Part shown: positions 1 to 48,841 of the stretch, piece by piece
Layout: every line of letters begins with the position of its first letter
Position numbering within the stretch: position 1 is the first letter of the stretch
Assembly: GCA_030625775.1 (NCBI GenBank)
Contig: DAOUQC010000032.1
Coordinates: 1 to 48,841, forward strand
Reading direction: 5' to 3'
DNA length: 48,841 bases
DNA from: Verrucomicrobiota bacterium
GTDB taxonomy: Bacteria > Verrucomicrobiota > Verrucomicrobiia > Verrucomicrobiales > DEV007
Program-made: the position numbers and the translations under genes
Notes under the pieces: generated by a model
The model's database searches: none
What the model was told of the DNA's origin: nothing
What the model saw: the letters and a program-made list of their open reading frames with translations, nothing else

Positions 1-44
1 TCCGGCTCCGATTCTGTCATTTAAGGCCAGCGTAAACCACCCCC

Positions 45-64
45 GACAAATATGGAAATTTGTC
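45..64. other. Inverted repeat downstream of the GH25 gene
   Basis: GACAAAT (45-51) and ATTTGTC (58-64) form a 7-bp stem with a 6-nt loop, 42 nt past the stop codon of the minus-strand GH25 gene. No T-run follows on either strand, so it is not a classical intrinsic terminator. It could be a factor-dependent 3' end or chance. Nothing else is visible in positions 1-105. Confidence 0.25.
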
Positions 65-105
65 CTACGATCCCCATCATTTTAAGGTGGTCGAAGCACT
101 TAGCT

Positions 106-900
106 TCAATACCGCGTCGGGATCGAATGGCGCGACCAGAAAGCTTTCAGGCTCGACTTGCTTCCCCGGTAGAGGTTCATCTCCAGCTTCTTGCCCACCC
201 CTTTCACTCCGCGCGGATGCCTCGCTTTTTCAAAGCCGCCCGCATAATCGCCGTAACCCGCGTTGGTGGTATCCCCTGAATATTGCCATACCGTCCAATT
301 GCGGAAAATAGCCGTAGGATTCGGCTTGGCCTTGTAAGCTGAAGTCCACAGCGGACACTTCCTGATCACCCGTTCATCCTCCGCGCTGTGCCGGTCCGAG
401 TGAACCCGCTTATTGAACCAGTTTGGATTCACATAGATCACCGGATACACACCTGTCTGCGCATGAAAACGCCGAATCAATTGTGCCAGAGCCGCCACCG
501 ACATGTGATTCCCCCTACCCACCACATTGTGCTCAAAATCAAATACCACCAGCGTTCTGTAGCGGCCAGCCGGATCATAAGCAATCTGCCTCATGGTAAA
601 ATCGAGTTGCCGCTGAACATTGGTGCCGTTACAAAAGTGATAAGCTCCCCATAAAATATCCGGCCGCCTGCGTGCCTGAGCCGCCCGCCTGCGGTATTTT
701 TCATCTGCCTCGAGCCCTCGCGAAGCCCGATGAATCACTGCCGGAGCCTTGTCCGCCGGAAAGGAGGCAATCGAAGGAATATCATCCCAGTGGGAAAAAT
801 TAGGGAAGGTCGTCGTAGTGGGAGAAAGCGATGACGTCGAAGCACATCCCTGGCAACCAAGAACAATACCAACAATCACAAACAAAACATAATTTCTCAT
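106..900 (-). CDS. GH25-family lysozyme-like lipoprotein
   Basis: A 264-residue exported protein. The N-terminus is a lipoprotein signal, with a hydrophobic stretch ending in a lipobox-like LGCQGC (Cys at about 16 or 19). The rest matches glycoside hydrolase family 25, muramidases that cleave peptidoglycan: WGAYHF (about residue 85), the acidic pair in VVFDFEHN (about 118-125), YPVIYVNPNWF, and a C-terminal LWTSAYKAKP...WTVWQYSG block. The DxE catalytic pair of the family is present. The N-terminal Asp of the usual GIDVSH motif appears to be Asn here (FPNFSH), so activity is plausible but not certain. The Shine-Dalgarno sequence lies inside a tandem heptamer array (copies reading TAGGAGT). 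It could act in wall remodelling; the substrate is inferred from the family. Confidence 0.8.
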   Translation of the reverse strand: MRNYVLFVIVGIVLGCQGCASTSSLSPTTTTFPNFSHWDDIPSIASFPADKAPAVIHRASRGLEADEKYRRRAAQARRRPDILWGAYHFCNGTNVQRQLDFTMRQIAYDPAGRYRTLVVFDFEHNVVGRGNHMSVAALAQLIRRFHAQTGVYPVIYVNPNWFNKRVHSDRHSAEDERVIRKCPLWTSAYKAKPNPTAIFRNWTVWQYSGDTTNAGYGDYAGGFEKARHPRGVKGVGKKLEMNLYRGSKSSLKAFWSRHSIPTRY

Positions 901-954
901 TCCTAACTCCTAACTCCTAATTCTTAATTCTTAATTCTTAATTCTTAACCCCTC
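899..954. repeat. Tandem heptamer array (ATTCTTA family)
   Basis: About seven consecutive 7-nt units in one register: ATTCCTA, ACTCCTA twice, ATTCTTA four times, then a degenerate unit. The array starts at the GH25 start codon, fills the whole 37-nt intergenic gap and runs over the stop codon of the PVC dehydrogenase (938-940), supplying its last codons (Lys-Asn-stop). On the minus strand two units read TAGGAGT, giving repeated Shine-Dalgarno sequences in front of GH25. A related array lies at 3447-3488. Confidence 0.9.
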
Positions 955-3340
955 CCACTTGCAGATACCTCAACAGATCCAGCACCTCCTCTTTTTCCAG
1001 TAGATTGATCAATCCCGGCGGCATTAGCGAAACATTCGGGCCTGCCGGATTGCGGTATTTATCCCCGATCACCCACGAAGGATGAATCATTGACTCCAGC
1101 AAATCACCCAATCCAAAACGACTGCCAACTCCGGTCAAATCCGGCCCCAGCACTGAGCTTGCAGTGGCCTCCATCGACGCCATGCGATGACACATGGCGC
1201 ACTGGGCTTTCAAGTAAGCTGTTTTCCCCTGCTCAAAGGAGCCTTTTCCCAAAGGTTTACCGAGCTCTTTGGAAAAATCTTCCATCGTCCAGGCTTTGAC
1301 AAATTTAGCCGGCTCCGCATTCGCGATTGGCAAAGGTGTTTCAGGCACCGCTTTTTTAAGTTCCTCGACTAAAAGTCCACGTTCTTTTTCACTCATTGCG
1401 GCAGCCGCTTCCTCGCGCAGGGAATCAGCAGCCCGCACGGACCAGCGCCCACCGGGAATCATTTCGAAACGCCGCAAAGCATCCAGATAACGACGGCGTT
1501 TTTCCAGATCCCAGCCATCTTTCACATAACGCGCATAGACCAGATACTGGGACAAATCCCGTGAATCCTCTGTCGCATCGAGCAAAACCAGCGTTCTTTC
1601 CAAAGCCTTCGGCGCTTTCAGATAGATCAACAGCTCGCACAATTCGTGATTCACCCAGGTGGAAACATTTGGATAAAGAGGATCCAGTTGAGCAATGCAA
1701 GCCGCTCTCTCTTCATCCCCCGGCTCCCCCATACGCGTAAAAGCCAGCGCATACACCCGAAGAACCCTCAGCAACGTTTTTTCATCCATTTTGGCCAGCG
1801 GCAGAGTGTTGAGCCCTGCCGTGATTCGCTCTCTCTGCGATGAATCCCCCACTCGAGACAAGGCCAATAATCCCGTTAGTGATCTCGATTCCAGCACTTC
1901 ATCCTGCCACTCCAGGGGGGCTTGATTCTCCAATACAATCCGCGCAGCAAAACGCACCCAACGATCTTCATGATCGATGTTTGCCATTGCCTTTTCCTGC
2001 GCAGCATCCCCTTTCACCTTCTGCAAGGCTTCCAGCTCATGCCTCAACTTACGCAACTGCTCACTCTTCCCCCCATCCCCCGCCTTCACTTCCGCCACCT
2101 TACCTGCCTCTTTTCCAACGTAACTCACCCGGTACAAAGCAGACTGTGTTTTCCTTCCGCCTGTCACAAAATACATCGCTCCGTCCGGACCAAATTCAAA
2201 GTCCGTCACATTCAAAGGTCGCCCTAGAATAAAAGTCTCTTCCTCCCCCACATAAGACGCCCCTTCCGGGCTCATGTGAATCGCCAGAATCCGCCCGTAA
2301 GACCATTCAGCGACATAAAAGGCATTCTGGTATTTTTTCGGGAAATTGCTGCGGTAGCCAAAACCAACTCCCGTTGGAGATCCCAGCCCCACATCATGAA
2401 CTGCGGGCAGGCTGTCCTCATAATAGGCCGGCCATTTGCCCGTCGCCCGTCGCCAGCCATATTCCCCTCCCGGCACGATATGCAAAATACGAGTTGGTTT
2501 GTACCAGGCGGTGCCCGTTTCCCATTCCATATCAGCTTCATACACAAAAGCCTCGCCATCGTGATTGAAATCCATATCCAATTGATTACGCATTCCCGCC
2601 GCCACCAATTCAAAATAACTTCCATCCTTGTCAGTGCGTAAAATATGCCCCGTCGGCACCCGGCCTTCACGTCGATGCCATTCATTGTCCCAGGGATTCG
2701 GAATCAACTGATCCTCCCGCTGGTTCTGGTAGGGTGAATCAAGTTTCAACTTATCCGGCAGTTCCACGCTGTTGCCATGAACCATGTAAATCAATCCGTC
2801 CGGCCCCAGTCGCAGATGATTGCGGCCGTGACCCACACCGCCACCCGTTTTCAACAAAAGTTTTACTTCATCCAACTGATCATCTCCCGTCGTATCCCTT
2901 AGCCGATAAAACCCCTTCGAATCATTCGCATTGACATACAAAGCATCATAAGCCCACAAAAGTCCCCGACATTCCTCCAGCTCCTTATTGATCACCTCGA
3001 CTTTTCCCACTTCACCTTTGCCTAGGGTCATGCGCAACAAACCCTTGTCCTCCATCGCCACGATCACCCGGCCCTTACCGTCAAAAGTCATCCCCACCCA
3101 TGAGTCTTCCGACTCCGTCGCCGCATGCAGCAACTCCACCTTGAATCCCTTCGGAGCAAATATCGTTGAGGCCCCTGTGAGAGCGCCCGCCCTGTCCCTG
3201 CCCGCCATTTTCCAACTTTCGTAGGCCTCCAGTTGAGGAACCGGTGTCTTTGGGCTAGAATCCTCACAGAGCCCTCCCCCCATCGTCACGACCAACACTC
3301 CCAAAGCAATTCCTGTTTTTGTGGGGATTTTGGACTTCAT
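938..3340 (-). CDS. PVC-type membrane-bound dehydrogenase with C-terminal haem c domain
   Basis: About 800 residues. The preferred start is the ATG at 3340, because it gives a clean signal peptide (MKSKIPTKTGIALGVLVVTM); an upstream ATG at 3379 adds 13 residues that would spoil it. The first half is a glucose/sorbosone-dehydrogenase-like beta propeller typical of PVC proteins (GLIYMVHGN, FGPDGAMYFVTGG). A helical HEAT-like middle follows. The C-terminus carries one haem c motif, CAMCH, followed by LGPDLTGVGSRF. It is predicted to be periplasmic, oxidising a sugar or similar substrate and passing electrons to haem c; the substrate is unknown. A second, larger member is at 45457-48841. Confidence 0.85.
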   Translation of the reverse strand: MKSKIPTKTGIALGVLVVTMGGGLCEDSSPKTPVPQLEAYESWKMAGRDRAGALTGASTIFAPKGFKVELLHAATESEDSWVGMTFDGKGRVIVAMEDKGLLRMTLGKGEVGKVEVINKELEECRGLLWAYDALYVNANDSKGFYRLRDTTGDDQLDEVKLLLKTGGGVGHGRNHLRLGPDGLIYMVHGNSVELPDKLKLDSPYQNQREDQLIPNPWDNEWHRREGRVPTGHILRTDKDGSYFELVAAGMRNQLDMDFNHDGEAFVYEADMEWETGTAWYKPTRILHIVPGGEYGWRRATGKWPAYYEDSLPAVHDVGLGSPTGVGFGYRSNFPKKYQNAFYVAEWSYGRILAIHMSPEGASYVGEEETFILGRPLNVTDFEFGPDGAMYFVTGGRKTQSALYRVSYVGKEAGKVAEVKAGDGGKSEQLRKLRHELEALQKVKGDAAQEKAMANIDHEDRWVRFAARIVLENQAPLEWQDEVLESRSLTGLLALSRVGDSSQRERITAGLNTLPLAKMDEKTLLRVLRVYALAFTRMGEPGDEERAACIAQLDPLYPNVSTWVNHELCELLIYLKAPKALERTLVLLDATEDSRDLSQYLVYARYVKDGWDLEKRRRYLDALRRFEMIPGGRWSVRAADSLREEAAAAMSEKERGLLVEELKKAVPETPLPIANAEPAKFVKAWTMEDFSKELGKPLGKGSFEQGKTAYLKAQCAMCHRMASMEATASSVLGPDLTGVGSRFGLGDLLESMIHPSWVIGDKYRNPAGPNVSLMPPGLINLLEKEEVLDLLRYLQVGGVKN

Positions 3341-3446
3341 ACCTACCAGTTTACCTAATGCATAACAGCCAGCAACCAATTCCTAATCCTCATTCCTAAT
3401 TACCTTCGTTCAGTATGCGCCAGCTGTCTCAGCGCTTCCCCCTCCG

Positions 3447-3488
3447 GTTCCTAATTCCCCATTCATAATTCATAATTCATAATCCCCC
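3447..3488. repeat. Tandem heptamer array (ATTCATA family)
   Basis: Three exact ATTCATA copies (3461-3481) with degenerate ATTCCCC and GTTCCTA units before and ATCCCCC after, in the same 7-nt register. Isolated ATTCCTA units occur at 3379-3385 and 3392-3398. The array abuts the start of the first ceramidase-like gene and leaves no recognisable Shine-Dalgarno sequence there. It belongs to the same ATTCNTA family as 899-954, with a different base at position 5. Confidence 0.85.
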
Positions 3489-3489
3489 C

Positions 3490-4920
3490 ATGCGTCCACT
3501 CACCCTAGCCCTCGTCACCTTACTCACCCTCACCGCAAGCATCGCCGCCGCGCCAGCGCCAACACCCTACCTTTGGAAAGCCTCGTCCGTCAGCACCACC
3601 ATCACCCCCGACAAGCCGATGTGGATGGCTGGATACGCTTCCCGCAAAGGCCCCTTCGAAAGCGTGCGTCAGGACCTGCATGCCAAAACACTGGCCCTTG
3701 AAGACGCCGACGGTCAGCGACTGGTCATCGTCACCCTCGATCTGGTGGGTATTCCTCGTTCCCTGCGCGATGCCATAGAAAAACACACCACCACGAAACA
3801 CAAACTCCCTCCAGGCTCCCTGTTACTCAACGCCTCGCACACTCACAGCGGCCCGATGATCCGCAGCTACAAACCGCGGGCAAAAGATCAGCCCGAGCAA
3901 GCCATTTCCTCCAAAATTGCCGCTGAAAACGAACAACAGGTTCTCGATGATGTGCGTGCTTACAACACAAGGCTGGTGAAAAAAATCACTTCCAGTATTG
4001 ACCAAGCCCTCGCTACCCTGGCCCCCGCCCAATTGAAATATTCTTTCGCCCGCTGTGGATTTTCAATGAACCGCCGCAATCCTCAAGCCAATGGTTCATT
4101 CAAAAATTCACCCAATCCGGACGGCCCGGTCGATCAAGCCGTGCCCACCCTGCAGATCTACGATGCCGAAGGAAAAAAACTGAAATCCGTGCTTTTTGGC
4201 TACGCCTGTCACGCTACCACCATGGGGGACATGACGGTTCACGGGGATTGGCCGGGATATGCTCAACAGTATTTTGAAACTGATCACCCCGGCACCGTGG
4301 CGATGTTTATGAACGGTTGCTCCGGCGATCAAAACCCCTATCCCCGTCGCAAAGTGGATTACATGGAAAAACACGGACGCGCCATGGCCACCGCCATCGA
4401 TGCCGCCATCTTCGCCAATCCTGTTCCGGTAAACGGCCCCCTCCGCGCCTTGCTCGACTGGACTCCGGTCGCTTACGATACCCCGCCAACAAAAGCAGAA
4501 CTGCTGAAGCGGCAACTTAGCAAAGACCATTATGAAAAACGCTACGCCACCTTTTTACTCGAGGACCTGAAGCACAATGGCTCGTTTGCCAAAAGTTATC
4601 CCGTCCCGGTACAAGTCATTCGCTTCGGTGACAGCCTCACTCTGGCTGCAATCGGCGGTGAGGTGGTGATCGATTATTCCCACCGTCTGAAAAAAGAACT
4701 CGGCGAAAAAAACAAGGGAGCCATCTGGATCGCCGGCTATTCCAATGATGTGATGTGTTACATTCCCAGCAAACGCGTCGTCAAAGAAGGTGGTTATGAA
4801 GGTGAAACCTCCATGCGCTATGTGCGTAGCAGCATCCACCCAACCACTTGGTCGACAGCCATCGAAGAAACCCTGGTCAAAAAAGTTCACCAACTGAATG
4901 ATCAGCTCCGCTCCAAATAA
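3490..4920 (+). CDS. Secreted ceramidase-like hydrolase, copy 1
   Basis: 476 residues with a signal peptide (cleavage near AAAPAP, residue 20-22). It resembles the N-terminal catalytic domain of neutral/alkaline non-lysosomal ceramidases: NASHTHSGP (about 115-123), GYACHATTMG and HGDWPGYA, then NGCSGDQNP (about 275). The histidines of these motifs bind zinc in the family. It ends near SNDVMCYIPSKR, without the C-terminal immunoglobulin-like domain of full ceramidases. Such short PVC proteins are usually annotated this way, but the true substrate is unknown. Copy 2 follows after 17 nt, so this is a tandem duplication, probably co-transcribed. Confidence 0.8.
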   Translation: MRPLTLALVTLLTLTASIAAAPAPTPYLWKASSVSTTITPDKPMWMAGYASRKGPFESVRQDLHAKTLALEDADGQRLVIVTLDLVGIPRSLRDAIEKHTTTKHKLPPGSLLLNASHTHSGPMIRSYKPRAKDQPEQAISSKIAAENEQQVLDDVRAYNTRLVKKITSSIDQALATLAPAQLKYSFARCGFSMNRRNPQANGSFKNSPNPDGPVDQAVPTLQIYDAEGKKLKSVLFGYACHATTMGDMTVHGDWPGYAQQYFETDHPGTVAMFMNGCSGDQNPYPRRKVDYMEKHGRAMATAIDAAIFANPVPVNGPLRALLDWTPVAYDTPPTKAELLKRQLSKDHYEKRYATFLLEDLKHNGSFAKSYPVPVQVIRFGDSLTLAAIGGEVVIDYSHRLKKELGEKNKGAIWIAGYSNDVMCYIPSKRVVKEGGYEGETSMRYVRSSIHPTTWSTAIEETLVKKVHQLNDQLRSK

Positions 4921-4937
4921 TCCCCCACTTGCATCCC

Positions 4938-6149
4938 ATGAAATCCCTCACCACTTTTTTACTCCTATTTTTCCTATCCACGGTCTCCCGGGCCGCGACG
5001 GAGCCTGATAAAGACGCTGTCTGGAAAGTCGGCGTTGCCACTACCAACATCACCCCCGACCGCCCGATTCGCATGGCCGGATACGGAGGACGGAAAAAAC
5101 CATCCCAAGGCACCGTCGAACCTATCTATGCAAAAGCGATCACCTTCGAAGATGACAAAGGCAAGCGTTCGGTGATGGTCACCCTGGATCTGATCGGAGT
5201 GGTTACCGCCCTCAGAGAAAAAGTGGCCAAGGCCGTCGAAGAAAAATACAAAATTCCAGGTCACGCACTGCTTCTCAACGCCTCTCACACCCACTGTGGA
5301 CCAGCCTATGCCCGGGACGATGCCAAGGACTACTTTGATGCAACGGCAGGAAAAATTATCGCCGCCATCGGTGAGTCAATCAACAATCTCACACCCGCCA
5401 AAATCACCTACAGTCATGCACGTGCCGGTTTTGCCATTAATCGACGTTACCCGAATCCTGCAGGAAAATTCGTCAACAGTCCTTATCCTGAAGGTCCGGT
5501 TGATCACGATGTCCCCGTGCTTCGCATCACCACTACCGATGATAAATTGCGCGCCGTGGTATTCGGCTACGCCTGCCATAATACCACCATGGGCTTCCGC
5601 CAGATTTACGGTGACTACGCCGGTTATGCACAAAAATATTTCGAGCAGGATCATCCCGGCACCACCGCCCTCTTCATGATGGGGTGCGGCGGCGACCAGA
5701 ATCCCTATCCTCGCAGCACCCTCATCCTCGCACAAAAACACGGCCGCAGTCTTGCCATGGCCATCGAAGCGGCACTCGTCACTGAGCAAACACCGGTACT
5801 TGGACCTCTTCACACTTCGATGAAAATGATTGATCTGGAATACACCACCAAAAATCGTGCTCCCCTGAACTACCCCGTGCAAATCATTCAGTTTGGAAAC
5901 GATGTATCACTGATTACCCTCGGCACCGAGGTCGTGATCGATTACTCTCTCAGGATCAAACGCGAACTTGGCAAACGAGGGCCTGCCATCTGGGTGGCTG
6001 GATACTCGAACCTTTACAGCGGCTACATCCCCAGTAAACGTGTCCTTCGCGAAGGAGGTTACGAAGCAAGTCGCCCGTATAAACCAGAGGTTGAAGAACG
6101 CATCATCGCCACCACCCACGAACTGTTTGACCGCTTCAACCCGAAGTGA
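4938..6149 (+). CDS. Secreted ceramidase-like hydrolase, copy 2
   Basis: 403 residues from the ATG at 4938; a TTG nine bases upstream is a less likely start. The signal peptide is MKSLTTFLLLFFLSTVSRAA. It is a close paralogue of copy 1, with NASHTHCGP, GYACHNTTMG, YGDYAGYAQ, MGCGGDQNP and a final YIPSKRVLREGGYE block in the same order. It is about 70 residues shorter than copy 1, mainly in two loops. The conserved His-rich motifs suggest a zinc amidase/hydrolase fold acting in the periplasm. Divergence between the copies may mean different lipid or amide substrates, which is inference. Confidence 0.8.
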   Translation: MKSLTTFLLLFFLSTVSRAATEPDKDAVWKVGVATTNITPDRPIRMAGYGGRKKPSQGTVEPIYAKAITFEDDKGKRSVMVTLDLIGVVTALREKVAKAVEEKYKIPGHALLLNASHTHCGPAYARDDAKDYFDATAGKIIAAIGESINNLTPAKITYSHARAGFAINRRYPNPAGKFVNSPYPEGPVDHDVPVLRITTTDDKLRAVVFGYACHNTTMGFRQIYGDYAGYAQKYFEQDHPGTTALFMMGCGGDQNPYPRSTLILAQKHGRSLAMAIEAALVTEQTPVLGPLHTSMKMIDLEYTTKNRAPLNYPVQIIQFGNDVSLITLGTEVVIDYSLRIKRELGKRGPAIWVAGYSNLYSGYIPSKRVLREGGYEASRPYKPEVEERIIATTHELFDRFNPK

Positions 6150-6186
6150 GAAGGTTCCCCACCGCCACCTCCCTTTTGCCGCCCCG

Positions 6187-6933
6187 ATGCCTGAAGCTAT
6201 TTTAAAAGTTACTGATCTGACCAAGGTCTTTGATGAGTTCAGTGCCGTTGACCACATCTCCTTCGAGATCAAAGCGGGTGAAATCCTGGGCCTGCTTGGA
6301 GTGAATGGTGCAGGCAAGACCACCGCCATCAATATGCTGCTTGGACTGATCACTCCAACTTCCGGGCGCATTGATATTTTTGGCAAAGACCTCGCCCGTC
6401 ACCGGATCGAGGTGCTCAACCGTTCCAATTTCTGCTCGACCTATACCAGCCTGCCCGGCAATCTCTATGTGTGGCAAAACCTGCGGGTGTTCGGCACACT
6501 CTACGGGGTGAAAAACCTCAACCAGCGCATCGATGAAGTTCTCGACTTGCTCGATATGCAACACCTCAAAAACAGTGTCTCCGGCCACCTCTCGGCAGGA
6601 GAGGCCACCCGGCTCAACCTGTGTAAAGCGCTCCTGAACCAACCCGAACTGCTGCTGCTCGATGAACCGACCGCCAGCCTCGATCCTGATATCGCCGACA
6701 AGGTCCGCAGCATCATTCGCCAATATCGGGACGATCACAAAGCCACTATTCTCTATACCTCCCACAATATGCGGGATGTCGAAGAGGTCTGTGACCGCGT
6801 CGTCTTCCTGCACCAGGGAAAGATCATCTACACTGGCACTCCTGATGAAATGGTGAATCACTTTGAAAAAGAAAACCTCGAAGACGTTTTTATACAAATC
6901 GCCCGTAGTGGCGATGTCGTATCTGCCCGATAA
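6187..6933 (+). CDS. ABC transporter ATP-binding protein (ABC-2 exporter)
   Basis: 248 residues from the ATG at 6187 (MPEAILKVTDLTK). The open frame extends upstream, but that part overlaps the ceramidase gene and does not look like protein. Walker A is GVNGAGKTT (about 40-48), the signature is LSAGE in place of LSGGQ (about 138), Walker B is LLLLDEP, and the H-loop is TSHN. It should energise export by the membrane protein encoded 60 nt downstream. The substrate is not evident; polysaccharide, lipid and drug exporters of this class look alike. Confidence 0.9.
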   Translation: MPEAILKVTDLTKVFDEFSAVDHISFEIKAGEILGLLGVNGAGKTTAINMLLGLITPTSGRIDIFGKDLARHRIEVLNRSNFCSTYTSLPGNLYVWQNLRVFGTLYGVKNLNQRIDEVLDLLDMQHLKNSVSGHLSAGEATRLNLCKALLNQPELLLLDEPTASLDPDIADKVRSIIRQYRDDHKATILYTSHNMRDVEEVCDRVVFLHQGKIIYTGTPDEMVNHFEKENLEDVFIQIARSGDVVSAR

Positions 6934-6993
6934 GCCTTCCCCAGCTAATTCTCAAACTTCAAGCCCCCCTTATTCCATCACTCCATCTGCCCT

Positions 6994-7791
6994 GTGAATT
7001 TCCACGTCATCCATGCCCTGGTTCTACGTTACCTCTACTTATACCAGAGAGCGCCCATCCGTATGGTCGAGCTTGCTTTCTGGCCCTTTGTGCAGTTACT
7101 CGTCTGGGGCTACCTCACCAAATATCTTCAAAACAATGCGGGGGGGAATTTCCCCCATACCATCACTTTTCTGATTGGAGCCGTCATCCTCTGGGATATT
7201 CTTTTCCGCGCCCAGCAGGGAGTCGCTATATTTTTCCTCGAAGATGTATGGACCCGGAATTTGCTCAACATCTTCGCCGCCCCGGTTCGAATTTCCGACT
7301 ATCTGCTCTCGACTTTTGTCATCGGCTTTCTGAGAGCTGCCTTTACCGTCACCCTGCTCTGCATTCTTGCCGCCACCCTCTATTCATTTAATGTCACCAC
7401 CTTCAACTGGTACATCGTTCCTTTTTTCGGACACCTGATGATTTTCGGTTGGGCCTTGGGCATGATTTCCACCGCTCTCATCCTGCGTTGGGGACCAGCC
7501 GCCGAATCGCTCGCCTGGGCCGTACCCTTCCTCATTCAGCCCTTTGCAGCAGTCTTCTATCCAGTTTCAGAACTTCCCCAGTGGTTGCAGTGGATCGCCT
7601 GGACTCTGCCCTGCTCCCATATTTTTGAAGGCATGAGGGAAGTTCTGGCACACGGCACCCTGTCCGGTCACAATCTTCTCTGGGCCACCCTGCTCAATGC
7701 CTTTTATCTGCTCGCCGCGGGAGCGCTCTTTACCAAGGTAACAAAAATTGCCCGTCAACGAGGCCTGCTCACTCGTTTTGTATCGCAGTAA
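6994..7791 (+). CDS. ABC-2 type transporter permease
   Basis: 265 residues from a GTG start at 6994; no in-frame ATG occurs until after the first conserved region. About six hydrophobic helices are visible, with the ABC-2 features QRAPIRMVELAFWPFVQLLVWGY at the N-terminus (split here by the first helix) and PFAAVFYPVSELP followed by WTLPCSHIFEGMRE near the C-terminus, as in YadH/NodJ-like permeases. It partners the ATPase upstream. A G7 run lies at 7140-7146 within the gene. Confidence 0.85.
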   Translation: MNFHVIHALVLRYLYLYQRAPIRMVELAFWPFVQLLVWGYLTKYLQNNAGGNFPHTITFLIGAVILWDILFRAQQGVAIFFLEDVWTRNLLNIFAAPVRISDYLLSTFVIGFLRAAFTVTLLCILAATLYSFNVTTFNWYIVPFFGHLMIFGWALGMISTALILRWGPAAESLAWAVPFLIQPFAAVFYPVSELPQWLQWIAWTLPCSHIFEGMREVLAHGTLSGHNLLWATLLNAFYLLAAGALFTKVTKIARQRGLLTRFVSQ

Positions 7792-7918
7792 TCGGCTTGA
7801 GCATCCTGTCCACCCGGGATAAAAATCACCTTGTTATTGCAATATAAACAAAACCCGATATACGCATCGCTTTATTTGTAAGGAATTAATTTAACCCCCG
7901 TCTTACATAATATATAAT

Positions 7919-8518
7919 ATGAAAAATACCTCCACTCTATTTGCATGCACTTTAGCTGCACTGTCATTCACCGCGATACCGGGAAAATCAGAAGAAACAG
8001 CCAAAAATACTGAAACAGTAACAGCACCCGAACCTGCCAAAAAAGCTGCCCCGGCCAAGGCTGCTGAAAAAACAGTCATCGACTACCTCTCGGACAAACT
8101 GGTTGATGCCAATGGCAAAAAAATTGCCCCCGAAGCATTAAAAGGCAAAACTGTCGGTATCTACTTTTCCGCAGAATGGTGCCCTCCCTGCAAACAGTTC
8201 ACACCACTTCTGGTTGATTTCCGCAACAAAAACAAAGATGCATTCGAAGTAGTTTTTGTCAGTTCGGACTCCTCGGAAGCAGAAAAAAAGGATTACATGC
8301 TCAAGGAAAAAATGAAATGGCCTACTCTGGCCGGCGTCGAAAGCCCGGCTGGCGGTATGCTGTCACAGGCTTTTCAAATCCAGGGGATTCCAACATTGAT
8401 CATCATTACTCCCGATGGCACTCCCCTCACTCCCAATGGCCGGGAACACGTCACGATGGATCCCAAAGGGGCCCTTAAAATGTGGCAGGATGCTGCCGCA
8501 AAAATACCCACCAGTTGA
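7919..8518 (+). CDS. Secreted thioredoxin-like (nucleoredoxin/TlpA-type) protein
   Basis: 199 residues. The signal peptide (MKNTSTLFACTLAALSFTA) is followed by an Ala/Lys/Pro-rich linker to about residue 50. The thioredoxin-like domain has the active site AEWCPPCKQF (Cys at about 86 and 89), the VSSDSSEAEKKDY segment and cis-Pro in QGIPTLIII. It is a predicted periplasmic thiol-disulfide oxidoreductase. The gene stands alone, with an AT-rich leader (7860-7918) and a strong terminator after it. No clear Shine-Dalgarno sequence is adjacent to the start. Confidence 0.88.
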   Translation: MKNTSTLFACTLAALSFTAIPGKSEETAKNTETVTAPEPAKKAAPAKAAEKTVIDYLSDKLVDANGKKIAPEALKGKTVGIYFSAEWCPPCKQFTPLLVDFRNKNKDAFEVVFVSSDSSEAEKKDYMLKEKMKWPTLAGVESPAGGMLSQAFQIQGIPTLIIITPDGTPLTPNGREHVTMDPKGALKMWQDAAAKIPTS

Positions 8519-8536
8519 AAACCCAAACCACCCTCT

Positions 8537-8568
8537 GCCGCAGCGATGCCCATCGCTGCGGCTTTTTT
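8537..8568 (+). terminator. Rho-independent terminator
   Basis: A perfect 11-bp GC-rich stem (8537-8547 with 8552-8562) closes a 4-nt loop (GCCC) and is followed by six T (8563-8568). It lies 18 nt after the stop codon of the thioredoxin-like gene. It is the clearest intrinsic terminator in the window. Confidence 0.95.
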
Positions 8569-8656
8569 ATTTTCGCACTTGTTCCCTATCCGCTCTCCCA
8601 AATCATTTGCGCATCCATCCGAGTCCATGCATCCTTGCTAGCTCACTGCTATCATC

Positions 8657-9118
8657 ATGGAACTTATCCGCTTCAAACACACTCGTTTTTCTACCCGCCT
8701 GCCTGCAGATTACCTGTATTCGCCTTCACACTATTGGATGGCGAAAGACCCCGCACAGGAAGATCTATGGCGAATCGGTTTCACCAAGTTCGCCACCCGA
8801 ATGCTGGGAGAACTGGTGGAAGCGGAGTTTGAAACCAATATCGGTGCCTCCATCGAACCCGGCCAACAACTCGGCTGGGTTGAGGGATTCAAGGCTGCGT
8901 CTGATGTTTTCTGCACCATGACCGGCTCCTTCCAGGGAGGCAACCCCATCCTGGATGAAGACGCCTGTATCGTTCGCTCATCTCCTTATGAAGACGGCTG
9001 GTTATACAGTGCCCGGGGAAAACCTGAAGCCGAAGCCATGGATGTGCAGGGCTACATAGCCCTGCTCGACAAAACGATCACCAAAATGCAGGAAGACCCG
9101 CAGTACGCCGAGGAATGA
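8657..9118 (+). CDS. gcvH: Divergent GcvH-like lipoyl-domain protein
   Basis: 153 residues. The core matches glycine cleavage H protein: GFTKFATRMLGELVEAEF, then GWVEGFKAASDVF, where the Lys at about 79 aligns with the lipoyl-lysine of the usual ESVKAASD motif. SSPYEDGWLY matches the usual NSDPYGEGW. An N-terminal extension of about 20 residues and several core substitutions set it apart from canonical H proteins. No gcvT or gcvP is nearby. It may be the organism's H protein or a lipoyl carrier with another role; family assignment is firmer than function. Confidence 0.75.
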   Translation: MELIRFKHTRFSTRLPADYLYSPSHYWMAKDPAQEDLWRIGFTKFATRMLGELVEAEFETNIGASIEPGQQLGWVEGFKAASDVFCTMTGSFQGGNPILDEDACIVRSSPYEDGWLYSARGKPEAEAMDVQGYIALLDKTITKMQEDPQYAEE

Positions 9119-9129
9119 TAGAGCTATGG

Positions 9130-9148
9130 TTGCGGAACTTCTGCTCAG
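9130..9148. repeat. Direct repeat flanking fabD, copy A
   Basis: TTGCGGAACTTCTGCT (9130-9145) recurs exactly at 10089-10104, and the match extends by CAG after a one-base indel. Copy A lies just past the fabD stop codon and copy B in the last codons of the upstream methyltransferase, so fabD is bracketed by near-identical sequence of about 19-20 bp. Confidence 0.8.
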
Positions 9149-9153
9149 CTATT

Positions 9154-10089
9154 TCAGCCATTCAGTGCCTCGGCCGCTGCATCGAGTGATTCAAGATCTT
9201 CGACCTTCAATACGCTCGCCTGACGATCAATTCGCCTCATCAAACCCGCCAGCACACCGCCGGGCCCCAATTCAATAAAGTGAGTTTCTCCTTTCTCCAG
9301 AAAAACCCTCATTGATTCGCTCCACCTGACTGAACCTGTCACCTGGGCTTCCAGAGTCGCTCGAATTTCATCCTCCCCTGTCACTTCCCTTGCTTCCACG
9401 TTACAGATCACTGGCATCCCTGGAGATTGAATGGCAACACTTTTGAGCTCTCCAGCAAGTTGCACCCGGGCCGCTTCCATCATTCTGGAATGATAGGCTC
9501 CCGCCACAGTCAATACTTTGGCCAGCTTGATGCCTTTGCTTTTGGCTGCGGCTACCGCCTGCTCTATACCCTCTTCAGAACCTGACAAAACAATCTGTCC
9601 CGGAGCATTAAAATTAGCCACATCCACATCACATTCCTGTGCCAGTTCCACCACCGCTTGTTCATCCCCGCCAATCATCGCCGACATTGTTCCCCGGGTC
9701 GAATCCGTAGCCTCCTCCATGAAAAGCCCACGTTTGGCCACCAGACGCAAACCTGTTTCAAAATCAAAAGTTCCCGCTGCCGCATGAGCCGTAAACTCTC
9801 CCAAAGAAAGACCGGCGGCCCCCGCAATCTCAAGTCCCGGCAGGCGCTTTTTCAAAAGTTGCAAACACAAGAGGCCATGTACATATAAAGCGGGCTGACA
9901 GCGTGAAGTCCGGGTCAGTTCTTCAATCGGACCATCAAACATCACCTCGCCCAGGGACCATCCCAGAATCTCGTCAGCCTGTGCCACCAGATTCTCTGCA
10001 TCCCCTGATAAAGGTGCCAGATCCCTGCCCATTCCCACCGTCTGGGCCCCTTGCCCCGAAAACAATAAAACAACGCGTTGATTACTCAT
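9154..10089 (-). CDS. fabD: Malonyl-CoA:ACP transacylase
   Basis: 311 residues, normal for FabD. It transfers malonyl from CoA to acyl carrier protein for fatty acid synthesis in the cytoplasm. Visible motifs are FSGQGAQTVGMG at the N-terminus, the nucleophile elbow GLSLGE (Ser about 93) with Leu in place of the common His, the AYHSRMM motif with the second catalytic His (about 200), and ELGPGGVLAGL near the end. The start overlaps the upstream methyltransferase stop by four bases (ATGA), so the two are translationally coupled. No other fab genes are adjacent. Confidence 0.95.
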   Translation of the reverse strand: MSNQRVVLLFSGQGAQTVGMGRDLAPLSGDAENLVAQADEILGWSLGEVMFDGPIEELTRTSRCQPALYVHGLLCLQLLKKRLPGLEIAGAAGLSLGEFTAHAAAGTFDFETGLRLVAKRGLFMEEATDSTRGTMSAMIGGDEQAVVELAQECDVDVANFNAPGQIVLSGSEEGIEQAVAAAKSKGIKLAKVLTVAGAYHSRMMEAARVQLAGELKSVAIQSPGMPVICNVEAREVTGEDEIRATLEAQVTGSVRWSESMRVFLEKGETHFIELGPGGVLAGLMRRIDRQASVLKVEDLESLDAAAEALNG

Positions 10090-10976
10090 TGCGGAACTTC
10101 TGCTTCAGTTCGGCCCCGAGCGCAACTGCCTTTTTGCGCAACCAGCCATCCATAGCTGAGACAGCCCAACCGATAAGCGATCATCACCCGTGGAATCGCG
10201 AAAAACACCGCCCGGTCGTGCCGCAAACTCTGCCACATGAATTTCCGGTAAGTCGCATCACTCAACACTTTGCATATCAATCTGCCAGCAATCACTCTCC
10301 AGGTTTTTTTTACCTCAACGGTGATATCAGAGGCTTCCATTACTTGCAGAGAGACCGCTTCGAGCAAGTCCCGGTTTTCTTCCAGGCTGCTCAAACCCGT
10401 CAAGCGCCCTCCCCGGCACATCGGCTCCAAAAGATACTTCACCTGCCACGCTTGCGGGCTCTGTGCAGCCACCCAGTCAGTCAGTACCAGGCGCCCCCCT
10501 GGTTTCAACACCCTCGCAACTTCCGCCAAAACGGCTTGCCTGTCTTCCATGTGGGAAAAGGACTCGATCAATACCACCGCATCCGCGCACTCATCAGGCA
10601 AAACATTGTCCAGCCAATCACCACAAATAAAATCAGCGCTCCCCTTCTTCACCTGCTCGCCGCCGCCTTCCGCCGTCAGCTTCTCTTCCATGGATAAAGT
10701 ATAACCCAGAACCTCAGCTTTTATCTGATCAGCAAAATACCAGGCAACCCCTCCCGTGCCACAACCCACATCAATCACCCTACCTCCAACTCCTGGTTTA
10801 GCGGCCTGGACAACCCGCTCTGTCATCGAGGCAATCGCCTGATCAACCGATTCACTTCCTTTTTTCCAAAAACCGTGATGCCTGTGACTCCCCCAAACAT
10901 CTATATAAAGTCCATTCAGTCGATCATAGTGCTCCGCCACCTCCTTACCACCAATTGATGGAAGGCAGACGATCAT
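10086..10976 (-). CDS. SAM-dependent methyltransferase
   Basis: 296 residues, class I methyltransferase. Motif I is VIDVGCGTGG (about 75-84), followed by DNVLPDECADAVVLIESFSHMEDR and LKPGGRLVLTDWV. The N-terminus (EHYDRLNGLYIDVWGSHRHHGFW) resembles tocopherol or quinone-type small-molecule methyltransferases. The substrate cannot be read from the sequence. It is coupled to fabD by a 4-base overlap and follows the glycerate kinase gene by about 42 nt. Confidence 0.85.
   Translation of the reverse strand: MIVCLPSIGGKEVAEHYDRLNGLYIDVWGSHRHHGFWKKGSESVDQAIASMTERVVQAAKPGVGGRVIDVGCGTGGVAWYFADQIKAEVLGYTLSMEEKLTAEGGGEQVKKGSADFICGDWLDNVLPDECADAVVLIESFSHMEDRQAVLAEVARVLKPGGRLVLTDWVAAQSPQAWQVKYLLEPMCRGGRLTGLSSLEENRDLLEAVSLQVMEASDITVEVKKTWRVIAGRLICKVLSDATYRKFMWQSLRHDRAVFFAIPRVMIAYRLGCLSYGWLVAQKGSCARGRTEAEVPQ
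10089..10108. repeat. Direct repeat flanking fabD, copy B
   Basis: Partner of the repeat at 9130-9148. It encodes the last residues of the methyltransferase (Ala-Glu-Val-Pro-Gln) and ends at the fabD start codon. Confidence 0.8.
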
Positions 10977-11018
10977 GGCACACGCACGCGACAGCTTATA
11001 GATTAGCGGAAAGGGAAA

Positions 11019-12146
11019 TCAGCCCGCTATCCGCTTCAGTTCCTCCGCTGCATCACGAACTGCTTGTGCCAGAATCTCGGCAGCCTTGCTCATACACTGT
11101 TCAACGCTAAGGCCGCCATCCGAAAGCCCCCGACTGTAAACAAACAGCTCATTCAAATCTGCATTCTTGTCAATCTTACCGGCAAAAACAGCAACCGGCT
11201 TTCCTAACTCCTTCGCCAGGCGAGCCACTCCTACGGGAGCTTTTCCGTCCATACTCTGATCATCCAGCGACCCTTCACCGGTGATCACCAGATCAGCTTC
11301 TTCGATTTCTTTACGCAGACCAATCTCTGCCGCCACCAGTGGAAACCCTTCTTTCAATTCAGCTCCAAGAAATGCCAGGGCCCCAAACCCCAAGCCCCCC
11401 GCCGCACCTGCTCCTGATTCATTGCGGAAATCACATTCAAGATCGCGTTCAACCACATCAGCAACCTGTTTGAGTCCTTTTTCAAAGCGTTCAAAGTCTT
11501 CAGCTTTGACCCCCTTCTGCGGTCCGTAAACCCGGGTGCAACCCCGCTCGCCCAACAAAGGGTTGTTCACATCACAGGCCACTGTGATCTTTGGCAGGGC
11601 GATCACTTTGTTCCGCTCAATGCTGGAAACCGATGCCATTCCCTCCGGCAGTTCGGCAATTTCCTCACCATTTTCATCCAAAAAACGATAACCCAATTCC
11701 TGGGCCATTCCGGTTCCCGCATCATTGGTTGCACTGCCCCCGATTCCCAGAAGAATTTTTTTCACTCCTTGTTTCACCGCTTCCTTGATCAGTTCCCCTG
11801 TTCCAAAAGTAGAAGCCTTCCACGGATCCAACTCGCCCTCGTCCATCCGCCACAATCCAGACGCTTCAGCCATCTCGATCACCGCCATGTCCCGTTCCTC
11901 TCCCACCAGAGCGTAACCTCCCAAAACCGGATGCCCCATGGCGTCGGAAACAACCGCTCCCTTCCAAATCCCCCCCATGCTCGCCAGCATCGAACGAGCC
12001 ATACCGTCTCCTCCATCGGCCACCGGTAGAATCCGGATTTCAGCATCTCCCCCGGGACTTTCTTCCAAACCATCTCGAATCGCCTCACAAGCTTCGCGTG
12101 CGGTTAACGATCCTTTAAACTTATCTGCAGCTACCAAAATTTTCAT
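11019..12146 (-). CDS. glxK: Glycerate kinase (type I, GarK/GlxK family)
   Basis: 375 residues, the usual length. It phosphorylates glycerate with ATP. The family features are MKILVAADKFKGSLTA at the N-terminus, LPVADGGDGMARSML, GIGGSATNDAGTGMAQELG (about 136-154), and DLVITGEGSLDDQSM. It is probably the first gene of a glycerate kinase-methyltransferase-fabD transcript, with 95 nt between its start and the parvulin stop. The position of phosphorylation (2- or 3-) is not decided by sequence alone. Confidence 0.93.
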   Translation of the reverse strand: MKILVAADKFKGSLTAREACEAIRDGLEESPGGDAEIRILPVADGGDGMARSMLASMGGIWKGAVVSDAMGHPVLGGYALVGEERDMAVIEMAEASGLWRMDEGELDPWKASTFGTGELIKEAVKQGVKKILLGIGGSATNDAGTGMAQELGYRFLDENGEEIAELPEGMASVSSIERNKVIALPKITVACDVNNPLLGERGCTRVYGPQKGVKAEDFERFEKGLKQVADVVERDLECDFRNESGAGAAGGLGFGALAFLGAELKEGFPLVAAEIGLRKEIEEADLVITGEGSLDDQSMDGKAPVGVARLAKELGKPVAVFAGKIDKNADLNELFVYSRGLSDGGLSVEQCMSKAAEILAQAVRDAAEELKRIAG

Positions 12147-12241
12147 GTTCTATACACTGTTCCATTTATTCAAAATGTCCACCCATGCCAACGCTTTTTG
12201 ACCAGGAAATACCCCGCTAAATAAATACGCCAACCGCGAGC

Positions 12242-13126
12242 TCAAGCCTCCTCCTCGATTTCTTCCTCCAGCTCCTCAATCGTCGCTTTGCTTTTCAAGC
12301 CCTCGATCAAATCCGACATCAGTTGTTCACGCCGATCCAACAGGAATTGCTCCATCAGTGAGTCACTTATCTCTTCCATCGGGATGGGCTTGGACGGCTT
12401 CCCTCCCGTGCGGTGCAGAACATGATAACCAAACTGGGTATTGATCACCGGACTGGTTTCACCGTCGCGCATTGAAAATGCAATGTTCTCAAGTTCATTC
12501 ATCAAGTCGCCCCTTTTGAAAAATCCCAGCTCCACCGAGTCTTCCTCCTTCTGCAAAAAAGGCGCTGCAATCTCAGCAAAATCAGCACCATCCAGAACTT
12601 TGCCACGAGCCTCCTTCAGATCGGCAAAAGCTTTTTCAGCAGCCGCCTCGTCCTGTGGTTCCAGAAAAATATGCGAAGCGCTCACCTCCTCGGGACTCAT
12701 ATAAGCGTCGATGTTTTTTTCGTAAAATTGCTTAAGATCGGCTTCATCCGGTTCAGAATCCTCACCGATTTCAGCATCCACCAGGCGATCGACACTGATC
12801 GACATCGCCACCTTTTTCGCAATCCCCGAATCATCTCCTTTTTCAAGTCCGGTATTTTCGTAAAACTGCTCTTCCCCTCCGTGCTGCTCTTTCAGTTCCT
12901 CAAGTTTACCCGCTATCGCTTCTTCGCTCACTTCCCCGAAACGGGTGATCGACTCCTGGTTCAACAAGGTCCGGTTGAGTAAATTTTCCCTGGCCAACTC
13001 ACTGAATTCGGGGTCACGATCACAACACACCACTTCGCCCAGATTCTGATAGTGAGTCTTGATCGCTTCGAACTCCTCGTAAAGGTCCTCGTCACTGATC
13101 GTTTCCTGATTGATTGTCAAAGCCAT
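12242..13126 (-). CDS. Parvulin-type peptidyl-prolyl isomerase (PpiC domain)
   Basis: 294 residues from the ATG at 13126, which has a good Shine-Dalgarno sequence (GAGGGT); an upstream start at 13168 would add 14 residues. The N-terminal half is a charged helical domain. The PpiC rotamase domain lies at about 150-255 (VSASHIFLEP, ADFAEIAAPF, LGFFKRGDL, FGYHVLHRTGG). There is no signal peptide, so it is predicted to be cytoplasmic, as in NifM-like parvulins. The end is very acidic (EELEEEIEEEA). It follows sufD by 86 nt and may be co-transcribed with the suf genes. Confidence 0.88.
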   Translation of the reverse strand: MALTINQETISDEDLYEEFEAIKTHYQNLGEVVCCDRDPEFSELARENLLNRTLLNQESITRFGEVSEEAIAGKLEELKEQHGGEEQFYENTGLEKGDDSGIAKKVAMSISVDRLVDAEIGEDSEPDEADLKQFYEKNIDAYMSPEEVSASHIFLEPQDEAAAEKAFADLKEARGKVLDGADFAEIAAPFLQKEEDSVELGFFKRGDLMNELENIAFSMRDGETSPVINTQFGYHVLHRTGGKPSKPIPMEEISDSLMEQFLLDRREQLMSDLIEGLKSKATIEELEEEIEEEA

Positions 13127-13212
13127 AGCGCACCCTCGACTCTGCCCCACCACCTTGTCAAAAATCAATTACAGGGAGCTGCAAAAGAAATCAACCTCCG
13201 CCTCTGCCCCCT

Positions 13213-14571
13213 CTAATCCACCATCGCCAGAAACGCTGCTTCCAGCTCACCATTGAGCACTTCCTTGATCGCCTCATCATCCAGACGCTCGATCACATCG
13301 TGGAGAAAACCAAAACTGACGAGTTTCCTCGCCGCTTGCTCGGGGATCCCCCGGGCGGCACAATAAAACAACTGCTCAGGATCAATCGGACCTGCTGTCG
13401 ATCCATGGCTGCAACGCACCTGGTCGGCGTCAATCTGCAGGCCCGGCATCGAGTTTGCCTCTACATCCTCACTGCCCATCAAATTGCGGCACGTCTGAAA
13501 GGCGTCGGTGTGATGCGCCCCTTTTTCCACCACAATCAAACCATCAAAAATAGTTCGGGCTTTGTCATACAAGGCATTTTTATAAAACAAATCGCTCTCA
13601 GTGTGCTCCACTTCATGCAACTGCAAAGTCCGTTGATCAATCTCATCCTCCCCGGTAGCCAGATTCAAAGCAAGCATGTCACTGCGAGCTCCCGCCCCCA
13701 GCATCCTACTGACATTTTCATTGCGAACCCAGGCCGCCCCCAGATTGATCAAAGCCGTTTTCACCGCCGCACCCGCACCTACTTTAGTGCTGCCGATCTG
13801 AACCTGACGGCCAGAAGAATTCAAACGCTGCAAAGCCACATAGTTCACCCGGGAGTTTTCTCCCGCCACAATGTCTGTCATTCCCAAAGACAAGGCCGCC
13901 GCCCCCTCATCAGATGATTGGTAATAATCCAACACCGAAACTTCTGCCCCCTCTCCGGTAACGATCAAGGTGTGCGGCAGGATCACCCGTCCCTTGCCGC
14001 CGAGCCAATGAAACACCTTGATCGGCCCCTCCACCTTCACCCCGTCCGGCACATAAACAAACACCCCGCTCAAGCTACCCGCCCCGTGTAAAGCCGCAAA
14101 CTTCTTCCCTCCCAACTGGGCCTCTTCCTGCATGAAAAATTCACGCACTTTGTCACCATGCTGAAGCAAAGCTTCTTCCATCGGCAGGCAGATCACCCCG
14201 TCGGGCAAATCACCCGTCTCCAGGGACAACAGCTCATTGTTGGCAAAAACCACTGCTGCCGAACTTTTCTCCCCTGCTCTGGATCGCGCAAGCAACTCTT
14301 GAGCCTGCCCGGCATCCAAGGCCGAAGCCAGTTGCAAAGCATTGAAGTTTAACCTCTTCAAATTTGAAAACCTCCAGGCTTCGTCCCTGCGACCAGGTTT
14401 TGCCAATCCTTTGAAAACCTTCCAGGATTCATCTTGAAAGGTCCGGTACCATTCAGGCAAGTCCCCTGCTGATGTTTCCTCTTTTCGCAAAGGAGCGTCC
14501 GCCCAGGAAGATTCAACTTTACCCAGTTCGTCACTCACAATTTTTTCCAACTCTGCTATCGCTTCTGCCAT
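13213..14571 (-). CDS. sufD: Fe-S cluster assembly protein SufD
   Basis: 452 residues. SufD pairs with SufB and SufC to form the SufBC2D scaffold for iron-sulfur cluster assembly. The beta-helix core shows ILPHTLIVTGEGAEVSVLDYYQ, followed by SRMLGAGARSDML and the conserved QVRCSHGSTAGPID (about 380-394), with the His that SufD contributes at the SufB-SufD interface, then the C-terminal LFYCAARGI. It lies 65 nt after sufB in the order fur, sufC, sufB, sufD. Confidence 0.95.
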   Translation of the reverse strand: MAEAIAELEKIVSDELGKVESSWADAPLRKEETSAGDLPEWYRTFQDESWKVFKGLAKPGRRDEAWRFSNLKRLNFNALQLASALDAGQAQELLARSRAGEKSSAAVVFANNELLSLETGDLPDGVICLPMEEALLQHGDKVREFFMQEEAQLGGKKFAALHGAGSLSGVFVYVPDGVKVEGPIKVFHWLGGKGRVILPHTLIVTGEGAEVSVLDYYQSSDEGAAALSLGMTDIVAGENSRVNYVALQRLNSSGRQVQIGSTKVGAGAAVKTALINLGAAWVRNENVSRMLGAGARSDMLALNLATGEDEIDQRTLQLHEVEHTESDLFYKNALYDKARTIFDGLIVVEKGAHHTDAFQTCRNLMGSEDVEANSMPGLQIDADQVRCSHGSTAGPIDPEQLFYCAARGIPEQAARKLVSFGFLHDVIERLDDEAIKEVLNGELEAAFLAMVD

Positions 14572-14636
14572 GACCTCTAATCCTTATCCAAATCAAAAAA
14601 ATCCAATATTCCCAAGCAAGTGTTTCCCCGCTTCAA

Positions 14637-16055
14637 TCAGCCCACGCTGTTTTCCATTTCCAGATCGATCAAACGTTTCAGTTCAACGCTGTATTCCATC
14701 GGAAATTCACGCACCAGATCATTCACAAAACCATTCACGCTCAGGCTCATCGCCTCGGCTTCATTCAGACCGCGTTGTTTCATATAGAAAATTTGTTCCT
14801 CACTCACCTGGCTCACACTCGCTTCGTGCTGGGTCACATGCTGGTTGCCCTTCACCGTGATCGCAGGATAAGTATCCGTCCGACTGTTGGCGTTGATTAA
14901 CAAAGCATCACATTCGGTATTATTGCGACAACCCTTCAAGTGTTTTGGTATGTGAACCATACCGCGATAGGTGGATCGCCCCGTGCCCACCGAAATCGAT
15001 TTTGAAATCACATTGGAAGTCGTTTCATCCGCCGCGTGAATCATCTTCGCCCCAGTGTCCTGATGCTGGCCGTCATTGGCCAGGGCAATCGAAATCACTT
15101 CCCCGCGCGCCTTGCGCCCCTTCAATACCACGCCCGGATATTTCATCGTCAACCGCGAGCCAATATTGCAGTCGATCCAGCGCACCTCTGCGTTTTCATA
15201 GGCCACCGCTCGCTTGGTCACCAGATTAAATACATTTGCGCTCCAGTTCTGGACTGTGATGTATTGAATTTTGGCGTTCGGCATGGCAACCAATTCCACC
15301 ACCGCACTGTGCAGCGTAGCCGTTTCAAACTTCGGTGCCGTGCAACCCTCCATGTAAGTCACCTCCGCCCCTTCATCGACGATGATCAGAGTGCGCTCGA
15401 ACTGACCAAAATTTTCCGCATTGATGCGGAAATAAGCCTGCAAAGGGTGTTTCACCTTCACCCCGGGCGGCACATAAATGAAACTACCGCCGGAGAACAC
15501 CGCACTGTTCAAAGCCGAATATTTGTTGTCACCGGTCGGAATCACTTTGCCAAACCATTTGCGGAAGATCTCTGGATGCTCCCTCAGACCCTCGGTCGAG
15601 TTAACAAAAATCACCCCCTCTTTCTCCAGCTCCACCTTCACATTGGAATAGGCCGCTTCGCTATCAAATTGAGCCTCGACTCCAGCGAGGAATTTGCGCT
15701 CCTTCTCCGGAATGCCCAAACGCTCAAAAGTCTCCTTCACATCGTCAGGCACCTCGTCCCAGCTGCGGGTAGGCTGCTGGCCTTTGGCCAGGTAATAACG
15801 AATATCATTGAAGATTATATTCTCCAGATCCTTACTAGCCCAATGAGTTGGAAGTGGTTTACCCTCAAATATTTTCAGAGCTTTTTTACGGAAATCCAAT
15901 ATCCACTTTTCTTCCTTTTTGACCCCCGAAATATACTCTACCGTCTTTTCAGAAAGACCGGTTCCGGCATCATAGGCATAGTCCTCGGGAAAACTGAAAT
16001 CCCCCACATCCTGATTAATATTTACCGCTTCGGCTGTTGCTGTGTCCTGATTCAT
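14637..16055 (-). CDS. sufB: Fe-S cluster assembly protein SufB
   Basis: 472 residues, typical of SufB. Visible are the N-terminal [15 protein letters not shown], the central [41 protein letters not shown], and the cluster-assembly Cys region [12 protein letters not shown] (about 385). The C-terminus is [16 protein letters not shown]. It is the scaffold on which clusters form with SufC and SufD. A 42-nt gap separates it from sufC. Confidence 0.96.
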
Positions 16056-16097
16056 GGTATTAACCTTTCTTAAAAAAATATATCAGTTCTCAAAAAC

Positions 16098-16874
16098 TTA
16101 CGCCTCTACCGCGACCTCCTTATCCGCGAACTCTTGGATCACCCAATCGTATCCCTTCTCTTCCAACTCCAGTGCCAGATCCTTACCTCCGGTTTTGATG
16201 ATTTTCCCTTTATACAACACATGCACTACGTCCGGCACAATGTAGTCGAGCAAACGCTGGTAGTGAGTGATCACTAGAAAACCCCGCTGCGGAGAACGCA
16301 TCGCATTCACCCCCGCGGCCACAATCTTCAGCGCATCGATGTCCAGACCACTGTCGGTTTCATCCAGCACGGCATATTTGGGCTCCAGCATCATCATCTG
16401 GAGAATCTCCAAACGTTTTTTCTCTCCACCGGAAAAACCTTCATTCACCGAACGACCGGTGAACGACCGATCAATCTTCAGCTCATCCATTTTACCATAC
16501 ATCTCCTTGTAAAAAGCCACCGCATCCAGCTCATCCCCCTTGCCCAAACGCGCCTGGCGCGCCGCACGGATGAAATTGGCAATGCTCACCCCCGGAATTT
16601 CGTGCGGGTACTGGAAAGCCAGGAAAAAACCCGCCCGTGAGCGCTCGTCGATTTCCATCGCCAGCAAATCCTCACCATCCATACTGGCTTCGCCTGAAAT
16701 CACCTCATAATCCTCATGCCCCGCCAATACCTTGGCCAAAGTGCTTTTGCCCGAGCCATTCGGCCCCATGATCGCATGCACTTCGCCCTGGGGAACTTCA
16801 AGGTTCAATCCCTTGAGAATTTCCTGACCTGCCACACTGGCTTTCAAATTCTTGATCGATAATACCTGACTCAT
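16098..16874 (-). CDS. sufC: Fe-S cluster assembly ATPase SufC
   Basis: 258 residues of a cytoplasmic ABC-type ATPase. Walker A is GPNGSGKST (about 38-46), the signature is [11 protein letters not shown], Walker B is [12 protein letters not shown] with Glu following Asp as in SufC, and the H-loop is VITHYQRLL. It powers conformational change in SufBC2D. It is the first suf gene and follows fur by 42 nt. Confidence 0.96.
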
Positions 16875-16916
16875 CTTGTTGTTTTTCTTTGTATCTAAAA
16901 TCCAAAATCTGCTGCT

Positions 16917-17393
16917 TTACACTTGTTCTTCCATTTTGCCACTCCTTTTGTCTCCTCCGTTGCATTCCGCACAAAGCCCTTTCATTGCCACCTCCAAATG
17001 ATCAATACGGGAACCCTCCGGCAAAGCCCACACCGACTCCACCTCTTCATTGCACTTGAGCCCTATATCGTAAACCTTCTCGCACTTCACACAGACAAAA
17101 TGGGCATGTTCAGCCAGATTCGGGCAATAGCGCGAAGCATCCCGTCCCACGTTCACCTGTTTGACCAGTCCCGCCGCGCTCAACGTTTCCAGGCAATTAT
17201 AAACCGTCGCCAGGGAAATACTCGACATGCGGGCCTTCGAGCGGATGAAAACCTCGGTTGCCGTCGGGTGATCCCGCTCATCCAACAGCACATCATAAAC
17301 CAGCTTGCGTTGCCTGGTCATACGCAAACCTCCCAGCGCACCACCCGCTGATTTGCTTTTTGCCGTAATATCCTGTCGAAGTTTTGATACCAT
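16917..17393 (-). CDS. Fur/PerR-family transcriptional regulator
   Basis: 158 residues. The winged-helix DNA-binding domain is at about 20-90 (MTRQRKLVYDVL, ATVYNCLETLSAAGLV). The dimerisation/metal domain has HAHFVCVKCEKVYD and GLCAEC, two CxxC pairs that form the structural zinc site of Fur/PerR proteins. It is probably the first gene of the suf operon, so metal or peroxide control of Fe-S assembly, with autoregulation, is likely. Sequence alone does not separate Fur from PerR. A later in-frame ATG (residue 25) is a possible shorter start. Confidence 0.9.
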   Translation of the reverse strand: MVSKLRQDITAKSKSAGGALGGLRMTRQRKLVYDVLLDERDHPTATEVFIRSKARMSSISLATVYNCLETLSAAGLVKQVNVGRDASRYCPNLAEHAHFVCVKCEKVYDIGLKCNEEVESVWALPEGSRIDHLEVAMKGLCAECNGGDKRSGKMEEQV

Positions 17394-17416
17394 TTCCGAG
17401 ACAACTTCACCTCACC

Positions 17417-17455
17417 TCTAATTGATATCAAGAATTATTCTAAATAAAGATTAGA
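17417..17455 (-). promoter_or_regulatory. AT-rich palindromes upstream of fur-suf (candidate operator)
   Basis: In the 62 nt before the Fur-family gene there are two palindromes: TTGATATCAA (17422-17431, perfect) and TTATT-CTA-AATAA (17435-17447), bracketed by TCTAAT (17417-17422) and ATTAGA (17450-17455). AT-rich inverted repeats of this kind are what Fur/PerR proteins bind, but the match to either consensus is loose. Confidence 0.45.
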
Positions 17456-17646
17456 AGATTGCCGATACTGGACAGAAGTGGGTCAAAACTCCGATTCTGT
17501 CGTCCTCCCCGCCCACGCAATGGCATTGCGTGTATACATCATCATCCCTTCCACGTAACGCGCTGAAATGCATACGGCTTCATCCGCCTATCAAATAAAT
17601 TTATATGCTTGTCCCGCTCTTTTCACCCTGCTTAAATTGATCAGCT
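17456..17646. other. Intergenic region with a 19-nt palindrome
   Basis: This stretch between the fur and SHD1-like genes holds no credible gene. It carries CACGCAATG-G-CATTGCGTG (17514-17532), a perfect 9-1-9 palindrome, followed at once by GTATAC. A single-base centre is better suited to protein binding than to an RNA hairpin. It lies 121 nt before the divergent Fur gene and about 420 nt before the plus-strand gene. Confidence 0.6.
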
Positions 17647-17868
17647 ATGAAAATACTGTGCTCATTTTTCATAATCATTCTTTCATACGCAAACCTTGCC
17701 CGGCGGATGATTCTTATTCGGACGTTCTACTCACCTCTGGCGACCTTAAGAACATCCTGGAGCTAGATGCAAAATACAGTAATTGCCACCAAATCAAAAG
17801 ACGACAAGAAGGAGATTGCTTATACACTTCAAATCACCAGCACGAGCAAAGCCAGAGCAAGTAAGTAG
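17647..17868 (+). pseudogene. Possible decayed small secreted protein
   Basis: A frame from ATG 17647 begins with a signal-peptide-like MKILCSFFIIILSYANLA, meets a TAG at 17764-17766, then continues in the same frame to TAG 17866-17868 with protein-like charged sequence (VIATKSKDDKKEIAYTLQI). Between the two parts, the other frame (part of an open frame from 17568 to 17864) reads better (DDSYSDVLLTSGDLKNILEL). This pattern suggests a small gene broken by two frameshifts, but it could be chance. No homologue is recognised. Confidence 0.25.
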
Positions 17869-17951
17869 GCCAAACCGCCTACCCATCCCAAGTCAAAATC
17901 CAAATTAGCACATGCTCCTGACGTTTTTTTCTTTTAAACTTTTTCGGAATA

Positions 17952-19574
17952 ATGAAAAAGAATATTCCCAACTTAAGCAAACTCCTTGTGATGGGCTTCA
18001 CTGGTTTAACCCTCCTCGTTTGTTCAGCAATCGGGCAGGAGACCACTGTGCTGATGGATGCTCAAGGCCGGGAACTTCAAGCCCGGATCAAGGAAGTCGT
18101 TAACAACGAAGTTACGATCAAACGCACAGACGGACGGCTTTTCACCGTTCCGATAGCGACCTTTGATTTGCGCACTCAACAGATACTGAGAAACTGGAAT
18201 GAGCGGGCTATACTGAAGCGCATTGCCCGTGCCACCTTGCGGGCGGTCGATGTTCGCCAACAGGTGCGCGGCAAGTCAGATCAGCAAGCGCTCTATTTCC
18301 GGATCTCGGCAGGCAAGGCGATGATAGATGTTAATAACATCAGCGGAGCAATCAAACACTTATCGGAGACGACCGAGTTGTGGCGTAGATCCAAGCCCGC
18401 CGACTGGGCAGCGCATCAGGCCAAGCATCTCCTGGGATACGCCATGCTATTGGAAAAACCGGGACCCGAAGGAGAAAAGCTGTTTGTGGAGGGGATGGAA
18501 GGAATGCTGAAAAGCCAGGCTGATCTGGGTAGCCCGAAGGGTGTTACCCTAATGATGAGAGAGGCCGCCGAACGGATGTTTCTGTATTTTAAAACCAAAC
18601 ATCCAGAGCAGAGTGCACGCTGGAAACAGGAAAATGAAAAATTTCAGGCGCAGGTGCAATTGGTGGAAAAATCCGCCCTTAATCTCGGTCGAATGAAAAA
18701 ACGTATGACGGAACATTTCATTCTGGCCTCCCCGTATTCAAGTATCGGTGACTACACCCGGACAGCAGAAAAGACCTGGCAAAAACTTGCCGAAATTATT
18801 CCCACCCTGCAGAATGATTTTAAAAAAGGTGGATTCAGAACACCTGACGGCCAAAACGCTGCAAAGGATCAGTACGACGAAAACGGCCAATTCAAATTTC
18901 TGCTGGTATTGGCAGACCGACAGACAATCGATCCGATTGCCGGGACTTATATCAAAACGATCAGCGATCGAAAAAAACGTGATGCGGCGCGTGATTTGGC
19001 TGGCATCAACGGATTCATCGAAGATGAGCAAAACCGCTTCCTCGTAGCCCAGGTGGGTGATCCCAAGGAATACACGGACCCTGACAATAACTTCACCTTT
19101 CACCGCCTGATCCATAATGTGCCGGCGGCACTTCTCAAATTGACTATACGGACAACCCAGGATCCGCATTGGCTCAGTTCCGGTATTGGTTATCATTTTG
19201 AGCATGAACTGACAGGGACCGCCTCGGTTCACTATGTCGGTATGGACTATGTCCAGGCGGGACTAAGGCGTAATACGGATTGGCACCGAGTGGTAAGAAA
19301 CCTGCGCAACTCTGGAACCCTCCCCAACATGAGGCGCATGATCTGGGGCGGCGACCGCAAGGCGGAGGATTATGGATACATGTGGGCCCTGGTTGAAATG
19401 TTACTTTCGACCCCGGAAAAACAAATTTTACTGGGTGATTTCATTCTTCAGACCCGCCAAAACCGTACCTTCATGAACGAAAAGGAGGTCGCCTTGTGGT
19501 TCGGTTACGAAGACCCCGAAGCGATGAGCCGGGCACTCGGGATTTTTGTGTTGAGCAAGGCTTTCGAAAAATAA
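17952..19574 (+). CDS. Secreted SHD1-like domain protein of unknown function
   Basis: 540 residues. A signal peptide ends near CSAIGQE (about 28). Residues about 29-80 (DAQGRELQARIKEV then VTIKRTDGRLFTVPIATF) resemble the SHD1-like beta domain common in secreted Verrucomicrobiota and Planctomycetota proteins. The remaining 450 residues, mostly helical, are not recognised. There are no membrane segments after the signal. It converges with the 634-residue gene, whose stop is 84 nt away. A GGAA lies 5 nt before the ATG. Function unknown. Confidence 0.75.
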   Translation: MKKNIPNLSKLLVMGFTGLTLLVCSAIGQETTVLMDAQGRELQARIKEVVNNEVTIKRTDGRLFTVPIATFDLRTQQILRNWNERAILKRIARATLRAVDVRQQVRGKSDQQALYFRISAGKAMIDVNNISGAIKHLSETTELWRRSKPADWAAHQAKHLLGYAMLLEKPGPEGEKLFVEGMEGMLKSQADLGSPKGVTLMMREAAERMFLYFKTKHPEQSARWKQENEKFQAQVQLVEKSALNLGRMKKRMTEHFILASPYSSIGDYTRTAEKTWQKLAEIIPTLQNDFKKGGFRTPDGQNAAKDQYDENGQFKFLLVLADRQTIDPIAGTYIKTISDRKKRDAARDLAGINGFIEDEQNRFLVAQVGDPKEYTDPDNNFTFHRLIHNVPAALLKLTIRTTQDPHWLSSGIGYHFEHELTGTASVHYVGMDYVQAGLRRNTDWHRVVRNLRNSGTLPNMRRMIWGGDRKAEDYGYMWALVEMLLSTPEKQILLGDFILQTRQNRTFMNEKEVALWFGYEDPEAMSRALGIFVLSKAFEK

Positions 19575-19658
19575 TAGCGAGTTTTTTGGAGGCTGGGGGG
19601 AATAGTCATTCGCCCGCCGGCTTACCAGATAATCGCCGGACCACTGCAAGAGATGTGA

Positions 19659-21563
19659 TCACTCGGCAACCTCTTTAACCAACCCTTCATCCGGTAGAAT
19701 TTTATCCACCAGACGTCCGATCCCCTCCTGGGCAAAAATGCTGTTCGGATAGATCTTCCGTGATTTGAGATACCAGGCTAGACTAGATCCCGCCTGATTG
19801 CGCTCTTCAAGATTCTCCGCCTTTTTGAGCGCCCCGACAAACTCAGCCACATCCGTGGCAAGATCCGAGCGTGTGGTTCCCAAGGGTTGATCATCGGGGA
19901 AACGTTTGAATACCCGCTCCACGATCTCCCAGGCCCCGTAACTGTTGCCCCCTTTTGACAGGGCATCCGCCTGTTTCAAAGATATTTCAATTTCCTGAAT
20001 GTTGGTCAAAATCTGGGTCAATTTTTCCTGACGGTCTGCGTCATCCACGGTTGCTGCAATAAAACGCCCCTTGTCATTGAATATCTGACGATAACTCTGC
20101 GTACTGATTAATCGATCAAATTCCAATTTGGCCTGCTGCATCACATCCCCTTGATCTGCAATCAAATTGAACTGCTCTTTCAACACGGGATTGGTCGGCC
20201 AGATCTCGGCTGCCGCTTTGATATTCTCCTCGTAAACATCATTTTCGCCTTTGAGGGCGGCATTCTTTGCAGTCCGAATCCGCATATTGCTGGTTATTTT
20301 GGCAACCTCAATCACCTGCAAAGGTTTTGAATAATCAAAATCCTGTGCATCTTCCCTCATTTTTTTCACCAGATCTTCGGCAAGAGTGAAATTCCTCACC
20401 TGCAAAGCCGAGAGCAACTGGAAAGACATACGCGAGTACTCAGCCACTTTTTGTTTTTTCTCCATTTCCAGAGTCCGCACCTTGGGCATGTACTCCCCTG
20501 TCATGAAGGATTCCGACAAGCGCTTGGAAGCCCCGTCCAAATTCCCTTTCTCAATTAAAAATTCGAAAGCCTGCACTCCTTCGTTCACATCACGGATCGC
20601 TTCATTGGCAAACGAATCCAAAGTCGTGACCGTCGGGCTGAAACCCAGGCTATCACTGAAGGACTTCTCAATATCAGAACCTTTCTCAAAATCCAACTTG
20701 CCATTGCCATCCTGAAAAAATTCTGTGTAAATCCGGGCAGCCATGATGACATGCTCAAAGCGACGTTGCATGAAAAACTGCAGAATCAAAGCCTGGAATT
20801 CAAGCTTGGCCTGCAACTGCGACAATTCCATCTTCGCCATATTCTTGACCCGATTGGCTTCCACCTCGGTGATCCTTTGCACAAAACGCTGGACCTGTCC
20901 GGCATTCGAAACATTGGTGGGGTCCTTACCTTTGGATTTCCCCTTCCCCCCTTTTCCCCTCTCCATAGCAGGAGGTTCGTTCCACTGCTCGAATTTCCAA
21001 TCCAACTGCTTACGCTGTTTTTCCAACTCCTTGTTGATCCGTTTCAAATCCCCTACACTTTTTTTGGCCAACCAGACCCGGTAAACCGCATTCGCCAGAG
21101 ACTCGCAAAGCCGGGCATCCTGTTCGAATTTTGACGCTCCCTCCAGCAGGGCCACTGCCTTGGGTAGGTTGGGCTTGCTGTGAGGGGACAGGGCATCGAG
21201 CACCTCACGAATCACCGCCCGGTATGCTTGGTCTTCTTCGCTCTCGGAAGGCGGGGCATTGAGGTATTTTTCGAAGCGTGCAGCAAATACCCGGTTGTTG
21301 TTAATATTCCAGTGCTTGCCATCGAACGAAAAGGTTTCCGAGCCCGGATCAAAAAAAGGCACGTCATTGCCCAACATCTGCTTCTGTCCACCACCACTGC
21401 TCTTGGTGTTCACCGTAGTGGTATTATTGTTATTTGATGCAGGCGGTTTCTGGCCAGGAGGAGTGAACACCTGGGCAGAGACCAGTGAGGCACCAATCAA
21501 ATGCCCGGCAATCACAAGGCTCCACCGGAGTTTCAGCATCTTGGAATAGAAAAGTTTCATCAT
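19659..21563 (-). CDS. Exported protein of unknown function, repeat-rich helical
   Basis: 634 residues. The signal peptide ends around SLVSAQ (about 30); a low-complexity Pro/Asn/Thr/Ser/Gly stretch follows to about 65. The rest is helical and charged, with alternating short helices resembling TPR-like repeats (AVALLEGASKFEQDARLCESLANAVY, YGAWEIVERVFKRFP, split here by long gaps). A Lys/Gly patch lies near residue 205. It probably sits in the periplasm or outer membrane as a scaffold. It is encoded 3 nt after the 140-residue membrane gene, so the two form an operon. No family was recognised. Confidence 0.7.
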   Translation of the reverse strand: MMKLFYSKMLKLRWSLVIAGHLIGASLVSAQVFTPPGQKPPASNNNNTTTVNTKSSGGGQKQMLGNDVPFFDPGSETFSFDGKHWNINNNRVFAARFEKYLNAPPSESEEDQAYRAVIREVLDALSPHSKPNLPKAVALLEGASKFEQDARLCESLANAVYRVWLAKKSVGDLKRINKELEKQRKQLDWKFEQWNEPPAMERGKGGKGKSKGKDPTNVSNAGQVQRFVQRITEVEANRVKNMAKMELSQLQAKLEFQALILQFFMQRRFEHVIMAARIYTEFFQDGNGKLDFEKGSDIEKSFSDSLGFSPTVTTLDSFANEAIRDVNEGVQAFEFLIEKGNLDGASKRLSESFMTGEYMPKVRTLEMEKKQKVAEYSRMSFQLLSALQVRNFTLAEDLVKKMREDAQDFDYSKPLQVIEVAKITSNMRIRTAKNAALKGENDVYEENIKAAAEIWPTNPVLKEQFNLIADQGDVMQQAKLEFDRLISTQSYRQIFNDKGRFIAATVDDADRQEKLTQILTNIQEIEISLKQADALSKGGNSYGAWEIVERVFKRFPDDQPLGTTRSDLATDVAEFVGALKKAENLEERNQAGSSLAWYLKSRKIYPNSIFAQEGIGRLVDKILPDEGLVKEVAE

Positions 21564-21566
21564 GTT

Positions 21567-21989
21567 TTATTTCGAATCCACGGACTCAGCAATCAGCAAA
21601 CCATCTCTTCCGACTTTTACCACAAAAGCCATCCTTGCTCCCCTATCAATATTCACGTGACTGAACTCCTGGGGTATTAACACCGGCACAGGTGAGGAAG
21701 TTGCACCGTTTTCAATATCCAGACTGACCAGACGCCCCCGATTCGGCGTCCATTTTAATCGCTCCTCTACCTTGCCTTCAACCCGGTAGACATTCCCCCG
21801 TAGACTATTGGCATTTTTTAAATATTCAGAAACACTCAAATTTACTGCCGAAGAATTACCGCCCCCCCCTTTTCCACCTTCCGCAACTATGCGAAACAGC
21901 AAAAAAGCCATCACGAAAAAACCTACAATGGCTGCAGCAATCCCTAGTATATGCCCCAAACTGACTCCTGAACTTGCTCTTCGTGCCAT
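21567..21989 (-). CDS. Small membrane-anchored OB-fold-like protein
   Basis: 140 residues. One transmembrane helix (about 12-33, HILGIAAAIVGFFVMAFLLF), a Gly-rich linker (GGKGGGG), then a beta-rich domain (RGNVYRVEGKVEERL, LVSLDIENG, VPVLIPQEF) that looks like a small OB fold. It is first in an operon with the 634-residue protein. A C8 run on the plus strand (21862-21869) encodes the Gly linker. Function unknown. Confidence 0.65.
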   Translation of the reverse strand: MARRASSGVSLGHILGIAAAIVGFFVMAFLLFRIVAEGGKGGGGNSSAVNLSVSEYLKNANSLRGNVYRVEGKVEERLKWTPNRGRLVSLDIENGATSSPVPVLIPQEFSHVNIDRGARMAFVVKVGRDGLLIAESVDSK

Positions 21990-22134
21990 AAATTTTCAAT
22001 TCAACATCAATACCCTACCAAAAAAAACCAAGCCCTGCCAAAAGACCTGACTCCCTGAATTCATTGATATTAACCGGAACCCAGCACCAACTCAATACAA
22101 ATTCATTGCGTCTCGTCCCAAGCGCATTCCCCCC

Positions 22135-22162
22135 TTTCAACCAGTAGAAACTGAGCTATAGT
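22135..22162 (+). promoter_or_regulatory. Candidate promoter for the L,D-transpeptidase gene
   Basis: TTTCAA (22135-22140) and TATAGT (22157-22162) are 16 bp apart, 33 nt before the ATG at 22196. The -10 is good and the -35 weak. It lies in the 206-nt divergent gap after 21989. Confidence 0.4.
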
Positions 22163-22195
22163 GAATAGTCTGGAACTGTTAAAGATTAAGCAGAT

Positions 22196-22843
22196 ATGAT
22201 TTTTTCACTCACCAAGCCTGCAAAGCTTGCCCTTTTGACCTGCATCACAGTGACCTGCCTGTCCGGCTGCGTCACTGACGGCTACGATCCCGGCGTGCCC
22301 TATCTCGCTGGAAATACCAATGCAGGGGGAAATTTATATGGCCGCGGCCCGTCAGAGCGATTGACCAGCAGCGCGATGAAACAGGACACCATTTCCTACT
22401 GGGACGATAATGGCGTGCGCGGAGAACCTTCCATTGTGCTGAATTTGACCGAGCAACGCGCTTATTTTTATAAAGGCAGCCACTTGGTCGGTGTCTCCAA
22501 AGTTTCAAGTGGAACCGAAGGTCTCGAGACCCCCACCGGAACTTTTAAAGTTATCCAGAAAGACATCGACCATCAATCCAACCTTTTTGGTGACTACGTT
22601 TATCCTGACGGCACCATCGCCAAAAGAGACATCGACGTAAAAAAAGACCCCAAACCGCCCGGCACCACCTTTGATGGCGCGGACATGCACTACTTCATGC
22701 GCTTTGTGAATGGCATCGGCCTGCATGTCGGTTATCTGCCAGGCTATGCCGCCTCCCACGGTTGCGTACGCATGCCAGCCCCGATGGCCAAAAAGTTTTA
22801 TCACAATGTGGACAAAGGTACCAAAGTCACGGTCGTTCGCTAA
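22196..22843 (+). CDS. L,D-transpeptidase (YkuD) lipoprotein
   Basis: 215 residues. The lipobox is CLSGC (Cys about 25). The YkuD domain begins around VLNLTEQRAYFYKGSHLVG and ends with the catalytic HGCVRMP (Cys about 190). The family forms 3-3 peptidoglycan cross-links or attaches proteins to peptidoglycan in the periplasm. The conserved HYFMRF and GIGLHVG segments before the active site are present. The gene stands apart from the divergent 140-residue gene; a rhodanese gene follows after 58 nt. Confidence 0.9.
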   Translation: MIFSLTKPAKLALLTCITVTCLSGCVTDGYDPGVPYLAGNTNAGGNLYGRGPSERLTSSAMKQDTISYWDDNGVRGEPSIVLNLTEQRAYFYKGSHLVGVSKVSSGTEGLETPTGTFKVIQKDIDHQSNLFGDYVYPDGTIAKRDIDVKKDPKPPGTTFDGADMHYFMRFVNGIGLHVGYLPGYAASHGCVRMPAPMAKKFYHNVDKGTKVTVVR

Positions 22844-22901
22844 GCTTTCAACCCGCCCTTGAACGATGCCTGCCTGCCCGTCCCTGCCTCCATCCGGCAC
22901 A

Positions 22902-23243
22902 ATGGAAATCAGTGTCCATGATGCCCACCCGCATCTGAATGACGCAGCAAATCCTTCTCCCCTGATCCGTGTGCACTGGATTGACTGCCGGGAGCAGGAT
23001 GAACACGCCATCTGCCGAATCGAGGGAGCCCACCTGCTGCCCCTGTCGAATTTTGCCGCCGCCATGGAGCAGGCTCTGCCCGAAGATAAGGATCATCCCG
23101 TCATCGTCTACTGCCACCACGGTATGCGCTCCCTTCAAGCCACTCATTTCCTCAGGCAGAAAGGCTACCCGAACACCTGGAGCCTGACCGGCGGAATTGA
23201 TTTATGGGCGAGAGAGATTGATAGCGAAGTACCGAGGTATTAA
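22902..23243 (+). CDS. Rhodanese-domain sulfurtransferase
   Basis: 113 residues from ATG 22902 (MEISVHDAH), the start that fits the family; an ATG at 22866 would add 12 Pro-rich residues. It is a single rhodanese domain with WIDCREQDEHAICRIEGA and the active loop YCHHGMRS (Cys about 81), then GGIDLWAREIDSEVPRY. It is cytoplasmic, with no signal. It probably moves sulfane sulfur; the partner is unknown. It converges with a second, membrane-anchored rhodanese gene, 45 nt away. Confidence 0.88.
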   Translation: MEISVHDAHPHLNDAANPSPLIRVHWIDCREQDEHAICRIEGAHLLPLSNFAAAMEQALPEDKDHPVIVYCHHGMRSLQATHFLRQKGYPNTWSLTGGIDLWAREIDSEVPRY

Positions 23244-23288
23244 CTCTCAGCTGATCCTCCTTTGGAAACACACATCCGCACTTTCCGT

Positions 23289-23747
23289 TTAGCGTTGCGG
23301 CCACTCCTGCCACCGCCCCTTCAACACGTAAACGGGCTCCAAGCCCAATTCACTTCGCAGTCGTCCGGCAATCTCACCGCTGCGTTTGCACCGCTTACCA
23401 TCACAATACACAATCACTGCAGCTCCCTCGATTCCTTCGATCACATCCCGATGCCGCCACAACAAATCGGCCCAATTTTCCTGGTTCAGTAATAAGGCTC
23501 CCTCTATGTGACTATTGGCAAAGTCCTTGTCACTCCTCGCATCAATCCAAACCACCTCTCCATCCAGTTGCCTCGCTTTCTCCAAAGTGATTTCATTCTC
23601 AAGCGGTGAATTCAACTCATACAAAGCCGGAGCTTTAGGATGGAAAAAGAATGTGGTCAGCGCAGCTAACAACACCACTAGGGCAATCCATAACAATTCT
23701 TTCAATGCTCTCATCGGCAGCATCTGTGAAAATGGCATAGCTCTCAT
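23289..23747 (-). CDS. Membrane-anchored rhodanese-like protein
   Basis: 152 residues. The ATG at 23747 is supported by GGAGA about 8 nt upstream. A single helix (about 13-35, RALKELLWIALVVLLAAL) anchors a rhodanese domain (VVWIDARSDKDFANSHIEGA) whose active loop is YCDGKRCKRS, with two Cys. It would face the periplasm. It is the last gene of the respiratory operon, next to the DUF420-DUF1573 and Sco genes. A thiol or copper-related role in oxidase assembly is inferred from context. Confidence 0.82.
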   Translation of the reverse strand: MRAMPFSQMLPMRALKELLWIALVVLLAALTTFFFHPKAPALYELNSPLENEITLEKARQLDGEVVWIDARSDKDFANSHIEGALLLNQENWADLLWRHRDVIEGIEGAAVIVYCDGKRCKRSGEIAGRLRSELGLEPVYVLKGRWQEWPQR

Positions 23748-23784
23748 TTTTTATCTCCGATTGAAGAGAATGAACCCACGAATT

Positions 23785-24909
23785 TCACTCTTCGTCCCCG
23801 GCCCTCTTCACAGAAAAATAAGCCAGCTGGTTACGGTGTTTTTCAATTTCACAATCAGTAACGATACGGATCATACCCAACAGGGTGTCTTCGGTCGACA
23901 CGGGCTTCACAAGTAAATCATAAACCTTGCCCGGCTCGACTATTTCCAAGTGCACTGACGCCTTTTCACTTCTCGTGGTCACAGAAACAATGTTCACCGG
24001 TTTCTCTCTCAATACCCGGAATTTGATCCTCTTTTCTTTTGGCTGCTCTCCCTCCACCCAATCGAGCATCGTCGGTTCAATCTCAAACAGCGGATCAATC
24101 GTCACTTTAACGCTCAGACGGTGCTCCTCAAAAGCCGGCGAGTTTGTTTTCACATAAACAAATTTCTCAGCAGTGCCCGCTAATTTTGATAAGGAAAAAT
24201 CCGCTTCAATAAGAGCTTGCTCTCCTGGCGCCAATTCTTTTTTATCTGACCTGACATCGAGACAGGAGCATGATGTTTCCAGGCCTGTGATTTTCACAAC
24301 ACCCTCACCGCGGTTTCTCATCACAAAAGAAACCTGCAACACGTCTTCCTCCGGCTTGGCATGATACTCGAATATATTACTGTCAAATTCTACTACCCCC
24401 GATTTGTCCGGTGACTCGACCCCGATCACCTTTTCACGGTTCCCAGACTCACCGGTCACTGCCACCCTCGCTTTCACCTCACTAGGAAACCATTGATAAA
24501 GCATCATATAGACCAGCACTCCCGTTACCGAAACATACATCCAAATAGGAAAGGTCCACTTCGCCAGTTTGCGATGGCGGTCAAAACGCTGGCGTATTGC
24601 AGGAACAACGGTCAATACCACCAAAGGCACATTCAGCGCAGCCAAAATGCTGTGTGGAATCAAAATGCCCAGATAGATCAATCGGGCTACAGGGAATTCT
24701 TTTGGAAACACCGTCACCTCCCCACCTCTGGCGGCGTGATAAGAAATGTATCCAACAAAAAAAGCCACTGAAGTCAGCAAAGCTAGAATCATCAAAATCA
24801 CATGCGCCTTTTTCCTCCCCGTTTTGATACAAACAAAACCCGCCAATAAGAACACAGTGCAAAGGGCGTTCAAAGAGGCATTCAATGCCGGAAGATCCTG
24901 AATTGTCAT
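23785..24909 (-). CDS. DUF420-DUF1573 fusion, probable oxidase assembly factor
   Basis: 374 residues. Residues 1-140 are a DUF420 membrane domain with four or five helices: LPALNASLNALCTVFLLAG, conserved His in KKAHVIL, YISYHAA and IPHSILAALNVP, then DRHRKLAKWTFPIWMYVSV. DUF420 proteins occur beside Sco and cytochrome oxidase genes. Residues about 165-290 match DUF1573, an immunoglobulin-like periplasmic domain, with the Cys pair TSCSCLDV. A C-terminal beta domain follows. The fusion puts a CxC-bearing domain on a membrane anchor beside Sco. Copper delivery or thiol redox is inferred, not shown. Confidence 0.8.
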   Translation of the reverse strand: MTIQDLPALNASLNALCTVFLLAGFVCIKTGRKKAHVILMILALLTSVAFFVGYISYHAARGGEVTVFPKEFPVARLIYLGILIPHSILAALNVPLVVLTVVPAIRQRFDRHRKLAKWTFPIWMYVSVTGVLVYMMLYQWFPSEVKARVAVTGESGNREKVIGVESPDKSGVVEFDSNIFEYHAKPEEDVLQVSFVMRNRGEGVVKITGLETSCSCLDVRSDKKELAPGEQALIEADFSLSKLAGTAEKFVYVKTNSPAFEEHRLSVKVTIDPLFEIEPTMLDWVEGEQPKEKRIKFRVLREKPVNIVSVTTRSEKASVHLEIVEPGKVYDLLVKPVSTEDTLLGMIRIVTDCEIEKHRNQLAYFSVKRAGDEE

Positions 24910-24916
24910 ACCTTAC

Positions 24917-25624
24917 TCAATAATTACTTTTTCCAGCATCCTCCTCTGCGCCTTCCCCATCAAACAAGCGCTGGATATCCGCCTTCAATCGCTCCAACTC
25001 CTTCACCCCACGCTGGGGATCCATCACCCGGTAATACCCTCTAATATTACCTCCTTCATCTACCAGCACCAGACGTTGATCATGAGAAAATTGCCCTTCA
25101 GCCGCAATCACGGCCGGATCCATATTTTCCTTCACTGAATACAATTTAAAATAACGCAGCATATACTTTCGTATTTCTTCTTCATCGCCAGACAAGAACC
25201 ACCAGTTATCCGTATCGACCCCGTTCTTCTTAACAAAGGCATCCATTTTTTCCGGAGTATCCCCCTTCGGATTCAGACTGATCGATACCAATTGAAAGTC
25301 AGAGCGCTCTCCATACACTTTGTTCAAATCCGCCATGTAAGCGGCCAAACCAAGACAAGCCGACGGACAATCAGTGTACAAATAACCTGCCACCCAGACC
25401 TTGCCCTTCAATTGCGCCAGGTGGATTTCCTTCCCGTCGCGGTTCACCCCCTTCAAATCTTTCTCCAACTTACTCAGAAAAGGCAGCCGCGGGTGCTCTG
25501 CTTCATAGCGCATGCGTTTCATATAACTGCGCGTCACAAACACCGAGCCCATGATGATTACCAGACAAATACCGATAATCGACGCCCAAAACAAACGTAG
25601 ATCAAAATTCCTTCCCTTATTCAT
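24917..25624 (-). CDS. Sco1/SenC copper chaperone
   Basis: 235 residues from ATG 25624 (MNKGRNFDLRLFW) with AGGAAAG upstream; a start at 25660 would add 12 Lys-rich residues. One N-terminal helix anchors a periplasmic thioredoxin-fold domain. The copper site is TDCPSACLG (Cys about 94 and 98) with the distal His in FSHDQRLVLVD (about 190). Sco loads copper into CuA of cytochrome oxidase subunit II. It lies between ctaB and the DUF420-DUF1573 gene, separated from the latter by only 7 nt. Confidence 0.92.
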   Translation of the reverse strand: MNKGRNFDLRLFWASIIGICLVIIMGSVFVTRSYMKRMRYEAEHPRLPFLSKLEKDLKGVNRDGKEIHLAQLKGKVWVAGYLYTDCPSACLGLAAYMADLNKVYGERSDFQLVSISLNPKGDTPEKMDAFVKKNGVDTDNWWFLSGDEEEIRKYMLRYFKLYSVKENMDPAVIAAEGQFSHDQRLVLVDEGGNIRGYYRVMDPQRGVKELERLKADIQRLFDGEGAEEDAGKSNY

Positions 25625-25801
25625 TCTTTTTTTCTTTCCTGCTTTTAATATCAATCCCAATCCTTCTCTTTTCCCACCACAGAGTTCACAAAGAAAGTAA
25701 ATGCGGTTTCAGAAAAAGTCCCCTTATCCCGTCCTGCCAATCCTGTCTATCCATACAATTTTTTCTATCGCCTTCTCCCCACTCGCAGCTCTTCGTTTAT
25801 T

Positions 25802-26716
25802 TCACTTCCATGCGATCAAACTAAAAATGAGAACCAGCGGCAGGTAAGCTAGAGTGTAAAAAAACAAAGCTCGTGCTTTTTCACGAGTGCGGATCTTCCG
25901 GAATTCCAAGGCATACTTCATCATTACCCCCCCCAAAGCCACCCCGGGAATCAAAAACCACCAACTCGCCTCAGCACTCACCACAGGCATGATCGGAATC
26001 AGCAGCGTGAAAACAGAAAACTGAATCGCCAGTCGTGAGGTTTTCGAACCATCATCATCATCATTCGACCACATCACAAACCCCCCGTTCACATACTGAT
26101 CCCGATACATCCAATTGATTGCCAGGAAATGCGGCATCTGCCAGAAAAATAACAAGGCAAAGAGATAGGCACCCCCCAAAGTCAAACCGCCACCGCCCGC
26201 CGTCCAGCCAATCAATGGAGGCAAGGCCCCCGCTACTGCCCCGAGAACGGTATTCCAGCTCGTACGCGTTTTCATCGGGGTATAAATGAACAAGTAGGTC
26301 AGTAAAGTAGCCGCAGCAAAAGCCGCTGCTCCAAAATCAACCTTCATCGCCAGGTGAACCACGCCAAAGGCCGATAGCAGCCAGCCCATCACAAAAGCTG
26401 CCGCCGTAGAAACCCGGCGTGCCGGCAGTGGACGACCTGAAGTTCTCTCCATCCGCGCATCGGCCTCGATCTCCATCACCTGATTGAAAGCTGCTGCCCC
26501 GAATGCCGTGAGCAGGGTCCCTAAAATAATGTGTGTCAGCGTCCACCACGAAAATGAATCATGGGAGCGAGCTGCCAACAAATAGCCAAATAGAGTGGTC
26601 ATAACGACCAAGGCACTCAAGCGAGCTTTAGTCAGGGCAATCAAATCCTCACGTAATCCCACACCAGGGGGAGACTCCGTGCTCGCTGCTTGTTCTGTAA
26701 CTTCCTTCCCTGCCAT
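25802..26716 (-). CDS. ctaB: Protohaem IX farnesyltransferase (haem O synthase)
   Basis: 304 residues of an integral membrane prenyltransferase. It adds a farnesyl group to haem B, giving haem O for a-type oxidases. The motif AAAFNQVMEIEADARMERT (Asp-rich, with D and R about 85-92) and SGRPLPARRVS, then YTPMKTRTSWNTVLGAVAGALPP, are diagnostic (shown in parts). Eight to nine helices are visible. It lies 17 nt after ctaA. A C8 run lies at 25927-25934. Confidence 0.95.
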   Translation of the reverse strand: MAGKEVTEQAASTESPPGVGLREDLIALTKARLSALVVMTTLFGYLLAARSHDSFSWWTLTHIILGTLLTAFGAAAFNQVMEIEADARMERTSGRPLPARRVSTAAAFVMGWLLSAFGVVHLAMKVDFGAAAFAAATLLTYLFIYTPMKTRTSWNTVLGAVAGALPPLIGWTAGGGGLTLGGAYLFALLFFWQMPHFLAINWMYRDQYVNGGFVMWSNDDDDGSKTSRLAIQFSVFTLLIPIMPVVSAEASWWFLIPGVALGGVMMKYALEFRKIRTREKARALFFYTLAYLPLVLIFSLIAWK

Positions 26717-26733
26717 CCTGCCATTCTAATCCA

Positions 26734-27888
26734 CTATTTCCCAACTGGCAAAACCACCTCACCTGCCACCTCACCCTCCTTTACACCACTTCTCCATGCA
26801 AACATCACATTCACAAAGCTCAAAGCTAGGATCAGCAATCCATTTAATACGTGAAAGTTAGTTATCCAAAATGACTTACCTGTTATTATCACGTAAATAC
26901 CTAATAAAATCTGAATTAGCAACAAAATGGCCCCCCCCCCTGTCAAACGGCGCATAAAATGACCTTTTTCCAAGTGGCGCATAGTCCAGACGGCTGCCGA
27001 AATCGTCAATGAGGCTACCAGAAACCCCCAGTACTTATGCAAAAACATAATCACCAGAATCTCATTACTTTTATCAAAAGTCGGCAACCAGTTGCCCCCA
27101 GTCAACAAAATCCCTGTGTCGGCCAAGCCGTAACGGTGGTGATGGCGCATCAGGGCACCGAGGATCAACTGCATAAATACGGCGCTACAGAGAACCGTGG
27201 CCACTACCCGCAGGGCACTTCGCTGCTCACGAGTCAATACCGGCTTCCACCTGGGCCATTGAGGTGATGAAGCAATTATAATCAAAATCAACAAGCCGAA
27301 AAACCCCTGTGCCAGACAACCGTGGACCACGGCAAAAGCATCTGAAATCTCTGTCACTCGAATACCTCCCATCAGTGCTTGAAAAGTCACCAATAAGAAA
27401 GCCAGCGCCGACAGTTTGCAGGTCAGCGACCACTTACGCCATCTCCAGGATAATGCCAGCCAGACCACGACCAATCCCCCCATAATTGTCGCAGCCAACC
27501 AGAAAGGTTCTTTGTGCTCTGCTATCATCTTCTCGGCTCCTGCCCAAGCCACCAAGCCAACCATAGAAGCCAGTGCGGCCACCAGTATCAACAGCTCCAC
27601 TGCATTTTTCCAATTCCTGACAAATGCAGTCGCAAAAAGTCCTAAAGTCAAAAATCCCACCACACTGGCAATCAAACGATGCCCGTGTTCGAGAAAATAA
27701 GGCAGGTGCTTTAACCAGCCCTCGGGATTGAGTGAGCCCTGACTCAAAGGCCAGTCAGCAAAAGCCATGCCCGCCTGCTCGGTAGTAACCGCCGCTCCCC
27801 ACCAAATCAGCAAAACAGTTGTTGCCGCTACTACAATCGAGTAGCGATGCCATTCCTTTCCCGGACGCTTTAAGCTACTTTCAACCAT
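26734..27888 (-). CDS. ctaA: Haem A synthase
   Basis: About 384 residues with eight helices. It oxidises haem O to haem A for the aa3 oxidase. Conserved His occur in LEHGHRLIASVVG (about 70), VVHGCLAQGFFG, LHKYWGF and FHVLNGL, as in CtaA/Cox15. The start is either ATG 27888 or GTG 27900; ATG is preferred. A run of ten C on the plus strand (26931-26940) encodes a Gly-Gly-Gly within LTGGGAILLL and is frameshift-prone. Confidence 0.93.
   Translation of the reverse strand: MVESSLKRPGKEWHRYSIVVAATTVLLIWWGAAVTTEQAGMAFADWPLSQGSLNPEGWLKHLPYFLEHGHRLIASVVGFLTLGLFATAFVRNWKNAVELLILVAALASMVGLVAWAGAEKMIAEHKEPFWLAATIMGGLVVVWLALSWRWRKWSLTCKLSALAFLLVTFQALMGGIRVTEISDAFAVVHGCLAQGFFGLLILIIIASSPQWPRWKPVLTREQRSALRVVATVLCSAVFMQLILGALMRHHHRYGLADTGILLTGGNWLPTFDKSNEILVIMFLHKYWGFLVASLTISAAVWTMRHLEKGHFMRRLTGGGAILLLIQILLGIYVIITGKSFWITNFHVLNGLLILALSFVNVMFAWRSGVKEGEVAGEVVLPVGK
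26931..26940. repeat. Ten-base homopolymer inside ctaA
   Basis: C10 on the plus strand, G10 in the coding strand. It is the longest G/C homopolymer in the window. A one-base slip would truncate haem A synthase. Confidence 0.9.
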
Positions 27889-27928
27889 CTCATATGGCAC
27901 AGGCTCTCAAGCTGTGCTTTACCTAATC

Positions 27929-27947
27929 AACAGCTTGCAAAGCTGTT
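27929..27947. other. Perfect inverted repeat between coxB and ctaA
   Basis: AACAGCTT-GCA-AAGCTGTT forms an 8-bp stem with a 3-nt loop in the 117-nt gap between coxB and ctaA. A second hairpin (GCACAG 27897-27902 with CTGTGC 27912-27917) lies beside it at the ctaA start. There is no T-run, so this is more likely an mRNA processing or stability element than a terminator. Confidence 0.5.
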
Positions 27948-28005
27948 TTACATATAGCCTCGACTCGATATCCTCCACCTTGCTTACCCCGTCAGCAACA
28001 CTCCT

Positions 28006-28773
28006 TTATTGAGCGTCGGGAGGAAACATCGGAGTCTGCTCGGCGAGCCATACGTCAAATTCAGCTTTTGGCAGCACTTTCACCGTTGCTACCATATTGG
28101 CATGCCCTGCCCCACAAAGCTGGGCGCAGACAATATCCCACTCACCTGTTTTGGTCGCCGTAAACCACATCGGAATCTCACGTCCGGGAATCGCATCCTG
28201 CTGAGTCATCAAAGGAATCGGTGCAAGACCATGAATCACATCTTTGGAGGTCACTTGCACAATCACTTTCTGACCCAATGGCAATACCAATTCATTCAAG
28301 GTGGCAAAATCATCCCAGGCATTCGGATCCTGTTTCACCAAGCCGATTCCATTGGCCGAATTCATTGCGCTGACATCAGTAAGCCCGATTTTCCCATCCT
28401 TACCCGCATAATGGAAACTCCAACGAAATTGCTCTCCCACTGCTCGAATTTTCAACACGTCATCACCGCTAGGCATCCCCTCGGTACGTGCCGCCCACAG
28501 AGGGAAAGCAAAACCGAGCAACAATACCACCTCGACAATCACCACTCCGATTTCCACGTGAGTAGAAAAATGAGAAGTTATGCCTTCATATCTCGCCTTG
28601 GGATTTGCTTTCTGATTAAAACGCAAAAGCACATAAATTAAAAATGCCGACCATCCAATAAACAAAATTCCCATTACCCAATGAACCATCTCGAGGAAAT
28701 GATCGACCATATCACCGTGTTCACTGGCGACCTCGGCCATTCCAATGGCTTGATTGATTCCCGCAATAATCAT
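28006..28773 (-). CDS. coxB: Cytochrome c oxidase subunit II
   Basis: 255 residues. Two N-terminal helices (about 28-52 and 72-95) precede a periplasmic cupredoxin domain. The CuA ligands are complete: the first His in VIHGLAPIP (about 181) and CAQLCGAGHANM (about 218-229). There is no fused C-terminal cytochrome c domain as in caa3 enzymes, so a separate cytochrome must deliver electrons. It is placed after subunits III and IV rather than before subunit I, which is unusual. Confidence 0.95.
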   Translation of the reverse strand: MIIAGINQAIGMAEVASEHGDMVDHFLEMVHWVMGILFIGWSAFLIYVLLRFNQKANPKARYEGITSHFSTHVEIGVVIVEVVLLLGFAFPLWAARTEGMPSGDDVLKIRAVGEQFRWSFHYAGKDGKIGLTDVSAMNSANGIGLVKQDPNAWDDFATLNELVLPLGQKVIVQVTSKDVIHGLAPIPLMTQQDAIPGREIPMWFTATKTGEWDIVCAQLCGAGHANMVATVKVLPKAEFDVWLAEQTPMFPPDAQ

Positions 28774-28777
28774 CTTT

Positions 28778-29002
28778 TTATCTTTTGTTAATATCTATTT
28801 CTGCTGCCTCCAGCGCCAGCCGACGACTACGCCGTGCCAGGTTAATTATAAAACTTCCCAGGCATGACAGCACTCCCATCAAAACAAAGAGCATCACCCA
28901 GATGCCCATATTGGCAGCTTTTGTGGCGGCATCATCAAGCTGCCCCGTGCAGACGGCACAGGCAAAAATCGGCTGTAAGGTGCTGGTGATCAGTGTGCCC
29001 AT
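28778..29002 (-). CDS. Small membrane protein with CxxC, unknown
   Basis: 74 residues. The N-terminus holds FACAVCTGQLDDAA with a CxxC pair; one transmembrane helix (about 33-56) follows and the tail is basic (LARRSRRL). It is encoded 4 nt before coxB and so translated with it. Its position suggests a small oxidase subunit or an assembly aid; no named family was recognised. Confidence 0.7.
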   Translation of the reverse strand: MGTLITSTLQPIFACAVCTGQLDDAATKAANMGIWVMLFVLMGVLSCLGSFIINLARRSRRLALEAAEIDINKR

Positions 29003-29006
29003 AGAC

Positions 29007-29204
29007 TCAGTTCTCCTGCCCTTTCAACTTCTTCAAAAACCACACCCCATAGATCATTAAAGCCACCGCCGCCACCGCACTCATTCCACCCATCATCATC
29101 ACGCCTCCCTGTGGCTGATAACGGGTAAAGGCCCATACAGCAAACCCTGCCGACAGCAATACGGCCATCACGATGAAAACGATATGGAATTGTTTCAGTG
29201 ACAT
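29007..29204 (-). CDS. Small membrane protein, unknown
   Basis: 65 residues from ATG 29204 (MSLKQFHIVFIVMAVLL); a longer frame to 29252 overlaps coxD and is less likely. Two hydrophobic helices (about 5-25 and 33-56) join through a Gly/Met-rich turn (PQGGVMMMGGMSA). It lies 4 nt before the 74-residue gene. It is probably a small accessory subunit of the oxidase, which is inference from position. Confidence 0.65.
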   Translation of the reverse strand: MSLKQFHIVFIVMAVLLSAGFAVWAFTRYQPQGGVMMMGGMSAVAAVALMIYGVWFLKKLKGQEN

Positions 29205-29224
29205 CAGATTTACCTCGAAGCAGT

Positions 29225-29551
29225 CTAAAATGCGGCGTGGATCGGATTCCACAAAGAATAGACCATCAATATGACCATTCCAAAAGCAAAGTAACAGGTG
29301 AAAAGAAGAATCTTATAAATCAAACCCTTCTCATGATTCAAATGCATGAAAATCAAAGCCACCAAGGTAGATTTGAAAGTGGCAATCGCCAAACCAACAG
29401 CCACATCCATGGCGCTGACTCCCGGCTCACCAAAATCAAGGAAATTGAAACTGGCAACCGCCACGGTAATCCCGGTGAACACCAACAAGGCAATTCCCAC
29501 TGCCCAGTATGCCTTTTTATGTTTTTCAATCTCTTCTGCAGAATCCACCAT
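29225..29551 (-). CDS. coxD: Cytochrome c oxidase subunit IV
   Basis: 108 residues with three helices, matching the prokaryotic subunit IV of aa3/caa3 oxidases (KAYWAVGIALLVFTGITV, IATFKSTLVALIFMHLNHEK, VILMVYSLWNP). FMHL is characteristic. It lies between subunit III (48 nt) and the small 65-residue gene (20 nt). Confidence 0.88.
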   Translation of the reverse strand: MVDSAEEIEKHKKAYWAVGIALLVFTGITVAVASFNFLDFGEPGVSAMDVAVGLAIATFKSTLVALIFMHLNHEKGLIYKILLFTCYFAFGMVILMVYSLWNPIHAAF

Positions 29552-29599
29552 AATTTCAGTTCCTGAATGATTAATTTGTTACAAAGATAGTCCCCGAAT

Positions 29600-31063
29600 T
29601 TAAAACAAATACATGACGGGGAACAGAAAAATCCAAACCAGATCAACAAAGTGCCAGAACAAACCGCCCACTTCGACCCGGTTGGCCATGTGCTCGGGAT
29701 CTTTGAGAAACAAAGCCTTGCCAAAAAACAAGAAGTAACCCAATACCACGATCCCACCGATCACGTGTAGACCGTGCAGCCCCGTCATAGTGAAATAAAT
29801 CGCGTAATACGTTCCGTATGCCGGACCGTGGTTGGAAAGGAATTTTTTCTGTTTGCGGGGCACTTCAATCACAATTTCACCATGTGAACCCAGCTCGACT
29901 TCGGCACCAACATCATGCCCTTTCTGCTTGGCATCCGCATGCTCGCCGTGCACTTCCTTGGCCTTATCATGACCGCCTTCACTTTTGGCCGACTCGTGCC
30001 CATCACTGCCACTTTCATGAAAACCATGAACATTTACCCGGCGACTACTCATCTGCCTGTCAGGAACCGATTCACCCCTGTCTTCCAGATAGTATTTCTC
30101 CATCTTCTTAATCTCTTCGTCACGAGCGTGATTCCATCCCGATTTCACCGCATCATCGTTGATCAGCTTCCACACCAAAGCTTGATCCTGCTTGGCTGTG
30201 GGAATCATTTGCAGGTCAACTTCGTGAACTTCAAACTTAATCGAATCCCCCAGCAGTTTACCTGTCACTTTGGTGCCATCGACAAAATTCATGACCTTGT
30301 CATCATAAGCAGACAAACGTGCGTCATCCGCATAAACCAGAAAAGGCTCTACGCTCACTAAAGTGTAATTACGGGTGATCGGTTTGAGAGCTTCCGGATC
30401 CGGCTCGTGCCCCTTCCTCTTCGCTTTCCATCGCACACTGCGCGAAGCCGCTATGATGCGATTAGTTTTGCGGCGCATCTTTTTAGCCCAGGAAGCAACA
30501 TTACCCACGTTTTTCAACTGGCCGTCTTCACCCTTCAATTGAAACTCCGGATTCTCTCCTTTTTTGATCCAATTCAAAAACTCAGTGCTGCCCGTAGTCA
30601 CATCCAAAGTCACCGTATTAGCTTCAAAGCGGATTCTGTCGGTTTTATCCAATACCACCCCCTCGACAACCGAGTTATCGATCAAGCGCATGCCATGGTG
30701 AGACAGCTTGTAATTATACTCGATCCCTTTCAGCACCAGAAAAAGCAAAGCACAAGCAATGACAGCTGCCATCCATGCCTGGAATTTTTTCCAATTGCCC
30801 TCTTTGATTGCCAACCAGGCAAACACAACAAACACACTCGACAAAATCAGCACCAGCGTATTCACAAAACCGTAGCGCACCAATTGCACATCCGTAGGCC
30901 ATGGATTATCCACACCGGGTTCCACGCCTAAACGAAGGAAGATGTAGGAGGAAAATAATCCACCAAACAACATCACTTCCGATGCCAAAAACAGCCAGAT
31001 ACCGATTTTGGCATTCCACAACCCGGTGTCCCGGCGAGCCTTTACTTCATATGGTATTTCCAT
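29600..31063 (-). CDS. coxC: Cytochrome c oxidase subunit III with large His-rich insertion
   Basis: 487 residues, against about 190-270 for the family. Helices 1-3 are normal (IGIWLFLASEVMLFGGLFSSY, VNTLVLILSSVFVV, LFLVLKGIEYNYK), as are the last two (YYAIYFTMTGLHGLHVIGG, GGLFWHFVDLVWIFLFPVMYL). Between them, at about residues 125-410, is an insertion of about 285 residues: a mixed alpha/beta part, then a His/Glu/Lys-rich tail with eight His between 346 and 394. The reading frame is continuous, so this is a true insertion. It follows coxA by 27 nt. Confidence 0.92.
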   Translation of the reverse strand: MEIPYEVKARRDTGLWNAKIGIWLFLASEVMLFGGLFSSYIFLRLGVEPGVDNPWPTDVQLVRYGFVNTLVLILSSVFVVFAWLAIKEGNWKKFQAWMAAVIACALLFLVLKGIEYNYKLSHHGMRLIDNSVVEGVVLDKTDRIRFEANTVTLDVTTGSTEFLNWIKKGENPEFQLKGEDGQLKNVGNVASWAKKMRRKTNRIIAASRSVRWKAKRKGHEPDPEALKPITRNYTLVSVEPFLVYADDARLSAYDDKVMNFVDGTKVTGKLLGDSIKFEVHEVDLQMIPTAKQDQALVWKLINDDAVKSGWNHARDEEIKKMEKYYLEDRGESVPDRQMSSRRVNVHGFHESGSDGHESAKSEGGHDKAKEVHGEHADAKQKGHDVGAEVELGSHGEIVIEVPRKQKKFLSNHGPAYGTYYAIYFTMTGLHGLHVIGGIVVLGYFLFFGKALFLKDPEHMANRVEVGGLFWHFVDLVWIFLFPVMYLF

Positions 31064-31090
31064 GATTTCAGTCTCTCGTTGTCAAAGTTA

Positions 31091-32989
31091 TTAAACAGTC
31101 TCCTCTTTCTCAGCAGTGTCTCCTGCTGCATCAGGTTCATTCTGTGGTGAGAAATCAGACTCTGCACCTGGCACACTGTATTCGTAAGGCCCGCGATACA
31201 CGACAGGTTCTACCGCAAAGTTACCATGAGGCGGTGGGGTCGGTGTCGCCCACTCCAAAGTCGTGGCATCCCAGGGATTGTCACTGTCAACTTTTTTACC
31301 AAAACGAATACTAAAGAAAAAATTGATAATGAAGGGAATCTGGGAAATCGCCAGCAACCAGGCCGAGGTAGACATAATGATGTTAAGATCCAGCATTTGA
31401 ATTGCCTCTCCCCCGTGGAAAATTTTTGCCACAAGTGAATCCCCATCAAGAAACACCTGACTCGAGATTTGCTCATACGCTTTCCCCCCGTCAAAAGCAC
31501 GACGGTGGAAACCTGCCATTCCCTGAATAAACATCGGCAGGAAAATACCATTCATGAGAATCAAGGACGGCCAGAAATGAAGGTGCCCAAGGAAAGTGTT
31601 CATCATGCGCCCCGTCTGTTTGGGATACCAATAGTAGATCCCGGCAAAAAGAGCGAAGATCGTGCCTGGAGCCACCACGTAATGGAAATGTCCAATCACG
31701 TAATAGGTATCGTGCAGGTGCAGATCGATCAAGTTGAAGGCCAAAGGCAAACCGGTCAGCCCACCAATACCGAACATCGGAATGAAGGCCGTCGCAAACA
31801 GCATCGGAACGGTGAAACGAATCGATCCACCCCATAGGGAAATTAACATCGAAGTCAGCAGGATCACCGAAGGTACCGAGATCAACACCGTCGTGGTCTG
31901 GAAAAAAGTACTCACACTCGCCCCCACCCCGGTCATATACATGTGATGGGCCCAGACAATGAAGCTTAAAAAACCGAGTACCATCACTGAGTAAACCATG
32001 GTCTTATACCCGAACAGCGGTTTGCGGGTATTATTGGGAATGATCTCGGAAACAATAGCAAAAGCCGGCAGAATCAAAACGTAAACCTCCGGGTGAGCGA
32101 GGAACCAGAACAAGTGCTGATACAAAAGCGGATTACCACCACCTGCCGCATCCATTAACACCCCGTTGTTCAGCACATCCGTCGGCAGATAAAAACTGGT
32201 CCCGGCAACTCGATCCATTAATTGCATGATGGCCGCCACTTCCAATGGTGGGAAAGCCAACAACAACAAAAACCCGGTCACCAGCATCGCCCACACAAAA
32301 AATGGCAGTCTCATCCAGGTCAGCCCCGGAGCACGCAAATTGATGATGGTCACCAATACATTGACCGCCCCCAACAGTGATGAAGTGATCAGGAATACCA
32401 TTCCCAACAGCCACTGGGTCTGGCCAGTCCAGAAAATATTAGAATAGTTGCTGTCGGTCATCGAAGCCAGCGGCGAGTAACTCGTCCACCCCACCTTCGC
32501 TGCACCCGATGGCAGGAAGAAGCTGATCAACATCAATACGCCACCCACAAAATAACACCAATAAGAAGCCATATTCAGGCGAGGAAAAGCCATATCGGGT
32601 GCCCCCACCTGCAGCGGGGTCACATAGTTACCAAAAGCACCAAAGGCCAAAGGCACAATTCCCAAAAACACCATGATGGTTCCATGCATGGCACCAAACA
32701 TATTGTAAAGTTCACCGGTGACTTTTCCTTCATCGTCCAGCCAAATCTGAAACCACGGCAACTCTGACAACAAAGGGATGGGACGCTCCGGGTAGGCGAT
32801 ACTCCAACGCATCACCATCATCAGAAAAAAACCAAAAGCGAGGAAAAGTAAAGCAGTAAAGCCATACTGTAGACCAATCATCTTATGATCAGTCGAAAAA
32901 AGGTATTTTTTCCAGAACGGTGGATTATGGTGATCGTGATGATCACCACCAGTTTCAGACTTGTCGTGAGTCGTGGTGGACGCGCTCAT
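31091..32989 (-). CDS. coxA: Cytochrome c oxidase subunit I (A-type)
   Basis: 632 residues with about twelve helices. The catalytic subunit is intact: low-spin haem His in GAMHGTIMVF, CuB ligands in LAHPEVYVLILP (with the cross-linked Tyr) and WAHHMYMTG, and haem a3/a ligands in GHFHYVVAPG. The HPEVY Glu marks the A1 group. Ala replaces the usual Gly before HPEVY. It reduces oxygen at the end of the chain and is the working oxidase of this operon, in contrast to the cbb3-like protein upstream. Confidence 0.96.
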   Translation of the reverse strand: MSASTTTHDKSETGGDHHDHHNPPFWKKYLFSTDHKMIGLQYGFTALLFLAFGFFLMMVMRWSIAYPERPIPLLSELPWFQIWLDDEGKVTGELYNMFGAMHGTIMVFLGIVPLAFGAFGNYVTPLQVGAPDMAFPRLNMASYWCYFVGGVLMLISFFLPSGAAKVGWTSYSPLASMTDSNYSNIFWTGQTQWLLGMVFLITSSLLGAVNVLVTIINLRAPGLTWMRLPFFVWAMLVTGFLLLLAFPPLEVAAIMQLMDRVAGTSFYLPTDVLNNGVLMDAAGGGNPLLYQHLFWFLAHPEVYVLILPAFAIVSEIIPNNTRKPLFGYKTMVYSVMVLGFLSFIVWAHHMYMTGVGASVSTFFQTTTVLISVPSVILLTSMLISLWGGSIRFTVPMLFATAFIPMFGIGGLTGLPLAFNLIDLHLHDTYYVIGHFHYVVAPGTIFALFAGIYYWYPKQTGRMMNTFLGHLHFWPSLILMNGIFLPMFIQGMAGFHRRAFDGGKAYEQISSQVFLDGDSLVAKIFHGGEAIQMLDLNIIMSTSAWLLAISQIPFIINFFFSIRFGKKVDSDNPWDATTLEWATPTPPPHGNFAVEPVVYRGPYEYSVPGAESDFSPQNEPDAAGDTAEKEETV

Positions 32990-33083
32990 AATTTTTCTAT
33001 TCGGCAGCTCAGGCTGGTATGCTCCCTATCTTGTGTGTTTTTTTAAGAATACGGCCCACTAGTCAGACCGCTCTCCTGTTCTA

Positions 33084-33836
33084 TTAATTTTTACCAACCG
33101 GCTTACCGGTATTTAAATCTATTTCCGCTCCCGGCAAGTCGGCGTCCGCCGGTATTGCCAGCAAATCCGCCTCTGCCCAGGGAGTTGCACGTTTACCGTG
33201 TTTTTCACGAGCCACCTTCACCATCTCCGTCGTTACCACTCCTGTTTTGCCTTCAGGCATTTCTCCAAATTCCCTGCGTATGTAAGTCATCACCTGGGCA
33301 ATTTTTTCATTACTCAATGCACCCCATGCCGGCATCGGTTGATTGTAAGTCACTCCCGATACATTAAACGGCCCCAAAATACCACTTAACATAATCATGC
33401 TCAATCGCTCTGTTCCCCCGTCGACCCACTCTGAGCCTATTACAGGTGGAAACATCCCGGGCAATCCCATTCCCGTCGCCTGATGGCAGGCGATACAGTT
33501 GCCGTAAGTCTTCTTGCCGTCCGCCATCCAATCTTCAATCCATGGTTTTTGCTCTACCGGCCCACTCGCCCCATCAATTAACGGCCTGGGTGCTGCAACG
33601 TATCCAGGATAGATAAAAGTATCACTGCTGTTGAAAGAATTGCTGTAACCATTAAAATAACCGCCAGCCATCAGCAGAACAAGCCCCGCTGTTGCTACCC
33701 ATGAAATCAACACCTTGCTGTTACCTCCTGCAACCGGCTCGGGTTTCTCCCGGCGCACGGAATCATGCCCATCCCGGACAGCAGGACGCCCCGCCTGATA
33801 ATCCAGATTCGATTCTGTAGAGTTTTGCTCGTCCAT
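33084..33836 (-). CDS. Membrane-anchored monohaem cytochrome c (CcoP-position)
   Basis: 250 residues from ATG 33836; a GTG at 33842 giving a GTGA overlap with the upstream stop is the alternative. A polar N-terminus, one helix (about 43-62), then one cytochrome c domain with CIACHQATGMGLPGMFPP (haem motif about 112) and a Met ligand candidate in NQPMPAWG. It occupies the CcoP place after the ccoO-like gene but has one haem, not two. It is a candidate electron carrier to CuA of CoxB. Confidence 0.85.
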   Translation of the reverse strand: MDEQNSTESNLDYQAGRPAVRDGHDSVRREKPEPVAGGNSKVLISWVATAGLVLLMAGGYFNGYSNSFNSSDTFIYPGYVAAPRPLIDGASGPVEQKPWIEDWMADGKKTYGNCIACHQATGMGLPGMFPPVIGSEWVDGGTERLSMIMLSGILGPFNVSGVTYNQPMPAWGALSNEKIAQVMTYIRREFGEMPEGKTGVVTTEMVKVAREKHGKRATPWAEADLLAIPADADLPGAEIDLNTGKPVGKN

Positions 33837-33838
33837 GA

Positions 33839-34525
33839 TCACTTAGCCGTCGATACCTCCGCCACTTCTTCCTGTTTCTCTTGTCCTGGCAATTTAGCAT
33901 CCATTTTACGTGACAACAGATAATCCACCAAGGCCTCTGCTTTTTCGGTGGGGATGACTTCGTAACCCTCTTCCACCGCAAAACGCCCTTCCAGTTTCAA
34001 TGCATTTTCTGACTTTATGCCAAGAGGTTGCTTCCGGTAAAGGAGTTTATAAGACGGCATATTTGAATCCACATTCTGTGTCCGTGCGTTGTAGAGTTTC
34101 AAGTGATACCAGGCGCGATCCGTATGACGAGTCCCGATATTGGCCAGATCCTGACCAATCCGCATGTAACCCAACATCGCATGTTGATCATTGTTATAAT
34201 CCTCTGGTTGGGTCTCGCGTGCCAGACCATCCGCTTCATTCCCCCCCCAGCCCTTACGCCACATGTCAGCACCTGCATAAGTTGGACGAATCATTTGTGT
34301 GTGGCAATAAGCACAACCCAAAGAAGCATAAATTTTCTCACCATCTTTATTGGCCCCGGTCCAAACGGAAGGGTAAGCCCAGGCATTATCAACCTCATCG
34401 GTTTCCGCATACTTCACGGATTCAACCGAACTCAATTGCAAATAGGGCACCACAATGAGCAGCAACAAAGGCACTATAAATGCCGCTGCCAAACCAAGGA
34501 TGAAACGTGGAAACTCTTTCTTCAT
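33839..34525 (-). CDS. ccoO: CcoO-like membrane cytochrome c
   Basis: 228 residues. It resembles subunit II of cbb3 oxidases: an N-terminal helix, WAYPSVWTGANKDGEKIYASLGCAYCHTQMIRP (haem motif CAYCH about 74; quoted part shortened in the family as CxxCHTQ), and IGTRHTDRAWYHLKLYNAR. The single haem c motif is intact. It overlaps the ccoN-like gene by four bases, so the two proteins are made together. Electron transfer between ACIII and the aa3 oxidase is inferred. Confidence 0.88.
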   Translation of the reverse strand: MKKEFPRFILGLAAAFIVPLLLLIVVPYLQLSSVESVKYAETDEVDNAWAYPSVWTGANKDGEKIYASLGCAYCHTQMIRPTYAGADMWRKGWGGNEADGLARETQPEDYNNDQHAMLGYMRIGQDLANIGTRHTDRAWYHLKLYNARTQNVDSNMPSYKLLYRKQPLGIKSENALKLEGRFAVEEGYEVIPTEKAEALVDYLLSRKMDAKLPGQEKQEEVAEVSTAK

Positions 34526-36012
34526 GCTTTTGCAGTTTCTTCTGTTGCAAAACCGGCTGCCGCTTCTGCACTCTCAGCTTCACCAGGGTTTTTGTGAATT
34601 AATGTCGGCCCGTCCGTTTTCCGTCCCCAGCCAAAAAACATCATCAATAACTGGTAGTAGAATGCCAGATTTGCCATTGAAATCAATGCCCAGGCAATAG
34701 CCAGAGCAACCACATAACCCTTGCCCCGTCTAACCGCGTCCAGGAAGTCTCCGCTCCAGTCATCAATCGCCCCCCCTTGAGCCAATCCGGCAAAAATCAT
34801 GAACGCAACGATGGTAATGATGGCGTAGGACGAATACCAGAAATGGAAGCGAATCAGCTTCGCCGAGGGCCATTCACAGTTCGTAATCCGCGGCACGATG
34901 AAATAGATTGCTCCGAACATAACCATCGAGAAAAAGCCATAGATGATCATAATATCAAAACCAAGCGTCGCGAAAGTAAATTGCAGCAGCCGGCTCACTT
35001 CAAAATAGGATGAGAAAGCAATCAGCAAACCGTAGAGATTAAACATAATCCCTCCAAACACAGTAAAGCGCAGGGACGGGCTGTAACGCATCAATGATGA
35101 TCGGCCGGAAATAGTTCCCAGAAAATTCACTGCCACCGCCCCTATCGGCAATATCATCAGTATGATGGCAGCCCCGCTGATGGCTGGCATCCACGAAGGA
35201 AAAGGACCCCCTAGAAATCTATTAAACCCTGTCCACCCCGCCAGTATCGCCAGAGCCCAAAACCCAATCTTGGCTAATTGATAACTGTAAATCGGTCGCC
35301 CGACAATTTTCGGAATGATGTAGTATGCCGAGGACAGACCCACTGGAACGAACCAGAAATAAATCAGGTTATTCATGAACCAGGCATTCACTCCCGCACT
35401 CATCACTGCCGATCCCCCAGTGTGATTAATGATCAAATTTGCAGTGGCATAAATCCATGGAAACCACAGGGCTGCAGCGAAAATATACTTCTGGGACACA
35501 TAAACGTCACCCTCACGTCGACGTCGGAACATCATCATCAGGGATCCCGCAATAACCGCATAAGACAAAAACAAAGACGGCCAGAGATAGGCTGGAAAAT
35601 CGATCCAGGGCATTGAATTGCCATAACCGCTCCAGACTGCCACCACGCCGATCAAAACCGTCACATTCCACACAAAACCTGCAGTGATCAAAGTGACGGC
35701 GTTCTTTACCTCGACCCGGCACAAACGGGCCATCAACCAGATCATCACTCCGAATCCGGCCTGCATGGCCCAGCCATAAATCAGGGAATCCATGTGGGCA
35801 GGAAAAAGCTGCCCGTAACTCAAAGTAGGGCAGACATCCCATAATTCAGGGGCGGCCAGCTTCACTGCACTGGCAAAACCTAACAAGGTTGCTAGAAACA
35901 ACCAACCGGCTGCGGATGTAAAGAAAAACAGCACAGGAAAACGAACCGATCGATCGATCGCCGCCCTTTCCTGTACGTCTTGCGCACTTGCCTCTTGCAT
36001 TGCTTCACTCAT
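34522..36012 (-). CDS. CcoN-like protein lacking the oxygen-reduction site
   Basis: 496 residues with about twelve helices. The fold is that of cbb3 subunit I: FPAHMDSLIYGWAMQ matches the first low-spin haem helix (His73 kept), and YYIIPKIVGRPIYSYQLAKIGFWAL matches the region YYFVPKQ...RPVYSY...HFWAL. Gapless alignment to the family motifs gives: CuB His of YGHNA is Asn214; the CuB pair of GPHH is Asn264-Arg265; the cross-linked Tyr is Ala258; and the two His of GHVHSG are Phe352 and Ile354. No catalytic ligand remains. It has only four His in all. It cannot reduce oxygen; a structural or relay role is inferred. Confidence 0.88.
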   Translation of the reverse strand: MSEAMQEASAQDVQERAAIDRSVRFPVLFFFTSAAGWLFLATLLGFASAVKLAAPELWDVCPTLSYGQLFPAHMDSLIYGWAMQAGFGVMIWLMARLCRVEVKNAVTLITAGFVWNVTVLIGVVAVWSGYGNSMPWIDFPAYLWPSLFLSYAVIAGSLMMMFRRRREGDVYVSQKYIFAAALWFPWIYATANLIINHTGGSAVMSAGVNAWFMNNLIYFWFVPVGLSSAYYIIPKIVGRPIYSYQLAKIGFWALAILAGWTGFNRFLGGPFPSWMPAISGAAIILMILPIGAVAVNFLGTISGRSSLMRYSPSLRFTVFGGIMFNLYGLLIAFSSYFEVSRLLQFTFATLGFDIMIIYGFFSMVMFGAIYFIVPRITNCEWPSAKLIRFHFWYSSYAIITIVAFMIFAGLAQGGAIDDWSGDFLDAVRRGKGYVVALAIAWALISMANLAFYYQLLMMFFGWGRKTDGPTLIHKNPGEAESAEAAAGFATEETAKA

Positions 36013-36035
36013 TCCCTGTTGTCTAAAATCTCTTA

Positions 36036-36491
36036 TTACTTTTTCGCAGCGGGTTTCTTTTCAGGCGCTTTGGCTGCTTCAGTCTTGGCTCCTTCTTTTT
36101 TCTCAACCGCTACAGGTTTTACCTGAGCCTGTTTCAAACTAGTTGGCGACCCCGGCACCACGACTTTACTCGCAGCAGGTTTTTTTCTTCTCAAGTCCGA
36201 CAGAACCAGCTTCATTCCATCTGCCACCGGTATGCGAACCAACTGCTTGGGTTCGTCCACCACAACTGCCTGATTCACCAAATCGGTCTGCTCCTTGGTC
36301 ACCTTCGCCAAATTCTCGAAACGCTTCTCAGCCCGACCGTCTTCTATTTCATTTGCCACCACCTTTTCACCTGAGGTGCTTAAACAAAGCACCAAAGACA
36401 CGACGATGACAAATACGATCATTGAGACCACTATCATCCAAAAAGCCGTGAAGCGGCTTTGGGCATTGTCTTCTGGATGTCCTTTACTCAT
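36036..36491 (-). CDS. Single-pass membrane protein with Lys/Ala-rich tail, unknown
   Basis: 151 residues. One helix (about 16-38, AFWMIVVSMIVFVIVVSLVL) is followed by a soluble charged domain (ENLAKVTKEQTDLV, LVRIPVADGMKLVLSDL), and a low-complexity Lys/Ala/Pro/Glu tail after 110. It lies 7 nt after actF and 23 nt before the ccoN-like gene, linking the two modules. In standard operons a small CcoQ/CcoH-like subunit might sit here, but no family motif is visible. Confidence 0.7.
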   Translation of the reverse strand: MSKGHPEDNAQSRFTAFWMIVVSMIVFVIVVSLVLCLSTSGEKVVANEIEDGRAEKRFENLAKVTKEQTDLVNQAVVVDEPKQLVRIPVADGMKLVLSDLRRKKPAASKVVVPGSPTSLKQAQVKPVAVEKKEGAKTEAAKAPEKKPAAKK

Positions 36492-36498
36492 GTTCCAA

Positions 36499-38058
36499 TC
36501 AATTCACCACGTTCAAAGATTCTTCCAAGCGAGGATCCTGGCTCGGATATAAACTCGCTTTACCCAGACTACGCAGCAAGAGGTAGCCAAAGATGCCTCC
36601 CACCGCTAAGAATGCCAATAAATCATACCAGATGGCCCCGGAGATCGTGAGTTCAACCCCATGCGTCAACGAAACGCCACGCTCGGGAATGATAATCCAA
36701 TAGATATCCGAAATCTGCATCAACAACAACCAGACAGCAATCGCCACCATCAGTTTCGGAGTCTTTTTCACCGAGCGCAACAGCAGTGCACCAAAGGGAA
36801 TAAAGAAGTGGCCGATCACCAACAGAATGACGGTGTAGCTGTTAAAAAAATCAGTATTGCGCAAGAGATAGAATTTTGTCTCCTCAGTGATATTGGCATA
36901 CCAGATCAGGAAATACTGACTGAAGGCGATATAAGCCCAGAAAATAACGAAGGAGTGCATCAACTTACCCATCAGGTGGTAGTGCTCCATGGTGATGGTA
37001 TCCTTGAAATGACCGATGCTACGCAGGTAGGTCACTAAAGCCACAAGAAGCGCCATCGAACTCACTGCCGCACCGGCAAAAAGATAAACCCCCCACATGG
37101 TCGAGAACCAGGCATAATCCAAAACCATCAACCAGTCGACCACCAGGAAGGTCCAGCAAATAGCAAACACCGCGATGAATCCACAACTCGCACGACGCAA
37201 CCAGCGTGTGTATTTTGGATCCCCGCTGCTGTCCTGGGTAATTGACCACTTCCGCAACACATAGATGACTCCACCCAAACCAATAACATAAGCAAAATAA
37301 CGGAACAGCCAGAAGCCCGGGTTCAAATAACCGTGTTTGTGATAGAGCAGCGGGTTGCCATGCCCACCCTTTCCGTCGCCGTGCTGCATGTAGTGAACTC
37401 GCAATTCTTCCTTCAACTCTTTGTCATTGAGTTGTCCCTTCTCCAGTTTATCAAGATCCGCTTTTGCTTTATCCAAACGCTCCTGCAGAAAATTGGCCTC
37501 CCCTTTATTCTCCCCCGCCTTGGCCAGACCGGTAGCCGTTTCACCTTCCAATTTTTTAAGTGCCGCTTCTGCTGATTGCAGTCCTTTCAATTTGGAGGCC
37601 TTTTCACTGTCCAAATGTGCGTCGGCATACTTATCCGCTCCATCCTCCAGAGCCACTTGCTCAGGAATCCATTCCCACAGAGCATTTTTAAAATCACCGC
37701 AGAAGACCAAAGGCAAACCCAACAATAGAATCCATGGAGTCAAGCTGCCAAGATTCTCCATCAAACGCCTCACCAATATCCCCCAACCCGAGTTGGTTGC
37801 ATTGTGAACCAAAGTCCAGAAAATCCCTCCCACCGCAAGGGTCAGGAAAAACATCACCGCGAACAGCCATGAATAAGCCATCACCGAGCGACGTGACACT
37901 TCCCCGTCTTCTCCACCTCCTGTCACCGCCAGAATGGCAAAGAGAAGCAAGCATGCTCCACCGCCTATCAAAAACAGGCTTTTCAACTTCCCTGTTTTTG
38001 ATTTATTCAGAGCTTCCCCGTCTTTTGGGAAATCATCTGCTGACTTAAGTGCGCTCAT
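36499..38058 (-). CDS. actF: ACIII quinol-oxidising complex subunit ActF, with coiled-coil insertion
   Basis: 519 residues, longer than the usual ActF of about 400. It has about ten helices in the NrfD-like pattern. Residues about 135-230, between helices 3 and 4, form a charged coiled-coil-like insertion (LKGLQSAEAALKKLEG, LQERLDKAKADLDKLEKG). After it, HGNPLLYHKHGYLNPGFWLFR resumes the family sequence. ActF anchors ACIII in the membrane. It is the last act gene and follows actE by 27 nt. Confidence 0.9.
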   Translation of the reverse strand: MSALKSADDFPKDGEALNKSKTGKLKSLFLIGGGACLLLFAILAVTGGGEDGEVSRRSVMAYSWLFAVMFFLTLAVGGIFWTLVHNATNSGWGILVRRLMENLGSLTPWILLLGLPLVFCGDFKNALWEWIPEQVALEDGADKYADAHLDSEKASKLKGLQSAEAALKKLEGETATGLAKAGENKGEANFLQERLDKAKADLDKLEKGQLNDKELKEELRVHYMQHGDGKGGHGNPLLYHKHGYLNPGFWLFRYFAYVIGLGGVIYVLRKWSITQDSSGDPKYTRWLRRASCGFIAVFAICWTFLVVDWLMVLDYAWFSTMWGVYLFAGAAVSSMALLVALVTYLRSIGHFKDTITMEHYHLMGKLMHSFVIFWAYIAFSQYFLIWYANITEETKFYLLRNTDFFNSYTVILLVIGHFFIPFGALLLRSVKKTPKLMVAIAVWLLLMQISDIYWIIIPERGVSLTHGVELTISGAIWYDLLAFLAVGGIFGYLLLRSLGKASLYPSQDPRLEESLNVVN

Positions 38059-38085
38059 AAAATTCTATTCTTCTGCTTTTAAAAT

Positions 38086-38766
38086 TTACTTTCCAGCTTG
38101 TTCAAAAGCCTTTTTTACATCCCCCTCGTTTTTTGCCGACGAAGAAAACTGCAATGCTCTTACATAAGCAACGATCGCCCAGCGATCCTGCACGGTGATG
38201 ATGCCTTTATACGAGCCCATCAAACCTTTACCATTGGTCATCGCTGAATAAATCTGACCGTCGGGAGCTGCCTTGAGCAATGGGTCCAGCAAGTTAGCCG
38301 TTGGAGGAAAACCCATCCAATAATTAGCCACTGCACTTTTGCCATTGCCCGACAAGCCGTGACACATCGAACACTTGATATCAAATTGCTGCTGGCCGCG
38401 TTTTAAAAATCCGGCATCTACTTTCACTGGAGCAGGAATGCCGTCTCCATAATAATCACCAAACCGGCCGGTATTATAATAGTCATCCCCATGGCTGAAT
38501 CCAAAAGCGGCTATCGCTTTTCCATTCGCGGCACGATCACTACCCTGCGGAAGCTCAAAACCGATCGGCACCGTACCGGACACCGGCAAGCGTGACCCAT
38601 AGCCATCGGCAAACTTGTCACTGGGTTTCTGGTATTTCACCTTGTACTGACGATCCATGTCAGGAAACAACTCCATCGGCGGCTGTGTGAAACGCGTACC
38701 CCGAACCCCGATCGCCGAAACCACGGCCACCGTTACGATAAACAAAATGAGAAAAAACCAGCGCAT
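38086..38766 (-). CDS. actE: ACIII cytochrome c subunit ActE
   Basis: 226 residues. The N-terminal helix (MRWFFLILFIVTVAVVSAIG) is followed by RGTRFTQPPMELFPDMDRQ, typical of ActE, and one haem c motif in IKCSMCHGLSGNG (about 134). SYKGIITVQDRWAIVAYVRAL is the cytochrome c C-terminal helix. It is the likely outlet of electrons from ACIII. The gene lies 19 nt after actD. Confidence 0.93.
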   Translation of the reverse strand: MRWFFLILFIVTVAVVSAIGVRGTRFTQPPMELFPDMDRQYKVKYQKPSDKFADGYGSRLPVSGTVPIGFELPQGSDRAANGKAIAAFGFSHGDDYYNTGRFGDYYGDGIPAPVKVDAGFLKRGQQQFDIKCSMCHGLSGNGKSAVANYWMGFPPTANLLDPLLKAAPDGQIYSAMTNGKGLMGSYKGIITVQDRWAIVAYVRALQFSSSAKNEGDVKKAFEQAGK

Positions 38767-38785
38767 TATAAGTTTCCTATATCAA

Positions 38786-39346
38786 TCACACTTCTTCTTC
38801 GACCAACTCCACCACCTTTGCCCCTACGGACTCCAACAATTCTTTCGTTTTTTCCCGGGAAAATTTCGGGTCACGGGCTTCAATCGACATAATAAATCCG
38901 TCATCGGAAAACTTCAGGAAAGTCTTCGAGTTGAATAGCGGGTGATTCAATCGCGGCAACATCAGAATCACCAGCAAACCACCCAACACTGCAAAAGCAG
39001 CGATTAAAATTGTCAGTTCGAAAATCACCGGAAAAAATGCCGGCAGTGTTGAGAAATCAGTCGGTTTGCCCTGCACCACTGTCGGATACAAAGTGACCTG
39101 GGTGAAAAACTGCAAAAACAAAGCAGTCAAACCACCTGTTGCCCCGCCTGCCAGAACCAAAGCCGACAGCCAGGATTTTTTCAATCCCATCGCATGATCC
39201 ATTCCATGAATCGGATAAGGCGTGTGCACATCCCAACGCTTAAAACCTGCATCGCGCACTTTTTCCGCAGCATGGTAAATCGCCGAAGCACTTTCGAACT
39301 CCGCGACGTAACCGTAGGCCGGTTTGCTGTTAGTTGTTCCCTTCAC
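38786..39346 (-). CDS. actD: ACIII subunit ActD (DUF3341)
   Basis: 186 residues. A small alpha/beta domain (YGYVAEFESASAIYHAAEKV, WDVHTPYPIHGMDHAMGL) and two membrane helices (LSALVLAGGATGGLTALFLQ, LTILIAAFAVLGGLLVI) match DUF3341, the ActD subunit. The tail is acidic. It is part of act order A-B-C-D-E-F and follows actC by 36 nt. Confidence 0.92.
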   Translation of the reverse strand: MKGTTNSKPAYGYVAEFESASAIYHAAEKVRDAGFKRWDVHTPYPIHGMDHAMGLKKSWLSALVLAGGATGGLTALFLQFFTQVTLYPTVVQGKPTDFSTLPAFFPVIFELTILIAAFAVLGGLLVILMLPRLNHPLFNSKTFLKFSDDGFIMSIEARDPKFSREKTKELLESVGAKVVELVEEEV

Positions 39347-39382
39347 CTTTTAATTCAAATTCGATAATAATTCCTCATTCGC

Positions 39383-40828
39383 TCAGGCATCTGCCCCTGC
39401 TCGTCCTTTTTTCAGCTTCTGCCAATCCGGATAATGAGCATCCGATTCCGGCAGCACACCTTTCACTTCACTGATCGCGATCACCGGCAAAAAGCGGATG
39501 AACAGAAGGAACAGCGACATAAATAATCCAAAGGTGCCAGCAAACATCAACCACTCCACCCAGGTCGGGCTGTAATAACCCCACTGTCCAGGCAGGAAGT
39601 CACGTGCCAGAGTAGTGGTAATGATCACAAATCGTTCGAACCACATACCTGCGTTCACAAACATGACGACGATGAATACCAGCCACAACGTACGACGGGC
39701 TTTATCGAACCAGAATATTTGCGGAGCAATTACGTTACAGAAAAACATGCAGAAGTAAGCCCAGGTGTAGGGGCCGTTGACAATTCGCAGGTAAAAAGCA
39801 TCCCCCTCATATTTGCTGCCTGAAAAGTAAGCCATGAACAGCTCCATGATGTAGGCGTATCCCACAATCGTTCCGGTCAGCAGGATGATCTTCGCCATGT
39901 TGTCGATATGCTTCAGAGTGAACATATCCTGCAATCCATAAAGGCTACGCACGGGAATCATCAAAGTCAGCACCATGGCAAATCCGCCAAATACCGCTCC
40001 GGCCACAAAATAAGGCGGGAAAATCGTCGTATGCCAACCCGGCACAATAGAAGTCGCGAAATCAAACGATACCACCGAGTGCACCGACAAAACCAGCGGA
40101 GTCGAAAGAGCCGCCAAAAGCAAGTAGCCCATTTCGTAATGTTTCCAAGCCCGGTTGCCACCGCGCCAGCCAAGGGCGAACAGACCATACAAAAATTTGC
40201 GCACCTTGCTAGTCGCACGATCCCGCAGAGTCGCCAGATCAGGGATCAAGCCGATGTACCAGAAAATCACTGATACCGTAAAATAAGTCGATACCGCAAA
40301 CACATCCCATAGCAAGGGACTCTTGAAGTTCTGCCAGATCTCATTGGAGTTGGGAACCGGCGCCAAAAACCACACCATCCAGAAACGTCCAACGTGAAAA
40401 CCAGGATAAATACCCGCACAAACCACCGCAAACAAGGTCATCGCTTCTGCCGCCCGGTTGACCGAGGTCCGCCATTTCTGACGGGTCAAAAACAAAATTG
40501 CCGAAATCAGGGTTCCGGCATGACCAATACCAATCCAAAACACAAAGTTCACAATTGCCCACCCCCAAGCTACTGGTTGGTTATTCCCCCATACTCCAAC
40601 CCCGGTAGAAACCAGATAGACCAGCGTATAACCCAGACAAGCTGCCAGCAAGACTGCCGGCACGAACAATACCCACCAGATGAAAGGCTGACGGTTTTCC
40701 ACAATACCGCAGATGCGATCCGTGATCCAGCTCATCGAGCGGTTATTCAGAATCAACGACTCACGCTTCACCCCTGGAGCTTCGCTCGGGTGCACCGTCT
40801 GATTCGAATCTGTTGTTCCCTTAGCCAT
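39383..40828 (-). CDS. actC: ACIII membrane subunit ActC (NrfD/PsrC family)
   Basis: 481 residues with about ten helices. NrfD-like features are the [19 protein letters not shown] segment with the conserved GHAGT, and [26 protein letters not shown]. It carries the quinol-binding site of ACIII in known structures. The start lies 54 nt after actB. Confidence 0.95.
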
Positions 40829-40882
40829 TCAAATAGTTCCTGTTACAATCTCTTTACCTAAATTATCTCGATATCTCCACTA

Positions 40883-43800
40883 TTACAGCATCTCCGATGT
40901 GGCCTTGCCCACTTTTGCTGCCTCTGGCATTTTTGGATTTGGATTCCGAACCCTGCCGAGATAAGTCGTACGGGCGCGTATGCCGAGATACTTCAGCAAC
41001 TCGTAGTTACGTGGTGAATCTTTGGCATTCTTCTGATTCACATCATCTTTCGGATTTCTCAGATTTCCAAAAATGATCGCATCCGACGGGCAGGCTACCT
41101 GACAAGCTGTTTCCACTTTATTAGCAGCTACCTGAACATCTGCCGATTCCCTGGCTTTGGCTTTGGCCGCTACTTTTGCCGTCGTGATCCGCTGCACACA
41201 ATAGGTACATTTTTCAATCACCCCACGCATACGGACGGTGACATTCGGATTTTTCTGCAACTTTTCAGTTGTTGTTGCATTGCCTTCAGCCGGCGCCAAA
41301 GGACCAAGCCGTAGCTTGTCGAGCGGACGCTTGTTAAAATCGAAATAGTTGAATCGCCGTGATTTGTAAGGACAGTTATTGGCGCAATAACGAGTACCGA
41401 TACAGCGATTGTACGTCATCGCATTCAAACCATCACTGGTATGAACCGTGGCGTTCACCGGACAAACCGTTTCACAAGGAGCCTCTTCACATTGCGCACA
41501 ACCAATCGGTTGAGGAAGCATTTCAATATTGTCATCGTCCACCTTGCGACGTCCAGGGCGATCCCCGTCCCCTTTTCTGAACTGGCTCGCAAGATCTTCC
41601 TGTTTCAAGGTCGTAAAATAACGATCCATCCGAATCCAGTGCATTTCACGCCCATTGAGCACTTCGGCTTTACCGACAATAGGAATATTATTTTCCGACT
41701 GACACGCAACCGTGCAAGCATTACAGCCAAGACAGGAATGCAGGTCAATAGTCATCGCCCACTGGTGATCAGGATCGACTCTGAAAGGAAAGTTCCACGG
41801 ATTACTACGCTCGGTATCATTCACCGGATTATCCGGGTTGAGATAGTCCGGCCCTTTATACAAAGAGATATTTTCCGGAATATGCGCATCCATACCGTGC
41901 TTCTGCACCGCAGCCGGATCTGTTTCGAAATTTTCAAGGGTCACCTCACGGGCAAGGGCGCGGCCTTCCATGCTGTAATGTTCAGCCGTAAGAGCAAGGA
42001 TGTGTTTTTTGCCCGTCCCCTTCACTTTCGTTCCGGAAACCACATAAGACGATGCGGTCGTTTTCAGAGGATACGCATTAAAACCAACTCCAGTTCCAAC
42101 CCGACCAATCTCGACTTCCTGCCCCTTGACATCGTGGCCATAATAGCCCAGAGCCAGGGTGATGGTAAAATCTGCCTGCCCGGGATTTCTCAAAGCCGGC
42201 GCTTTTATGCTTGTATCCCCCACTGTGACTTCCAACAGCTCCCCGTCTTCAACTCCAAGAGCATCCGCCGTGGCTTGACTGATCAAAGCCGCATTGTCCC
42301 AAGTCAGCTTGGTGATGGGGTCGGGCACTTCCTGCATCCAACCATTGTTGGCAAATCGTCCGTCGTAAACTGCTGCGCTGGTGGTCAATACCACTTCAAT
42401 CGAATCGGCATAAGGCATGTCGACAAGTTTAGCACCATCGATCGCCCCAGCCACTTTGGCCATATCCACTTTCGCTGCAGATGCAGGGGAAAATTTCGAC
42501 TTGTCCAGATAACCATCACGCAAAGTTGCGTTCCATGCTTTTTTACTATTTCCCCCTTTGGGAACGAGAGCATTAAAGGTGTTTTTCACTGCATCCAAAC
42601 CCGGAAGAGGCAAATCTTCCGCAGCAACAACTGCCACCGCCGACTTATCCTTATCATCCCCGTCACTTGCGGCCTTTTGCGGAGCCGACAACAGGCTCAG
42701 GAAAAATTCAATTTCCGAAAGACCGCCATACAAAGGCAACAACATCGGCTGCATCACCGAATACATGCCGGTCGCCGTCTGCAGGTCGCCCCAACTCTCC
42801 AAATAGTGAGCCCCCGGTACATGCCAGGTTGCTGCTTTAGCGGTGAGGTTTTTTCTCACACCCAAATGAACCGATACCGGCACTTGAGCCATCAGTTCAG
42901 TGAAATTCAAATCGGCAGGCGCATCAAAAACAGGATCCGATTCGCCTACGATCACCAAAGTTCGAAACAGGCCGGACTCCATCTTTCCCGCCAAGGCTTT
43001 GATGCCCGGTAAACGGTCTTTTTGCCCGCTATTGACGATAGACAAAGAAGCTTTATCCCCCGCGTAGGCCCCCAATGCGCTGTTGATCGCAGCCACCAGC
43101 AAATGAACTTCCTTGTCATGCCGGGAACCAGCCACCACCAATGCTTTGCCTTTCGATGAGGCCAAATCCTTAGCCGCTTCACGAATCCACTGCTGATTAA
43201 AAACTGCTTCATTGACCCGCTTGCCTGTCGCCGCCACTGCTTTCTCCAAAGCAGCGTCGCCTGTAGCTTTGGCAATTTCACGTGCAAACAACACCGCCAC
43301 TTTCAAAGTCTGACTAGCAGGCAGACGCAAACGGTGATCCCCCATGCCTCCGGTCAGGGTAAAAGCAGGCTCCACCACATAAAGCCGGTTCATCGAATTT
43401 GCGACTTTGCCTTTGGCATCCTCTACCCGACGACCGCGGGTGAACTCCTTCACCGGATCATCACCGATACGGTCAAGCCCCAGGAAATCACAATCGAGCG
43501 ATAAAATCTTTTCCGCCCGGTCAAACCTCGGCACCTGGCACGCACCCTTGCCAAACAACAAGTCCTGCGCTTCCACACAGCCATCATTTGAAATCGCTTC
43601 GTGACGATAAAATTCAGCCGACGGGTAACGTTTTTTCAAGTCCGCTAACAGACGGTTCCGGGTCGGTGATGAAGAATCCCCTATCAGGAAAGCCGTGCCA
43701 TCACCCACTCCTTTTTGGAAAGTGGTGAGAAAATTGTCGGTAAAATCAGCCTGGGATGCCTCTTTTCCCTTGGCAAGGTAGGAACGCGAGCGGTCCGGGT

Positions 43801-44263
43801 CGTAGAGGTCGAGCACCGACGCCTGCATAAAGGCATCCGAACCGCCGGATACTTTCGGGTGCAAACGGTTGCCATCCACCTTGGTCGGACGCCCTTCATG
43901 AGTCGTCACCACCAGAGGATCCCCCCCCGGCCCCCCGATGCGTGGTTTCACCGTGGAATAAAACAAGGGATTGCCCGGCACATTCCACTCCACATGTTCG
44001 TTGAAAGGAACCAGAAAACGTCTTGGACGACGGCAGGAAGTCATGCCGAAGCCAGCCAGAGCGGTCGCCGCCCCCATCAAGCGCACAAAATTTCGTCGGG
44101 AAACCCCACCATCCTCTTCAGGAGCCGCCAGTTCCGCTGCCCCCTGGGGAAATTCACGTTCCAACCAGGACTGGAATTCCGGGGTTTCATCAAGCTCGCC
44201 CAGACTGCGCCAGTACTGACGGCCAGTGTCGGGAGTTTCAGGATGTTGCCACTTGCGTTTCAT
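40883..44263 (-). CDS. actB: ACIII subunit ActB (Mo-bis-PGD-like domain plus Fe-S domain)
   Basis: 1126 residues. A Tat-like signal (SRRNFVRLMGAATALAG, Arg56-57) precedes a molybdopterin-oxidoreductase-like domain (about 85-780) that in ACIII carries no cofactor. The C-terminal ferredoxin-like domain (about 840-1080) has four Cys clusters: CLGCNACTVACQ, CAQCEEAPCETVCP, CIGTRYCANNCP and CTYCVQ with CQVACP. These hold the chain of Fe-S clusters. C8 and C6 runs at 43921-43936 lie in the 5' part of the gene. It follows actA by 48 nt. Confidence 0.96.
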   Translation of the reverse strand: MKRKWQHPETPDTGRQYWRSLGELDETPEFQSWLEREFPQGAAELAAPEEDGGVSRRNFVRLMGAATALAGFGMTSCRRPRRFLVPFNEHVEWNVPGNPLFYSTVKPRIGGPGGDPLVVTTHEGRPTKVDGNRLHPKVSGGSDAFMQASVLDLYDPDRSRSYLAKGKEASQADFTDNFLTTFQKGVGDGTAFLIGDSSSPTRNRLLADLKKRYPSAEFYRHEAISNDGCVEAQDLLFGKGACQVPRFDRAEKILSLDCDFLGLDRIGDDPVKEFTRGRRVEDAKGKVANSMNRLYVVEPAFTLTGGMGDHRLRLPASQTLKVAVLFAREIAKATGDAALEKAVAATGKRVNEAVFNQQWIREAAKDLASSKGKALVVAGSRHDKEVHLLVAAINSALGAYAGDKASLSIVNSGQKDRLPGIKALAGKMESGLFRTLVIVGESDPVFDAPADLNFTELMAQVPVSVHLGVRKNLTAKAATWHVPGAHYLESWGDLQTATGMYSVMQPMLLPLYGGLSEIEFFLSLLSAPQKAASDGDDKDKSAVAVVAAEDLPLPGLDAVKNTFNALVPKGGNSKKAWNATLRDGYLDKSKFSPASAAKVDMAKVAGAIDGAKLVDMPYADSIEVVLTTSAAVYDGRFANNGWMQEVPDPITKLTWDNAALISQATADALGVEDGELLEVTVGDTSIKAPALRNPGQADFTITLALGYYGHDVKGQEVEIGRVGTGVGFNAYPLKTTASSYVVSGTKVKGTGKKHILALTAEHYSMEGRALAREVTLENFETDPAAVQKHGMDAHIPENISLYKGPDYLNPDNPVNDTERSNPWNFPFRVDPDHQWAMTIDLHSCLGCNACTVACQSENNIPIVGKAEVLNGREMHWIRMDRYFTTLKQEDLASQFRKGDGDRPGRRKVDDDNIEMLPQPIGCAQCEEAPCETVCPVNATVHTSDGLNAMTYNRCIGTRYCANNCPYKSRRFNYFDFNKRPLDKLRLGPLAPAEGNATTTEKLQKNPNVTVRMRGVIEKCTYCVQRITTAKVAAKAKARESADVQVAANKVETACQVACPSDAIIFGNLRNPKDDVNQKNAKDSPRNYELLKYLGIRARTTYLGRVRNPNPKMPEAAKVGKATSEML

Positions 44264-44311
44264 TCTAGTATAACTGGAAAATCAATGCTCTGCTTTATTT
44301 CACTGCCTTCA

Positions 44312-45079
44312 TTAACGGTGACAGGCCGTGCAACTTTCCGGTGGATTCACGTTCCAAGCCTCTTTCAGCCCTTTACCGATATCTTCACGGGTCAAAGGTT
44401 TCTCTTCCCCCTTCACCTTGTATTCTTCTGCAAAATCCTTGGCTGATTTGCCGGTCTTCTCTGCCAGATACTTGAAAAACTCATGGCGATCAACATCTTC
44501 AGCTTTCCAATCCAGATTGGTAATCTCATCCATCGGACGCAAATGTTTCTCCGGGTTGCGGTGACACTCCAGACAAAAACCCATCGACAGTGACTCCTCC
44601 TGACGCACCACTTTCATCTCGTTCACCTTTCCGTGACACTCCATACAACTCACTCCACGATTAACGTGGACCGAGTGGTCAAAATAAGCGTAATCCGGTG
44701 TTTCGTGAATCTGCACCCACTTCAAGCGCTCCCCCGTATAACCCTCGTAGTTTTTGTCGACCGCTTCCCGCAGCTTCACCAGCTTGTCGCTGTTGGTACG
44801 AATCGCCTTGTGACAATTCCAGCACTGCTCGGCCACCGGCACATTCGAATGTTTCGAATTCTCTACAAAACTGTGACAATAACGGCAGTCCATGCCCAGC
44901 TGGCCCGCATGAATACTGTGATCAAAAGGAATCGGCTGTTGGGGTTCGTAGCCCACCCGGGTGTATTTTTGAGTGGCCGTGTACCAAACCGCAGGAACCA
45001 CAAGCATTCCCACCACTGAAAGGCCAAAAATGACTTTCAGTGGAATCCAATTTACCCAGCGTGGAAAAAAATTGCCCAT
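44312..45079 (-). CDS. actA: ACIII pentahaem cytochrome ActA
   Basis: 255 residues. One N-terminal helix (about 15-32, VIFGLSVVGMLVVPAVWY) and five CxxCH motifs: CRYCH (65), CWNCH (86), CMECH (145), CLECH (169) and CTACH near the C-terminus. ActA receives electrons from ActB and hands them to ActE or another carrier. It is the first gene of the long minus-strand operon; a candidate promoter lies just upstream. Confidence 0.95.
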   Translation of the reverse strand: MGNFFPRWVNWIPLKVIFGLSVVGMLVVPAVWYTATQKYTRVGYEPQQPIPFDHSIHAGQLGMDCRYCHSFVENSKHSNVPVAEQCWNCHKAIRTNSDKLVKLREAVDKNYEGYTGERLKWVQIHETPDYAYFDHSVHVNRGVSCMECHGKVNEMKVVRQEESLSMGFCLECHRNPEKHLRPMDEITNLDWKAEDVDRHEFFKYLAEKTGKSAKDFAEEYKVKGEEKPLTREDIGKGLKEAWNVNPPESCTACHR

Positions 45080-45097
45080 TAGTGATATTTATCGGGC

Positions 45098-45127
45098 GTA
45101 TTAAAGACTTTGTGAAACTTTTCACAA
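45098..45127 (-). promoter_or_regulatory. Candidate act operon promoter
   Basis: On the minus strand, TTGTGA (45127-45122) and TAATAC (45103-45098) are 18 bp apart and 19 nt before the ActA ATG. The -35 element lies inside the CRP-type palindrome. Phased A-tracts immediately upstream resemble an UP element. A start near 45091 would leave a very short leader. Confidence 0.45.
45110..45127. promoter_or_regulatory. CRP/FNR-type palindrome upstream of actA
   Basis: TTGTGAAA-CT-TTTCACAA is a perfect 8-2-8 palindrome and contains TGTGA-N6-TCACA, the spacing and half-sites of the classic CRP consensus. It lies 31-48 nt before the actA start. If the proposed promoter is right, the site overlaps the -35 element, which suits repression more than activation. 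Which regulator binds is unknown. Confidence 0.6.
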
Positions 45128-45456
45128 GCACTTTTCCTGTTTTTTTTCATCTTTTTTTATATATCTCCCCAATCTCCCGCATCAAGCACAAATAAAGCTT
45201 TCAGTAAGCCTTGATAATAAGGCCCTCGCGGCTTTTGACACATAAATACCGCAACAAGTCGGGATTTTGTATCTGAGGTATCTGAACAGGATGAGGTGGC
45301 TTGTGGAAACTTTTATATAAGCCAGACCCATCCATTTGTGCCTTTCATCCCCCTGAAACCTCCACCATTCGGTGGCCTGCACCTGAAACAATAACTTTGC
45401 GTCTCACTTCATCTACCCCAACTTCCCTCAAATCTTCAAATTTAACACTGCCGCCA
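45128..45456. other. Intergenic region with phased A-tracts
   Basis: T-runs on the plus strand at 45132-45135, 45140-45147 and 45152-45158 have centres about 10-11 bp apart, a pattern of intrinsically bent DNA or an UP element for the leftward act promoter. Farther right, a small hairpin (CCACC-ATTC-GGTGG, 45362-45375) lies after the PVC gene stop but lacks a T-run. No credible gene is seen. Confidence 0.5.
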
Positions 45457-48400
45457 TTATTTCAAAGTCATCAGATATGCCAGAAGATCGGCTGCCATTT
45501 CATCACTCAACGCATCAAGCAATCCCTCGGGCATCAGGCTGCGGCGAATGTAACGCGTGCTGCGAATGTCTTTTTTCGCCAGGCGCATGTCGGCACCACC
45601 GGGCTGGCGAACGACGATAGCCCCTTTGTTTTCGCTGACGTAAAAGGCATCGAGAATATCACCGCTTTTGAGTTCAACCCGGAAGATGCGATAACCCGCC
45701 TCCATCGCCGCGTTCGGAGTCAGGATGTTGCGCAGCACCCCCTCAAGCCCCATCGCTCCGGCACCACTGAGTTCAGGGCCAATCTGGCCACCCTTACCTT
45801 TGATGACGTGACATGCCGTGCATAAAGCGGACAAGGCCTTGCCCTTTTCGATATCCCCTCCCTGCTCAGCCAATTTAATGTATTTGGCAAATTTTGCATC
45901 GAGCGCCCGGGACTGCTCTGCTGTCAGCAAGGGCGGTGCATCGACTGTTTTGGCCACATGGGCCCCCTTGCCAAGTTTCCCCCAACTGGAGTCACCGCCG
46001 GAGTTGTAAAAAGTAATTGTTTCTGGTCGCGGGCCATCGGCAAAACTGCGGTCAAAGTTTTGCCGGATTTGTCGGGCACTTCGCTCGACATTCCACACCC
46101 GGAATTGTGCAAGCGCACCGCGGGTTCCTTTTTTTGCCCCGGTCCAGCCAACGTTCAAATTCTCAAATTTTCCGGATGCTTTTTTCCTGCCAAGCGCATC
46201 CAGTTCGCCGTTGCTGTAGATTTTAATCTGACCCGAGGCATCACGAGTCACGGCGATGTGAGTCCATAAACCAGGAGTCACAGGTTTTTTCGAAACGGCG
46301 ACATCTCCTACTCCCCCACCTACCCAAAATCGAAAAGTCGATGTATAAAAATTCAAGTCGATGACATTTTTTGCTCCAAGAATGCCGTCTTGATTACCTA
46401 TTCCAGGAGCCAGGCGCACCCAGGTTTCAATCGTGAACGGCCCTTCGAGAGTAATCTTGGACTGTGCCCAGGCGTCCTCGCTGCCATCAAGTAGAAGGAT
46501 GTCGTGAAAGATGTCCGACATTGACTCCATCAAAGTCGCCAGCCCGGGCGAATCGTGAAGAACAGAACTGAGCCGCTCAGCCGTAGGACCATCAAGCTCT
46601 TCTTTGGCAAGCCTTCCGTCGAGGAAGGCTGTGACAAGCATTTCAGCCCCTGCCTTTTTTGCTGAAAGTTTGGCCAGCACCTCGCGGCGCTGGGATCCAT
46701 TAAACTTGGGAAACATAGCGATGATCCTGGCTCCCGCCTGCGGAGACTTGGATTCAGCCAGGGCAGCGAGAGCTTCCCGCCCAATCTCCGCAGTGGCAGG
46801 GGCAGCAACGAGAGCTGCCAGCAGTTCGACCTCTGCACTCTGCAGTTGTCGAAGCGCCTTCACCGCAGCGAGCTTGTCTTCATTGGAGAAAACAGAATTG
46901 CCGAGCAGTTCGACCAGATTCGGCTCAAGCGCCGAGAGTTGAAATGCCCCGATCAATTGAGCTGCCTGACTGACTTGTTGTCCTTTCAGCATGGCTTTTG
47001 CCGCTGGAACGAGAAGCGGACCGACCTTATTGGGATCAAAGGTGGTTCTCTGAGCCAGCAATATCTCAACGACACTCGCTGCCGAATCCGGCGAAGCCAG
47101 CAGCGCCTTGATCGCCTCGCCACTTCCTGCAGCCTTGGGAAATTGTGCCAGCCGCAGGATCTCCTCGGCGTTTGGAGGCCTCCCTATCGTCGGCAGCAAA
47201 GCCGCCACACGGGAAGCGCTGATTTCAGGATCAAGCGCAAGTGAGGCGAGCATCAGGGCCTCCAAAGGAATATTTTTGGCAGCTTCCGAGTCGAGAAAGG
47301 TGAGGACGGATTGCTGATTTTTTTCCAAAAACATGCGCACCAGAAAACGCTCAAACTCCCGGTCGTAGGCTTCTCTAATAGGAATTTCCTGACCAGTGCG
47401 CGCGCTGGGCATACTTGGTTTTTTGAGAGAGGGTTTTGCAAAAGCGAGCATTTCAGGCAATACAAACTCCGCTCTCTCCGGCAGCTGACGAGCGAGGGTC
47501 TGGATCGCCGCAAAACGAACCTCGCGATCACTGTCTTCGAGAAGAGCATCCACCCATTCAGGATAACGAGCCAACTCGCGGCGAACGTTTCGGTTATCAG
47601 ATTTTGCCAGCGACCCGGCTACTTTCCGTTCGGATTCCGAGAGAACCCACAAAGCTTGAATCCGGCGGGCATCATTTGCTTCTGCTCCGGAAATGACCGC
47701 TTTCAAGGAAGCCTCCAGCTTCTCATCCTTGCGATCCACCAGAGTCTGCCATGCCATGTGAGCTCTTGCCGTAGGTGATGTTCCTAACATAGAAAGCAGC
47801 TTATCAGTGGAAAGTGAGGTGAAGTCAGCTATCTCATGAATGCCCTGACCATCGCTAGGTTTGATCCGCCAGATCCGACCACGGGTTTTGTCGCGATCGG
47901 GATGATTTCTGGGCACCTCGTTGTGTGAAATAATCTTGTTATACCAATCGACAATATAAATGCAGCCGTCAGGTCCCTGAGTCATTCCGACCGGCCGGAA
48001 GAAGGGATCATCGCAGGTCACGAAATCGGGAATCTGTTCAATCTTCCAATACGCACCATCGCGTTTCATCGTCACCGCATTTATTTTCGTCGTGATTGGA
48101 TTAGCGATCAGCATAGTAAAATTCGCTTTGGCATCCATGCCCGGACCATTTTCGACCAGAGCGAGACCACTCAACCCCGTGCCCCCCATCCGCAGATCAA
48201 TCGGTGGAAATTCCGGCTGATAACTTTTGCGAAGTGCTTTCATTCCGCCGGGATAGTAGGCGTAATCGTGAAATTCCATGACAGAGTAGCCGTAGTCATT
48301 GGCCTCCTGAATAAAGGTCTCCCCTTCCCCACTCATCACGAGGCCCCATATATTATTCGGCCCCGTGCTGGTGACTTCAAACTCACTGCCGTCGAGTCGC

Positions 48401-48841
48401 ATCCTCGCCATCGAGCATTTCGGAAAATCAATCGTCTGCTCAGCGCCGGGCCGCCGCACTGCACTGTTATTAAAAAGCCCCTGAGCCATCCACATCCAAC
48501 CACCCGGTGCCCGGGTAAATTGATGAGGAAAGAGGTGGCTGTCCTGAATCCCGAATCCCGTCAGTATCACTTCACGCTTGTCGGATTTCCCATCCTTATT
48601 GGTATCCGTCAGCAGGAGCAAATCATGTCCGTGCAAAGTGTAACAGGCATCGCCATTTCCCCAGGGAAGAATTCCCAACGGAATGGCGAGGCCATCGGCA
48701 AAAATAACCGGCTTACTTAGCCCCGACAGGGGAAGTGGCTGGTTAAAGGCTTCACGCGGGTAAACGAGGACTTTGTCCTTACCTTTTCCCTGATAGAGCG
48801 CTTCGGCTACCGCGGCATTTTCGTTCGCATCGACTGGATAT
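45457..48841 (-). CDS. PVC-type dehydrogenase with HEAT, LamG and cytochrome c domains (5' end cut)
   Basis: Partial: the frame stays open to the window edge, adding about 54 residues (VLVYPREAFNQPLPLSGL) beyond the first candidate start at 48678. In order: a sorbosone-dehydrogenase-like propeller (FFRPVGMTQGPDGCIYIVDWYN), a long HEAT-like helical region, a LamG/concanavalin-type domain at about 735-900 of the visible part (FTIETWVRLAPG, LWTHIAVTRDASGQIKIYSNG), and a C-terminal cytochrome c with ALCTACHVIKGKGGQIGPEL. It is predicted to be periplasmic, possibly carbohydrate-binding through LamG. It is not linked to the act operon: 377 nt separate them. Confidence 0.87.
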   Translation of the reverse strand, partial: YPVDANENAAVAEALYQGKGKDKVLVYPREAFNQPLPLSGLSKPVIFADGLAIPLGILPWGNGDACYTLHGHDLLLLTDTNKDGKSDKREVILTGFGIQDSHLFPHQFTRAPGGWMWMAQGLFNNSAVRRPGAEQTIDFPKCSMARMRLDGSEFEVTSTGPNNIWGLVMSGEGETFIQEANDYGYSVMEFHDYAYYPGGMKALRKSYQPEFPPIDLRMGGTGLSGLALVENGPGMDAKANFTMLIANPITTKINAVTMKRDGAYWKIEQIPDFVTCDDPFFRPVGMTQGPDGCIYIVDWYNKIISHNEVPRNHPDRDKTRGRIWRIKPSDGQGIHEIADFTSLSTDKLLSMLGTSPTARAHMAWQTLVDRKDEKLEASLKAVISGAEANDARRIQALWVLSESERKVAGSLAKSDNRNVRRELARYPEWVDALLEDSDREVRFAAIQTLARQLPERAEFVLPEMLAFAKPSLKKPSMPSARTGQEIPIREAYDREFERFLVRMFLEKNQQSVLTFLDSEAAKNIPLEALMLASLALDPEISASRVAALLPTIGRPPNAEEILRLAQFPKAAGSGEAIKALLASPDSAASVVEILLAQRTTFDPNKVGPLLVPAAKAMLKGQQVSQAAQLIGAFQLSALEPNLVELLGNSVFSNEDKLAAVKALRQLQSAEVELLAALVAAPATAEIGREALAALAESKSPQAGARIIAMFPKFNGSQRREVLAKLSAKKAGAEMLVTAFLDGRLAKEELDGPTAERLSSVLHDSPGLATLMESMSDIFHDILLLDGSEDAWAQSKITLEGPFTIETWVRLAPGIGNQDGILGAKNVIDLNFYTSTFRFWVGGGVGDVAVSKKPVTPGLWTHIAVTRDASGQIKIYSNGELDALGRKKASGKFENLNVGWTGAKKGTRGALAQFRVWNVERSARQIRQNFDRSFADGPRPETITFYNSGGDSSWGKLGKGAHVAKTVDAPPLLTAEQSRALDAKFAKYIKLAEQGGDIEKGKALSALCTACHVIKGKGGQIGPELSGAGAMGLEGVLRNILTPNAAMEAGYRIFRVELKSGDILDAFYVSENKGAIVVRQPGGADMRLAKKDIRSTRYIRRSLMPEGLLDALSDEMAADLLAYLMTLK

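Follow-up and report, generated by a model that had tools for sequence, protein, structure and literature searches.

A homologue of cbb3 oxidase subunit I that has lost its catalytic centre is maintained in a respiratory operon of a Verrucomicrobiota bacterium. Its gene, ccoN', occupies positions 34522-36012 on the minus strand of the 48,841-nucleotide stretch of DNA analysed here (contig DAOUQC010000032.1; hereafter the window) and encodes a 496-aa protein that lacks the CuB, haem b3 and cross-link residues of an oxidase. We read CcoN' as a retained pseudo-oxidase subunit, a membrane platform that would dock the cytochromes c CcoO' and CytC' on ACIII as an outlet to a separate oxidase, and put the probability of this reading at about 0.5. 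The proposal for the class as a whole is that an ancestral ACIII-cbb3 supercomplex became a haem-c wiring hub with a cofactor-free subunit I as its scaffold, a third route for the connecting haem; we hold this wider claim tentatively, at slightly less than even odds.

Loss of the active site

CcoN' is recognisably a cbb3 protein. Its frame is uninterrupted, its product matches Pfam COX1 (2.5e-40), and among named families it matches cbb3 subunit I, with a score of 104.6 bits against NCBIfam TIGR00780 (ccoN) that falls far short of the curated cut-off of 583.15. We mapped its ligand positions with a phmmer alignment to Pseudomonas stutzeri CcoN (3mk7_A) and with MAFFT alignments. The CuB ligands are His207, His257 and His258, and a role is described for Trp203 (PMC3578206). 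All three histidines are gone in both alignments: H207 is N214, H257 is N264 and H258 is R265. The haem b3 ligand H345 is F352, the cross-link Y251 is A258, and of the two low-spin haem b ligands H60 is kept (H73) and H347 is lost (I354), leaving one of the seven active-site residues. The sequence-only reading had assigned exactly these seven states, and the software alignments matched it at every position; none of the CuB or haem b3 positions is matched by a histidine.

Ligand assignments other than those of CuB are taken from what we regard as established for the P. stutzeri structure. Further changes are R57 to F70, W203 to A210, E122 to P135, S240 to A247, Y317 to F324 and H337 to Q344; we take R57 to contact the haem propionates, E122 to be part of the Ca site, and S240 and Y317 to be K-channel residues. 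A misalignment concealing histidines is ruled out by the two aligners and by the fully liganded relatives within the same alignment. We also rejected NorB identity, since the three histidines needed for FeB fall at the same lost positions, and any NorB-type or other metal site, for which CcoN' offers no alternative conserved set of His, Cys or Met.

Predicted fold and selection

The cbb3 subunit I fold of CcoN' is predicted to be intact, on the strength of model confidence and structural matches. An AlphaFold2 model, a check that the sequence-only reading had proposed, was built with 69 aligned family members and reached a mean pLDDT of 94 and a pTM of 0.94. Its best match among solved structures was cbb3 subunit I (3mk7, Z 46.1, rmsd 2.0 over 443 residues), followed by NO reductases at Z about 40 (NOR 40.3) and A-type oxidases at Z about 34. 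As modelled, the protein has the 12-TM haem-copper oxidase fold and lies closest to CcoN.

Purifying selection acts on the gene. Among the window genome and two congeners, Nei-Gojobori dN/dS for ccoN' is 0.061, 0.055 and 0.055, values that are approximate because dS exceeds 1. In these genomes actB has 0.062-0.081, actF 0.064-0.091, coxA 0.032-0.050 and cytC' 0.093-0.180, placing ccoN' as low as the ACIII genes actB and actF. With its fold predicted to be kept, its catalytic residues lost and purifying selection acting on it, CcoN' would count as a pseudoenzyme.

Operon context

The placement of ccoN' between ACIII and an intact aa3 oxidase, first noted by eye, stands. All of these genes lie on the minus strand. 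Upstream are actA (44312-45079), encoding a pentahaem cytochrome c with five CxxCH motifs and no sixth haem; actB (40883-44263), a molybdoenzyme-like/FeS subunit; actC (39383-40828), an NrfD-like quinol-binding subunit (PF03916); actD (38786-39346); actE (38086-38766), the monohaem cytochrome c of ACIII; and actF (36499-38058), a membrane subunit assigned by synteny and matching no NCBIfam family. Downstream follow ccoO' (33839-34525), a FixO/CcoO-like monohaem cytochrome c with CxxCH and MP..Y intact, and cytC' (33084-33842), a CcoP-like, membrane-anchored monohaem cytochrome c whose CxxCH and Met170 are conserved in the family. Next come coxA (31091-32989), an intact aa3-type subunit I with its HPEVY, HH and HxH motifs; coxC (29600-31063), subunit III; coxD (29225-29551), subunit IV; and coxB (28006-28773), subunit II with the CuA motif CAQLCGAGHANM and no fused cytochrome c.

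The three central genes are tightly packed. As the sequence-only reading had it, a clean ccoN' frame overlaps a ccoO-like gene with an intact haem motif; both the ccoN'/ccoO' and the ccoO'/cytC' overlaps measure 4 bp, the first of them being ATGA, with ATGA and GTGA linking the three genes, and -4 is the commonest gene spacing in the family. A scan for promoters and terminators returned sites no more numerous than in shuffled sequence.

Gene order is shared well beyond the window. The arrangement actABCDEF-ccoN-ccoO-cytC is common to copies that have lost the ligands (stripped) and copies that keep all seven (liganded). Among stripped copies with enough flank, actF lies upstream in 134 of 134 and cytC' downstream in 146 of 147. 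A ccoO' gene was scored in 141 of 168 stripped loci under an overlap limit of 30 bp; because of that limit it went unscored in five further stripped loci (L067, L087, L088, L090, L097) and two liganded ones (L061, L066), where inspection found it.

Three neighbouring features deserve mention in their own right. Between actF and ccoN' lies a small, fast-evolving ORF (36036-36491, minus strand; dN/dS 0.10-0.19) encoding 151 aa with a Lys/Ala/Pro-rich tail and, by sequence reading, a predicted single membrane anchor. CoxC, 487 aa long, carries a long, hydrophilic, His-rich insert of about 270 residues, and most of 89 related CoxC proteins measure 450-550 aa. Beside the sco/cta end of the operon, two ORFs at 22866-23243 (plus strand) and 23289-23747 (minus strand) resemble, by eye, rhodanese-type domains.

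Partner cytochromes and a proposed outlet from ACIII

The two cytochromes encoded with CcoN', one CcoO-like and one CcoP-like, keep their haem c motifs. Among the partners found for copies without the full ligand set, CxxCH is present in 144 of 144 CcoO' and 166 of 167 CytC', and Met170 of CytC' is conserved at 99%. Position 156 of CcoO', the Met of MP..Y and a probable axial ligand assigned by motif only, is less constant: it is Met in 30 of the 30 CcoO found for the liganded set, whereas 32 stripped homologues have Cys there and several more have His, Ser, Arg or Ala. The haem potential is therefore not uniformly maintained among stripped systems.

Known ACIII-oxidase pairs supply a connecting haem c in other ways. 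The ACIII-aa3 and ACIII-caa3 supercomplexes of F. johnsoniae (Flavobacterium) and R. marinus (Rhodothermus) resemble the window in that an A-type oxidase is encoded after ACIII; the connecting haem is fused to subunit II in R. marinus and lies in an extra ActA domain in F. johnsoniae (Sousa et al., PMC5928083). The window uses neither route, because its ActA has five CxxCH and its CoxB none; ActA has five haems in 95 of 96 cases, and no in-operon CoxB contains CxxCH. Two haem-c proteins, CcoO' and CytC', are instead encoded between the ACIII and aa3 genes. As they are the only haem-c proteins there, we infer that CcoN' holds both on ACIII as its outlet.

A candidate receiving oxidase is not always encoded nearby. 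Where the flank suffices, 81 of 119 stripped loci have coxA no more than 12 kb downstream, against 1 of 22 liganded ones (Fisher p 1e-8, ignoring shared ancestry), leaving about one third of stripped loci with no CoxA downstream. An A-type CoxA is absent from 5 of 72 genomes searched; three of these (G057, G058, G170) carry the liganded form, G006 a stripped copy with a liganded second copy, and G071 a classical CcoN. Unlinked CoxB proteins (L240-L246) contain CxxCH in seven of seven and the CuA pattern in six, the pattern not being found in L245. In several families the unlinked oxidase is already of the caa3 kind, with a cytochrome c of its own. There the need for a CcoO'/CytC' bridge is less evident, and retention of the module in such families is the main weakness of the outlet reading.

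One of these genomes merits a separate remark. In G006 the stripped copy sits in the act operon, and the copy with all seven ligands, which shares 33% identity with CcoN' of the window, has its own ccoO and cytC and no act genes (L132, L133).

Distribution and residue conservation

The stripped form is spread across the class, including Brevifollis gellanilyticus, Prosthecobacter, Luteolibacter and Haloferula, and so is not a peculiarity of one genome. In Brevifollis gellanilyticus NBRC 108608 the seven positions read HHAQTFI, and the gene stands between those for ActF and CoxA. CcoN' homologues are present in 51 of 57 relatives and in 134 of 188 class genomes, some matches being ordinary ccoN. 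Of 210 distinct aligned homologues, 39 retain all seven active-site residues, one (L045) retains six and 170 retain three or fewer; the ratio of 39 to 170 is not a census, because the search started from a stripped protein. The 39 include four outgroups, which are C-type oxidases of ordinary or divergent type. The survey for lost ligands beside act genes that the sequence-only reading had called for thus returned the same pattern on a large scale.

Replacements differ from copy to copy, for example S, G, N or Q at H207 and Q, S, A, P or R at H257, and therefore point to loss and not to the gain of a single new site. Among the 171 copies without the full set, H60 is left in 93, H207 in 27, H258 in 21 and H347 in 13, and within the large stripped clade different lineages have kept different leftovers, which suggests that the remaining ligand sites decayed separately once the centre was dead. 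In one locus, L045 (1438-2910), H207 alone is changed, to Arg, and the six other residues are retained; this copy may mark an early stage of loss or may be an unusual enzyme that is still active.

Loss extends beyond the ligands and is selective. We defined conserved columns as those at least 95% identical in the 35 liganded family members (101 columns) and lost columns as those below 50% in the stripped set. By this measure 32 of the 101 are lost, among them all seven active-site residues, R57 (3% kept), E122, W203, S240, Y317 and H337, and 26 are still at least 90% conserved, mostly Trp, Gly, Pro and Arg. In the Verrucomicrobiales set Q84, W144, Q344 and W441 are newly fixed. H347 and R57 are lost throughout this set, and its only conserved histidines are H73, the H60 equivalent (83%), and H390, which is common to liganded relatives; no newly conserved histidine was found. 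Some family members in the same slot lack H60.

Origin of the stripped form

Liganded relatives hold the same act-ccoN-ccoO-cytC slot in other lineages of the class, which makes an ACIII-linked cbb3 oxidase the probable ancestor. In trees with other C-type oxidases as the root, liganded and stripped copies belong to one family. A single branch separates the stripped copies, L077 and L045 excepted, from the rest, with support 93 when the ordinary-CcoN outgroup is left out, and 98 in a 63-row set. L077 (genome G223) is nested in a liganded clade beside L072, with support 96, and 99/87 in a larger tree. G223 and G370 are from a family (f13) that contains both liganded and stripped copies. With L045 included, a single clade for all copies without the full set is rejected (AU p 0.002, 63-row set); it is not rejected without L045 (AU p 0.07) or, for all copies, in the outgroup-free tree (p 0.057). 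The larger, careful tree has six changes, its bootstrap unsettled and the branch of L318 very long; a quick outgroup-rooted tree gives no resolution of the deep order of stripped clades.

The best reading of these trees is one ancient loss and at least one later loss, the latter implied by the position of L077 inside a liganded clade; a single loss for the full set is less likely. After the loss in L077, ccoN alone evolved fast. Identity to an outside reference (L237) is 56% for the L077 ccoN against 76% for its sister L072, and for the neighbouring genes it is nearly equal (actB 67 against 70, actC 86 against 87).

Two further loci, L115 (8424-10064) and L136 (8549-10405), encode a liganded but divergent subunit I of the C type, with the motif GTHHF, next to a CcoO-like partner that has two haems; both genomes also contain a stripped copy.

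Proposed role and alternatives

The mechanism we favour is a displaced oxidase. A cbb3 (C-type) subunit I from a working ACIII-linked oxidase would have lost its catalytic centre and kept its fold, and would now serve as a membrane platform anchoring CcoO' and CytC' to ACIII. Electrons would pass from menaquinol through ActB, ActA and ActE to the CcoO' and CytC' haems c and on to the CuA of a separate terminal oxidase, in the window presumably the aa3 enzyme encoded next door. O2 reduction would thereby have moved to the separate oxidase, and the old one would have become a docking and electron-outlet module. The scaffold and relay roles are deduced from gene content.

The sequence-only reading had argued for selection on a non-oxidase function, such as a scaffold or relay. 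Its first part is well supported by the dN/dS values, the predicted fold, the family and the slot. The idea of CcoN' itself as an electron relay fared worse: there is no recognisable cofactor, because the low-spin site has lost H347 (I354) and R57, and in some members H60 is missing as well. If there is a relay, it would consist of the haem-c proteins CcoO' and CytC', held in place by CcoN'.

A purely structural subunit is the leading alternative, though an unlikely one. CcoN' would then stabilise ACIII or an ACIII-aa3 supercomplex, with the CcoO' and CytC' haems off the main path. Its best-conserved residues, which are Trp, Gly, Pro and Arg, do lie away from the former active site, and direct transfer from ACIII to an oxidase is known in systems that have no such subunits (PMC5928083); against this, a structural role does not require haem-c motifs, which essentially all CcoO' and CytC' have kept. 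Quite improbable is a relic of assembly, in which CcoN' would be retained for folding or maturation of CcoO' and CytC', or for translational coupling, and would play no part in the finished chain. The ATGA overlaps at the family's usual spacing would provide that coupling, but a dN/dS that over the whole length is no higher than for ACIII subunits, together with the newly conserved Q84, W144, Q344 and W441, points to constraint on the mature protein.

Two catalytic or sensory readings have little to recommend them. A single haem b held by H73, making CcoN' a redox or gas sensor or a side branch, would explain why 93 of 171 copies, and 83% of the Verrucomicrobiales set, keep the H60 equivalent; we think it very improbable given the loss of H347 and R57 in that whole set, where no new histidine is conserved, and the same-slot relatives that have no H60 at all. 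Less likely again is that the oxidase fold now serves a new enzyme or an ion channel, whether with different cofactors or without any. The derived conserved residues of the Verrucomicrobiales set could speak for this, but there is no conserved metal-binding cluster and the K-channel-type residues S240 and Y317 are lost. A decaying pseudogene, the sense in which one might take a fragmentary copy in a complete genome (L318, 346 aa) and the lack of a copy, among listed genomes, in 20 of one genus, can be dismissed, being contradicted by the dN/dS of 0.055-0.061, the 170 stripped copies in many genomes, and a reading frame that stays open and an operon slot that stays constant from family to family.

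Relation to known systems

Like the cbb3 CcoNOP of P. stutzeri (3mk7), CcoN' has the subunit I fold, as predicted, with adjacent CcoO- and CcoP-like haem-c subunits; unlike it, CcoN' is without CuB, haem b3, one low-spin ligand, the cross-link Tyr, R57, E122, S240 and Y317. CytC' has one haem, and CcoP of cbb3 has two. The cbb3 of Nitrospina gracilis, with an altered W203, likewise departs from canonical CcoN near CuB, but it keeps the three CuB histidines that CcoN' has lost (PMC3578206).

A published parallel is a C-type oxidase adjoining ACIII in Opitutaceae and verrucomicrobial methanotrophs, as reported in PMC8498564, citing Refojo et al. 2010. Those systems share the order actABCDEF-ccoN-ccoO-cytC. 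They are described as oxidases, a role closed to the stripped copies, and our liganded relatives probably belong to that group. A C-type oxidase beside ACIII is thus already known. Text searches of a library with few subscription papers, which are weak evidence of novelty, yielded no earlier description of an inactive or ligand-less CcoN, nor of a catalytic subunit in this slot that has lost its ligands in most sampled copies.

If the proposed role is right, a haem-copper oxidase subunit I can persist through long periods of evolution in a non-catalytic role, and comparison of intact with stripped copies would separate what assembly needs (the 26 columns kept) from what catalysis needs (the 32 lost). 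It would also offer a testable proposal for electron transfer from ACIII to an aa3 oxidase without a fused cytochrome c. Because the COX1 and ccoN profiles still match, automatic annotation may call stripped proteins cbb3 oxidases, and genomes credited with high-affinity O2 respiration from a stripped copy may be misread.

Outside the class, at four loci (L311, L312, L313, L314), a liganded CcoN-CcoO pair adjoins not ACIII but a protein of about 600 aa with seven CxxCH motifs.
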